Positions 1-64,000 of a DNA stretch of 64,000 bases are shown piece by piece. Origin of the DNA: Heliocybe sulcata (lineage: Eukaryota > Basidiomycota > Agaricomycetes > Gloeophyllales > Gloeophyllaceae); the NCBI GenBank assembly GCA_004369045.1, contig ML213507.1, positions 765,361 to 829,360 of the forward strand, written 5' to 3'. The translations under genes and the position numbers were made by a program. Position 1 is the first letter of the stretch. Each line of letters starts with the position of its first letter. Under the pieces are notes generated by a model. The model was not told the DNA's origin, ran no database searches, and saw only the letters and a program-made list of their open reading frames with translations.

Positions 1-841
1 GCACTGTTCCTACAGGTGGAGGATAAATATAGAATTATTCCGAGAGATATAGGATACCTGGAGCAATATTGGGTTGCAATTCTATACAAACATATACTAT
101 CAGTCTACTCAAATATCCTCCGATTTATTGGGCATTTGTTCGATTTTCTAGGAGCCATTCTACTACCATTTTCCATATCCATATGGTTTTCCCACAGCCC
201 CATACCGGGTTACGCCGGCATATCAGCCGGCCGATATTGTCGCGATACCCTTGCTGCTTCACCGGCGATATCGTCGTGATATAGGCCTTATATTGGAATG
301 ACTCAAGAGGACTGGATCTGAGTATGTACTGACTAGAAATAAGCCATGGGACCCATAATGTAATTTTTAGAGAGGAGGACAACACCCGGATACACTCCGG
401 ATGCATTCAGCGAGGTCCGACGGATACGCAGGAAGCTCCGCTCAAATTAGGAAAATCTATTTTGGTCACTATAGGCCAGCATCGCGTCCGATAGGGCCTG
501 TCGGGCCATATCTGGCCTGCACACTAAAGGGCCCAACGGGTCATGACGTAGTCGAATCCCTCCTGCCTAAGGTGTTCTGGACCCGGTGTCGGCCTTGGGC
601 ACAGTCACTGTGACATAAACGAAGCTTCCGAGATGATTCAGGCATAGCTAGCATCCACGACAGCGGACAGATCTGCTGCTAGTCTGCCGCCTTCGCCATA
701 AGGATCGATACGGACATTCGACGAGGGATGCTCAAGTGCTTGTCGAGCTCTGGAACATTGGAGACAGCTTCTTAAAGAGATGAAGCAGGCACTATAGTAC
801 ACACTGTGCAAGACGATACTGATACAGATGTTACAGGGATC
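1..841. other. Unassigned left flank
   Basis: No reading frame here joins into a recognisable protein and no RNA gene was seen. The 200-300 part is rich in CGATAT and CCGGC words. The stretch lies downstream of the Yippee-like gene, so at least its right end is probably 3' flank. Nothing further can be said. Confidence 0.4.
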
Positions 842-1425
842 CTAGTCGTCGAGAGTCCACGCGTTATCCTTGATGAGTTTCTCTCGCTCCAGTAGATATT
901 TCCCTATCCCTCCCAGTAAACTTCAGGCAATAGAATTAGAAGAAGATTACTGACCTTCCTTATATTTCTGCGACTGATCTGCCGCCTTATGATAGAACCA
1001 ACCCAGACGCTCGTTACAGCCCACGCAGAATACGTCTGCTACGGTGTGAACACCAGTCCTGCGTGCCACCAGCGGTAAGACTAGCGAGTCGGGGCCGGAC
1101 TTTTTCTCTCAGCTCACAGTAGGTGTCTATCCTCCTTCTTTCCAAGCTTGACGTTGACCGCGGAGTGTATCAAACTGAAAGTGAACCTCAGTAAGCAGGA
1201 GAGCACAGCCGGCAGAGACAATACTTGCTATCCTCTCCCTTCGCGTCCAGAGAAGTGTTTACTGATCAGTTCGTCCTGGAGAGTCTGACGGCCCATGAAC
1301 TTCCTGTTTATGTCGTTTCAGAGCGCACGCACGATGACCGCTGAACATTGCGAGCACGAAAAGTTCGGGCGGCCTAAGTAGACAGTGACAACATCCTGCT
1401 TGGTATCAGACGTCGTAGAGGCCAT
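842..1425 (-). CDS. Yippee-family zinc-binding protein
   Basis: Five exons (1425-1333, 1275-1229, 1174-1118, 1058-955, 903-842) give a 120-residue protein, the usual size for the Yippee/Mis18 fold (yeast Moh1, animal YPEL). Two CxxC pairs supply the zinc ligands: CSQC in exon 1 and CVGC in exon 4. The family signature [10 protein letters not shown] runs into a W-F-Y segment and then [15 protein letters not shown] near the C-terminus. The family is conserved but its biochemical role is poorly defined; links to cell division and to the Gid/CTLH ubiquitin ligase have been described for members. Intron 2 needs a GC donor (GCAAGT) to keep frame. The gene is head to head with the Ctr copper transporter, 246 bp apart. 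Confidence 0.9.
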
Positions 1426-1671
1426 GGCGAAGTTCAAAGCCCATAACCGCCAGGTCGCCACAAGACAGGAGGAACAGAGGAGAACCGATTTAGGTGGGTG
1501 CTATCAGGTCCGCATGAGTGCGTATTTGGCGTAGTTTTCGGAGTTCGCCATGCATGCTTCCAGCTCAGGAATAGACCACCGGTAGCAGTCGTACAGGCTT
1601 ACGCTGCACTTTCCTCTCCGCCATATCTCTTCTGCTCCCCAAGACTGTAATCGAATCACTACTCGCCGACC
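1426..1671. promoter_or_regulatory. Shared upstream region of Yippee and Ctr genes
   Basis: This 246-bp gap separates the start codons of two divergently transcribed genes, so it must hold both promoters. No clear TATA box or copper-response element could be pointed to by eye. Confidence 0.5.
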
Positions 1672-2389
1672 ATGGATCACGGTGGACACAGCATGCCTAT
1701 GATGTGTTCCATGCACATGCTTTGGTGAGTAGTTATGGGTGGTGCTATGCCGAATTACAGCTCACGGTATGCTCGACAACTCTAGGAATACCCAGATTGA
1801 GAACACATGTGTCGTCTTCTCCCAATGGCACATCTATACCAAGGGTCAATTCCTGCTCTCTTTCATAGCCATAGTGGCGCTGGGCGTCCTCTATGAGTGG
1901 TTACGCGAGTTCCAGAAGACGTTGGACCGCAGGATTGCCTTATCTCTCGCCCAGCAAGGGAAGGGGAAAGGACGGCTTAGTGGGAGGAGTACGCCGGATG
2001 CTGAGCGGGAGGAGACAGGTCTATTATCTGGTCGGCTTGCACTCAAGAAAGCAGGGTACGTTCTTTCATGTAAACAGTAGACCGTCCTTCTAAATCTCTG
2101 TTCCTTCATAGAACCCCTGTTCCTCCGTTACAAAGGGTGCTGCGTGCCGCGACGTACGGCCTGACTGTCTTCCTGTCTTTCTTCCTCATGCTGGTCTTCA
2201 TGACTTACAATGTACGTCTATACCTTATCTCTGGGCAGGAAGTAGCTGCTGACCTGAGGCATGCAGGCATATTTGATCTTGGCTGTGGTGCTCGGTGCTG
2301 CAGCCGGCAATTACGTCTTCAGTTCGCACATGGACGTGGACAGTGTTCTGGCAGGCGCTAGTGGTGGCAAAGGCATGGCGTGTCATTGA
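1672..2389 (+). CDS. Ctr-family copper transporter
   Basis: Four exons (1672-1724, 1786-2055, 2112-2211, 2267-2389) encode 181 residues, the size of Ctr2/Ctr3-like copper permeases. The N-terminus is His/Met-rich (MDHGGHSMPMMCSMHM), the usual copper-binding ectodomain. Three membrane spans follow: one around GQFLLSFIAIVALGVLY, a second with the MxxxM selectivity motif (MLVFM) and a third with the GxxxG packing motif (GAAAG). A loop rich in Lys/Arg/Ser separates spans 1 and 2. The protein would act as a trimer moving Cu(I) across the plasma or vacuolar membrane; which one cannot be told from sequence. It is divergent from the Yippee gene and converges on the proteasome gene 205 bp away. Confidence 0.93.
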
Positions 2390-2594
2390 TAGTACCCGAT
2401 GTGCGTGGTATGTACCATATATCAGCTGTCTTTGCATGCATCTCCTATAGTACCGGATATCTTGCTGTATGTCTGTATGTCTTCCGCTCCAAGTGCCCAT
2501 CTTATGATTGTAATTTCCAGACAAAGCGTCCGGGACAGCAAGAGCACGAAGGACAGCGGTAACAGATGGTGATATACAGTGCTCACTACGGACA

Positions 2595-3701
2595 TCATGC
2601 ACCGGTCATCTCGGCGTCGTCGTCTTTCTTTCCAAGATCGTGCTGCTGTAATAAGGCATCAATCTCCGCGGGCTTGTAGATTTTTGCCTTCGGCCGCTTG
2701 GTATTCTGGTCCAAGGTTAAGACAGCGAATTCGACTAAATGTAACGGCCTCATTAATGGTCTCTGTCGCGATAGAACGTGACAACTCACGCTTTTCGCTC
2801 CCCAGCGTCGTACTGTCCATTGTCTTGCTCATCACCCGCAGCACCAGCCCAATAGCCTCCTCGACCGTGATATCATCCTTATACTCCTGCTTCAATAAAC
2901 TCTGCGCCGTGCCGTTGTTCGCCCCGATACACGTCGCCTTCCACCCAGAGTAGTTCCCGGACGGATCGGAGTGGTAGAGCTGGAATTCATAGTGCGGGTC
3001 GTAGCCGGCGTACAGCAGGGACACGCCGAACGGGCGGAGACCACCATACTGCGTGTAGCCCTGCTTCATGTCACAGAGCCGCTGTGCGAGCATCTCGACG
3101 GGGATGTCTTCGTTGTAGGTGAAGAGGTGCCGTTGTGCGGCTGTTCGTGCGTAATTGACGAGGGAGTTGGCGTCGGCTGTGATACCAGCCACCCCGGCGA
3201 TAACATTCCTAAATCCATGATTGGCCTGATGTGAGTCGAGAGCGGCGGCGCGATCACGTACGAGTTGAGCAGGAAGATCTTCTCTCCGCTTCCTCCATAG
3301 CCACCCTCCTTCGCACCTGACATATCCAGGAGCTTGCCGGTAACCTTCTTCTCAGCTGCAAGGACCACGCCATCCTTCGCTAATACGCCAAGGACCGTCC
3401 CTGCATGCGAAATGGCCTCCATCGCATATTCGACTGCGCGTCATTGTAAGACATGAAGGGTGGTCCAAAGCTGCCAGTGAGCTTACTTTGGTACAAGCGG
3501 CCTGTAATGCATTAATGAGTAGCTTGTCAAGCTAGGAAACGATTTCACGCACCCTCGGGCGAGAAGATCGTTGTTCGACCTGTAGCATAGATCAACTATC
3601 CGTTAGCATGCTCCAGGAGAACGACGCACTGTCATAACGCCGTGCCTAAAGCGAAGATGAACATTATCTTACAAAACCAACCAGACATATGTGCTTACCA
3701 T
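2595..3701 (-). CDS. PRE9: 20S proteasome subunit alpha-3 (Pre9/PSMA4)
   Basis: Seven exons (3701-3699, 3645-3630, 3579-3553, 3501-3487, 3433-3262, 3208-2790, 2734-2595) sum to 263 residues. The N-terminal proteasome-alpha signature is present ([19 protein letters not shown] followed by IEYAMEAI), built from four tiny exons. [19 protein letters not shown], the [13 protein letters not shown] block and [13 protein letters not shown] match PSMA4/Pre9 better than other alpha subunits. The C-terminus is acidic ([11 protein letters not shown]), as in this subunit. It forms part of the outer ring of the 20S core and helps to gate substrate entry. An insert of about ten residues rich in Gly lies after KLLDM. 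The first coding exon is the ATG alone, followed directly by GTAAGC. Confidence 0.95.
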
Positions 3702-4061
3702 GGTTTATTCGTTGCAGGAGAAACTGAGGAAAGGGCAGGAGACGGGTGTGTGGATCGAAGCGTACGCACTGCACTGACGCGTCTCAATCAAGCAGACGCG
3801 TCCTGCGATCGGAGTTTGCCGTTGCCACCGGCGCCAGCCACATCCACAATGTGAAGTTACGCCTCAGGATGTTCCAAAAGGCAAGGGGGAACGGTCCAAG
3901 CGAGTTGCCAGAACATGATTTACTGCGTATCTACGTGATCAATGGGACGGCTAACCTCTAGTTCAGGAAGAGATATTACATGGCTCGTCCGACATGAAGC
4001 GATTCACCATTGAGTGGTTTCTGTAAGCACCGGGGATAGCTCAAGCTGAGCCTGTCCGGCT
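3702..4061. other. Intergenic, no gene seen
   Basis: This is the upstream region of PRE9 and the 3' flank of the next minus-strand gene. Both genes read leftward, so it contains the PRE9 promoter. No element was recognised. Confidence 0.4.
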
Positions 4062-5646
4062 CTACGACCCAGATGGATCCCTTCCAGCTAAATCCTCTCG
4101 AGCTTTCTGTACCTCAAGCTTTTCCAAAACAGCCTTGTGCAAGCTTGACTCCTTTCCTTTCTTTTTCGACGAAGTAGAAGCCTTCCCTTTTCCTTTGACG
4201 TCGGACTCTGCATGGCTGGGCATTCCGTCGGACGGCTGCGTCGCTGGCAGTGGCACTGGATCCTGTCTAGTCAGGTGAGAAGGAACGATAATAGGTGTCG
4301 GTCTGGGTGGTGGCGGCCACTGCGAACCAGTGAGTGGCATCCGTATTGATAAAGCATGCGAGCAGATCTTACACCGCGATGAGGTTGATTAAAGTGCAAT
4401 GCGGCCCATGGAGGGTATTCCCTTTCCAGGCGTATTATGTGATCCTCCAGGAACTTGAGACGGTCCAAAAGAGAATGAGGTATGGCAGGTACTAAGAAGA
4501 ACGGGTCAATATCAACGCATACGGACAACGGGCATGCGTTAGTCACCATAACGCACGGAGAAATGAGTTTCTATATTTTTGAGTCTCTCATCAAGGCCTG
4601 CATAGCGGTCGGCTGTGATGTCCGGACCAGCTGGAGGTCGGTTAGTGCTTGATAGTCCAACCGCTTCATTGTCACGATCTGGTTCCACCTTGACAGTCTT
4701 GCGTAGTGGACCCTCTTCATTCTTCGCAATGTCGTACTTCATCTGTAAATCCCTGTCGATAGGTTTGGCATCGGTGCGAGCGCAGGAGGGAATGGAGTCA
4801 ACGTCCATCTTCTCCGGATTATCGTCGCCGAGCAGTCGGCGACGCTTTTCAGATAGTGACTCTAGAAATTCACGCCGGTTCGAAGCGTCATTCTTGGCAC
4901 GATTTCGCGCAAGGAAGATAGATATTTCCTTGTTTATCTATACAATCCCGTGAGTTTAGGGTTGAGATACTGGCACCTATGAACTTACTGACGTCGGCGT
5001 GCGTGGTACATGGTTCCCCGAGAGATGTACGGAATCAAGCTTTCTTTCGTCCAAAGATCTCTCCAGCAAGTCTGTTGCTTCGTCAGCGTCAGACTCCAGC
5101 CGCTATACACCACCGTCAGAATCTTCGACGATCGACCTAACAAGCTCTATTCACCGTCAAATTTTTGCGCAGGTCAGACAAAGCAAGCGGGATTTCTTTT
5201 TTCTCAAAGTCCGGATTCATGACTAGCATATCTGCTTCAAAACCACGCAGTGCCTGTTTTAGACCCGCTTTCTCCAGGAATATCTTGATCACATTATCCC
5301 ATTCCCGCTTAAATTTGGGTGGCGGAGGTGGGCTCGGGCTAGGCGACTTAGGTTTGAGTTCTGGTACCGGCGGGGGTTGCTGCTGTTGTGTAGTCTGCGG
5401 GTATTGTTGCGGGTATGACGGGAATTGCTGTTGATATGCTTGACCAGGATGGTAGTAAGGCCACGGGTTTTGCCAAGCGTAGTTGTAATAAGGTTGTGCT
5501 TGAGAATATGAGGGTCCCGAGACGGGCGTGCCAGCCTGAAAGTGGGAAAAACTGTATGTTTGGCCTGCACCCAATGCTGTGGGAACAGATCCTTGACCTG
5601 CAGAATGAGACGGGCCCGCATCGGAAGGGGGAGGGCCCTGTGCCAT
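4062..5646 (-). CDS. Conserved-looking proline-rich hypothetical protein
   Basis: Five exons (5646-5155, 5102-4989, 4937-4547, 4491-4373, 4319-4062) give 457 residues. Residues 1-100 are low complexity (Pro, Gln, Tyr, Ser). Next comes a compact helical block near EWDNVIKIFLEKAG, with the segment RGFEADMLVMNPDFEKK, then a charged region with KRRRLL (possible nuclear signal). A final structured block contains LLDRLKFLEDHIIRLEREYP and PWAALHFNQPHRGWPPPPR. The tail is Lys/Ser-rich. The clustering of Trp/Pro and the short coiled-coil look like real domains, but I do not recognise the family. Nuclear location is inferred only from the basic stretches. In-frame codons extend upstream (SGQRIHEIFAQ), so a further 5' exon is likely and the start is uncertain. 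Confidence 0.75.
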
Positions 5647-5908
5647 CTGAGCGAATATCTCGTGAATACGCTGCCCTGACTTCGACGTTCAGTATGTTAA
5701 CGTTCGTACAATCATTACTAACCGTACCCAATTATGCGAGATATAGCGATTGAGAATATTCAATAAGCGCGGCTGGTACGCGACATGCAAATCAGAATTC
5801 CAAAGGATTGTGGCAAGTCCGTCTTCAGTCAGCGGTTACGTGACATGTTCTCGATCACACGCCTCAGCTTCCTTCTTCCGCCACTTATTACTCTGGGCTC
5901 TGCACTTC
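5647..5908. promoter_or_regulatory. Divergent promoter region
   Basis: This gap lies between the start codons of the proline-rich hypothetical gene (-) and the RNase P subunit gene (+). Its left part may include a missing first exon of the hypothetical gene (open frame with an acceptor TCAG just upstream of position 5680). No core element is obvious. Confidence 0.4.
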
Positions 5909-6704
5909 ATGGCAAAAAAGAACAGAGAGGAAGCACCAAATCCGAATAATATCAGCAGCAGAGACATCTTGCAGCGCATGAATTTTCTTTACCAGGCTGG
6001 CGCGTATCTCAGTACTCTCCCGGCCGAGGCGTCCTCGCGCGAAGCTCCTCATCCTGCGGCTGGACAGAAAAGAAGAAAGGCACGCGGAGCAAAGCATGTT
6101 AGACAAAAGGAGAGTAGACTAACCTCCGATGTGGCTCGAGCATATGTCGACTCCATGAGAACAGTTGGCCAGAGAACGGTTGTAAAATTGTATGTTTTCC
6201 AGAATCACCGTTATGCCTCATGTTTATGAGTGGTACCAGGGATCCCTCGGTGAAGAGAACACTCTGCCGATCTTGCAACCTGATTCTCATCCCGGGTACG
6301 ACGGCCACAGTGCGCATAAAATGTACGTTATACCTACGGGGACTTTAACCGCCCAGTCTCATGTCATATTATATGTTGCAGCATCTCCATCTCACGAGCA
6401 TGTCGTAACATATACATGCACGACCTGCAACAGCGCGAGGCGGATACCAGCCCCTCCGGTGCTCGTGGTGAATTCTGAAGTCAAAGCTGATAAGCAAGCT
6501 GAATCATCCTCGACGAACGTCGGTGATCCACAGGCTGCTGGGCCCGTCGAGAACATGGATGTCGATGCACAAGGCCATAAACTTTGTGCCAGTAAAACCA
6601 AGAGACGGAGGACGAATGCTACACGTTTACCACCTTTCTTCGAGCGACCTGTAGGCCATGTCGTATTTCGTGGAAATGACAAAGTCCCGGAGATTGCTAT
6701 GTAA
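5909..6704 (+). CDS. RPR2: RNase P protein subunit Rpr2/Rpp21
   Basis: Three exons (5909-6189, 6240-6322, 6382-6704) encode 228 residues. The N-terminal helical region (NNISSRDILQRMNFLYQAGA) and a basic linker precede the zinc ribbon made of two CxxC pairs: TLCRSCNLILIPGTTATVR and YTCTTCNSARRIP. This arrangement is diagnostic of the Rpr2/Rpp21/Snm1 family, which binds RNase P RNA and supports 5' maturation of tRNA precursors in the nucleus. The C-terminal 90 residues are a fungal extension with a basic patch (KTKRRR). Snm1 of RNase MRP is a less likely alternative. A possible promoter overlaps that of the divergent neighbour. It converges on the AAA+ gene 113 bp downstream. Confidence 0.9.
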
Positions 6705-6817
6705 CCTTGGCGACCACCTAAAAGCGTCCTGCTGGAACCTCCATACTTCGAGTATTGGTCGTCCGCAACCGGCCCTTTACCAACTCCCCGGAGTATGCTA
6801 AATGCGTCACTATGGTC

Positions 6818-9285
6818 TCATATGTCAGCCAGCACTTCCACGATAATCTCCTTTACTGTTCTTCGCTCCCACTCTATGTCCTGTTCCGTGGGCTTGAACG
6901 CGGGAGAAGGCCCAACAGCGCAGAACATGACGTTCCCCAGTATTTCATCCTGCGGCCCGTCCCGCACGCGCACTCTGTGAGACACCACTCGGGGCACCAC
7001 TTTGGCAACATCCGCCTCCGATACGTCCATCACCTCATGATCAGCGTGTCCTTGATCCTGCGTATCACGAGGATCCTCATGATCAGGTTCTGACTGACTG
7101 CCCACGCCGAGCTTGCGCACAGCATCACCGCCACCATCATCTCCCTTCCAGTCCCAGCTGACTCGCACGGTTGTCATGTCCTCGATCTCGCTCTCATAAT
7201 CCTCCGTCCTCGTCGAGCTCGTACGATTCCTCGAACGGGCGTGCGACTGGTCGTCCTCCCACTCTTCCGTCGTCTTCTCGCCGGTGGCGAGCCGTATCAG
7301 GTCTGTGCCCGTGCTGTCGCCGAATATGACGCGGTGGGCACGGACGAGGTCCTCCACGTCGATGTGCGCTCGTCTCGTGAGTAGAGTGCCGTCCAGCTCT
7401 GGGTGGTGTCTCGTGCCTGCGAAGAGGTCCGCGATGTACAGGGACAGGGCCGGATGGAGGTGGACCAGGCCCGAGTCCGCCGCGAGGGAGCGCAGAATAG
7501 CTAGTTCCGATGATTGTAGCAGGCCGCCTCTGACAGATGGTCCAAGCGAATCCGGGTCATAGCGGGAACGTGAATGATGAGAAGGAATCGATTCTCGAAT
7601 GTTATTCGCCAGTATTATATGGGCGCTCATCGCGAACCTGTCTAACTAGTGAATCGAAGCGTGAATATTGCATCCGAGCCAAGGGTTGGTTACGCAGATG
7701 TATGCTCACCAAGCCGTTATGAACAGATGGACGCTCGCGGTCGTCCAGTGGGCAAACATAGACTACGATGAAATCAGCAGGCAGGTTCCAGACCTCGCCT
7801 CCATCTTCGTCAAGGACGAGGCGCTTGTCCGCTAGCATTTGCATGAACGCCCTTTGGGCCGGAAGACCGACGTGTTCCAGCCCGGAAATCACAACTGCCC
7901 TCGGTAGAGTCAGTGGCGTGAATGGCGACGCTAGGACGGACTCGCTGTCCGCTGGAGTCTGCGCTAATGGAGGGCGTGTCTTGGCCCGCCTTCTTACAGT
8001 ATCCGGCGTCGTATTGAATGATATTTCGGACTGCTGTTCGTCACGGTTACGGACCGGGCCAAGGAGCGGGGACGACGACGTCGTGGTCGGAGTGCCGTTA
8101 TGACTTTGATCGGCAAAAGGACTGAACAAGTTTGAGCTGGACGCCGCCAGTTCACTCGTAATCGAGGAGGAGCGAGGGAGAAAGCTTCCGGAGGTAATTG
8201 TGCTGTGTGATTTGCGCGAACTGGATCTCTTTTTCCGGGATGAGGCGGAGGCCGAGGGCTGGGTAAGGAACAGCGAACGTAGGAAGTCGGTCGGGCTCCG
8301 TTTGGATCTACATTTCACTTTCTGGGTCGTGAAACCGAGCACGGAGGTCAAAATCTGTGCCGTGGCGTTGAAACATGGTCAGCTGCTGATGAGAGGAACA
8401 GAGAGGGACGCAAGGCATAAAGGAGAAGTAGAACTCTTGGAAGATAGGAACCGTAGAACTCCTGTTCAAGGCTCATGAATCAAAGCAGGCGCGTTTAACG
8501 GCCCGGTGCAGGTCCATGTTGGTGCCACCTCATAGTCTCCTAACTGATCGCATGCAGTGGGAAGCGAACAAAGGTGCATCTTATATAGATAGAATCGGTT
8601 ATTTCAGGTCATAGCCAATGGTGGCCCGATGACGCTCTATATCAGACGAAAATCAAGGCAGAGCATCATCAGTACATCAAGATAGAAGACTGGGAATGAA
8701 CTGCAACCGGTCGATCTTCAGTCGCAGTTCATCCCCAGCAGTAGGAGATCTTGATGCGGTACTCCGCAGTTAAGATGGTGCTGATAACAGGTAAGCTGAT
8801 TCAATAGTCGCCATCCATAGCAAACATCGGATAGCGGTGCTGACGACACCAAACTAGTGGTGAGTGGCGCACCTCGATACTATCATAGACTCGCAGCATC
8901 AACGCCAGAAGAGTGCACCCGTAAGGTACAAAATAGGTCTTCGGATCTTCTCCTGCACCATTTGGAGTTATATCGCTGGTGACTTGACACGGCGCTAACA
9001 GAAGCGACGTCTCGAGCCCCACGGATGCGTCCAAGCATTCTGCGACACCGTACTCAGAGCTGAAATACTCACCGAGGCTGCGATCTTCTGGACAGTACTT
9101 ATGTCCTCGTCCTGCGTACGGAGAATGAGATTCTTCTCACCGGCCACAAGACAGAGTAGTAAAGACTGGAAGATGAGAGGCTCGAGAGGTAGTGAGGGAG
9201 CAGCCGTTCGAAGCCTAGCCAAGAGATCAGGGAAGTAGCCCACAGTCCCTGGAGGCGATGCAGGATGACTGGTGACGCTGGCCAT
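6818..9285 (-). CDS. Magnesium chelatase-like AAA+ protein (fungal)
   Basis: Three exons (9285-9073, 8354-7710, 7645-6818) total 561 residues. Exon 1 has a helical start and GEKNLILRTQDEDIS where a Walker A loop would sit, but without GK(S/T). Exon 2 carries a Ser-rich insert and then the AAA+ core strand RAVVISGLEHVGLPAQRA, followed by FIVVYVCPLDDRERP and LLDRFAMSAHI, which matches the sensor-1 to lid region of MoxR/ChlI proteins. Exon 3 contains the lid helix DLFAGTRHHPELDGTLLTRR typical of the ChlI/MoxR lid, then an acidic tail. Fungi make no chlorophyll, so the name reflects fold only; the degenerate P-loop suggests a non-ATPase scaffold. Intron 1 is unusually long (718 nt) and holds an inverted repeat. 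Confidence 0.82.
8672..8762. repeat. Imperfect inverted repeat (foldback) in an intron
   Basis: Left arm 8672-8704 and right arm 8724-8762 are complementary over CATCAAGAT and GGG(A/G)ATGAACTGC with small gaps between, around a loop of about 19 nt containing a CCGGTCGATCTTCAG core. The hairpin sits in the 718-nt intron 1 of the AAA+ gene. It could be a small MITE remnant, a hairpin small-RNA source or chance. Confidence 0.6.
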
Positions 9286-10102
9286 CAGACGGCAACTAGC
9301 ACTGACCGTTCTGTCAGCAAGGCCGTATGGTAGGAGGGGCGGAAGGGCCGGAAATAGTCAGGTAAGCAGGTGCTGATGGTGAATGGCGATAATGTAGCGC
9401 AGACCGAGAGCGCGGGGGTAACCACCGCCACTGATGCTGCGCACCCAGACTGGGGGGGCAGATATCAGAAGTTATCGAGGATATTTAGATATTGAGTCCG
9501 TACCTCTGTTGGCCCGGCAGGTTTAGGACTGCAAGTGTAGCCAAGGGGCCTGGTAGCAGGCTTTCGAGTGCCAGTCGCACTGGTGTAGCGCCCGCAGGAG
9601 GATACTTTAGGAGAAGCAACTGGATCTACCCTGAATCTCGCGTACCACAATCCTTGATTTCATTAAGGCAGATGAGGGCCGGGATGAGAAGGTCAGCGAA
9701 GGTTAAAGGTAGTTTGTTTACATACCTTGCGAACGCGATGAACGTCGAGGGATACGGTGAAAGAGACCACATGCACGCGTCGCGAGAGGTGCGTGTTGAT
9801 GGCCGGACGTAAGCTTATGGCTGCATGGCTGCAAGCTTGGGACGCGCTGTCGACATGGCGATACAAGAACTCGTACGCAGTTATAGCTCGCCTTAAGACC
9901 GGCCGGCTATAATACTCAGGCGCCTTTTCTTTTCTTGAACTTTTCAGGAATTCGTATTGGTGCCCTGTATTTCTGTGAAGCTTTTCTTATCTAACAGGCT
10001 CGAGGCTTGTAGTCGCGTGTCGCTTGCATCCAGCCCGGCGCTTTCTCTTTTCCTCCTTTACCTCTTTCACCCTCCTCCGAGGGCGTTGGCGCCAGGGGAC
10101 GC
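9286..10102. other. Upstream spacer between divergent genes
   Basis: The region separates the AAA+ gene (-) from the membrane-protein gene (+). On the minus strand a possible small spliced gene can be sketched: an ATG near 9770 opening MWSLSPYPSTFIAFAR, a GTATGT donor, then a frame to about 9490. I do not recognise it and the coding signal is weak. An open frame further left ends in TGA that overlaps the AAA+ ATG as TGATG. No other feature was seen. Confidence 0.3.
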
Positions 10103-12776
10103 ATGGCCGGCAGCACGACATATGCCCTCCAGATCGATGACTCGTCCCCCACTGTCTCTTACTTGCCTTACCCCGACTCTCTTACTATTCCTCCCGATTT
10201 ACTGGGCGGTTGGACACCCTCCTTCTCGAATACATCACTCACGGGTCTAGGTGTAGTCGGAAGCGGCACGAGCTTGCATACGACCTCCAGAGATGGCGCG
10301 TCCCTCTCGCTCGCTTGGTTTGGTACGTGATCTGTCTGGGCTTGACGTGCATGCCGTAATGCTTTGGCGAGTGCAGGGGAAGGAGTACAACTGGCCGGAA
10401 ACGCGTCAAATGCGACGTATGACATCTTTCTGGATGGGCGACTGCAGACGACCGTGAACGCTTCGCTGGAAAGTAATATTCTTGCGGAGTTTAGCAGCCT
10501 CACCAATGAAGATCACACCATACAACTTTTGACACACATTGGCGCGTCTTCTGCCGAGCTGTCATTCGATGGAGCTGTCATTACTGTCGGGACAGGCCTG
10601 GGCAAGTGCGTGTACCCCATACTCCCTTCATTCCACTATTCACGTTAGCGCCGTCGTAACTAGCGCTACGGTTACGTCCGTGCCTCTGGACATCATGTCC
10701 TTGTCTTACACAGGCTCATGGCAGTACCAGTTTTGGCCGGTGGTCCCGGGCCAGATGCTGCCCTTCAACATATCCACCACAGCCGGTGATACAGCGACAC
10801 TCCAGTTCAGCGGTAAGTAGGTTGTCTTGGTCGACAGCATATGATGCACTAACTACACGTGCATTATTTCGTTATAACGTAGGGACTGCCATAACTGTCT
10901 CGGGGTTCCGCCATTTTCAGTCTGGGCGCTATAATGTCACTCTTGACGGAACCGCCAGCATGTATGACGCCCAGTCTTCCTTTACTTCGCCTGCTTTGCT
11001 CTTCTACGCCTCCGGACTCAACTCGACCATGTCGCACACCCTCACAATTACCAATGCCGACAACAGTACTTTAGCCATCGGCGCAGTGAATCTAACAACA
11101 ATTTCTGGGGGATGCAGGTGCGTCGAGATTTTTCCGCTCGCGTTCTTGCGCAATGCAGCGCAATTCCTACCACTGTCCTGGAACTCATATCCGAATCCGT
11201 TAGATCGTGTGGCGGCGGCACGGCCAGCATCTCGTCAGGCTATCCGCGGCGTACTATAATCGGTCTTGCGACGGCATCAGCTATCGCATTCCTGATTCTC
11301 CTCATCCTCGTCATATTCTTTCTATGGCGCCGGCGGCGGGCTGTCCTGCATCGCGAGCAGTGCCAAAGCATGAACCTCAAGATGCCTTGGTCTTCCAAGC
11401 GTGGGCGGCCAAACTTTGTGGACATGCACCCTGATTACGGTTCCGATGATGGCCACGGGATCAAGACCCCTCCGGAGGCGCTGTCCCGCCCCATGAGCGG
11501 CGTGCCGTTACACAAATCGTCACAGATGAGTTTCAGCACGGCTGCCGGATTCACGCCGCTCTCCTTCGCGCAGTTCCCGAGGCCCCCGAGAGAGTACGCG
11601 CCGCCGTCCCAGCGGGACAGCGCTGTGCACTTTTTCGACGTGATCGACATAACGAGGCCGACACCGCCCCCTCTATCGCCTCCTCCCCCTGGCCGCCACA
11701 CCCGAAACAGCAGCTGGGGCGGCCTGCTGGCGTTTGAGGCTCAGATTCACGAGGTTCAGGGCGACGACCGGAACTCGTCAGACTTTCCCGTATCGGTCGT
11801 GTCCAGGCAAACGAGGGAGTACCCGACGCCCGCTCAGGTAGCGAATTCCGGAGATATCCCCTTCCTGTTGAGCGGCCGATCGAATGGAGGCAGGCATGCC
11901 TACGCGAATGTCCGCAACAGTACCAGCGGTAGCGTGTTGGATAGCCATCTCTCCGAGGATGACCGACCGCAAGATGAGTACCTGACTGTGGGTAACCTCA
12001 GCCCTTTCAGACTCTCCTTTCCTCGCACAATCGCTGGCCGATCTCGGCCAACGTCACAAGCACCGCCACCGCGAGTTCCGGATGTCCCAGAGGTGGCGGT
12101 GGAACATACCACTGAACCTTCTGGTTCTTCTGGTACATCCCTACGACGGGCTCGCGACCAAGTCTTCTCCTTTCTCGACTTCTCGTCCTCTTCTTCGAGC
12201 AGCCGCAAGCATCGTTCCGAAGTTTCTTCGCATTCGGGCATGACCAATCGCTCTCAACCGTCCTCGCTATATGCAACGGAACATATGCCGAGCAACCGGG
12301 ATTCACTGGTTTCGCAACCATCACTACCACCTAATCCCGTATCTCTTCCACCATCCGTCGAGACCCGGCCTGCGACTCTCGGCATAGCGACAGAGCTCAC
12401 TGTACCCAACACATCCCACCGGACATCACGCAGGCTGTCGGAGATGAACTCTCCAACAGATAGTGTACCGATGTCGGTGTCAGACATCCAGTTCCGTCAT
12501 CCGGATGATGGAGACTCTGATGTCAGCCCATCACGGCGTACAAGCGGTTCCCACCGACCTCCGCATCCTCCACTACCCCAGAGCACACCCACGGCCAACA
12601 CATTTGCCACTCCGCCAATGATCGCGCAGAAGTTGCTTGGGAGAACGCCAGGGAGCCCCAATACGGTGCTTGCTGCAACAAGTGGGACCTCAAATCAAGC
12701 CCGCCCATTGGGCCCGCGCCCTAGCCTTAGTGCGAAGTCACCGGGATATGTTCCCGGAATGATCAGACCGCGATAG
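10103..12776 (+). CDS. Single-span membrane protein with Ser/Pro-rich cytoplasmic tail
   Basis: Five exons (10103-10322, 10377-10605, 10649-10812, 10883-11117, 11204-12776) give 806 residues. The N-terminal 330 residues hold two beta-rich modules, each with N-glycosylation sequons and a pattern like (G)VxLxGNxSNATYDIFLDG and ITVSGFRHFQSGRYNVTLDG. A Gly/Ser stretch leads to one membrane span (IIGLATASAIAFLILLILVI) with a basic stop-transfer RRRR. The remaining 430 residues are a disordered Ser/Pro/Arg tail. This architecture is common among Agaricomycete hypothetical proteins and resembles a cell-surface sensor, though that is inference. No signal peptide lies in frame before the chosen ATG. 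A hydrophobic stretch in another frame at about 10015-10080 hints at a missed first exon. Confidence 0.8.
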
Positions 12777-13292
12777 GGCTGCGAACCTTGTAGCGTGTCG
12801 TAACCGTCCCTCAGCTGCTACTTAGACTGCATCCCACGTCCGTTATCACGGAGAGGCTCATTCTGCGTACGCGTAGTGCTGCCTAGCACTAGAAGTCGGG
12901 ACGCTCTGCGATCACTATGCTATCACGACGTCCATCTCTTCTATTTTCTCCGCGACCGCAGCCATTGGGCACCGTCGTTTGCACTAACCCGATACCTACT
13001 CACGAACTGCTCACGTCGCTCTCTACGATTAACTCACCTCTGGGCTTGTATTCGGGTTCAAAAGGACTTGTACATATACCGCACTCACTTGTCCGAGTTA
13101 CGCATCGCATCTTGTATCCTTACAATACATTGCTAGCTTCGCACCTACACGTATTGCCAACTGTGTAGGTTTTGTATACCACGGCCTTAATTTCGGGGGT
13201 TATTGTACACTAACCAGGATAATTACTGGCTCAGGTCGAATTTCATCCGTGTACGAGAGAGCCTGCGATTTAACTCGGTGCCACCCATATGC
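12777..13292. other. Convergent 3' flank
   Basis: This space between two genes reading toward each other presumably holds both 3' UTRs and polyadenylation sites. No gene or repeat was seen. Confidence 0.5.
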
Positions 13293-16200
13293 TCAAGAAC
13301 CTGGGGCCGTATCCCTTCTCAGCCCACTGGCGAAGCTGACAAAGCGCTTGACATCCATGAATACGTCTCGCTTCTGCGTGGTGCCCTCGGGCCTCTGCTG
13401 TGAACCATCTACGCTGGGAGACGGACTCGCCAACGGAGGTGACATGAGGCCGTCCGGTTTCCCAGTTAGCAAGCTTGGCAGGTTGATGCGGCTGCTGCTG
13501 GGACTCATGAGGCTGGGAGTCTGTGTTACGGGAGGGTCCATATCCAGCGAGGACAGGAAAGAGGTGCTCTCAAGGTCGGGCTTTGTGCTTGTCGTGGTGA
13601 CGAATGAATCGAGCAAGCTGTTTTGTTCAGACTTGGGCGTGCCCTTGAGGTCCAAAATCTGTTCCGGATTGTCAGTCAAGCCGACTGTGGGAGGACGTCT
13701 GGGGGCCATACGCGCCTTCTGGAAGTTGGAGAACGAGTCATCACCAATCAGCAGAATGTAATTCAGGATGAAGCCATCCGGAGGGTCCTGGGACGTGTTC
13801 AGTAAGCACCCTAATAAATACTAAAGGTGGCAAGTCTGCGTACCACAGGTGTTACGATAACTTTCAGAAGTGCCTCCAGCCTCGTTGTACTCTTCGTGAC
13901 ACCGCGAGTATAACTATATCCAACACTTAAGCATTAATTGCAAAAACCAAAATCTGAGTCAGAGCAGATACCTGGATGACGAATCCGCAGAAAATTTGAG
14001 TAACGAAGCTTTGACCGATTGGAGGTCAATCAGTAGCTAATGTCAAAGACAGCGCAAGGTGAGTTGAGACGCCATTGGGCACGAGGCAGCTGTCGGCGGG
14101 AGATAGCGCACCTGTTCTGCCCCTATCTCCTTCAATGGACGGCTCTTCACCAGCGCATTCGTAAACCTCGTCAAGATGAGGCTGCATTAACGTCAGTATA
14201 CAATTGTACCACCCAAGCAAGACAAGGACTTCACTCACCTGGACGCCTTATCCAAGAAGTTCCGCCAGTACTTCTTCTGCTCTATCATGGGCCGGACAGC
14301 GTCTACGACCCCTTCGATACCGGCCACTAGGTCCGTTACGTATGGTGACTGTCCTGAGACCTGGTTGACTGTACTCCAGGTCGTTCTAGTGAGAGCGGCG
14401 AAAGAGGTCTCGCACGCTGCTTCCAATTCTCGGAGCAGGACGGTGATGGCTGCAGAGACGACACTGAGAATTTCGTGACCCAATGAGAGTTACGTCTAAG
14501 TTGAATAAAGGTCCAGCCGGACTAACCTGACGAATATATCCTGCTCGGCCTGAAAAGTGATTTTGTCCTTGTAGTCTCTGTCCATCCTCTCCCGTATCGT
14601 CTCTTCTAGCTAGATAGCCGTCAGCAAGATTCGCTTCGATGCCAACCGAACAGCTATACCTCAGCAGCAGTCCGTTGACAATAATCCGCCGTATTGATGA
14701 GCATGCACGCGTTCTTCACCTCCCCCAGATCCCATCTGGTCTCCATCGACTTCCTTGGTTGCGGGGCAGACCTTAAACGATGAAGGACACAGGTGAGCAT
14801 ATCCTGTCCTCTGACATAGCTGGGTAGGATGCGGGCACCTTTTCAACCCCGTAATCAACACTTCCTCCGCATATACCTTCAACCACTTCTTCAGGACCTC
14901 GCCCAGATCAAACAGTGTCTTGCCCGCCGACAACCTCGCGCATGCATCTAAGCTCTGCCTGTAGACATAGAACAGCTCTGTCGAACTCGGCAGCACGACC
15001 ACTGGATTCTCAGCTTCTTCATGCTCAGACGCAGACGTGGTGTCGATTGAGAGACGGGATCTCGGCGCTTTCAAGGCGGAGAGGTGCGGGGCAAGCATGT
15101 TCGATATCGCTTTGTCCTGCGCGTCCACAAATACGCCTAGGTGGGGCTCAAAGGCGGAGGATATGGATTTGATGGGTCGTGTCGTAGAAGCAGTCTCCAG
15201 TATCTCCTTGAACTGCGAGTATATCGGTATGCGTAACAAAACGAAAGAGAGAGGAAGAAGCGAGAACGCACCGGCGCACCCAGTTTTCTCGACATGGAAG
15301 CTTCAAAATCAAGGGTCTGCTGCAGAGTATCGAGCAACACCTTGACATCCAGAGCGGATCCCGCCTTTGACAATAATCCTACCATATCTTCCCTGCATAT
15401 CCAAAGTCTATTCCAGCACTCACACTGCATGATAGGGAGACCGGCGTACCTGGTCAAATCGACAAACTTCGCTACTAGGCCCCAGTCGACCTTCCACGCC
15501 TCGGGCCACACAGCGTCCTCCTGGTCATGGCTCGCCAGCACCCGCCCAAACCACCTGAATCTGCGCTCGACGTTATCCAGCCCCCCTGCTTCGTCGGTCG
15601 CCTTGAAGATGCGGCGATACTCACGCAGCTGGAGGTTGAGGTACCGGTCGACGAGCTGTGTGCGGACGTCCAGTCCCAGGAGATCGGCTATGAGGCAGGC
15701 AGAGTGAAGGGTCTGCATGGAGGGTGCGTTGGTCGCTTGTAGGTGGCTGGGGAAGGAGGTGGTTATTGAGGGGAAAGGATGGGAAGAGAGCATGGAAGAC
15801 ATACTAAGCTTCAAAATCCTTGTCGATTTTCGTGCGCAGGTCGCCTTGGACTTCTTGGATGCGCTTCCAAATCTGGGAGATGCGCTGTATGGAGGTATGT
15901 GATTTAAAGGTGGCTGCGATCTCTTTCACTGCCTAAGGGTGATTTCATTTAGGACGTCGGGTCTGTCTATATGCATCAGAGGACGTACACCGAGGCTGTT
16001 TACAACATCTTCATATCTCTTCTCTGAGACCTGTTCTTCTAGCTGGTTCAGTGCATTCACTGGTATACGTGTCTTGTGAGTACAACGTCGAGGAGGGGTT
16101 CACGCATGACGCACCGAGCATCTGGAGCCTCTTCAGAGTCGTCATACTGAGGATGAGGTTCTTCTTCGCCAAGTCCAGGACCTGTATATCCTTCGTAATG

Positions 16201-16674
16201 TTTCTAACCACAGCCTCGGACTCTGCGGCTTTCTCCCGTATACGAGACATCTGTCCGAGCAATTCCTGTCATGAACTCAGTCATCAGTTACACGTAGAGT
16301 ACGCAAGTGGCATAAGCATGCGCACCGAGATCATCTCCTGAATGAGCTGCATCCTCCTCGGATTCTGGTCTCTTCGCAATTCCTCCTGCAAGGCGTCGAT
16401 TTCCCTCTGCAACTGCTCCTCATCTTGCACAAGTTTCGCTTGCACGCTCTCAATCTGTGCCAGTGAAGCCTCTAGTCGACGTCAATGGTGAGATAGGCGA
16501 ATATGGGATGCACCACGTACCGTCCGGGAAGTACGAGTTGATCACTTGAACTGGGTTGAAGTCGTCTGTCAGAGCACTCAAGGGATCGCTTTCTTTGTCC
16601 TCGACATTTAAGACTCGCTGCAGAGAAAGGAGAACCTCGTGGGGCAAGTGGTCGTCGATGCGTCTTCTATGCAT
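13293..16674 (-). CDS. VPS53: GARP complex subunit VPS53
   Basis: Fourteen exons from 16674 to 13293 sum to 872 residues with all phases consistent. The N-terminal Vps53 domain begins LPHEVLLSLQRVLN and includes FNPVQVINSYFPDE, a coiled-coil (AQIESVQAKLVQDEEQLQRE) and the block LILSMTTLKRLQMLG. Later blocks are RTQLVDRYLNLQLREYRRIF, LLDTLQQTLDFEASMSRKLG and TRFTNALVKSRPLKEIGAEQ. The C-terminus carries ILDLKGTPKSEQNSLLDSF. VPS53 works with Vps51, 52 and 54 to tether endosome-derived vesicles at the trans-Golgi. Near the end a 57-nt in-frame stretch (13659-13715) interrupts the conserved NFQK/ILDLKG junction and may be a GC-AG intron, giving 853 residues if spliced. Confidence 0.95.
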
Positions 16675-18214
16675 TATTGGCTAGTGAATCTGAAGTAGAG
16701 GCGCTTCTCTCGCGCAATATTGACATCCCGATTGCATCCCGACAACTCGACAAATGCATGTCGGCAACTTCATGCACTTCATCCGAATCCTATGCAGGTC
16801 CTCTATTGGTCAGATCACTCGTAAACGCATCATGCGCACTTCTAGTCGCTGTTCATTCTGTGATTACTTATGCTTCTGGCGGCGGTCACGATCCATTCAA
16901 GTGCTTTCAAGAGACTCGCTTGTCTGAAAGTTTCACTATGTCCACCACCACCGCGACCGCGTCGTTGCTGTTCAACGTTCAACGTTCAGCATGCATATGC
17001 ATACTTAATTTTATCCGAACGGTCTCTTGCCACTTGATTTTATGTTCCTGTTCGGAGCACAGAGCCGAATGGCATGGGCATCGACGACCTATGCCCTCGG
17101 ACACATTATTCGGACGACACTACCCTGCCGTTCCACACTGATCACGGCGTCGGCACTCCTTCTTAGAACAAGCTGGGTCCACAGACCGTGGCCCATACTG
17201 TGCTGAAGCCGAACTCGTATTCGTACATCGAACCAATATCAATGCAATCTATGTGGTCGTTCAGAAGGAGCTTCGCGGAGACAGCCTTCAAAGCTTCAAG
17301 CGTCGCTTCCCAGACCTAGTCGATGGCGTGTACTCTGACCAAGTTCTCCCGAGCCTCTGGAGGACACCTATCAACAAGTCAGGATACTCGTCACAGGCTC
17401 TACAAACCGGGAAGCCACGACTAGACAGGGAGTCCGTCTACCATCGCTGTTCCCTCTCGTAATTAAACATCAGGAAGAAACCCGCGAAATCTCAGACGAG
17501 TCGCAACCCTGCGATCGAGACGTCACGGATCAATCTGCTGCTATCCACTTACCTTCTACCGTGATAGTGTCAATTACAGACGCTTTCCGGGCCTCCTTTT
17601 CTTTCGAAATTGACCGCTCGGACTTCGGGAACCTGGGAGGTAAAATGCAACAACAGGAAGAACAACGAGGACAGGTGGCATCGATTGAATCACCGAAGAT
17701 TGCCGCGTAATATTGGAGAGCCAGGACGATCCGTCTTGACCGCAGGGGTTGACTGCGTACAACGTTTGGTAGCTCAGGAGACTCCGGTTTTTGGTGGCAG
17801 GAGGACTTGATGGAGTATTTCCGTTCTTCTCCTGAAGAGCAAGCATATCGTAAAGGTTTTGAGAGAAGAGATTGCCGAGTACATAGACCCATGGCATCTT
17901 ATGCCACATCTATCACGTGGTTTGGATCGAAGGAGTTGATGAAATGTTTCATATTCAAGGTTGGGTCGCTGTGTTCCCCCTAGATATCGTCGTCTGAAGT
18001 TCACTTCCTTCACAGTCTAGCTCACACAGAATTGATGGAGAAAACAAATCCCGTGGCATCCACGCTTCGCGCTTTCGGTGCCGTTTCCGATTGGCCGCCA
18101 CCTGCCTGTGGCCTCCAGCCACATCGGTATTTCGGCAGCATAACGGCCTTCGGCCGTTGCCGCACCGGGCCCCTCCCCAACCCAGCGAAGTCGTACCCAA
18201 CCTCAAGGCCTCAA
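16675..18214. other. Long spacer upstream of kinase fragment
   Basis: This stretch holds the VPS53 promoter at its left end. The expected N-lobe of the kinase annotated next was searched for on the plus strand and not found. Open segments exist (for example RRFPDLVDGVYSDQVLPSLW near 17300 and a short acidic ORF near 17570) but do not link into a kinase. A short tandem TTCAACG doublet and a TGCATATGCA palindrome occur near 16975-17005. Confidence 0.4.
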
Positions 18215-19490
18215 GTGGCATCTACCTCTCACTTGCTCTTCGCTCTCACCCTAGCTTGGATCCCCCACCGAGATATCAGTCTGGACAACATCATGCTCAT
18301 GGAGTCGTCCGATGGCACACGTCGACGTCTACGCAGTGACCTTGACTACGCTATCGACTGGCCCCCAAAGGCGGATAGGCAGTCTGGTAGAGCCTACCGT
18401 ACGGTGAGTTGCTTGGGTGACTCTGATGCCGTCTTGGACCTGGATGCTGACGGTTTTGTTTTAGGGGTATACGACACCTTTCATGGCCTGTGACCTTTTG
18501 ATGGGTGCTGGTCTGGTGCCACATGATCCACAATGGGATCTTGAATCTTTTCTCTATATCCTGATCTGGATCTGCGTCCTTTATTCTGCCCCAGAGAACC
18601 GAAGGCGGAAGGTCGACTTCGGAGACACCCTGATGGCTGCATGGACGGCTGGTAATTTTTTCACCATCGGGAGCTACAAGAGTTATCACATGTATTCGCC
18701 CGCCGGCTTCCAACGTATCCTTAACGATTTCGATCCTTACTTCGAGGACCTCAAGTCTTGCGTCTTCAAGTGGCGCAACCTCTATTTTCCCATACGCTCG
18801 GGTTCCATGCATGAGGAGCTCTTGAGCATTCTGCAAGAGGCGTGTGCTTTGCTTCCGGACGTGGACCACATCGAAAGAGACGAGGTCAGGGTACCAAACC
18901 CGCCGGCTCCTGCGGAAGTGGTACATAGCGGTATGCCAGACATCGGGGACCCTCTGGAGGGTAACGTCCAGGCTCAGTTGGAATCGACGAGCCCAAAAGG
19001 GAGTCCTGCTCCCGAAGATCGCGGCAAATCGTCTAAGGCTGGCAGAGTCCCTCGAACTACTTCTCCGGGCGACGAGGAAAGTACACGAGAGCCTTCGGTA
19101 TTGATGGTAGCCCCACGAAAGGGTCTGGCACCGTCAGATACGGACGATGTACCTCGTGCTCTTCCTCAGGACTCCAAAGACGAGCCACCATGGGGGAAGA
19201 AGCGTGGTCGCGGCGCCCCGATCCACTATTACTCCTCTCCAGAGAGCCGCCTGATTCCTGCATATCCGACGTCTAGTGGAGGGTCTCGCCGGTCATGGGG
19301 TACATTCACTCCGTCCAACCGTAGCCGCTCCCCTTCCTCGGCGTCGGTGTCGGAACACCAGGATGAAGGCGATGTACCTCCGCCACGTTTCTCAGAAGTC
19401 AGACAGATTGCCAGGGCGAGAGGGACTAAGCTTGCTGCCCCGCCAAGAAAGCGCCCCCGGGTAGAAAGGGAAGATGATTCAGAGTTGTAA
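18215..19490 (+). CDS. FunK1-type protein kinase, C-lobe and tail only
   Basis: The recognisable part starts just before the catalytic loop HRDISLDNIML. It continues through an intron (GTGAGT after YRT, acceptor TTTAG) into GYTTPFMACDLLMGAG, the activation-segment end typical of FunK1, and DLESFLYILIWICVLYS. The metal-binding motif, normally DFD or DFG, reads DLD here. Beyond the C-lobe is a disordered tail of about 200 residues rich in Ser, Pro and Arg, ending with a probable nuclear signal (PPRKRPRVERE). FunK1 kinases are a multicopy basidiomycete family with little known function. I could not find an N-lobe within 1.5 kb upstream, so the gene may be truncated or the upstream exons decayed. 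The start given is approximate. Confidence 0.65.
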
Positions 19491-19758
19491 CTTTCCATTG
19501 GCTTTTCTCATCGGAGCGCTCACTGCTTATCTGTATTTCATGCATCTCCTATCTTTATTGTCAATCGCGTCTTGCTTTCATAAATACCCATGTATTTGCG
19601 TAGGGTGTACATTAAGACGTCGTGGCTGTGGTTGTGGCAAAGATATTATTGCCGGCGGCATCCGCGCGCGTCTCGGACTTGTGCATCTGAGTCCGCTAAG
19701 CCTGCAGGTTGACCAGATCCTGTGTCAATAATCTGTCGTCAGACACCACTATCAAACG

Positions 19759-22700
19759 ATGCAGGGACAGCAACCTCCGACCGACAAACTCCTGTATACA
19801 ATCGCCGGAGGCACTGAACATAGCAACCGTTATGGCCCGGAGAATATACTCCTTGATCGTCCCGACGACGCGTCAAGTCGATGGAGTACCGCGTACCAGA
19901 CACCCAGAGTCAAGCAATTCATTCTACTCCGTCTGGAATGCTTGAGCGTTGTCAGTTGAGTGGTATCGAGTGGTGGTGGTGGATGGCTATTGACGAGGAG
20001 TGCTGGACAGAGGCCATAACTTTTGGGAAGGTATGACTGGACGTTTTAAATGTGGTTAATCCTTATAACTTGTTCCCGTTCAGTATCATAAACGTAAGCC
20101 GTTGTGTAAATGGCCTGATCCATTCCCGGCCTGATGATGTGCAGAGCACCCTTGCAATATGAAGGAATTCAAGGTGTATGTGGGTATGACGGAAGATCGT
20201 ATGATCGAAGCGCTCAACGGCGCGCTAAAGAACGATTCCTTCCCCGAAACGCTCCCCCTCAAGCATACAAATACCTTAGGCCTGTGTTTTCCGGCCCGTT
20301 TTGTAAAGATTGTTCCTCTATCGTATGTCAGACCACCTCACATCACAAGTTCGTTATGATTATACCTGACGTTCTCAGAGCTCACGGACAGAGCTTCCAT
20401 ACATCGATATGGCACGTGTCCCTGGCTGGCATTGCCGATCAGCACTATGTAGAGAATGTCCGGATATGCTACGAGGAGGTACGTTTCTTTCCTGGTGATA
20501 TGTGGCGTCCTTATTCATGGCTCGCAGCACTTAGAGTCGGTCAGTCTGCGGCGAATCTTGAAGCATTTGCGTCAGCGCCGACTCCTTACTCCGTACCATT
20601 CCCTGCTCTCCAGAGTCAACGTACAGTTCGAGCATCCCCTTATTAGCTCTCTGTACGAGCAGCTTGTGATCAGCGGCTCCTTCCCATCACTAAAGAGTAC
20701 GGTTGACTCCATATCGCAAGAAGGGCTGCTGGACTCGTATCTGTACCTCTCCCAGCCCAAGGCCGCCTGGAAGCGTCTACACGGGTCCGATGCAGACGGT
20801 GATCGGCCAAGTAAACGCAGCGCACATGCCATGTGCATGGACGAGGATAATGGCGTCGTTTACCTGCTAGGCGGTTGGGACGGCCAGGAAAACCTTGATG
20901 ACTTCTGGGCATACGAGGTGAAAGCTGAGACGTGGCGACTACTCAGTCACAACACATCTGAGGAGAAGAACGGTCCTGGGCGGCGAAGCTGTCATAAGAT
21001 GGTGTTTGACAAGAGAACCGGGTGTATATATGTACTCGGGAGGATGGGTGATGAGGAGATGAGTGCTCAGGGCGCTCCAAATGCATCTACCCCTACTGCC
21101 CAGCAGCCGGGAGAGATCTCTGGGTCTTCCCCATGCTCAGAATTCTACCGTTATCACACTCGGGGACTGGATATTGGGAAGTGGGACCTGTTGTCATTTG
21201 ATACGGCTGTAAGTGAATCCATCCGGTTCTTCATGATACCCGGGGCTGACTTTGCATTAGTCTGCTGGAGGTCCGCCGCTGATATTTGACCACCAAATGG
21301 CCATCGACTCAGAAGCATGTATGATCTATGTATTCGGAGGACGTGTGGTGGACCAAAAGTCCATCAAGTACTCCGGCTTGTACAGCTACAATATCCGAAC
21401 CAATAAATGGAAGGCGCTGCAGTGAGTATTGTATGTCTCGGTTCATAATGCTGAATTCATGACATGTGGCCTAGGTGCGTTGACCTCGCAAGATCTTCGC
21501 ATGAAGTTAGCATTCCACCTCGATCAGGTTAGTGTATCACCGTGTGGTATACGTCAAGAAGCTAAAATGTGACACACACGCAGGACATTCCATGGTACTA
21601 GAGCCCGACTCAAAAACTCTCATCATCTTCGCCGGCCAGCGCGAAGAGAAATATCTATCGGACATGTACACATATCATATCGAGACAGGCACTGTCGCAG
21701 AAGTGTTCGCCGATTATACCATGGACGGAGGACCGAAGCCGTGCTTTACGCAGCGAGCCGTGCTGGACCCTGAGTTGCGTGAAATATACGTGTAAGTCAC
21801 CCGCGATTCAATTTGCTGGCATGGAGCTAACATCGCACGTATGCAGATTCTGCGGGCTGAGTAGACAGTCACCCGGCAACCAGATCGTCATACAGGCCCA
21901 AGCACCGCACTGGGTATACCGATATCCCGCAGCTTCCTGTTCAGAGAAGGGCAAGTGGACCAAGCTCATCTCGGCTGAGCAGACTGAGGGCACCGACGGT
22001 GAGGAAGCTGAGCCAAAGCCTCGGTATGCGCACCAGCTGGCGTACGATAGGCGTACCAAGACCGTATTCATGCACGGCGGCAATGCGGGTATTCGAGATA
22101 GTGCCCCCGAAGCGGCTGAGGTCAACGCGGAAGAGGGCACCGTCGAGGAGAAAGAGATCAGACTGGATGACTTTTGGTCGATGCAACTTCATAGACCGCC
22201 TAGGTCTGAGGCGGCGAGGAAGTTAATGTTCGAGATCCGAAAGCAACAGTGAGTCCGCGTCCATGAGCGGAAACTCAACTGTACTAAGATCTTGTCAGGT
22301 TTCGTGAGATGTGCGAAGACGAACCGACGGTTGATGCTCTCAACTTCCTGAGAGACGAAGTGTCTTCTGTAGTCGACCATGAATCCCTGGAGGAGGAAGA
22401 GGTATTCCGTTCGTTACTGTCTCATCTCGTCGCCCAATCCCCGAGAGTGGGCTCTGTGCGAGAAAGAATGCGGCGCCTTACGGAGGAGATGCCGTCCGTC
22501 TCGCTTTCACTTGGTGATGTGGATCAAGAGATGGAGGCACCGCCGTTGGAGACAGTTGCAAGTGTCCTTCCTGCACCTCAAGCCCCGTCGGGAGCTCCCT
22601 TGACTTGGGAAGAAGATCCCGAGGAGACGCGCCAGAACAAGGACAGCGCAGAGCTATCACCGGAGCGGTTCAAACAGCGGACAGAAGTCTTCCAGCGCAT

Positions 22701-22770
22701 CTTGACCTTTGTGAACGACGAAGCAAAGGAGCCTGAGGATGACCTCATACACTTTATAGACGGGTGGTAA
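19759..22770 (+). CDS. Muskelin orthologue
   Basis: The model starts MQGQQPPTDKLLYTIAG and has about ten exons. The N-terminal discoidin-like domain includes NILLDRPDDASSRW, FGKYHK (exon junctions at about 20032 and 20096) and HPCNMKEFKVYVGMTEDRM, all hallmark muskelin sequence. A LisH/CTLH-like helical part follows (RRILKHLRQRRLLTPYHSLL and LISSLYEQLV). At least five kelch repeats come next, recognisable by GG-W motifs such as VYLLGGWDGQENLDDFWAY and IYVFGGRVVDQKS. An acidic C-terminal segment closes the protein. In animals muskelin belongs to the CTLH/GID ubiquitin ligase complex; a similar role here is inferred from family membership. The ORF stays open across all exons, so the gene looks functional. 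Confidence 0.92.
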
Positions 22771-22934
22771 TTGATGTAGGTCAATCCGCGAACCTTAGTA
22801 TCCGTGTAGCTTTAAGGGGAGTTCAGTGTACGACCAGTAGACACTGTATTGTTAGAAATACACTTGTATTGATAAACTTCTATAATCATTACCACCTCGA
22901 AAATCTGCGTCTGAGGCGAAGGGTTAACACCATG

Positions 22935-25011
22935 TCACGGGGCAGCCTCCTTAAGGGCCGAGTCGACTATCTCAGCCATTCCGATAACTCCCTCTTCCTC
23001 CAGAGTTCGTCCCACCAGTTGCACCGCAATGGGTGCATTCTTGAAAGTTGCAGGGTCATCTAAAGAGCGCAATATATGAGCTACAACAGAACACCGCGCG
23101 CCTCACAACCACTTACACAGATGGTAGTTCACCTCGTCTTCCTTGCTGAGGAACTGATGGGGAGGTACTTTCGCGTCCATGGTTTCGTCCACTTTAGATA
23201 CCGGTATCACGAGAGCGGTATAATCCAACCCGTTCCACACTGTCGTATACGCCGCACTCCTGATAGATAGTCAGCCACGCCGCAAGCAAACAGCAATCTT
23301 GACGACACGCACCGATTCTTCCCATGAGGCGGGGCCGCATATGCCGCAACAGGCGCAATGATCGCGTCCACGGGTCGTCCAGTGCCCGTCTTCTCCGCCG
23401 TCGCCTCCCAGTGATCCAGATACTCCTTCCGCAGCTCCCGCTTCTTCAGGTGCAGCTGCCAGAGTCGGTACGCGGAGACCGTCTCGCTATTCGATGGGCG
23501 GAAGCCGCTCTCGACGACGCTGTCGTCGTCCTCGGCCATGGTCGCCAGGACGGGCTCGCCCGTCGGCTGTGTGGTGACGCTGTAGTCCTCGACGGCTCCG
23601 GCTGCCCAGATTGCGCCCAGGGTGTCGACGACCTCCTTGTGTTTTAATGGCACCCAGTCGATCACTGAGGTGATGTGAGACACAGATATCACTGCACCGA
23701 TGACTTCACCTTACCTTTGTGTCCCTTCGCCTGCAGCGCTTTTCTAACAGTCTCTAGTCCCCTGATGATCGGCGGATGCGGCTTCACCCACCCATCGTCC
23801 CACAGCACCGCGAAACACATCTCCTTGCCGCCGCCGTGCTCTTTGAGCTCGTACGCCTCCTGGTCCCACTTCTTCCGCACGCAGAGCGGGTCGAGGCGCC
23901 ACGGCTCGGACGCGACGACGGCCTGCGTGAACAGCTTCAAGCCGGAGACGGAGTTCGCGAGGGGCCCGAAGACGGATGGGACGGAGTCCTGGCCTTGCAT
24001 GGAGTTGACGGCGCCCTCGTAGGGGATGCGGTGGTACGAGGGCCGCAGGCCGTAGGTTCCGCAGAAGGCTGAAGGGATGCGGACGGAGCTGTATGCCGGT
24101 TTAGATATGGGTTTGACCTGATTGGAATGCTGCTTACCCTCCAATGTCACTCCCGACGCCGAGAGGGCTGCCGCGCAGGGCTACGAGGGCGCCTTCTCCG
24201 CCACTGGAACCACCGCAGGTTAAGAGACGGTTATACGGGTTCACAGTCCTCCCAAATACGTTGTTGAATGATTCTGGCCACTACTATGTATGGGTTGGTG
24301 TCTTCATAGGATGAGGCAGGACGCACCATCAACGTCTGGGGTACATTCGTGCGTACAAACGGCACAGCGCCGCACTTGTAGAGCACCTCGACCAGGGCAG
24401 CGTCTCGGTCCGCGTACTTGCCGATCCAAGACACATATCCTATTCCGCAGTCCCCTGAACGTTCAACACTTCCAAAATGCTAAGGGCGACGTACCCATAG
24501 TCGTCTCCAAACCCTTGATGCAGATTTGATCCTTCAGCGACATCGGGAGGCCGTGTAAAGGGCCCATGGGTTTCCCCTTTTCCTTGAGATATGCATCAAG
24601 TTCTGCTGCTCGTGCTAATGCGCGTTCCACGAATATTTCGGTAAGGCAATTGGTCTATTTGTGACCAAGATCAGGCGGCAGTCTTTGCATACTCCAGGAT
24701 GAACTCACCAACTTCTGAGCGATGATAGCCCTCTTATAGAATGCCGTCGTTACTTCCACACTAGACCACTCTTCGCTTGCGAGCTTCGCCAACAAGACCT
24801 GAACGTCAATAGTATTTGTGATCTCTCTCTCCTGCTCGCTCAGCAGTTCCGTGCACTGGTCTGGAATACCAGAAACATCGAGAGTGTCTGGGGAAGGGAT
24901 GTGAGGTTCGATGAGGGGTAACCAGTCGGCAGGGATGGACGCTTGCTGCCTAGCGCGCTTGTCATCTACGAGTGCTTTCCAGGTCGGCGGTGAGGGTACT
25001 TCGGTCGACAT
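22935..25011 (-). CDS. Amidase (acetamidase-type, amidase signature family)
   Basis: The start MSTEVPSPPTWKALVDDKR is followed by about nine exons ending GMAEIVDSALKEAAP. The amidase-signature catalytic parts are visible: the Lys motif GLPMSLKDQICIKG near 24520 and the Gly/Ser loop GGSSGGEGALVALRGSPLG near 24190, which provide the cis-Ser and nucleophilic Ser. C-terminal block APVAAYAAPPHGKN and VWNGLDYTALVIPVSKVDE also fit. Such enzymes hydrolyse amides to carboxylate and ammonia; fungal acetamidase and formamidase-like members use small amides as a nitrogen source. Substrate cannot be told from sequence. No signal peptide, so probably cytosolic. The gene is convergent with muskelin and divergent from gluconokinase. 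Confidence 0.9.
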
Positions 25012-25945
25012 TGAGATGGCCTATGGGCAGAATCAAGGATGGCACGATGAGTTGTGCCTCCTTCGGTGACATAATCTCTCGCTGAGATAAGAAGACGCAA
25101 GCCGATATCCCTACAGCAGATAGGCATTGTGGGTAGTTTACCCAGGGATGGACCGAATGTTGGATATCACTTTTGCCGCCAAACGGGAAGGACGCGGGGT
25201 GCCAGATGCGAAAAATGAACATCTTGACTTGATTGAGTTCTGAAGAATGATAAATGATAGCACGGCGGTGGAAGGGAGTAGACTCGGACAAGACTCGGAT
25301 TTGTTCCGCGCCACAGGTGCGCCCACACGCCGCTTTTTGTATTGGACTGGTCGAAGACTCGCAATACGTACGTGCGGACTGCTGACCGGTGAAGATCTTA
25401 AATAATAAAGTCGAATGCGACTATAAAGGTAAGACTCCTTAGCAGTGCAGTTGTGCCTTTTACCAGTAAGCGCACCAGCGCTTGCGTGGCTGGCACCGGG
25501 TTTGTACTCTTGCAGGATAGCGGAGACGGGCTGAAAGTATTGTGGTCGCGGAAAAGAGGAAAATTGTGCAGAGAGTAAGTCCCGCTTTATATATGCACAA
25601 ACTTATGCAGGCGAATAGAAACTGGAATCGACGAAGTACCCAATGCGGCAAGTCGCCAACCCGTTTAGGAGCTCTAGTCTGCTCTGTTCTCACGAACCCA
25701 GCCACAATTGTGGCTGACCAACCGTGTTGTGGCTCGTGCTCGGGCCGGTCATGCCGCTAACACCATCGGCGTACTGTCCGATGTTACCCCATCTCGTTCA
25801 CCTCTGCGTTCCTCCGTCTCTCCAGCTGCGCTTGTTCAGACTACCACGAACATAGAACCATAGGACGTACAAACAGTCCACAGGCTACTTCTCCGTGACT
25901 GTATCTCCATCCTCGCTAGACCTATCGATAAATTAGACTGTAATC
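25012..25945. other. Long divergent upstream region
   Basis: Between amidase (-) and gluconokinase (+) lie 934 bp with no coding signal that I can support. It must contain both promoters. No TATA box or repeat stood out. Confidence 0.4.
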
Positions 25946-26627
25946 ATGGCGGACAAGGACGTGCCTCAACCCAAGGAGAACCATCCCATGCTTATAGTAG
26001 TCATGGTTCGTCATGAAGCTCGTCCTAGCAAGCAAGATGCTCATAGCATGATAGGGCGTCTGCGGTACGGGCAAGACGACACTCGCTACCGCCATATCGA
26101 AACATCTCGGAATGCCTTACATCGAGGGTGACGACCTACATCCGAAAGCTAACATCGACAAGATGTCTGCCGGTCACCCTCTCAATGACGCCGACCGTGA
26201 ACCCTGGCTCGAGCTCATCCGCACGACCACGGAACACATCGCAGTTGAACAGGAGACCGACGAGGCCCACACGAGCAGACGAGGGATCGTCGTAACGTGT
26301 TCGGCATTGAAGAAATACTACCGCGACATCCTGCGGGGGACATACAAGCCAAAGTCCCTGCCTGACCATTTGGACCCACCACATCCGAAAACGTTGCCAA
26401 CGTATTTCGTGTTTATCAAGGGCGATCGGGAGTTGCTGAAGGACCGGATGGAGAAGCGAAAAGGGCACTATATGAAGGTAGGAATGCTGGACAGTCAGTT
26501 GAGGGATCTTGAGAGTCCGGAGGGTGAGGACGGGGCGGTCGTGGTGCATGCGGAAGACTCTACGGAGAAGCAGTTGGCTGACGCCCTGGAGGGCCTGGGG
26601 AGGTTAGCGGGGCCATTAGAGACATAG
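25946..26627 (+). CDS. Gluconokinase
   Basis: Two exons (25946-26005, 26055-26627) encode 210 residues. The P-loop GVCGTGKTT spans the intron junction and is followed by GDDLHPKANIDKMSAGHPLN, DADREPWL and the later VVTCSALKKYYRDILRG, the standard gluconate-kinase blocks. KGDRELLKDRMEKRKGHYMK matches the lid region. The enzyme phosphorylates D-gluconate to 6-phosphogluconate with ATP, feeding the pentose phosphate pathway in the cytosol. Length is near the family norm of about 190-210. Intron 1 has the donor GTTCGT, less common than GTANGT. It converges on the CLC gene 272 bp downstream. Confidence 0.95.
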
Positions 26628-26899
26628 AGCTCAGTGCAATGGGCATATAAAGGAGCGCGAAGTATCTTATTCTTATGTATGCTTGAAGAATGACAAGGGA
26701 ACTGTAGACATCAGTATCTGTCCAGAGCTGCGGGAATGAGCACATTCATACAACTGCACGTTGAAGTCTCACCACACTGGCACAAAGGGACGAGCATATG
26801 GACCAGTCCTTCTTGGAAGCGGGAGAGTTCGAGTGTCCATCCAAATGCAAATGCACAACAGTGAAGAAGCCGAACAATATTAATTCCAAAACGAATAAG

Positions 26900-29800
26900 T
26901 TACCGCCGGAAAATCCGGATGATCCTCTGGCACCACGACACAATCGTCTCCTCCACTTGCATAATCCACGCCCAGACCTCTTCGAGGACAGCGTCGATCC
27001 CACCGCGATCATCCCACGACTCGCTCTCCTGCTTCTCAGTCATCATGAAGCGCAAGACATCTTTGACCGTGACGAGTCCCACAAGCGTTCCTCGGTCCTC
27101 TACCAGTATGACGCGAGGGCTGAAGGGCCGGGCATCAAGCTAAGATCTGGTAGGAAGCGAGGAGAGACTCACCCAAGTCTCTTGAACATTTGCATCGTAA
27201 TCTCCAGCGGAAGTTGAGGAGAGACAGTAATAGGCGTCTGGTCGGTATCGTCAGTTCCTCGCAATTCGTGGTATGCTAGACATACTTACTTGATTCACCC
27301 ATGGCCAGAGATTGAGAACGTGGTCTGACGCCGTGCTATGGATGATCTCTTCAGCCGAGTCTTCGTCGAGGCCAATGGCAGGTGCGGATGTGATCCCGAG
27401 GGTATCCAACTGCCCCTCAGCGTTCCTCTCCGCAGCGAACGAACATGGGGTTTGCAGAGAAACGCGCCGCATTTGCTGAGCCTTGTCTGAGGGAAATGAA
27501 CACGTCAAGATTGCATGCACCGAGTAGGAGCAAATCAACAACAATCACCTATCACATAACGTAGCTCCGGCCTTCCTATATACCCAACTAAAGTGCGGGC
27601 AGAGGCGGAGGATACAATAGGATAGCCCTGGACTTTCGTGTCCACCAGAATCCGTTCTGCAGCGCAAGTCATTACTATCCTGCATATCGTGATCGACTAC
27701 ATACTCACCAAGGTCTGCCACAGTTAACCCGGAGACAGACAAGGTATGAAGGTCGGTCGTCATGACCCGTGACACTGCAGGTACTTAACGCAGAAACCTC
27801 AGGTTTCATAGCAAACACATACCTGACGCATTGAACGCATGATCCTCTTTCTCTAGGAACGGGAACCCGTTGAACCGTATCATCTCGTCTGCGATGCCGC
27901 GTACATTCAAAAAGTCTCCTACGGCTTTTGTGACCAACAGGACGATCTGGCCGACACTTGTGAGAGACAATCAAAGGGAGTGAGAGACACGGACGCACCA
28001 TAGTCGGCAAGATGTATGTGAGGGCACCCGTCAGCTCGAACATAATGACCACGACAGTCACGGTGATCCGCATGACGCCGCTGCAGGACCGTCTCCATCA
28101 GCCGCCGCGCAGCTAAAGAGGTGCATACGTACCTCAGCGCAGCTGCAGCTCCAAGAAAGGCATACGTGCCCGGTGTGATACACGGTACATCAGGCTGGCA
28201 GAAGGCAAATATACCCGATGTCGGATATGCCCTGTGGATCGAATCAGGTTTGAGCTTCCGGGAAGCTGGAGGCAGCTCACTGATACATCGCTTTGACCAT
28301 AATCCCGACCATTCGCCCGAACGTCGCCCCGATGGCCATGGAAGGGACGAAGATACCAGCGGGCACCTTGGCGCCGTACGAGATCACGACGAACCCGATC
28401 CGGATTGCAGTAGCCAGAAGCAAGGAGTTAACCATGGGCCACTGGAATGCCGATCTGTACATGCACGTCCAAAAACTCGCAAGCTATGTTGGAATGGAAT
28501 AACGCACTTGCACAAATTATCGTAATCGCCGCCGCTCTCGCATTCCCGGAACAAGATGGCCATCATCTCCGTCATGTCGACGCGCAGGAATCGGTTGAAG
28601 TAGCCAACCATGGCAGTGAGCGTGGCGAGCGTGACCGCTTCGGCTACACCGTGGCTCGCGAGGTGCTTCCGGCGGAACGCAGCAACTTGAAGGTTGAACT
28701 TCACCATGAACGCGCCGTATAGACCCTTTGTAATATCTGAAGGTCAGTTAAAGTGCATGTATATGCCATGCGTACTTACACCGAAGATACCGAGGATGAC
28801 AAAGAAGATAATCTCGAAGAAGTGCCAGTCCCTGTCGTAGGTGACCTGGAACAATACGAGTTTGCCCGTCCTGAAAGGATTCATTGCCTACGCCACTGAT
28901 GTCAGGACCTCGAGGCAATGTCTACGTAGTTTGGCTTACAGATAACGTCACGGTTGCGACTAACGCGCAGAAGAAACTACGCCACATTGTTTTTATACTG
29001 AATGTATGACTCATTTCCTATTCAAAACCGTGTCCAACGTCGTGTAGTGAAGTACGTAAGTAAGAGCTTACCTCGATAGAAAACAGCACTCCGCCAATCG
29101 GTGAGCCGAACGCCACCGCGACCCCTGCTGCGCTCGCAGCAGTCAGGATCTCCCGCTTCTTGCCTGACAATATTATAAATATTAGGTATCAAAGCAAACG
29201 CATAAGCTTACCTTCACTACGCGAGAATCGACTAGACAGGCTGGCCATAACATTGCCAATACAACATGCCACATGAACCGAAGGACCTTCTTTCCCGACA
29301 GACAGGCCTGATGCGATGACTAACGGCTGCCAGGAGTGAGTGGAAGCACAGCGCGGCACAGAAAATAGACGTACTAGAGTCAGACTCTTGATGAGAAGCG
29401 TCACGAGCCCTAGGAATCCTTTCATTATAAACCCTGCTAAGATACATTTGATTTCTGATATTCCTGAACCCGCAGCATATTTCGCCAAGGACCTGACAAG
29501 ATGTGCTGCACCAAAAGAGAACATGCTCTGGGTGAAGATGAGTGGGAACACGAATATCGGCTGACTTGCGACGCACCGCGAAGAGAACGTAGATCAACCA
29601 CCTGGCAGCCGTGACGGTACTCCATGGATGCCAGGAATCGCACGGATTGTCTTCATCCCCTTCCACTTCCCAGCAGCAGAATTGTTGGTTCAGCCACCAT
29701 CCGTCGGAGCAGTAACCCATCTTCAAATCGGACAGCCATTCCGTGATGACTGATATTAAGGCGGCATTGACCCCGATACCGATACCTTCACGCAAAGTTA

Positions 29801-30406
29801 GACGATACACGAGACAAAGCAACGTCACAGTACGCACCTACAAGGGTAACCACGAACCAACTTTGGCCAGCATGCAGGACATGCCTGAGCTTTGACCATA
29901 GCCACGCAGCAGTAACCTCTCCTCGAGGTCCTCGACGATGCAAGTCCGCCTCTTGGTTCGCCCTAATCCGTCTATTCCGTTCGATAATCGAGTCCTGTAT
30001 CCAGTCTGTTGGGATGGCCACCGCTCGAACTCGTCGACTTCCGTACTAACAATGGTAGTTCACGCGCCTATGGTAGTGAAGTCTTCATAATTCCTGACGA
30101 AATATTCAGCATACGTGCGAGCTTACGGACAAATTAGACTCACTTGGTATGGTAGAATTCCTCGTCCTGAATGTGTCCATTGAGGTCATCCATGAACGGA
30201 GCATGCGAATGCCCGACTCGACGATCTCGCGTGGGGAGGAGAGCTAACACCTTCTCCGTGTGGCGGTGCAATCTCGCATCTTCCTGCCTGCCATCTGACA
30301 CTGACAATCACGTTGAACTTGGGCGAGAGAGTGGGAATGGGTATAAATACTGGGGATCCGAGTAGGATGCGTCTGACGACGAGCGCTCCTTCCTGCTATC
30401 TATCAT
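26900..30406 (-). CDS. CLC chloride/proton transporter
   Basis: Many exons encode a CLC protein of intracellular type (Gef1, CLC-3/5 branch). Visible motifs are FTTIDWIQDS before the first helix, [20 protein letters not shown] with the gating Glu, [13 protein letters not shown] with the second (proton) Glu position, and [17 protein letters not shown]. Two CBS regions close the protein, the last containing [15 protein letters not shown]. Having both glutamates favours a 2Cl-/H+ exchanger of Golgi, endosome or vacuole membranes. The conserved FTTI/DWIQ junction requires a GC-AG intron (30006-30067). The N-terminus is uncertain: an exon starting at 30406 and a 63-nt intron fit in frame, but Met at 30193 is a conservative alternative. 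If 30406 is right, the start overlaps that of the SDR gene. Confidence 0.92.
30342..30349 (+). promoter_or_regulatory. TATA box of the SDR gene
   Basis: A perfect TATAAATA lies 56 bp upstream of the SDR start codon. On the other strand the same bases are part of TATTTATA right after the proposed first CLC intron donor. Confidence 0.55.
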
Positions 30407-31825
30407 GGCGACAGTCTCAGACGAGGGTCTCCTCGCTTTCAGCAGCACGGCCAGAGACCAAGTGGTCCTGATCACTGGTAAGTAAACAGTGTACAAATGT
30501 GAGGAAATGCCCTTCTGATAGCCACATGCAGGGGGAGCTAAGGGCATAGGAAGGGAGGCAGCTGTTCTATTCGCCAAACATGGGTAAGGTCCTATCCATT
30601 TAGCTGGGCCTCACAATCATACTGAATCCCCTTAGCGCGAAAGTTGTCATCGGAGATATAGATCCAAATGCCGGCCACGATGTCGTAGACACTATCACGC
30701 GGGATGGAGGGTGCGTCTTAGTATCCCTCGGTACCTCCGTAGTATCCTAATCTTCAGATAGGGCAGCCATATACCAGAGATGCAATGTTCTGGAATGGGA
30801 TGACCTCGTCTCCCTATTCGAGAAAGCTATTGAAACATATGGACGTGTCAACTCAGTGGTAGGACCATTTCACTGGGATCTGCATGGCATTGCGCTGACA
30901 ACGAAATAGCTTCCGATAGCTGGAATAGCCACCGAGAAACCGTTTCCTAACATAGAGGTAGTGAACGGACGACCCGTCAAGCCCCAATTAACCACCCTCG
31001 ACATAAACCTCAGAGCTGTCATGCATAGTATGTCTTTAAGCCCTACTGTATAAGTTAATAGTTATAGACATCTCTCTTCAGCGACGCATATTGCATTTCA
31101 CTACTTCAAGAAAGATACGGCGGAGAGTGGTATGAAGTCCATAGTCTTTATGGCATCCATGGGTGCGTAATACCTCCAGTTTCTCCTCGCGCCCACTCAA
31201 CCGACACCGCGCAGCTTCATGGCAAGGGATCCCCGGCGTAGCCGAGTATAGCGCTGCTAAGCACGGAGTACTCGGGTTCATGAGGGCGATAGAGCCTATT
31301 TCCCAACTACAGGGCATCCATGTCGCTTCGGTTCATCCCTGGTTCGTCGGTACGTATAATTGTCATCTCTCCGAAACGTGTTAAGTGATAAATTTGAATT
31401 CAATGCAGATACCACGCTACTCCCCCTTGTGGTGAAGACAATCCTAGCCGGCATACCCAAAACACCCGTCGAGCGCGTCGCGTACGCGGTGTTCTACGCT
31501 GCAACCAACCCTGACTGGGCGAACCAAGGCAGCACGCTCCTCCTGCCCGACGACGGTCCCGTCCTACGCCTCAACAAGGAAGAGCTCAAGGAAGGCGTAT
31601 ACGGAATCATCAACAACCGTGCCCAGAGGGCTAAGCGGTGATTGCTGCCTCATTTAGTAGCGATGAACGAGACTGATTAATTGATTTTGCAGCACTGGCG
31701 AAGCTATACTCTCGTTTGCGGCCACCCTACGTGACCTGTGGAAGATCTTTGGGAAGGGCGTCATGGTGGCCATGTTATGCGCAGTTGCCGCGAGATGGGC
31801 CAGAGCCCGCTATCTTCGATCATGA
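30405..31825 (+). CDS. Short-chain dehydrogenase/reductase, tail-anchored
   Basis: About eight short exons starting [12 protein letters not shown]. The nucleotide-binding motif TGGAKGIG crosses the first intron, VVIGDIDPNAG gives the acidic strand-2 end (Asp favours NAD+), and the active site has VFMASM and YSAAKHG (Tyr and Lys). The usual NNAG motif reads LPIAG. After the domain, a last exon adds a hydrophobic stretch (GVMVAMLCAVAARWAR), a probable C-terminal membrane anchor. It resembles 15-hydroxyprostaglandin dehydrogenase-like fungal SDRs; the substrate is unknown. The gene is divergent from CLC with overlapping start codons, and its TATA box lies at 30342-30349. Confidence 0.88.
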
Positions 31826-32765
31826 GGCCTATGCGAACAAATATTATACCAGAAGTTACTACACCTATTGCAGCAAGCAAGGTAAGATATAGGGAGGTGC
31901 GATTGGTTTCGGATGACAAGTGTACTTAACCAGATGGATAGCATCTTCCGTCCTCGGTACCTATGCGAACATCCTGGGTACTCCAATCCTCGCCGCCTCG
32001 CGAAGGGAGACCGACTGATTAGCTCTGTTGAGAGCCGACTCTTCCATCGGCTTGTCCATTACCAAGCTTGGATATCATCGGTGAATCCGTCCAACCAATT
32101 CGCTGAAGCATTCTGTGGGTACTTTACGTCGGCTGCGGCATCGTGAAATAGTCTCGGCACATGTACGGCCACATCCTAAGAAAGCTCCCTTTTCGGATTT
32201 CCTGCACAGTTGTCAAGACCAGGACGTCCCGATGTTAACCACTGCTGTGCCATCCGCTCGGACTGCTCCGTAATAAAACAGAAGCATAAGCGCCTACAGT
32301 TCGAGGTACCGCCCTCAACAAATATCTGGAATATATCTACGTGTACTTAGCCGCAATATACTACCAGTGGGAACTCTTGAGCCTACGTGACGCGCAGGAA
32401 GACAGAGATTCAGTACTCAGTACTCAGTACTCCGATCTCAAAGTGTGAAGGAACGCCGAAACAAGCTCCAACCAATCCCAGATGCCACTTCCGCGTCTCG
32501 CTAAACAATCGCTAAATAAAGTAATTCTGGTTTCGCTTCGCCGTGCGGTTGCTGCTCTCCTTCTCCTCGTCGTCGCCATCGACATCGCACGCCCAGGCCA
32601 GTGATGGAAGGTCTCTCCCGAATAACGCCAGGTCGGGCGGGTCTACTGCCATTTCCCAACAACGTCGTCACCGGCCCCGAAAGATGATGTCACCTCCCTC
32701 ACCCATATAATCGGACAATTTTCTCCATTTCGCTCGTTATTCTCAACGGCGAGCTCGACGTAAAA
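31826..32765. other. Intergenic spacer
   Basis: No coding frame can be supported. A perfect triple direct repeat of CAGTACT lies at 32411-32431. The right end must hold the promoter of the membrane-enzyme gene. Confidence 0.4.
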
Positions 32766-34014
32766 ATGAGCGGGAACCGCACCTACCCACCACCGCCCTC
32801 GCTCAACCCGAACGGCCACGCGCCGCCTCTCAACCCCGACCCTTCCTTCCCGCCGCCGCCTAGGCCGACATGGCAGTCCTTCACCCGCCCCGTAGCGACG
32901 TCCTTTCTCTTGCACTCGGGGTTGTCTATTGGCACGCATGCGCTCGCGGCTGTGACGACTAACTATCGGTTGGACTCGAAGGATGTCATTTGGCCTGGGG
33001 CTATGTTGGTTGACGCCTGGTACCAAGCTGTTGGCTACCCGGTTATTTGGGAGGGAAGAGCTTTCGGGGATGTACTAGCTGGGTTCAGTTGGCGCGAGAG
33101 GTTAATCGTGAGTGTCTATGCGCCTGCCTCTCGCTCAAGATGGTTGACATAAGATTGTTGACTCGGTGGTAGCTGACTGGCATCACGACCCAATCCGCGC
33201 GTCTGATGTACCACCTCTGGAAACGCGCCTCCAAGCGCGGCTACGACGACCCTCGATACTCCAAATTCAAGAGCTCGCAGCCGAACTACTATTTCAAGTC
33301 GCTCTTTACAGAGTTCCTCCCCGAGGCACTGTGGAAGACGTTGATATGCATTCCGTTTACCTCGCCATTCCGGTAAACCTGCAAATCACCTGCATCTATA
33401 CTCTATAACTGACAATGACGGGTGCTGTAGACTTGCGCCCTCGCCTGATCGCCATGCTTCGTGGAATTGGACGGACTCGCTCGCTATTTTCTTGTGGACG
33501 GCCGGTACTGCTATGGAGGCACTCGCGGACTACCAGCTTCAGAAGGCGAAGAAGGCTGGCAAGACGCAGAACCAGTTGATGAAGGAAGGCGTCTGGAGCA
33601 TCGTCAGGCACCCCAAGTACGTCTCCATCCTGCATAACATAGACATGCAACTAATGCCCCATCAATCCCAGCTACCTCTCTAACATCCTGACGCACACCG
33701 CCTACCCACTCCTCCTGCTCTCCACGCCCTTCGCGCACCCGGTTCTCGCTCTGGGACCCATAGCCAACTACCTCTTCCTACGTTTTGTCGCTGGTGACAG
33801 GATGACCGAGCATTATCAGGAGCAGCACTACGAAGAGGTCGCGGATTACACGAAGCTGGAGGACCTGAAGGAGTACAAGAATACGCGGAATGCGGTGTGG
33901 CCTGGGGTGGACTCTGTGAAGCAGGGGTGGACGTATGCTGTGCTTGGATTGGGTGCAGCTGGAGTGTTGCTTGAGAGAGGTGTGAGGAGTTGGTATGCGC
34001 CGAGGGTGTTGTAA
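32766..34014 (+). CDS. DUF1295 / steroid 5-alpha-reductase-like membrane protein
   Basis: Four exons begin MSGNRTYPPPPSLNPNGH, with a proline-rich cytosolic leader of about 40 residues. Several hydrophobic segments follow. The C-terminal third carries the signature of the DUF1295/ICMT-like fold: SIVRHP followed by SYLSNI, then several hydrophobic residues and YLFLRFVAGDRMTEHYQEQHY, a cofactor-binding helix seen in steroid reductases and isoprenylcysteine methyltransferases. The protein probably sits in the ER membrane. The enzymatic reaction is not known for fungal members. Introns fall at about 33109, 33374 and 33617 with standard sites. Confidence 0.85.
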
Positions 34015-34352
34015 TTGCGATTTGGACTTGCTAATTGTATTATCTATCGCGGTTGCGAATAATGTATTGATAATGAGCTACTCGTTTCCTCCTTGCTTCT
34101 GCAGATTTCTCGAGATCTACTGCTGTAAGGTGAATTGTGCGTTTATATATCGAAGCACCATGCGATGCGAGGAGAATCCGTTGCCGATAATTGCACGATA
34201 GCAGTGGCTGTGCTCTGGATCTGTGGCTGTGTTATTGGATCTCCACCAGATCATCCATCGTCATGCAGGGGTGCCGCAGCAGTGTTCCTTGTACTTAAGA
34301 GAGCTCACAGCTAGCTGCGACATTCACAGAGCTCTCCATCTACGCTTCCAAC
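34015..34352. other. Intergenic spacer
   Basis: Short gap between two tandem plus-strand genes. Nothing recognised beyond AT-rich 3' flank. Confidence 0.4.
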
Positions 34353-35976
34353 ATGACACAGACCGAAGCTACCGACCATCCTGCGCCTGCGTACGAACCG
34401 CATGTCTCTGGGCATGAAGCAGAGGCTGAAGCAACCGCTGCGAGCAATCCGTTCGGGGATACTGCTGAGGCCCCTTCGATCCCGAGTACTGCTGCTGCGC
34501 CTTCTCCTCCACCCAGCCATAACGATGATGGTCCTACGCTTCCCCCAAGAGCGAATGAGCCGCCGCTTCCCCCCAGGACCGAGCCCGCAGGCGATGCTCT
34601 CGGACAAGAACCAGCGGTGGACCCAAGAGTTGCGAGTCTGCAGCCTATGTTTCCGGATTTTGAGCCGATGATTTTGTGCGTCTCTCACCTGTATAAGTGA
34701 TGGGGTGCTGACGGTGGTGGTGGGCCGGGTGTAGGCAGAGCGTCTTGGAGAGTGTGGGGTGGGACCAGGACCGCGCAGTGGATACGCTGCTGGGGATGAA
34801 CGACCCGAGTTATGTGCCGCAGCAGCAGGCGCCGGTTGCTCCACCTCCTGTACGTCTCTCCCTCTCACCTCATTCCTCCCTTCCGCTCACAGTTGCATTA
34901 CACATAGTCTCAGACGGACTTGGACGAACAGCTCGCGCGGCGGCTTATGCTCGAAGAAGAGCAGCAGGCGGCGGCGCGGCACAGGTGGGCACCCTCTTCC
35001 CAGCCGCGCGGGCAGGGCCAGCCCCAGGGGTTGCCGCAGGGGGAGTGGGGCCCACCGCCTGGTGGACAAGGACAGGGGCAGGGGCAGGGCCAGAGGGATA
35101 CGATGGCGGAGTTCCAGGATCAGTTCAATAAGGTCGCGGAGGGTACGTCGACCATCTATCTGCGAATGCGGTGAGAGATGATGGGAAGTGCTGATGTGAT
35201 TTGGTGTGGGACAGTCGGGAAGAAGACCTTCAGCTCGATTGTGTCGAAGGTGAAGGCGAAGATGCAGGAGCTCGATCAGTCCATGTGCGTATCTCATCCC
35301 TCCTCCACCCCTGCTCCTTAACCCTCATATCCCCTCCCTCTCAGGCAAAACCCATCCCAATCCTCCAGTACCACTCCCTCCTGGGGCGGCACCGGCAACG
35401 ACGCCTCCACCTACCAACCCCAGCCCGGTCAGGCCGCTCCAGATAGGCACGCCCAGGCCGCATACTACGCGCCGAACCCGTATGCGAACCAGGCGCAGGG
35501 GTACGATGTGACACCCAACATGACTCCGCAGCGTGAGTGATTTACAGTTGCATGAGTGAGAGGTGAATGGTTGCTGAAGTTATGCTGAATTGTAGGAGAA
35601 GTGCCTCCGTCTACTACGGCCGGTGCCCCCTCTGCGGGTGCGGGCCCACCCCCGTCTACTGCCACCGGTGCGCCTACCATGGGTACGAGTCCAGCTCCGC
35701 CCATCTCGCCGCCCGCACATGGTGATACCCCGCCCCCGCCGTTTACGCAGAGAGGGCCGCCTACGCCGAGCATTGATCCCAGTACGTCATCCCCGTCCCT
35801 CCTTCCCTCCCATTCTCAACAACTGGCGTGTGTCGTGTGTGTATATTGCAGGTAAGATCGGTCTGCTGCCCAGACGCTCCATCTCCCTCGTGCGCGATCA
35901 GCAGTCGACTTCTCGCCCGAAGGACGACGATGACGAGCTAGAATATGTGGAGAATCCGTTCGAACAGCGGAAGTAA
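34353..35976 (+). CDS. CUE-domain protein, Cue5-like
   Basis: Exon 1 begins MTQTEATDHPAPAYEPHV and is rich in Pro, Ala and Ser. The CUE domain lies at residues of roughly 95-135: LQPMFPDFEPMIL followed by SVLESVGWDQDRAVDTLLGM, with the MFP motif and the LL near the end that contact ubiquitin. A second short acidic/Arg helix (EQLARRLMLEEEQQAAARHR) and Gln/Gly/Pro-rich linkers follow. The last exon ends ENPFEQRK. Seven exons in all. Yeast Cue5 links ubiquitinated aggregates to autophagy; a similar adaptor role is inferred from domain and low-complexity layout. NPF motifs near residue 33 and at the C-terminus could bind EH-domain proteins. Confidence 0.85.
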
Positions 35977-36204
35977 TACGTGAGGACTGGGCGAATTAAC
36001 ATGCTGACTGCGGATTCGTGAGGGGTGTATGCTAATTATGATTGCTATCGGCTGGGAGATGTACGAGTTAAGCTGCATGCCTAACATTGAATGTGCAGTG
36101 CTAGATTGGACTTTGTATCGATGGTCATAGGTCATGAAGACATAATGATATCAGATTTTCGGAGTGCGTGCGTATTGGAGCACATGCTAAGTACTGGTCT
36201 TGAC

Positions 36205-37208
36205 TCAGAGCTCGAGGTGCACGAAAGGCGAAGGCTGCACGAAGCCCGGAGACGCGGCAGCAAAGTCGTTGGCCCTTGCGACCATCAGAAGTCCAACTGC
36301 ACATACAGTCAGTCAGCACGCGGCCCTGAGCTTCAAAAGTGTCTATCAACGCACCAATTAACCCAAACAAGCCCAGGATACTGCCGAACACCTCTACGAT
36401 GAGGATCTTGACGAAGAGGTTGGGGTCCGCAGCGTCGGCGAGGGCTGCGGTCGAGCCTGTGACGCCGACGCAGATGCCGCATAGGAGGTTGCATGCGCCT
36501 ACTGTCAGGCCGCCCCAGAAGAGAGCGTAACCTACCATATTGCACTGCTTTAGTGGGCGTGAGGAGGGAAAGAGTGAGCCAAGTACCAGTGAAGTAGTTC
36601 TCGCGGGTGTAAATCTGCGTGTCGGGAACTTGGGCGAGCTTTGCAGAGTAGACAATGCCGATGATCTAATGAGGTTTTGAAGGGTCATGAGCTATAGCAG
36701 GTGGTGACCGGAGGCAGGAAGGATACGCACGACACCGTAGATTGCTACGACTTCGCAGAAGATGATGCTGCGTCGCTGTTAGCTGGGATTGACTATTACA
36801 GGACTATGTAGCTACGCACCTAATAAGATTCTTCGTCCGTATCCGGGGAGCCCTAACACCACCTCCGAGGATTGACGCTCCCGTCACGAAGATGCCCCTG
36901 TACCAAGGACACACATTCATAACCTCGTCCTTAAGAGGAGACAGAGAGTACGCACCATCCAGCTCCAAGCACGCTCAACCCGATACAGAGACCAATACCG
37001 GTCGCCGCCCACGCATAGGGACTGGACTCCTCGAGGAACCTGCCGACGTTGAACGCCTCTCCCGAGCCTGCACCAAACCTCGTTCCTCAGTAGTCGTCGC
37101 AACGCACGCTCTCGCATAAGACTGACCGGTGAAAAGCAGATATAGGGCAACGACAAGCGCTATGAAGGTCGGGAGCCCGAAAGCATAGTAGTTGGCTAGC
37201 AGGCCCAT
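36205..37208 (-). CDS. VMA16: V-ATPase proteolipid subunit c'' (Vma16)
   Basis: At least five exons. Visible parts: [20 protein letters not shown] (first span), [40 protein letters not shown] with the membrane-buried Glu expected in c'', [17 protein letters not shown], and [17 protein letters not shown] then [19 protein letters not shown] at the end. The protein is part of the rotor ring that carries protons through the V-ATPase in vacuole and Golgi membranes. Length and five-span layout fit Vma16 rather than c or c'. The start at 37208 ([10 protein letters not shown]) is provisional: in-frame codons upstream (YSPPLATF) suggest one more short exon. The gene is head to head with ARFRP1. Confidence 0.92.
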
Positions 37209-37308
37209 GAACGTCGCGAGAGGTGGAGAGTAACCTGCAATGAATTGCCGGCGCTAATTCGGGCTGCGTCACGGAGCTTCCCGCCACAACGCGCTGTTGT
37301 TCGCAACT
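37209..37308. promoter_or_regulatory. Compact bidirectional promoter, VMA16/ARFRP1
   Basis: Only 100 bp separate the chosen start codons. It includes coding-like codons for the missing VMA16 N-terminus, so real promoter space is shorter still. No TATA box is seen. Confidence 0.5.
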
Positions 37309-38277
37309 ATGTACCATCTGCTGAAGGGATTGCACGAATATTTAACGAGGTATGCTGGCTATTGATTCTTCTCTCTTGCTATTCATACTCTCGTGCAGAA
37401 AAGAAGAGTTCTCAGTAATAATTATTGGTTTGGATGGAGCAGGGAAGACGGTCCGTGCTTGGAATCTTTTATGCATACCAAGTAATGACTTTAGGACGCA
37501 TAGACCTTGCTGGAGAAGATAAAAACGCTCTACAATGATACACCTGGACTCCCTGCCGACAAGATCGCACCTACCGTCGGGCAAAACAGTGCGTGGAGTA
37601 ACTCCCCGCATGTAGCTGGGCTTAACGTGTGCAGCCGGCAAGATCACCCTTCCATCCACAATCCTGCAATTCTGGGATCTTGGCGGTCAGAAAGGGATTC
37701 GGTCCATCTGGCATCGGTACTACGATGACTGCCATGCCGTTGCGTACGTGATCGATGCCTCTGACCGCGAGAGGTTGAGCGAAGGATGGGAAGTGTTCGG
37801 TATGTGCAGTCCCGCGTGGCCGTATGGCATCAGGCCTCGTGCTAACATGACTCCTATGCAAGGAACCTAAGACTCCGTCCTGTCTAACCGCCAGATCCTC
37901 GGTGTTCCTCTGTTGCTCCTCGCGAACAAACAAGACAGCCCGGACAGCCTGTCCGTGGAGGAAATCCGGCACGACTATGAAGAATGGCACCAGCGGAAGC
38001 AGGAGAGTGCGCGGATACGGTATGCAGAGGAGATGGAGATGGAGGGGCGCAGAGAGCGCATCGCTAGTCTGGACGTCATGGGCGTATCGGCGCTCGAGGG
38101 GTGGGCTGCATAATATTCATACTTCCAGTGTTCTTACCCTGTTAACAGTACTGGTGTACGCGAAGCTGTCGACTGGCTGTTCATCCGAGTTCAGAATAGT
38201 AGACGTCGGTATGTCCTAGGTTCCTCCAATGCATGCATTGCGGTCCTACTAACGGTTCCGACAGCGAGGATCAATGA
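37309..38277 (+). CDS. ARL3: ARFRP1/Arl3-type small GTPase
   Basis: Several short exons. The N-terminus MYHLLKGLHEYLTR matches ARFRP1/Arl3, which is N-acetylated on a Met-Tyr start rather than myristoylated. GTPase motifs are complete: GLDGAGKTT (P-loop, split by an intron), the switch-I Thr in APTVGQN, WDLGGQ (switch II), and NKQD (guanine). The C-terminal helix is REAVDWLFIRV. A charged insertion of about 30 residues (HQRKQESARIRYAEEMEMEG) precedes the final SALEG motif. The protein recruits Arl1 and golgins at the trans-Golgi, linking it functionally to the GARP tether encoded nearby. The last intron is a textbook 56-nt intron with CTAAC branch site. Confidence 0.93.
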
Positions 38278-41200
38278 AATCCCCTGCCACACTATCCTGG
38301 TGCTGAATCACGGCGTATAGTCATACAGATTTATGCGAGTAGATCAGTTTCTTCGTTGCTAGTCGGCAAGTCGCTCGACGCGTCTTGCCCGCAAGTAGTG
38401 CCAAGTTGCGCATGGGAATGTTATGAAGATGCTTTGTTGGCCAGGCCTTATCGGAGACCGTATTAACCGACAAAGAATGCCTGTTCGCTCCAAGCAGCGA
38501 GACTACCTAGTGTTTCGAATTGGATGTATCAACCCGTATCATCAAACCCAATGCTTATCAGATAAATTCAGGAGACAATGAGTACGTATTCCCCGTCGAG
38601 GCCCTGGAGACAGCCTCGGGGGCAATTGCGGCTACCTGTGGAGCCCCGGACGCATCATGGGCAGTGGTACCTTTATGGCATCGGTCTTCGTTCGACATCG
38701 AGCCCATCCGGTCGGGCAGAACTAGCCATGAGATTGCCCTTGTACACTTCAAGAATGATGCCGTTATTTCGACCTTCTGTTCGCGTACACTCAAATTGGC
38801 AGGGCATGCGAAACGACTCGGTCTCGTCGCCGTGAATGCCTGCGCGATTGAGATTAACGCGGCTCAATCTAGAGGGTCTTCTATGATGGCCGCTGGAAGA
38901 CATTCCGATCATCACACCAGATCTCCAAGGGAGGAGAGTGTTCACGTACCACCCCATAGTTCCCATCCTGATCCAGCTTGATATAGGATCGTGGCTCGAA
39001 CGCGGCAATCGTCAGGAAAGCCAAACAGCCGGTGCACCAGTCGTGGACGAGCGAATCTGATCGGCCATTAGTGTGCTACAAAGTAAAATACGACCAGTGA
39101 CCAGAGCCCTGGTGCCTTGGAAATCTGTGAGAGTGATGTGCCATTGGTTTGCGACCGCGAACGGTCCGCAAGCATCGCAGGCTGTCTTCTCTAGCACCGC
39201 TGCCGCATCACAACGTCGGCACATATTCGCCTCTCTCAACGTTATCTTCCTACGATGATCGGGAGTCCCTGGACAGGGAGTCAATTGACAAAGCAGGCCG
39301 TCCGTCGCACTTTCTCTGATATTTGGAATGTTATTGGAATTCAGCAAAAGCCAGCGCAGGGGGTTCGGGCTTCATCCGAAGAACCAAGCGGCGACCTTTT
39401 TGGTTTATCTTTGGTGACGAGGAGCCTGCAGTGAATCCTATTTGTATACTAGTGCAACCTTCAGCTGACTTCTCCATCACAGCCCAGGCTGCTGGATCTG
39501 TGAACGCTAACGTAAGCGTGTAGGGCTCGCGGGAGGGACTGCATGCATACTGTGAACTCACCTGCATCTCCGAAAGTGGCCATGCCGACCTGTATATATC
39601 ACAACCAATCACACGGGATATCAGTTCTGAGATAGACTTGGGAGAATTGATATATGAGATTCTGAAGGGTTAGCAGGGATTCTGATGCTTCCGCGGTCGA
39701 ATGAGGGACTGTCCAAGTTGATGTGCTCACTCCAAGTTACCGGGTCCTTTCGAGAAGCGTCAAAACACTCTTTAAGGTTCCCAAAAATATGCAATTCACT
39801 ACGGCATTTGAGCATGCCTCCGGCACAGACAGACTTGGTGGAAGTGACCACTTACTGCAAAATAGTTTCCCAACACCGGCGTGTCTCTGGAATAAATGCC
39901 GTAGGCAGTCCGGTAGAAACAATCGGTCGACGGTCGTAATATGCAAGTCCTCAGGACGAGGCTCGCGGGTTGCATCAGAGCAAGAACGAACACACCCGAG
40001 TACTTCCTCGCGATGCTATGCACCGCACGACGTGGCGTGCCTCCTTGAACACGTTCTAAAAGTGGGAAGTCGTGCAGCCGTACTGCGTACCTATGCAAGT
40101 GAATTCGGAGTCCGGACCACGCACTTGGATCTCTGCAGGGGGAGCTTGCACCACTCACATCGTCGATCCTATAATAGTACCGGATATATCGTAATATCGT
40201 CAGACTGGCCATATCCCTATCAGGATATACTGCTGTCCTGGAAGAGACCTTTCCAACGAGAGTACTGATCGTACCCCTTGATTGGACGCGGAAATTGCTC
40301 CTACCGTGTCACCGTGAAGCACAATACTCAGCACTAAAATCCGCCGCTCTTGTGAGGATCGGCAAATATAAAGCGTAACTGACCACATTATCGTCTGAGG
40401 ATATAGTCGAAGATGCAAACGCGGCTGAGTGGCTCTGCGGGGATCGGGGCCAGCCTGTCTGCGAGGCGGAGGGCTCCCAAAGGAGCGTCAGATTTGATTC
40501 GAAAGAAAACCTGTTGCTTTGCCGATCATGGTAGATGGAAACCCGTGATGCAGCAGAAGAGAACAGTTCATAGTGCGGAGTGCCCAGGTTGCATTCTTAC
40601 TGCATAGGGAGAACCCGGCCAGTCGTAAGGGTGGGACGGGACAGAGCGGGATGCCACGCGCCTCGAAGCAATTCAGATTCCGATTCGATTGCGCCTTCTT
40701 GGTTTAGTGTCTTTGTGTCTTTGTGTCTAATACTTTGCTCAAGTGCCTGTACTTCATGCAGCCGCGCGTGTTTATATCGTCTAGTCTGCATTATAATGCA
40801 AAAACTGTCGCTCTTATGAACCAGGCTGCATAACCTGACGACCTGAAATAGCCTGCTCTCACACCATTCACGAGCTGTCGGCGTGGGCGCTCTCGTCGCT
40901 TGTATCGGCCGTAAGATTCTGCAGACTGTCAACAAGGTGGGTGGTTCCCCACGGCTTGTTGCGATAGCTGATAATTAGCCCACCCATTGGACAGTCTCGC
41001 TTGCAACGCCCTGAGTGCTCTCCGGATATAGAGCGGTTATACTACGGCCATTATACAACTCAGACATATGCGCGGTCTTTGCGCGGCCTTCATGCACATG
41101 TGTTGAAGAGCCATGACTCCCACGAAGGCCATTTTGCCTTCCGGAGATACACAGTGGGTGGTGGCAGCCGATGCGGTCTTCCCGTGCGTCCACTGGACCA

Positions 41201-41528
41201 ATCAAGCGGTCCATGTGACCAGCATGGTATCTCATGTAGACGTCTCACCGGCGCTGGATGTCTAACGACCGTTCTCTACCTCCCTCCGCACTTCACTGGA
41301 ACAGCTTTGAGATGAGAAAGATTGCAGGTCTGCAGGCCCTGGGATTTCTGCCTTGACGTGCCACTAGGACTATCACATTCCCTGCCAAATGGGCGTATTC
41401 TTTTCACCTTCTGCAGAACTCTTTATCCCAGGCCTCTCTTATAGTCCTGCGGTACGAGCAAAGCCTTGTGACTCGATCCAGTCGCCATCACTGTCCAGTT
41501 CGGCCTCTCCAAGACGTCAAGCTCAAAT
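38278..41528. other. Gene-poor stretch
   Basis: Three kilobases with no gene I can name. One cysteine-rich minus-strand region is given separately. A short TGTCTTTG tandem repeat occurs near 40713. No transposon ends or long direct repeats were seen. Confidence 0.4.
38881..39280 (-). CDS. Possible small cysteine-rich protein (tentative)
   Basis: On the minus strand a frame with MCRRCDAAAVLEKTACDACG and then QWHITLTDF can be joined, over a 38-nt putative intron ending in GATCAG, to DWCTGCLAFLTIAAFEP and KLDQDGNYG. A further intron with GTACGT donor then leads to a stop at 38883. The CxxC/CxxC/CxxC spacing suggests a zinc-binding module. Upstream exons are not resolved; an earlier small ORF (MATFGDA, near 39583) may belong to it or to another gene. 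The first intron is shorter than others in the window, so the model is weak. Function unknown. Confidence 0.25.
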
Positions 41529-43409
41529 ATGGTGAGTATGCTGATTGACAACCTTTTCGCATGCCATTAATCTTCGATTCATGCAGGATAACTCGCTACC
41601 CTTAAAGCCATTGGCGACATCCATGGTAGAAGATGCCATGAAGAAAATAGAGGTTCGAGCGCTACTTCCGCTACTGGCCTATTTACGTCCTCATTGTACT
41701 GCATGAACTAGCATAAGGTTTTGTATGATGGACGCAAAGCTAAGGTTGCCCTGGATATAGTAATTGTCGGATGTGGCTTGGGTGGACTCGCAGCGGCGTT
41801 CTGTTTAGGCCAAGCAGGTCACAAGATCACCGTCCTCGAAAGTGCACCCGCAATTGGTGAAGTCGGTGCAGGCATACAGACTACCCCGAACCTTACTAGA
41901 CTGTTGATTCGCTGGGGTTTGGATGCGGTTTTGAAGGAAATCACCGTAGAGCCGGAGGCTCTTGCATTCCATCGTTGTCAGTTCCGCGGACATTGCGATG
42001 CCCATCTCTGTCTGACCGTTTCCGATCTTGCGGTTCGCAGGGAGTACAGGTGAACGGGTTGCATACACCAGATGGGGTGACCGGATGGAAAGAGATCATG
42101 GTTCTCCTTACTATCACATTCACGTTCGTATTCATTATCATGCTCTTGCGTACCGACCTGGAAACTAAATATGGGCAACAGCGAGCCGATTTACACAAGA
42201 TTCTTTTCGACTTAGCGACTCCATACATGGATCTTCGGCTCAACTCTCGAGTCATCGCAGTCGACCCCACCATTCCAACTGTCACTCTTATGTCAGGAGA
42301 GGTCATCAAGACGGACTTGATTGTTGGAGCCGACGGCATCAAGTCCCTCGTCCGAGAGGTAGTCGTGGGTGGCCCAGACAAACCCGTGCCTACCGGTGAT
42401 GCGGCGTACAGAGCGATCATCAGCACCGAGTCCATGCTCAAGGATCCTCTACTGAAGCCTCTAGTTGACACGCCAGAGATGTGCGGTTGGATGGGTCCAG
42501 ACAAGCACGTCATGGCATATAATATCGTAAGTGGCCCCACTTCCACGGAGACGTAAGTCTGTCTGAAGTTTAGCCTTAGCGTGGCAAGAAGGAGTACAAT
42601 ATTGTCATGATCCATCCAGACGATGGCTCGGTTGAGTCTTGGTCTGCGGAAGGAAGTGCGGATACAATGAGGTCGTATTTCGTTGGCTGGGAACCAAGGT
42701 ACACCCGTCGATGGTCGTCTCGACCCAACTCTAAGTTTGCGCACCTCATCTAGAGTTACGAAGCTGCTAGGCTTTGTGAAGACAGCATTGCAATGGAAAC
42801 TAATGGACCGAGCCCCTCTTGACACATGGGTGCATCCCGAGGGGAAAATTGTCTTGTTGGGCGACGCATGTCACCCCATGCTGGTACGTCGCGAGGGTCT
42901 GCGTTATTCTCGTGAATGACAGATATGTTACTAGCCTTACCGAGCTCAAGGATCCGCTATGGCCGTGAGTACCAGTGTGGGCTTAATCCCTGACCAGTCA
43001 AGTGACGTATATTTCAATCCGATAGATTGAAGATGGCGCGGTTATTGGCAATCTCTTCTCCAGACTTACCGACCGTTCCCAGGTACCCGCGTTACTGCAG
43101 GCCTACCAGTCTCTTCGGTACCCTCGGGCGTCTGCGACACAGTCCTCCGCGCGTTTGAATCAAAAGATATTCCATTATCATGACGGGCCCGAGCAGGAAG
43201 CGAGAGACACGTCCATGAAGGCCGCCATGCTGGCGGAACTGGGACAGGCCCGACTGGACCAAACTGAGGGCAACGCTAACCAGTGGGCTGATAAGACGAA
43301 GAACTTTGTGCAGTTCAGCTACGATGCCGATTTGGAAGTGGAGAAGTGGTGGAAAGAGCAAGGAGAGAAGATCTTCGGGGGGGAGAGCGAGCCGACTAGC
43401 AAGATGTAA
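41529..43409 (+). CDS. FAD-dependent monooxygenase (salicylate hydroxylase-like)
   Basis: Exon 1 is ATG alone (41529-41531), followed by GTGAGT. Exon 2 begins DNSLPLKPLATSM. The FAD-binding start is DIVIVGCGLGGLAAAFCLGQ (GxGxxG), the DG motif is LIVGADGIKS and the GD motif is KIVLLGDACHPMLP, which together define class A aromatic hydroxylases. AGIQTTPNLTRLLIRWGL and APLDTWVHPEGK are also typical. The enzyme would hydroxylate a phenolic ring using NAD(P)H and O2; the substrate is not evident. Two internal introns (after AFHR and after YYHIH) restore the frame, so the gene appears intact despite a broken look at about 42000-42180. No membrane span or signal peptide. Confidence 0.92.
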
Positions 43410-43845
43410 ACATGCCTTCAGTGAGTCATAAAATTGCCCACGATGTCTCATGGTGTAATGCGACCATGTCGGCCATCAGTATAGACTACTTTTACTTGCC
43501 TCGATGTATGAATCAACGCATAAATGTATTACATAGAATCTCATGTACCTGGGGGTTCACTAGAGTCTTTCTGAAGTCTAAGCGCGGATGGCATCGCGAA
43601 ACGTAAGTAGTTGCGTGCTCGTGTCACTGCGATCTAACCTAATGCTTGCTGGGAAATGGTGGCGGGTAGCCGGCAACAACCATCCAGTCTATCCAGCTGA
43701 GGTCGTCGAGCTTGCCTCGGCCATCGCAATATCTACGAAGGGTGCGTGGGAGAGCTGGTCCCCCGCGACACCAATCTTAACAGGTTTGCATCTCGCTGCA
43801 GAGGCCGAAGCTTCTCCAACACATCGACTTAGTATCGACCGTCAA
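43410..43845. other. Intergenic spacer
   Basis: An open frame runs through 43588-43845 in phase with the SET gene, but its sequence is not like the family N-terminus, so it is taken as leader. It holds the promoter of the SET gene. Confidence 0.4.
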
Positions 43846-45736
43846 ATGGATACTCTCATATCCTGGTTTCAAGAGCACGGCGGATCAGTAGACGCGTCTT
43901 CTCTGGGTTTTGCAGAGATCGACGGGCAAGGCCGCGCTGCAGTGGCTAAACGAGACCTTCCCGTACGTCGGCGAGTTTACTTGACAATAGGATCGCTGGG
44001 ATTCACGAGCTTCGAGCAAGGAAGGACACAACCTGTTCTCGATTCCGCGGTCATTGACGCTGTCCACGCGCAACTCCCCTTTGCCCAAGCTGCTCGGTGA
44101 CGCGCTCTGGAAAACGCATGAACTAGGAAAGGGATGGGTGGGGTTGATTTTGTGTATGATGTGGGAGGAGGCTCAGGGTCCTGCTTCAAAATGGTCAGGG
44201 TATCTAGGTAACTCCTTCTTTAGCCCGCCGCGACCACAGAGAATAACTTCCAATAAGCTACGTTGCCTACCGACTTTAATACACCAATGTTCTGGAGCGA
44301 GGAGGATATTCAAGAACTAAAAGGAACCGCTGTGGTAGGTGTGTTCACATAGCTACTTTACCGTCGGCATCGTCTAAGTCATTCACAGATAAAATTGGGA
44401 AGGAAGACGCTGAAAAGGACTATCACGGGAGACTAATACCGTGCTTAAACGTATGTCTAGCGGGCTTATTCATGTGACTTTGCGTGCTAATAGCTGGCCA
44501 GGCTCGCCCAGACCTTTTTCTACCTGAGCTTCTCTCCACTTGTTATTCTTTGGAGCAGTATCACACCCATGGAAGTCGCATCCTTTCCCGAAGCTTTCAC
44601 GTCGAGAAATCGGACGACGAAGACAGTGACGAAGATGCGGAGGCCGGCTGTAGCGACGCGATGGACACGGATGAAGCCCCGCAATTAGTCGCTCCGAGTG
44701 GCCCCGGAAGCGCAGAAAATGACTCTGCAGCGGGCGCAGCGGGAGAAGACAGCGACGACGAAGACGATGAAGACGTCGGGGACGTTGCAATGGTTCCCAT
44801 GGCCGACATGTTGAATGCCCGATACGGGTCAGAGAACGTATGGTATTCCCTATCCTTGTCTTGACTGCCACTTCACTCGAGTTTAGGCTAAACTCTTTTA
44901 TGAGCGGTACGACCTGAACATGGTCACAACAAAACCCATTAAAGCCGGCGAGCAAATTGTATGCATTATCCATATCAGAGGGGCCGCACCTGCTGACTAC
45001 TATTTTGTCAAACAGTGGAATACATATGGTGATCCGCCGAATGCAGACCTTCTCCGCCGTTACGGGCACGTGGACGTGGTATCTCTTCCCGGAGGAGGAG
45101 AAGGAAATCCAGCCGACATCGTCGAGGTTAGAGCGGATCTAGTAGTAGACTGCATATCGTCGGGAGCTGGCGACCTCTCAGAAAGGATAGACTGGTGGTT
45201 AGATCAAGGCGGCGATGAGTACGTGTTCCACGCATGCAGAAACTGCTCACATCCTTCACTATCTTACGTCGGCGTAGCACTTTCGCCCTGGATAGAGACT
45301 TGGAATTACCACCAGATTGTATATCGTTCATCCGTTTGCTCCAGCTCACTTCCGGCGAGTGGGACAAAGCACAGACGAAGGGTAAGCTGCCGAAAGGGAA
45401 GATGGAGCCTGCTATCGCGTCAGTCGCGGTGGAGGTTCTAACAAGAAGGCTAGCGCAGTACCCGACAAGCATCGAGGTGACTATTCCCATCATCTATAGT
45501 TGTACCTTATTCCTGACAATGGCTTTCAGGACGATGAAGTTTTATTGTCTCCGGAACGTACAGGGACCTTGTCTCTGAATAGAAAGCATGCAATAATTGT
45601 GCGACTGGGCGAGAAGCGTATACTTCGGGGTATGCTTGATAATATGAGAAAGTTGGCGCAAGGAGACGGAAAGAAATATAATAAGAGAAAAGCGGATGAC
45701 AAGGGTGGGCGAAGCGGAAAGAAGGCACGGCAATAG
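43846..45736 (+). CDS. RKM4: SET-domain lysine methyltransferase, RKM4/SETD6-like
   Basis: Start MDTLISWFQEHGGSVDASS was chosen because family members begin with this block. SET features: GFAEIDGQGRAAVAKRDLP, WVGLILCMMWEE, IGKEDAEKDYHGRL, and the long-range SET core VPMADMLNARYGSENA with YDLNMVTTKPIKAGEQI and NTYGDPPNADLLRRYG (the catalytic Tyr region). The acidic insertion EKSDDEDSDEDAEAG and following residues splits the SET domain, as in yeast Rkm4. The tail is basic (KYNKRKADDKGGRSGKKAR), a likely nuclear/nucleolar signal. Rkm4 methylates a lysine of ribosomal protein L42; the same target is plausible. About nine exons. Confidence 0.88.
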
Positions 45737-45882
45737 TTTGATGTACCTGTATCGTCCTAGGTAGTCTCCTCTAGACGAGCTCTCCTTCGTGAGGCGAAGG
45801 GCACTTCCACTTCTGATATACACACGTGAAAGTCGCGTCGCGCCCCGTGCACGCGAGTGGCTGCAGCTTGTTACTTGCCGCC

Positions 45883-47442
45883 ATGAGCGATCTCTACGCG
45901 TTGTTGCGAGCGAATTGTGAGGCTCTCAATGCCCTATACCAGAAGCACCTCCAAACCGTTCAATCCCTGCAGAACACTCTTCTAGACTATATACTACCTG
46001 GGGTGGTCGATGAGTTAGGTCTGGACGAGAGCGCGGAGCTCTGGGCGAGGACCTGGCTGGAAGATCCTCGTACGCCTTCCCCAGTGCTCAGTACGTAGCC
46101 AGATGAATTGAATTTAATCTTATCCTCGTAGAGAATGTCTTCAGGATGTTCAAGGTGAGTACGCCTTGTGTGTCCCTGCCTCACCAGCCTCAGAGTGCCG
46201 ATGCAGCGGCACAAGTTTACGCCGTCAATCACTATCGAGTCTATACGGTCCGTGCTCGTATGGCGCCTCACAACGTATCCGCAATCGATACCTGCCAATG
46301 AGGATTCACATCTGGTTTGCTTGCCACCGGAGGCTTGTGACCCGTTCTACCGACCCATCGTGATCTTCAAGCCGGCTTCCCTTGAACGGGATGTCGAGAG
46401 CGTTAAACGAAGCCTCATGTACTCCATGGACCGCTTGAGAGAGTTCCTTCGCGCCGTTAACTCTGATCTGGCCTCGGAATTCCGGCATCCTATTTTGCAA
46501 TGCGTCCTGGTTATAGACCTCAAAGGAGCGGGTATCAAGAACCTGGTGGGCTTATCATGTTTCAGATGCCTCCTTCTAGCAATGAACAGTCTATCAGAGT
46601 GTAGACCTCTTGACCTGGTATCTTCGTGAAGTGCATCCCCGCTACCCAGGTCTGGTCGCTGCTGGTAAAGTCGTACTTGTGGACACATAAATTACCGACT
46701 AATCTATTCCGCCCTAGCTTTCGTACTTAATTACGGCTGGGCGCACTCCGGTGTATGGAATGTAGCCAAGTAAGTCGCGGATTGTGGAATTTCCCCGGTA
46801 TAGCGAATGTTCCCTAACCTATATCCCTTCAGACACACATTACCGGAAACAATACTGACCCGAGTGTTCTTTCCAACAACGGAAGAACTCCTATCATTCT
46901 TTTCCCCTTCTTCACTCCCAGAAGGTATAGTCTATTGCTTATCTGATAAATCACGATTTTCTATGGGTCCGAGCTGACTTGTTCGGCTGGTATACGCAGA
47001 CTTCGGGGGCAATCTCCCAGCTATATCTGACTTGCCCAACCTACTTGATCTCCACGCAACGCCTTCTCCGGCTCCGTCTCCCCGTCCTCGTCACACTGCT
47101 CGCCCGTCCGGGCATGGTCAGGAAGACCGATGTGCTGCGAAGGAAAATTCCGAGTCTAAATCCTCGGGTTCGGCAACGGGGCTGGCGTCCGAATCTCGTC
47201 CACCCGACCGCAGTCCCCTCACGACGCCAGAGCACCGTCATCGTCATACGGGCGATCTCTTACGTACCCTCGTATTCCTCTTTTGGGAACGTCATAAATC
47301 CTATATCAGTATGGGCTTGTGTGCAGTCGCAGTCCTCGTTGCCCTGCGGAGCCGTGCATGGAGATCCAGCCCTGGACGAAATATTAGCTTTCAAGGCGTA
47401 CCTTGGAGAGGGGCGTGGAAGAATTGGTTTTTAGCACCTTGA
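45883..47442 (+). CDS. CRAL-TRIO (Sec14-like) protein with C-terminal membrane anchor
   Basis: Starts MSDLYALLRANCEALNALYQ with an N-terminal helical CRAL-TRIO-N region (RHKFTPSITIESIRSVLVW). The lipid-binding domain includes IVIFKPAS, LQCVLVIDLKGAGIKNL, LREVHPRYPG followed by VFVLNYGWAHSGVWNVAK and ends SLPEDFGGN, fitting the CRAL-TRIO pocket. After a Ser/Pro-rich linker the last 70 residues have one hydrophobic segment (YISMGLCAVAVLVAL) and a basic end. Such an anchored Sec14-like protein would act at a membrane contact or organelle surface; lipid specificity is unknown. About seven exons with standard sites, for example ATGTTCAAG then GTGAGT at about 46154. Confidence 0.85.
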
Positions 47443-47811
47443 TTGCTAGTGGGGATCTACTTGCTTCTCTAGCCGCTGTACGGCAAGCACTCGGAATAGG
47501 ATGGTTGCAAGGCTTAAATATAACTTGATCCAGCGAGACAGCATGGTATCCATCCGAAAACTTAGTCCTGTGAAGGCACCAAGATTGGGCTGCATGGACC
47601 AATCGACTTACAATTCTGTACCAAGTGGCTGGACGACAGACAGCATACAATAATGACGACAGAGATGTAACTTTAGTCTTCTGGAGTCGGGTATCAGGGT
47701 TCCACATAAATTTACAGCCAGGTTAGGCGCTCTCGGAAGTTCAGGCGAACAACACGGACCCGCGGCCTAGTGCGTCGTACTAGGCCCAAGGGCGAAGTAG
47801 GGGACGAGAGC
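47443..47811. other. Convergent 3' flank
   Basis: This gap lies between convergent genes. Nothing recognised apart from probable 3' UTRs. Confidence 0.4.
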
Positions 47812-49127
47812 TCACAGGAAATATTCAGGCAGCTGGCCCAGGCATGTTGTTAGTCCCATACGGCAATGTGGAATGCGAAGGGCGCACCTTCCCACCGGCA
47901 TTCTGAGCGGCTTGAGTGGGCCCATCCCTCTCATTTTCTGGCGCGGCGTCAAACACATTAAAATACATGGATTGGCCAGGGCCAACTTCCAAGATACTCG
48001 CGGCGTTCCCGCAGCGATAACAATAATTTGGCGCCGACCATACTGTCGATAGCTGCTTGTCAAAAAGTGATGAGAAGCCTTCCATGCATAGTTGATGCGC
48101 TCGAAGGATGTGGCCCATGTTGTTCGTCTCGAGAAATTTGTTGACAACGCCGGAGCCGAATGTGTACCCGGCTCCCCTGCGCAGAGTCAGAAGGCAGCTA
48201 TTCTCGCGCCGGGTTGACAAACTCACCGAGGGGAGATGGCAAAATCTTCCTTCTCTGGATCGGGATCTGACCACACAAGGTCCGCCATTGGCCCCTCGTG
48301 AGGTATCTCTGGAAAATCTGTCACCGACGCAGGCAGGTACAGACACGTTGGCACGGCGTACCTCGAAAGCGATCCACCACTTTGATCTGGTCTATAGAAT
48401 GAATCGACGGAGAGAGGCCTGACAGGTCCCAGAGTCAGCTTACGTTGAAACCGAGGAGATAGGTAATTAATCACCCCCATGAACGCAAAATATCCGATCA
48501 TCAATGACAACAGACAACGTCAAGAAGTCGAACATATCTGTGAAGTATGTCCAGACGTGGGATGACCCGTATTTTCGTACGCATTCCGTATAGAACCCGT
48601 AAGTCTGGAGACTATGAATACGGAACAGGGAGACGCCAGATGGACGGAGGTGCTTACTGTGGTCACTGCTCGCGATTCATGGTTTCCCCGAATAAGCTGC
48701 ACACGATCGGGATAGCGTAGCTTCAAGCATGTCAAGAGCGATATTGTTTCCACGCTAAACAGTCCCCGGTCGACGTAGTCTCCTGCGCAATGGCTTCAGC
48801 GAACGAATCTTCCGGGAAATGCAAGTCCAGACCGACCAAGGAAGAGGTAATTTGTGTGTGGTGCGTAGCCGCCTATCCGGAAGATTTCAATCAAGTCATG
48901 GAACTGACTTGAAGAGTAAACATGAGAAACCGAACCGCGTAGGTGGATTTCAGTACTCACCCATGGATGTCCCCCACCACAGTCACAGGCGCACTGATAT
49001 GTACCACATTGGACTCTCGCATCAGAACTTCTTTCGTCTTCTCACATATCTCGCGTAGTAGGGCTTCGTGCAGAAGCTGCTTTTGCATTAATTGCTCTAT
49101 ACACGCGTCTAGGTCGAAAGGGGCCAT
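47812..49127 (-). CDS. PPG1: PP2A-like serine/threonine phosphatase Ppg1
   Basis: Begins [20 protein letters not shown]. Metal and catalytic motifs are all present: [30 protein letters not shown], and the HGG (CVHGGLSPS) motif, then [48 protein letters not shown]. The combination [19 protein letters not shown] and [15 protein letters not shown] with [11 protein letters not shown] fits PPG1 rather than PP2A, PP4 or PP6. A last tiny exon adds PEYFL, the C-terminal motif carboxymethylated in PP2A-type enzymes. In yeast Ppg1 acts with the Far/STRIPAK-like complex and regulates glycogen metabolism and mitophagy. About seven exons. Confidence 0.93.
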
Positions 49128-51347
49128 GGCTAGAAGCTGTAAACGACGCCGGTCTGACTCAGTCGGCGATCCTGGAAGGCGGTTGTTTTGTCTTGTTTGG
49201 CAAACGTGAGCGCCTCTTGGTACCGTCTTCCATGGCTGTCTGGTTACCTCTTACTGCCAGCCGAGCACCCCTCGGATATGACTGTCCTGCCTGCGGGGAT
49301 TGAAGGCACCAGTCGGCTGAAAGGCTTCTGCATTCTGGCACTTCTTCATCATTTATCCACTAGAATCAGCATAGGTCCCAAGTTGCAACAGTCTTCCACG
49401 ACGGAACTCACCGCGGACACCCAAGTGTGATATTGGCAGCCTTGGACTGACCCTGCGTACGAGTGCAGCTGCCCAGAATAGAGTCCTCCTGGACACTTCG
49501 ATGGTGCCGCTCGAGGATAAATATAAAACACTACTAACATACTGGATAAACCCGACAGCAGCGTCGATTTGTTACCAGAAGACATTTGCATAATTCGTAA
49601 GTTCCCGAATTACTTGGATGCCCGTTGAAAGGCGTATCCAGGTTCAAGTCCTTGCTAACTCCCCGCTACGAAACTACAACAGACTATCCACCCTTATGTC
49701 ACTCGCGGGACTGGTTTCCTCCGCCTCGGCTACATGGTAAGCATAGATCGGCGTTCAGACTGTGGTCTCCATGAGAACCTGAATGGCTGCTCCCGCAATG
49801 TTAGCCGGCCATTGACTTCTCGGCTGTAATAGTCCTTGTGGATCCCGGTGACTGGCGACGGCCATCATCTGGCTCACTCCCTGGGTATCCTCCGTCTCAT
49901 GGCTCGCGAGATCCTGCACTGTATCGAGCCGCCGAGGTGGTTATCTGATGCATTAGGGTCGCCGTTCCCACCACCGATCCCTGCATGCTGTGTTGCTGCT
50001 ACTCGTCACCCGTCGACCTCATATGCCCAGGCACAGCAGTGAGTACCTAACTGCATTCGCTCTGAACGGTCTGCGGGAAAGAGTTCTCTCTCTCTGTCCA
50101 TCATCTCACGAGCCGACGGCGTACAAACGGCAAGGGGTACCTTCCATGCATTATTCTGTCGTAATCGTCTTCGACATTTCTATGAGTATAAGCACGCCAG
50201 ACTGCGAGTCGGACCTCTTTGTTTATTCAATCATCACCCAGTCGGAACTCCAGTGTTTCCCTGATCGGGCGAACGGCATAGCCACGAGGTCAATGCTCCC
50301 TCTCGTTCTTTTCTGGGCTTCTTCAGCGGTCCGACACTTCCAAGCATATGTCCGTTCCTAGGAGATGCGGTGAGCCCTTAGCCTCTTTCGCACCCATCTC
50401 ACGGCGAGGACCCCCAGACGTTTCCAAGAGAATAGTAGAGGTCTGCATTTCGTGCAATATATTACCAGGGGAGTACCCGTCGGTCGCGGCTCCATCGCAG
50501 AATTGGTAGGGACATGGCTCCGTTCCCGGACCTACATTGCGCACAGTGCGATCGATTGCCTGGAGGTATCCACCCGGCTCAGGGATGCTGCAGATTGCAT
50601 GGCCCGTTTAAATCATCGCGTTAGTTGTACATACATGATGCCCCCGGGGCCGCGGTCGTACGGCCGTAATCGCCATTTGCTCTAACTACCTGCCGTCTTG
50701 GACAAGTCTTGGGCAACAGCTATTATTGGTTTATAACTCGGCGTGGTGAAGCCAGGCAAGTCTTGTTTGATTCTCTGAGTAGGCGACTTGGCAATGCGTA
50801 GGCATCACGAGATTTTCTGCGCGTCGCGCAGCTAGTTACGTCCTCTGCACTAAGTTAGGCATATACAAGGTCGTGCATGAGGCGACAAGACGTCAATTGA
50901 TCAAGGACTTTATTCGCCGGCCCTTGGTAGACCGGGGAGCTAATGGAGGTGAATCAACTGCCGATCCCGTAGGAAATCGCCTAAAAATACGGGCCCCGCG
51001 TTTGGTTTAGCGTTAGTCTCTCTGCTGTTTGCCTTTTTATTGCTCGGCGCCTTCCTGTCTCAAATGTATTGGTGTCAACCGTGTTCGCGCTTACACTCTT
51101 TCGTATTTTATTTCTTGCCTCGACGGGGGCTTTTCCAGCGATGATGTCAATCTGCCCTTCTTCGCTTGAGCACCTTCGCCAGGATCTGCCCCCCGCTACA
51201 GCTCGCCGATTGCCGCAAAATACCATGAGCGGTACTCGGACGGTCAGGTATTCGGAACTCTGGGCTGACGCCGTGGTATAAAGGGTCCCTTGTGAGTCTG
51301 CATGTCCGCGCAGCTCATCATCTTCCGTTGCGATCACGATCATAACC
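49128..51347. other. Gene-poor stretch
   Basis: No gene can be named. A possible small minus-strand ORF starts near 49591 with a hydrophobic segment (SGLSSMLVVFYIYP), a good donor after TWVSA and an acceptor before a short second exon, but no family is recognised. A GGTTCAAGTCC word near 49640 resembles a tRNA B box but lacks a matching A box. Confidence 0.35.
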
Positions 51348-52222
51348 ATGCACCGCTCTTCCTACTCCTCTAGAGAACAGATGCACACCTCTATTGAGGC
51401 CGCCATGATGCAGGGGCAAGATGCCCAGGCTGCACCAATCGCTCCCGGCTATTCCGGAGTGTCCTATTATCCGTCGACGGACATGTCCCAAGTGCAGACC
51501 CAACCGTACTCTCAAACGGACTACTCGCAAACGTCTGGATATCCCTATGACGGTACAGGTTCATCATATGGATTATCTGACCATCACTGACCAGCCGCAT
51601 TACCTGTCAATCAGCTCAACGAGGCTATGTGCCACAACCCGGCTACGTCGCCTCGGACGCGACTACAGACGCTAGACATCATCGGTCATACAGCATATCC
51701 TCGCCATCGTATACCGATCCGTCCTCTTCGTATTTCGGCACCGGTGCCATGCAGCAGACGAATCAACGAAGCTATCCCAGGCAAATGGACTCCGGGCTGA
51801 ACCAATACTCGTCCTCAGGCACGCTGCCTTCCTCCGTGACCTCCGCAGCCGCTCCACGTTTCGTGCCCACGCCAGCAGAGACTCTACAATCCTACGGTTC
51901 CAGCGCTGCGTCCTCTGGCCACGGAAGCCGCGCAGGCAATTACGCGTCCTCCTCGCGCAGTGCTCACTCTCAGTCCCCGATGACCATCCAGATCCCCGAG
52001 CACACGCCCGGTGCCCCGCCAGCCTCCGCGCCCCGCTACCAGTGCGACAGATGCGAGACGACGTTCTCGCGCGCCCACGACAGGGCGCGCCACATACAGA
52101 CACACCACTGTCCCGAGAACCAGATGCGGCACAGGTGTCCGGACTGTGCCAGGCCATTCAGCAGGTCTGACGCTCTCAAGCGTCATCGTGATAGCGGCTG
52201 TCGAGGGCCCTCACCGCAGTAG
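51348..52222 (+). CDS. C2H2 zinc-finger transcription factor
   Basis: Two exons, with an intron whose acceptor is CAATCAG just before QRGYVPQPGY; donors after about 51554 or 51559 both keep frame. The N-terminal 190 residues are disordered (Gln, Ser, Tyr-rich). Two classical C2H2 fingers lie at the C-terminus: YQCDRCETTFSRAHDRARH then MRHRCPDCARPFSRSDALK with RH and the final His/Cys. Spacing and the SRSDALKRH helix resemble fungal Msn2/4-like two-finger activators that bind short GC-rich sites. Target genes are unknown. The finger pair is complete, with no break seen. Confidence 0.85.
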
Positions 52223-54036
52223 GGCGGTTTGTCTTCTCCATTAATAGAGTTTTGGACGGGTCTTATGCTATCATCCGAATAGGCTTATATTGTAAGTATC
52301 TTGGTGTATTCTGACCTCTACCTACCAGGCTGGACGATACTCTGTTAATAAGATTGGCTATTCCGTCCCTCTGTAGTCCTCACTGTATAATCGACGCTCT
52401 AGTTGGCGATATGTATCTTGTCACTTGACTCATATAATGCAGTCAAATATGATATGATATGCTGCGATCGCGAAATCATCAGGATCATGGTCAGCAACCG
52501 GGAGGACGTACGCCCCGGAGATTGGTGATGCGGATCCTCTCGCGAGTCCTTGCACTAGTTGATAGACTCTACTAAGATTATCTGAGATTCCTATTCAAAG
52601 AAGCCAGTATTCGAGCCTAAATGCTGCTTCTTCCCCGATGACTGCATCCTACGATTTGAAATCTGAGAACCTATGCAGAAGCAACAGCGGTTTCCTTGGC
52701 TTCCGACCCTTACCGATGTTCGGACTAGCACCAAGCTGGCTACCGAGTCGACTAATACAACGGCGCTCGCCTGAGTTTATGTGGCAGGATTACAACGTTA
52801 TTGGGCCTACCGCCACGCTGCTCCCGCCAGGGCCAGAGACTGCGCTGCTGAGCGATACATCGGATCTCAGGGTGACCGGCGATGTTCAAAGGATCCACAG
52901 AAGAACGAAACGAGTCGCAGCGATCCGGAGTGCGCAAGTACAACGCCCGCCCGCGATAACCCCCACCTTGCACATGCCGTCCTTGAAATTCAAGTGCGTG
53001 CGCGCCCATCGAGGAAACTCCGATATCGGGGAGACAAGGCGTCCCCTGGATCGCAGGGGGCAGTTGCGAGAAGCTGAAGAAGGAACGGGCTGTGCGTCTG
53101 CGTATGGGATCGCCGTGCACACTACGGAAAGATTTCTCGCGCATCACTGTGTAGATAAACTACTTACGATTTTCTCCTCTTCCCTGCCACGGAAGGATCG
53201 TTTATTTTATTGAGATTTCCGAGCACATCGGGATCCCTGTAATTGATCCCTGGGATGATTGGCCACGCCAACTGCACGGCTCCTCGATCTGCAGGAGCTG
53301 AATGAAACAATCAGCTCTGCAGGGGTCTACGTACCCCGTGACGTACCGTGATGTGACATATTAATAGAAGTTATGATTAGTGAGGCAATCGTAAGGCGAG
53401 CATTCCTGCACCTCGGAATAATTAATCCACAGCCGCTGTTGCGAATCACCTGTCCATCGCGTGGAATAGTCGAACCTCTCGTATGTCTGAGACCTGACTG
53501 TCAGTCCCGCTGCTGGTTTTTTCTCATGCGAAAACATCGCACATACCTTGAGAAGACAGCTCAAGCCTATACACAGGGAGTCACGAAGATCTTGAGAAAG
53601 AGGGAGATCGTTGTCTGGAACAAGGAGCGGAATCCTGAAGTGACACCTGGGAAGCGTCCAGAGGCATATATAATTTCGATTGTGATGCCATCCCTGGAGT
53701 GTAACACGGCTGCATCGAGCTGAGCATGCCCGTTGCCAAACGCAGTCATGCATGGCAGCATTCGGCCAGACTATCGCGGGACGTCATGTGTCACTATTAT
53801 GTCGCCAATCACATAGCTTACCTGGCAGCGGCACCCCCACCTGCGCACCGAAGAGGGCTCCAGAGTAGAGTGCGAAGGTAGCTCGGACATACCGCACAGA
53901 GGCTACGATTACGGTAATCGGAACGCAAGCACGGATCCCAGCTGCCCAAAGATACAGCCTAAGGGCATCGTATCTCACGAGCTCATGAGCCTATGATTAC
54001 ACCGCAAGTATAGAATGATGGACAAAATAGGAACGG
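52223..54036. other. Gene-poor stretch
   Basis: No gene can be named. A minus-strand frame at 53978-53800 encodes a hydrophobic run (IRACVPITVIVASVRYV) that might be part of a decayed or small membrane protein, and another at 53760-53570 is open but unlike any family known to me. A long plus-strand ORF at about 52640-53210 is Arg-rich and not convincing. Confidence 0.35.
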
Positions 54037-55180
54037 CTACTCATCGTCATCGCTGTCGCTGGTCCCACTACCCTCTCCACCGCTGCCTTCGCCCAAACCT
54101 TCAATCGCCACGGACCCTGCGTCCGTTACGCCCTCCGCATCCTCGTCCCCCTTCTGCGTGTCTTCCTTTTTCTTGAGCTTTTCTATAACCTTATCCGCTC
54201 TATTGAATATACCTGCCGTCGGCGCACCGCACGCGGCACATTTCGGCGTCTTGGCATAGCGTTTTATAGCACAAGCGGAACAGAAGTAGTGCCCGCACCG
54301 TGTGACAACAGGGTCTGTATAGGGCTTGCGACAAATGAGACATGCAAACGGGATGTCTTCGTCCGAGTCGGAGTCATCTGATATGTCCTCGACCTGCTTG
54401 CTGGGGTTCTCCGCCAGCTGGTCAAGTTGCCAGCCGGCCAGGTCTAGGGAGGTGGACAGTCAGAGCGTGCCCGATCAAAGAACAATAATAGAACTGCTTA
54501 CATGTGCCACGGTCGTGCAAGAACTTGCAAGTGTCCCCGAATCCGCAATAGCCCGTCTCTGCAGAAATGGGTTAATGTTCCAAGGCATATTACGGCATGC
54601 TTAGATCACGAGGCATACCTTTGTAGTCCTTGCAGACGTCGGGCTGATAATCAGTTATCGTGACGGTCCTGATCGTACTGTTGTTACTTCGCTGAGGGCC
54701 AACCCTCATGGCCTTCGGAATCTCCTTATTTTTCTTCATGTGCTGTTTGTAGGCCTTCTGACCCCGATAGAGCCCATCGTCTGGCACATCGTCGTCTTCG
54801 TCGCCCATATCACGCTTCTCCTGTTTCCTCCGCTTGACCAGCAGTTCCTCGGCCTCGTCTCCTGCAAGGATGTCCAGAGCAGCGTTCAGATGGGAGCCCT
54901 CTGCGGTCCACTTTACGTCCGGGCCGTCCTTCTCCTCATCGTGGCCCTCATACTCGTCGTTCTTCCGCTGCAACGCGGTTCGTTTGGTGCCTGCGCTGAG
55001 CAGACTAGCTCCAGATTTGCGAGAAGGCAGGATAACGGACGACTTCTCTAACGACGACGAAGGTCCTGAGATGGTAAGGACTGACGCAGGTGGCGACGCC
55101 GAGCGCTTTCGAGCAGTGGTTGGGCGCGATTTCCCTTTCTTGATGAAAGGAACCTTGAATTCTGTCGATGAGGACGCCAT
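54037..55180 (-). CDS. CWC24: Pre-mRNA splicing factor CWC24 (RNF113-like)
   Basis: Starts [19 protein letters not shown]. After a disordered N-terminus there is a basic/acidic region with [14 protein letters not shown], a block conserved in RNF113/Cwc24. The CCCH finger is [20 protein letters not shown] (split by an intron after DYK). The RING finger has [13 protein letters not shown] and CAAC. The tail is acidic with Ser/Gly repeats. The protein joins the B-act spliceosome before the first catalytic step and contacts the 5' splice site in yeast. The order CCCH then RING and the N-terminal block make this identification firm. Three exons or more. Confidence 0.94.
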
Positions 55181-57044
55181 TCTACGGTGTCGAGTATGGT
55201 ATTGATCAGAGTGCGAGCGATGTCCCTTGTGAAGCTTTGAAGTTCACGTTAACCCGGTGGCGCTCAGTCATAGCTTCGGCGGATGCCGACTCCTTATTAG
55301 TCAGCCTGTTATGGTCACCCTTATAATTCGAAGTCTCGACTCTCGACGCGCTCGATGATGCCTTCCACTCGGAAGCTTGGAGACCAGCGCTCCTACTGGA
55401 TGATTACTTAGATGCAAGTGGTTTCAAATCACCGTTTGCTTCGCGCCCTAATTCTCAGAATTCATCCCTATAAGCATTAACTTCTCCCACCGAAAGCCGT
55501 CTGTTGTGGTCCAGGTCTTCGTATTTGAAGGGGGTCGTTCTAACGGGCAAACAAACGGACTTACGTCGGCGCATCAAGGGCTTGCTACTGGGGCTCTCTG
55601 GTTCTCGGAGGCGAATACGAATCCTCGCTGGGCACAGCATCCTCTGGATATAGCCTCGCGCGATATTTCAATTCATGTCTCGCAGTCTGAGCTTCTCTTT
55701 CTCTTCGATCACTCCGAGACAGTGGTCAGCCTCCTCAATTAGCTTAACGGTCTACTGCCTTCTCGAATACCTCGACTTGACTGGGTCATCTTCACCACAT
55801 CGGCTCCGTCTCGCCAATGGTGCGCTGGGAGAAAGCAGGGTCTTTGCCGCCAGATCGACTTGCATTTATCTGATCTGGTATTTCCATCCTCCGTCGTTAC
55901 CACCGCGACTTCTTGAGAGGCGTCCATGGATTCCTCCGTACTCGGGCACCTTTTTCTCATATACTATTCCAACATTTCTATCGCCGCTTGTCTCCACTCC
56001 TGAAACTATATTCAGCGAAAGTGAGCTGTACACCAGGTGCTGTCTACGGTCTAGTCGGCGCTCCCTACTTCGTTCTCTGTATGTTAAGAAACTGACCGTA
56101 TGTCTCGCGTAACGCCTGTTTGACTCCTGTGCGTCATAACCAACCGTATGTCGCCGAACATCAAACCGGATTATGGCGGGCCCGAAGCTTGGGCCTTTCA
56201 AGTCAGCCCTCAGCGCGGTGTAATCTTTCACATACGCTTTCAAATGCCGTGGAAGGTATGTCGTGGCGTCTCTCACTGATTCAAAAGACCGATTCTGAAG
56301 TCTGTCTTCCGTTCTGCTCTCGACCCTGACCGTGTCCTGAAATGCCTTATGATCGGCGAATAAGTTCGTGGCTAAAGAACACGAACACAGGAAGCGTTCT
56401 AGTGATGGCGGGATCTTGCGTTACGCTCGATGACGTTCCGCAGACGCAGCCTTTATGAATATAAGCGGCTCGATTGGCACTTGTTAATAGTCTGGAAAAG
56501 CAGACGAGACTCGGGCTAATCTTGCTATCATCTTTGAGTTCCTCCACTGCACGAGCAATTACGGCCCGTCTACCGAGTGTGGATTTGCCTTCATGATATT
56601 ACTTTGATGGTTTCGTCTAATACGTTGGGCATATGAAGCACAGCGTTCCTGCCATTGAAGCCTTGCTAACGCCGGAACCTTCTTGGAAGATAAGCGTTGA
56701 TTCAGAAATCGACATGTTCTGTTCAGTAACCCCCCCGGTCCATCTTCACTATCCCTTATTGCCCGCCCAGGCCGCGTATTCCCCGGTCGAGTAAAGCTGA
56801 GCCCTGGGCCACTTTGTAAGCACGGCGGATTACAGAGCAATGGGAGCCTCTGATTGGCTCGGGCTGCTGAGCCGGCAGTCGATAAGATTAGTCACCAGGG
56901 GCTGAGATGGCGCACTATCTAAAATCCGTTTTGTCTGCGAATTTCCTCCTCTGCACCACCGCCTGACGATTGCGTTTCTGTCATAATTTCTCGTCAGTGT
57001 CGTGCTAGGCAGGCGTCAGTTATTCTCATTCTGTAACAACCATC
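55181..57044. other. Gene-poor stretch upstream of bZIP gene
   Basis: It holds the CWC24 promoter on the left and the bZIP promoter on the right. Only an EF-hand-like segment (next entry) stands out. Confidence 0.35.
55455..55640 (-). CDS. Possible EF-hand protein, C-terminal fragment
   Basis: The last codons of a minus-strand frame read KYEDLDHNRRLSVGEVNAY and then a stop. The 12-residue loop DLDHNRRLSVGE meets every position of the EF-hand consensus (D-x-D-x-N-x-x-hydrophobic-x-x-x-E) and is flanked by residues that could form E and F helices. Upstream sequence on this strand (to about 55900) has open stretches rich in Glu and Lys (IEEKEKLRLRD), but I could not assemble a full gene. It may be a real Ca2+-binding protein with missed exons, or a chance match. 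Confidence 0.35.
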   Translation of the reverse strand: MLCPARIRIRLREPESPSSKPLMRRRKSVCLPVRTTPFKYEDLDHNRRLSVGEVNAYRDEF

Positions 57045-58010
57045 ATGGCGCCATCCAACCTCCAGGGTCTCAACATCGTACAACCCGAGCCGCCTAGCAA
57101 TCCTTATGTATCCGACGCCGATCTCCTAGCGCAGCTCCCCCCTTTCGCGGACTTCAATGCCCAGCTGGACCTTTGGACAGACTTATCTTTCCAATCGGAC
57201 GAACCTATTGTACCAAAAGATGACAAGAAGGGTGCGGAGGGTGGCAAATACGGTGATGACTCCGATAAGTACGAGGATGAGGATGCGGACACGAGCGTAG
57301 ACGAAAAGTCGGAGGGGGTTCCCTCTCCGAACAATGGTGCTGCGAGCACTTTACCTGGGGGTGTACCACACCCGGGAGTCACGCAGCAACCGAGCCATTT
57401 GGACATCGCACAGATTCTCGCTGGCTTCGGCCTGGCTGGCCTCGGCGCCGCGCCTCAGCCTACCGGCGCTCCACCCACCCAGGGCGTGCCCTCACTCGCC
57501 GAGCTTTTGAATCTCTATGCCGCCCAGCCAGCCGCCGCCGCTTTCCCTCCTCAGCCATTCGTTACACCCGGGCCCCTGTCTGCCCCGCCTGCACAGTCGG
57601 TCGTACAACCGCAGACTTCTGAGCCTGCCACGAAGCGAGCACGTACCAGGAAGGCGTCTACCGCCACTGCTGGCTCAGACCTCTTAGAGTCGCAAGCCCA
57701 GCAGGATGGCCCTGTGACCCCAGCCTCGGAAGATAAGAGGCGACGAAACACCGCCGCGTCTGCGCGTTTCCGGTTGAAGAAAAAGGAGAGGGAACAGGCG
57801 TTGGAGAAGAAGGCGAAGGAGCTGGAGATGCGTGTGACTGAGCTGGAGCGAGAGTGCGAGGGGTTGCGGCGGGAGAATGGATGGCTGAAGGGCTTGGTCG
57901 TAGGTGTGACGGGTGCCCAGCAGCATGGCAAGCAGAAGATGCCCATTTCTGCTTCGGCTACTGCCGGATCGAAGAGACCAAGGGAGGAAGGGGACGATGT
58001 CAATCCTTGA
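57045..58010 (+). CDS. bZIP transcription factor (Cys3/Zip1-type)
   Basis: Single exon of 321 residues. The N-terminus contains a short acidic part (SDKYEDEDADTSVDEK) and Pro/Ala-rich linkers. The basic region is RRRNTAASARFRLKKKEREQ, closely matching Cys3, MetR and Zip1-type bZIPs, followed by a leucine-zipper heptad series (ALEKKAKELEMRVTELEREC and then GLRRENGWLKGLV). It ends with a tail rich in Ser and basic residues. In Neurospora and Aspergillus this class controls sulfur metabolism genes. The same role here is inferred from the basic region only. Confidence 0.9.
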   Translation: MAPSNLQGLNIVQPEPPSNPYVSDADLLAQLPPFADFNAQLDLWTDLSFQSDEPIVPKDDKKGAEGGKYGDDSDKYEDEDADTSVDEKSEGVPSPNNGAASTLPGGVPHPGVTQQPSHLDIAQILAGFGLAGLGAAPQPTGAPPTQGVPSLAELLNLYAAQPAAAAFPPQPFVTPGPLSAPPAQSVVQPQTSEPATKRARTRKASTATAGSDLLESQAQQDGPVTPASEDKRRRNTAASARFRLKKKEREQALEKKAKELEMRVTELERECEGLRRENGWLKGLVVGVTGAQQHGKQKMPISASATAGSKRPREEGDDVNP

Positions 58011-58502
58011 ATAGGACGGTGTTCGGGAACTTATGAAGGTCATTGGTTGAGTTTGGAGCTTTTTATTGTTTTTATCTTGCCTTCTACCCTGTTTCGGCTT
58101 CGGATGATCTTGCGTTCACTCATGAAGAGAATGCGCGAACATCTTGCTTTGCACGCGCTGTATTTGTATGCCTCCTTCTTGTAGGAGCGATAGCCAGCCG
58201 CCGTACTCCTCTTCAGGTCTCAGGAATCGTTCCCCTCCCTTCCCTGGGAAATCACATGCATCCATGTATTCCTTGACGCTACTTATGGCTACAAAATACT
58301 CTTGTTCATGGCTTCGATAGCTGTCGCGACTGGCGCACTTGAAATATCGGCGGTGTTTTCTCGGCTATTACGGTGGTTCCCACGGGGCTCTATGCTCCCA
58401 CGATTGTTGGCTTGAATGGCGACCGCGACATCCGATGCATACCAGCTGCAGTACTGCTCCGGCTGCAGCATCCTCACATTCACCTCTGCCTAGCTTCGTG
58501 CG
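58011..58502. other. Intergenic spacer
   Basis: Between two plus-strand genes. No gene recognised. Confidence 0.4.
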
Positions 58503-59812
58503 ATGCTGAATGATACCCATGACAATGATATAATTACCAGCGACCCTTGGCTAGAAACCGAAGACATTCCCAGCTCTGTTGTAGGCGCCAGCGCCACTAT
58601 ATCCTCTGGATTAGAAGAGCATCCCTCGAGCATCAATACTCCGCAGACAATATCCTTTCATGTCCGTGCCCATACCACGGATGGCTCTGTTGGCAAGGGA
58701 GATCCCCTTCGCGACTCTCCCACTACTATCCCCAATGAAGATGGTGTCACCCGACCTCAACTCACGCGCATGCTGAGCGACTTCGAGCGCAAGGTCCCCG
58801 CTCGTCACGCGGAAGACGACCAGGTCCAACCAATTGAGCAGGATCCATTTGCAGGGCTCCATTCGCCGACGCCCACGAAGAAAGTAATAATCCATGACGT
58901 GCGTCCATCCTCGGCCATCTTCTGGATGAAGTGTAAATGACTGTGGGGCAGGTAAAGTCTACGGACACCCTGCAAGGAGTTGCCCTTCGATATGGGGTGT
59001 CCATGGCGTCACTTCGGAAGTCAAATCATATGTGGGCGTCTGATTCCATACACTTGCGACGCCAACTTTACATACCGCTGGAGCAATCTTCCTTCCACAA
59101 GGAGGCCGAAACTGCAAGCGGTGCTATTCGCCGTACCGGTCAGGATTCGACTGCTCTCAATCTTCGGGACGTGGCTGCCTCGGAACTTTCATTTTTCCCT
59201 GCGAGAAATGGCGCAGACACCGGTGCCTCTCCGCTAGCTACGGATCCGAGGAGATTTCCACAGCCTTCAGGCAGCAAATTTCATACTATTGCTGGGTCTC
59301 GTCGTGCGAGGTTAGAGGAGTTCCCCGTGACCGCCGGCTCCTCCGTCTCGCCGGATCACCCCGTCTCCAGGTTACCATCGCAAGGACTGTCCTCTATTTT
59401 TTCGTCTACCCGGGATACGCTTGAGCGATTCGCCAGAGTGTCTATGGACTCCAGTAGGACGTCGTCAGACAAGAGCAACACCGCTGCAGAGGAGCACGAG
59501 CACGAACACGAGCTAGACCTTCTTAATAGGTCAGAGCCGGACGTAAGCGCTTGGCCACCTGAGGTGCGCGCCTCAGCACCGGGCTTGACGTCGACGCCTC
59601 TAAGAAGAGCGTCATCGCGAGGTTCGGGGCGTCCTGCCGCTTACACGCCGTGGACCGGACCAGAGGCCCAGGTTAATGTGGAACGGAGGCATCCCGTACG
59701 TACAGCCCAGATGGAACCATCCCCAGCGATGCAGCTTCCCGTTCTGCATTCGAAGAGCCACGGGAACTCCCATCTCCACGGCTTGGACCGTGTTCCAAGC
59801 AGAGGGACCTAG
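58503..59812 (+). CDS. LysM-domain protein, intracellular type
   Basis: Two exons (58503-58898, 58952-59812) give 418 residues. The LysM domain spans the intron: KKVIIHD, then VKSTDTLQGVALRYGVSMAS and SNHMWASDSIHLRRQLYIPL, with the usual DTL...ALRYGV and an I/L-rich second helix. There is no signal peptide, so this is like eukaryotic LYSMD1/2-type intracellular proteins, not a secreted chitin-binding effector. The rest of the protein is disordered and Ser-rich. Function is unknown; in animals LYSMD proteins are little studied. Confidence 0.85.
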
Positions 59813-61980
59813 TTGGTGTGAACTGCTCAGGCTTCGCCACAACAGCCCCATCTGACGGCGCAGCATGGCCGATAGTTCTGACTGGACGACGCCTCTCTGG
59901 GCTAATGCTTATCGACGTGCATGGGAACGACAACCCGTCACTGCGGCATTCGCGGTAAGTGAATTGCAGTATCCACAACGATACTCTATTGACTCTAATA
60001 TAGTTTCAATTCGCTGTCTGCTGCATGTCCCATATAATTTGCTTCGACCACTCCCTGCATATATTGCGCCGGGCTGTTCCAGGAGCCCTTCTACATTAAT
60101 CAAGAACGCTGGCATTTAGTTCCCGGCCTCATGCTTATGCTCTCTGCCGTGTTGTCATGAAGCTTCCTCCGCAGTTGTGGTACAGATAGCCGGAGCATTT
60201 CAGCAATCTACTGTCCACACTTCGTGAGGCGGCGGCGATAAGCTGAGCGGCGGCTCATGCCATCGATATCGAAAATGTTCTCCCTTCGATCCTGGGTGTG
60301 TATCTTCAGTTCCGCCTTCCGACTTGAACTGATCTGTCCCGTTCCTCTGGTCCTGTACCTGCATCACTAACAGGTCCGGTTTCCTATGGCTTGCACGTAC
60401 GCCAGCAACTGATTTGGCGGAATCAAGCATGGAGGCCATCGCGTCCATGATGCCCTATGGACTGGAGTATACGCCGCCGTTACAACAGCAACGACTACGT
60501 TGTACCCGCAATCTCTTACGAAGGCTACGGCCCGCGCCTGTATGAAATCAGAAATCAGTTCGCTCCGAACAGTCTGACGCAGGCTTCGTAATCATGTACC
60601 CGGAGTGCCTAAGACAGGCCCTTTGAAGCCCAAATTAGATTCCTGGAATAGCTCTTGGGCCCTTCAGTGAAGGATCTGCGGCCATTGTCAGGCCAGGTTC
60701 TCTAACGTACTGCGAACCTGAGGCCTGACTAGGCAAACAGGCGGTCCTATTATTAAGAGTCGTTATCCGGTCCGACCCTGCAAGGTCAAGCTTGGTTGGG
60801 GCACTTCCTGTGTTCCCGCTCAAGACACCAAGTTCGGACTCGGTCATCAACGTATAAACTTACTGAATGGTCCAATCGCGGATAGGCATCAGCTTCCCAG
60901 GACTTTGGTCTTGCTTACAGCGGCTAGCAAACCCTGGTGAAGGTTTGACGCAGCAATCCTTGCCTGCGGCGTTGTCTATGGCCATGCCAATGATCGCCAG
61001 CAGGTCTCATAATGCCGATCTCCGCCATCTCCGCGTCTTTACGCCTGCGGACGCTTCTACAATTCAGTCATCGACAGGACATGGCTAACCGTCTTCTGGA
61101 TGGAGTCGAAGCTTGTGGGTAGTGATGACCACGCTTCCGGCAAATATAGGCCTGCCAATACCCTTCGAGCTTGTTCAACTCTGGTTCGACTGTGACTTCC
61201 TATACCTACAGGCGACTACTCTTTCGTAATGGAGAGAGTACTATCGAACTTTGAAGGGTCTATAGGGCGCTAACGTCATTATAGAAGTGCCGGGAGATAG
61301 AACCGGAAGCTTACGGAGCCATTTCGTATCTACTGCTTCGCGGGAAGAATCTGGCAGTGTGGCCCGTCGAGATCACCGTCATTAGAGCGAGAAGTCTGAG
61401 TCTCCCAGGTTCTTCGGGAGGACCGTGTGACATATCCGGCGGTGTCCTATAAAGGCTATTAATGAGCACTATTCATTCCACTGAATGGATCTTTCTCCAC
61501 GTCCAGGAAACTCTCACATTCACGCGCTCTGAATGACACTGTCCGCTCAGGCATTCCCGTATACCGAATTGGCAGATCCCTCATGTTGTTTCGGCAGGTT
61601 CTGGGGCGCCTCGACATGTGGAGGATCTATTTCGGAACTCTGTTCGACGTGGCTTACCACTTGCTCCGTTGTGGTCCTAGTGCTTCCGACCATCTCAGCT
61701 TTCCGGCAAACACCATCCCTGAGTAATAGACGGAACTTTGCCAGAGATCTCTAGGTCCAGCGGGCCTATGCCTTGATTGCCATTCGATTGTACATCTAAA
61801 TAGTACACGTTGCGTGTGCAAGAAAATTGTCCGTAATGATGTCTATGATGTCCAAGCTGATAGAATGTCTGTGAGTAAGGATTCTCGACCGCGGAGAAGA
61901 ATAACTCGGGCGGCTCGCGGATGAGACCGTCCACCTCTCGAGTATCAGTAAGGCTCGCCAAAGTCCGGAGCACCCCGTTC
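59813..61980. other. Gene-poor stretch
   Basis: A possible short gene starts at 59865 (MADSSDWTTPLWANAYRRAW) with a donor GTAAGT after TAAFA and acceptor ATATAG, giving about 60 residues. It could equally be transcript leftover of the LysM gene, whose stop lies 52 bp upstream. Nothing else was supported. Confidence 0.35.
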
Positions 61981-62979
61981 TCATGAACGAGCCGTATGCT
62001 TCCGAGACAGCATTCGGAGAGCCTCATCATCTATTGGATCACGGTGCCGAGCCATGCTCTGCAGATATTCCAATGGGACGAGCTGGATCCGAGAATCCTC
62101 CGGTGAAAGACTGCACTTGGACCTGACAGCATCTTTCGACACTGCGGGCGATGCTGGGGAGCTCACGCATGTGGCATCAGTGTCGGAATCAGATGGTCGA
62201 GGTGATGGCGATGCGGAGAATGCGAAGAAGCGCCCCTGAGCTGATTGTGTCGGCGTATCGTAGCCCATGGACAGGTACTGGTTGGTTTTCGCTGCGACGT
62301 CGCGCGACCGGCTGGCCCGCGCGCAGATATAATATGAATCTGGGACTACAAGATTTTTGATCGAGCAAATGTCGTCCACCGTTATCAACTGGTCCACGGT
62401 TTCCTGGGTGTAGTAGGCGTCTGAAATAGCATGAGTTTTCGGAGGCGAAAGAATGACATGGGATCATTCTCACTCAGATGCCATTTTCTCAACCCAGCTG
62501 GGGTGTTGACGTACACGGAGTACGTCTGTTTTATCATAGTTTGCCGCCTACGAGCCACAGTATTAGTTGCGACCATTAGTAGGATCTATTGAGGCTCACT
62601 TGGGCGTTTTGCTGCTGCCCCCTGTCAATGATTTCGAGGGGCTGGCCTTTTCGTAGTAGAACAAAAAGTCCTACAAAGGTTGTGAGCAGCTGAATATATA
62701 TCTCGAGCAAAAAAAGCATACATCTCGCGCACGCGATGGTCCCCAGCTTCTGCCGTCCGTGAATCGCTCAATGCCAGGTTCAGAGCCTTCTGGGAGGCCA
62801 TGGCAGCGTTCCTCCCATACGTAGACGCATCCAGAGCAGAGTGCCATGCGTGCATCGCTATCAAGGCGACGAACGACCATGGGCAGGATATTCAGAGCGA
62901 CGGCGTGAAACAAGACATTGGCGTCCCGAGTCGATCTGATACGAAGGCCAGTGCAAGTGGGGGACTGCATAATGAGCAC
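61981..62979 (-). CDS. Gti1/Pac2 (WOPR) family transcriptional regulator
   Basis: Four exons (62979-62722, 62670-62600, 62547-62474, 62420-61981) encode 280 residues; an inner ATG at 62970 gives MQSPTCTGLRIRSTRDA, the family's common start. WOPRa: FHAVALNILPMVVRRLDSDA, CVYVWEER, IERFTDGRSWGPSRARD, then FLFYYEKA. WOPRb: RQTMIKQTYSVYVNTPAGLR followed by KWHL and YYTQETVDQLITVDD. The fungal WOPR family (Wor1, Ryp1, Mit1, Pac2) controls morphological switching and virulence in ascomycetes. Here the C-terminus beyond the domain is short and Ser/Pro-rich. Targets unknown. Exon phases agree, so the gene seems intact. Confidence 0.92.
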
Positions 62980-64000
62980 AGGTCAGTATAATGGCAGGTC
63001 ATGCCTAAGGGTCTTTATATATGGGACGATGGAATTACATCTCTGAGCACGCAGATGGATGCACTTCCTGAAGTTGAAGAGCGCCACCGTGACTTGTACC
63101 GGTGAGTGAGAACTATGATGGACTCCCTATTCTGGCTATGACCAATGCAAAGTTGCACCCAGTAGGCGGTAACTCCGGGCGTGGGACGGCGAGCCTGTTC
63201 TTTAAAAAGGGTGAATCGCTGAAGCTTATCTTCCCATGCATTCATAACGACGCTATGGCCACCCGTAGGATTTATCAATCTCACCGCACTGGCTGACACC
63301 GTACATAAGCATTCGTAGCTTTCAATAACCAGATCCTTGATTCATTAACCTCGCCAGGCCCGGGTGCAGAAATATGCCGTATTCACACTCTCACAGCCCG
63401 TGATGGCCCCCTCACTGCCTGACGTTTCCCACTTTCGAATTCCAGATATTCCATGCTCCTCGTGCTCGGGGTTTTTGATTGCGTTGACCTGGGCCGCCGG
63501 GGCATATCCTCCTTCGTCGCATGCCGCCCAGATCCTTGGTTCTCCGTCAATCAAGCGGTCATAACCTCATCCTGTCTCCTGACGGGCAAATGGATGCCAG
63601 GCCAGAGACAAGCCGGTATCTTCATCCGGACTTCCTTCGGCGTCTTCATGTGTGTCTTCTCTTCATTTGATGACTCTGTGACTAACGCGTTAGGCTGATT
63701 GTACATTGTGTGGGCCGAACCCTTTAATTAGGAGGAAGTCTATTACGGACTCGGAGACCCGTCGGGAGACGCGGCTGACATTCATCCCTCAGAAGTCCAA
63801 GATTTTGTGAGAACGATGAATACATGCCATGGTTCGTTCTGTCAGGGGAACTTCGCACGATGGGCTTGGCCAGTCTGGTCGGCGACCCATCACATTGCAG
63901 CATCTCAGCGGTCCTGCCGAAGGAAAGGGAAGCAACTATTTCACGCCCAGGTCGAAGGAAGGTCACAAATAGACGCGGGTATGGGGTCCACTTCATCTGG
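62980..64000. other. Right flank, no gene seen
   Basis: This is upstream of the WOPR gene and runs to the window edge. Open frames are short and shadow-like on both strands. Probably promoter and intergenic sequence; a gene continuing beyond the edge cannot be excluded. Confidence 0.4.

Follow-up and report, generated by a model that had tools for sequence, protein, structure and literature searches.

A compact divergent CLC/SDR gene pair in Heliocybe sulcata and the position of the CLC start codon

Two adjacent genes in Heliocybe sulcata, one coding for a CLC-type exchanger on the minus strand and one for a short-chain dehydrogenase (SDR) on the plus strand, face each other with their 5' ends, and the question raised by this locus is where translation of the CLC gene begins. 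The initial annotation proposed that the CLC gene starts at position 30406 with an exon joined to the rest through a 63-nt intron, that its ATG shares two bases of a CATG with the ATG of SDR, and that this could couple or exclude the two transcripts. With the splice at 30350/30287, the CLC transcript would begin inside the SDR gene, and the 5' ends of the two transcripts would overlap. This arrangement is quite possible but falls short of an even chance, and a reading in which CLC starts at 30193 leads it narrowly. The window analysed, a stretch of 64,000 nucleotides, sits on a 1.54-Mb contig of an assembly of 31.6 Mb in 51 contigs. The 1001 bp spanning the CLC/SDR junction had a single match in the assembly. 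Its genes are rich in introns, in keeping with a fungal source. The two genes are as follows.

26900..30193, minus strand: CLC-type Cl-/H+ exchanger gene, 19 exons and 783 amino acids if the start is at 30193
30405..31825, plus strand: short-chain dehydrogenase (SDR) gene, 9 exons and 330 amino acids, from the gene finder
30006..30067, minus strand: GC-AG intron of the CLC gene (TAG/GCGCGT), required for the conserved TTIDW (TIDW in CLC-3)

Splice sites and conserved blocks guided the manual assembly of the CLC exons. The long model, which includes the proposed exon 1, comprises 20 exons and 19 introns and encodes 833 amino acids in a complete frame that stops at 26900. In the PDB the protein matched CLC-3 (E 7e-156), which covers residues 60-680 and 730-788 of the long model with TIDW conserved, whereas residues 1-59 have no CLC-3 match. 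The Voltage_CLC domain (PF00654) was found at 272.7 bits against a curated cut-off of 24.8, and a CBS domain (PF00571) is present. Judged by these matches, the minus-strand gene is a real gene for a CLC-3-like Cl-/H+ exchanger. Gef1 is the yeast relative of exchangers of the CLC-3 type. The GC-AG intron at 30006-30067 was accepted because the conserved TTIDW block demands it; it has no branch-site match, and its score of -6.99 is the lowest of the 19 CLC introns. GC donors occur in 13 of the 426 introns in the training set from which CLC and SDR had been removed. At the exon end at 29577, an intron of 16 or 37 nt was dropped in favour of a 49-nt intron (29576-29528).

The plus-strand protein carries the adh_short domain (PF00106) at residues 19-214, with 121.4 bits against a curated cut-off of 26.6, and contains the SDR motif TGGAKGIG. 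It differs from the family in having about 115 residues beyond the domain match. Ten PDB matches at E 1e-18 or better began at residues 12 to 19. By these homologies, the gene is a real short-chain dehydrogenase/reductase gene. Its start at 30405, as annotated initially, was supported: this is the sole in-frame ATG after the upstream stop, and every gene-finder run for which the local genes were listed chose it, with and without SDR in the training set.

The gene finder was home-made and combined a three-periodic fourth-order coding model, matrices for donors, acceptors and branch sites, and intron lengths. It was trained in rounds on 264 kb, the window included. Its seed set comprised 18 CLC introns placed by hand (all but intron 1), long open frames, and the coding part of CLC minus exons 1 and 2. 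The later rounds used no starts or donors from 30100-30480 and treated 30194-30404 as non-coding. The output comprised 99 genes, 74 of which scored above 10. The hand-built CLC exons from 26900 to 30193 are identical to those of the finder, which had itself been seeded and trained with the CLC gene.

The features that bear on the 5' end of CLC are listed below.

30191..30193, minus strand: CLC start codon picked by the gene finder, equal to M51 of the long model; the CLC-3 match begins at residue 60
30194..30287, minus strand: open frame upstream of the 30193 ATG, either 5' leader or coding; 31 residues, within a stretch (30307-30194) that has a faint coding signal, and with an alignment to a paralogue on contig C4
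30288..30350, minus strand: proposed CLC intron 1, 63 nt, with a weak donor, a weak acceptor and no branch-site match
30351..30406, minus strand: proposed CLC exon 1, unproven, with its ATG at 30406-30404

As letters, the overlap of the two start codons is as described initially: positions 30404-30407 read CATG, with one ATG on each strand (30406-30404, minus; 30405-30407, plus). The minus-strand frame is open from 30406 to a TGA at 30310-30308, and a GT..AG stretch of 63 nt (30350-30288) joins it in frame to CLC, as had been claimed, where the frame is open for 31 codons before M51. A 100-codon open frame (30308-30610, minus) runs antisense to the first two exons of SDR and the intron between them; it contains a further ATG, at 30547, to which the same splice pair is open.

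The initial annotation had taken the reading frame as support for the N-terminal exon. The in-frame join itself was found, but its evidential weight is small in view of the chance rates. When the 210 bp between the ATGs were shuffled with dinucleotides kept, 251 of 400 shuffles gave an in-frame route from 30406 into CLC, whether through an intron or directly; in 80 of the 400 the score equalled or exceeded that of the real join. At 9 of 71 predicted genes, CLC included, some extension further upstream came within 2.28 nats of the start that the finder had picked (three of the 74 were left out for N or for nearness to an end). CATG stands at 33 of the 74 predicted start codons, each thereby creating an antisense ATG that overlaps by two bases, and in 11 of these 33 cases, counting the CLC/SDR locus, the antisense frame is open for at least 32 codons.

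The splice sites of intron 1 scored poorly. The donor (CCA/GTATTT) has no G at +5 and ranks among the weakest 7.8% of trained GT donors. The acceptor ranks among the weakest 14.7%, and no branch site of the CTRAY type is present, the best word being AGTTCAA. The total of -3.38 is the second lowest among the 19 CLC introns; of the other 18, 16 scored 0.63 to 5.88 and two scored -1.37 and -6.99. After its ATG, exon 1 had a coding score of 0.25 (0.5 in the leave-out check described below), and the start context was -0.78 at 30406 vs 0.87 at 30193. On the other side, the N-terminal 48 codons of the long model scored 3.13, a value between the 10% point (2.88) and the 25% point (4.49) of the first 48 codons of other predicted genes. 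In an enumeration of upstream routes with an ATG and a single intron, 11 were found, and the splice pair 30350/30287 gave the best two; however, it scored 1 nat better with the ATG at 30547 than with that at 30406.

The gene finder started CLC at 30193, and this choice was unchanged when a 2-base overlap was allowed or when introns were made up to 3 nats cheaper. The 30193 start exceeded exon 1 plus intron 1 by 2.28 nats. In the leave-out check, CLC and SDR were removed from all training and 26800-31900 from the non-coding set, leaving 72 genes and 426 introns. The starts were still placed at 30193 and 30405, and the gap fell to 1.51 nats; the CLC gene was split in two, and several of its exons and the GC-AG intron were missed. 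The finder is uncalibrated for start sites, and its verdict on the 5' end is taken as a lean and not as proof, because the leave-out run breaks the CLC gene and leaves a gap of only 1.51 nats. Of the claim that CLC starts at 30406 via exon 1, the letters and the in-frame join stood, but neither the start codon nor intron 1 was confirmed.

The neighbourhood of each start was inspected for other ATGs. Three of them (30294, 30279 and 30204) stand in the roughly 100 nt that precede 30193, which counts against a start there; the one at 30204 is in another frame at a distance of 11 nt. Of 72 predicted starts, 9 have an ATG among the 14 nt before them, compared with 19.5% of 5000 random places. The start at 30406 has no ATG within 100 nt upstream, and intron 1 would remove the ATG at 30294; both points favour the exon-1 model.

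A faint coding signal was also seen immediately upstream of 30193. The stretch 30307-30194, open for 38 codons, scored 2.08, which lies between the coding and intergenic controls: 7.2% of 3000 random open intergenic stretches reached this value, and 13.2% of 856 coding stretches were at or below it. The score thus leans slightly to coding. The remaining two frames scored -4.4 and -4.5. The part at 30253-30194, where there is no in-frame ATG, scored 2.79.

Two further CLC genes were found in the same genome by a Pfam search, on contigs C4 and C8. In a protein search, the C4 gene was matched at E 0.27 with 30% identity over query residues 7-69. This paralogue aligns through TIDW and further upstream, with a 12-residue block before M51 aligned to RQRPISAYDAPL, and the 31 residues before M51 lifted the alignment score from 58 to 69. 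A score of 69 was reached by 40 of 2000 shuffles and by 21 of 2000 random open intergenic stretches. Under five scorings, the real value was reached by 16, 3, 282, 1 and 56 of 1000 shuffles (0.1% to 28%, depending on the matrix), and by 106, 30, 347, 11 and 160 of 1000 when the upstream part of C4 was shuffled. The C8 paralogue gained nothing from the residues before M51 under any of the five scorings. Aligned alone, without the downstream block, these residues gave nothing with C4 (977 of 1000 shuffles reached the score) or with C8 (140 of 1000). Exon 1 added no further gain to the paralogue alignment, and this counts against the model that includes it. A 151-aa CLC query without exon 1 gave no confirmed relatives in virus contigs or in bacterial and archaeal contigs (1 and 19 pattern matches).

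The C4 alignment is therefore suggestive of coding upstream of 30193, not of exon 1 itself. If there is such coding, the splice pair 30350/30287 is the best route found, and the alignment to residues before M51 would then speak for the start at 30406. The same alignment, together with the signal at 30253-30194, would also fit another N-terminus, reached from a further upstream exon, through two introns, from the ATG at 30547, or from a non-ATG start in the open frame 30307-30194. Nothing points to one specific alternative among these, the 11 enumerated routes being those with a single intron and an ATG, and we consider this explanation improbable.

A further explanation combines both starts. 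Alternative transcription start sites (TSSs) could produce a long CLC isoform from 30406 and a short one from 30193, with differing cytosolic N-termini that could alter sorting. Both starts are open here. In Cryptococcus, the use of alternative TSSs that shorten N-termini is reported to be widespread (PMC11302930), and ribosomes there are also reported to reach in-frame ATGs further downstream by leaky scanning (PMC7049704). Against this, exon 1 is weakly supported by itself, and there is little probability that two such isoforms are made.

The region between the start codons contains a candidate TATA box for SDR.

30342..30349, plus strand: candidate SDR TATA box TATAAATA, 63 bp before the SDR ATG
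30194..30404, no strand: interval between the start codons at 30193 and 30405, 211 bp, probably holding the promoter of one gene or of both

By its sequence and position, TATAAATA is a plausible TATA box of the SDR gene. Between 120 and 30 bp ahead of the start codon, the motif TATAWAW occurs at 9 of 74 predicted starts, compared with 4 of 74 in a control interval, numbers too small to prove more. The TATA motif of Cryptococcus genes is placed 40 to 35 bp ahead of the TSS (PMC11302930). Carried over to TATAAATA, this spacing would put the SDR TSS near 30377-30389; on the preferred reading the SDR transcript should begin near 30375-30390, with a predicted leader of about 15-30 nt. Two ATGs (30337 and 30367) precede the SDR start codon, and the predicted TSS falls downstream of both.

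The box was read at 30342-30349, within 30350-30288, and thus inside the proposed CLC intron 1, as the initial annotation had noted. Its further statement that each promoter lies within the coding exons of the other gene fails for the TATA box, because the box is intronic on that very model. No CLC promoter was identified.

We tentatively prefer, at somewhat less than an even chance, the reading in which CLC is translated from 30193 only and SDR from 30405, and in which the intervening 211 bp contain the promoters of both. Both genes would then draw on this shared interval. SDR would use the TATA box at 30342-30349, whereas transcription of CLC would be TATA-less and begin at some point in 30200-30340, so that an overlap between the CLC and SDR transcripts is not required. 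The minus-strand ATG (30406-30404) would be merely a palindromic shadow of the CATG at the SDR start.

Whichever CLC start holds, CLC/SDR is a compact divergent gene pair of a known kind. The genes are adjacent on opposite strands, CLC starting at 30193 (or 30406) on the minus strand and SDR at 30405 on the plus strand, with their 5' ends facing at less than 1000 bp, a limit that is defined on TSSs and was applied here to start codons. As in bidirectional-promoter pairs, the start codons are 211 bp apart or closer, and a TATA box lies between them or just inside one gene; the pair differs in that its coding regions would overlap by two bases if exon 1 is real.

Divergent pairs were collected from adjacent members of the set of 74, and any pair separated by N was excluded. 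The 23 predicted pairs had start gaps of 21, 28, 100, 211 (CLC/SDR), 255 bp and upward; 10 of the 23 were below 500 bp, and four, CLC/SDR included, were at 211 bp or less. The pair with 100 bp between start codons lies at 37208-37309. The putative pairs with gaps of 21 and 28 bp lie on the same contig to the left of the window (window coordinates -180510/-180488 and -169614/-169585). When a 2-base overlap was allowed, one other place in the 264 kb took it, a predicted divergent pair at window coordinates -88028/-88029, also to the left, which is a possible second case.

The arrangement had been called unusual in fungi. For the spacing, this is doubtful: close divergent pairs are common here, and among cis antisense transcripts of Ganoderma lucidum, which are non-coding, divergent overlap was the commonest class (614, or 37.7%; PMC5515960). 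In the titles and abstract beginnings surveyed, an overlap between the start codons of divergent genes was not described for Agaricomycetes, which does not prove its absence.

In its strongest form, the exon-1 model would have a true two-base coding overlap in the CATG, with CLC transcription starting inside the SDR gene and the SDR TATA box spliced out with intron 1. The promoters would then interfere, such that activity at one gene would hold back the other or would move CLC to a short N-terminus. This combination is rather unlikely.

In summary, the CLC/SDR pair illustrates clearly how tightly fungal genes can be packed. It also carries a caution for annotation: nearly half of the predicted genes here start with CATG and so have an antisense ATG overlapping their start codon, and chance readily supplies an in-frame splice into the neighbouring gene. 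If the overlap is true, the locus would offer a natural setting in which to test whether the promoters of two protein-coding genes interfere.
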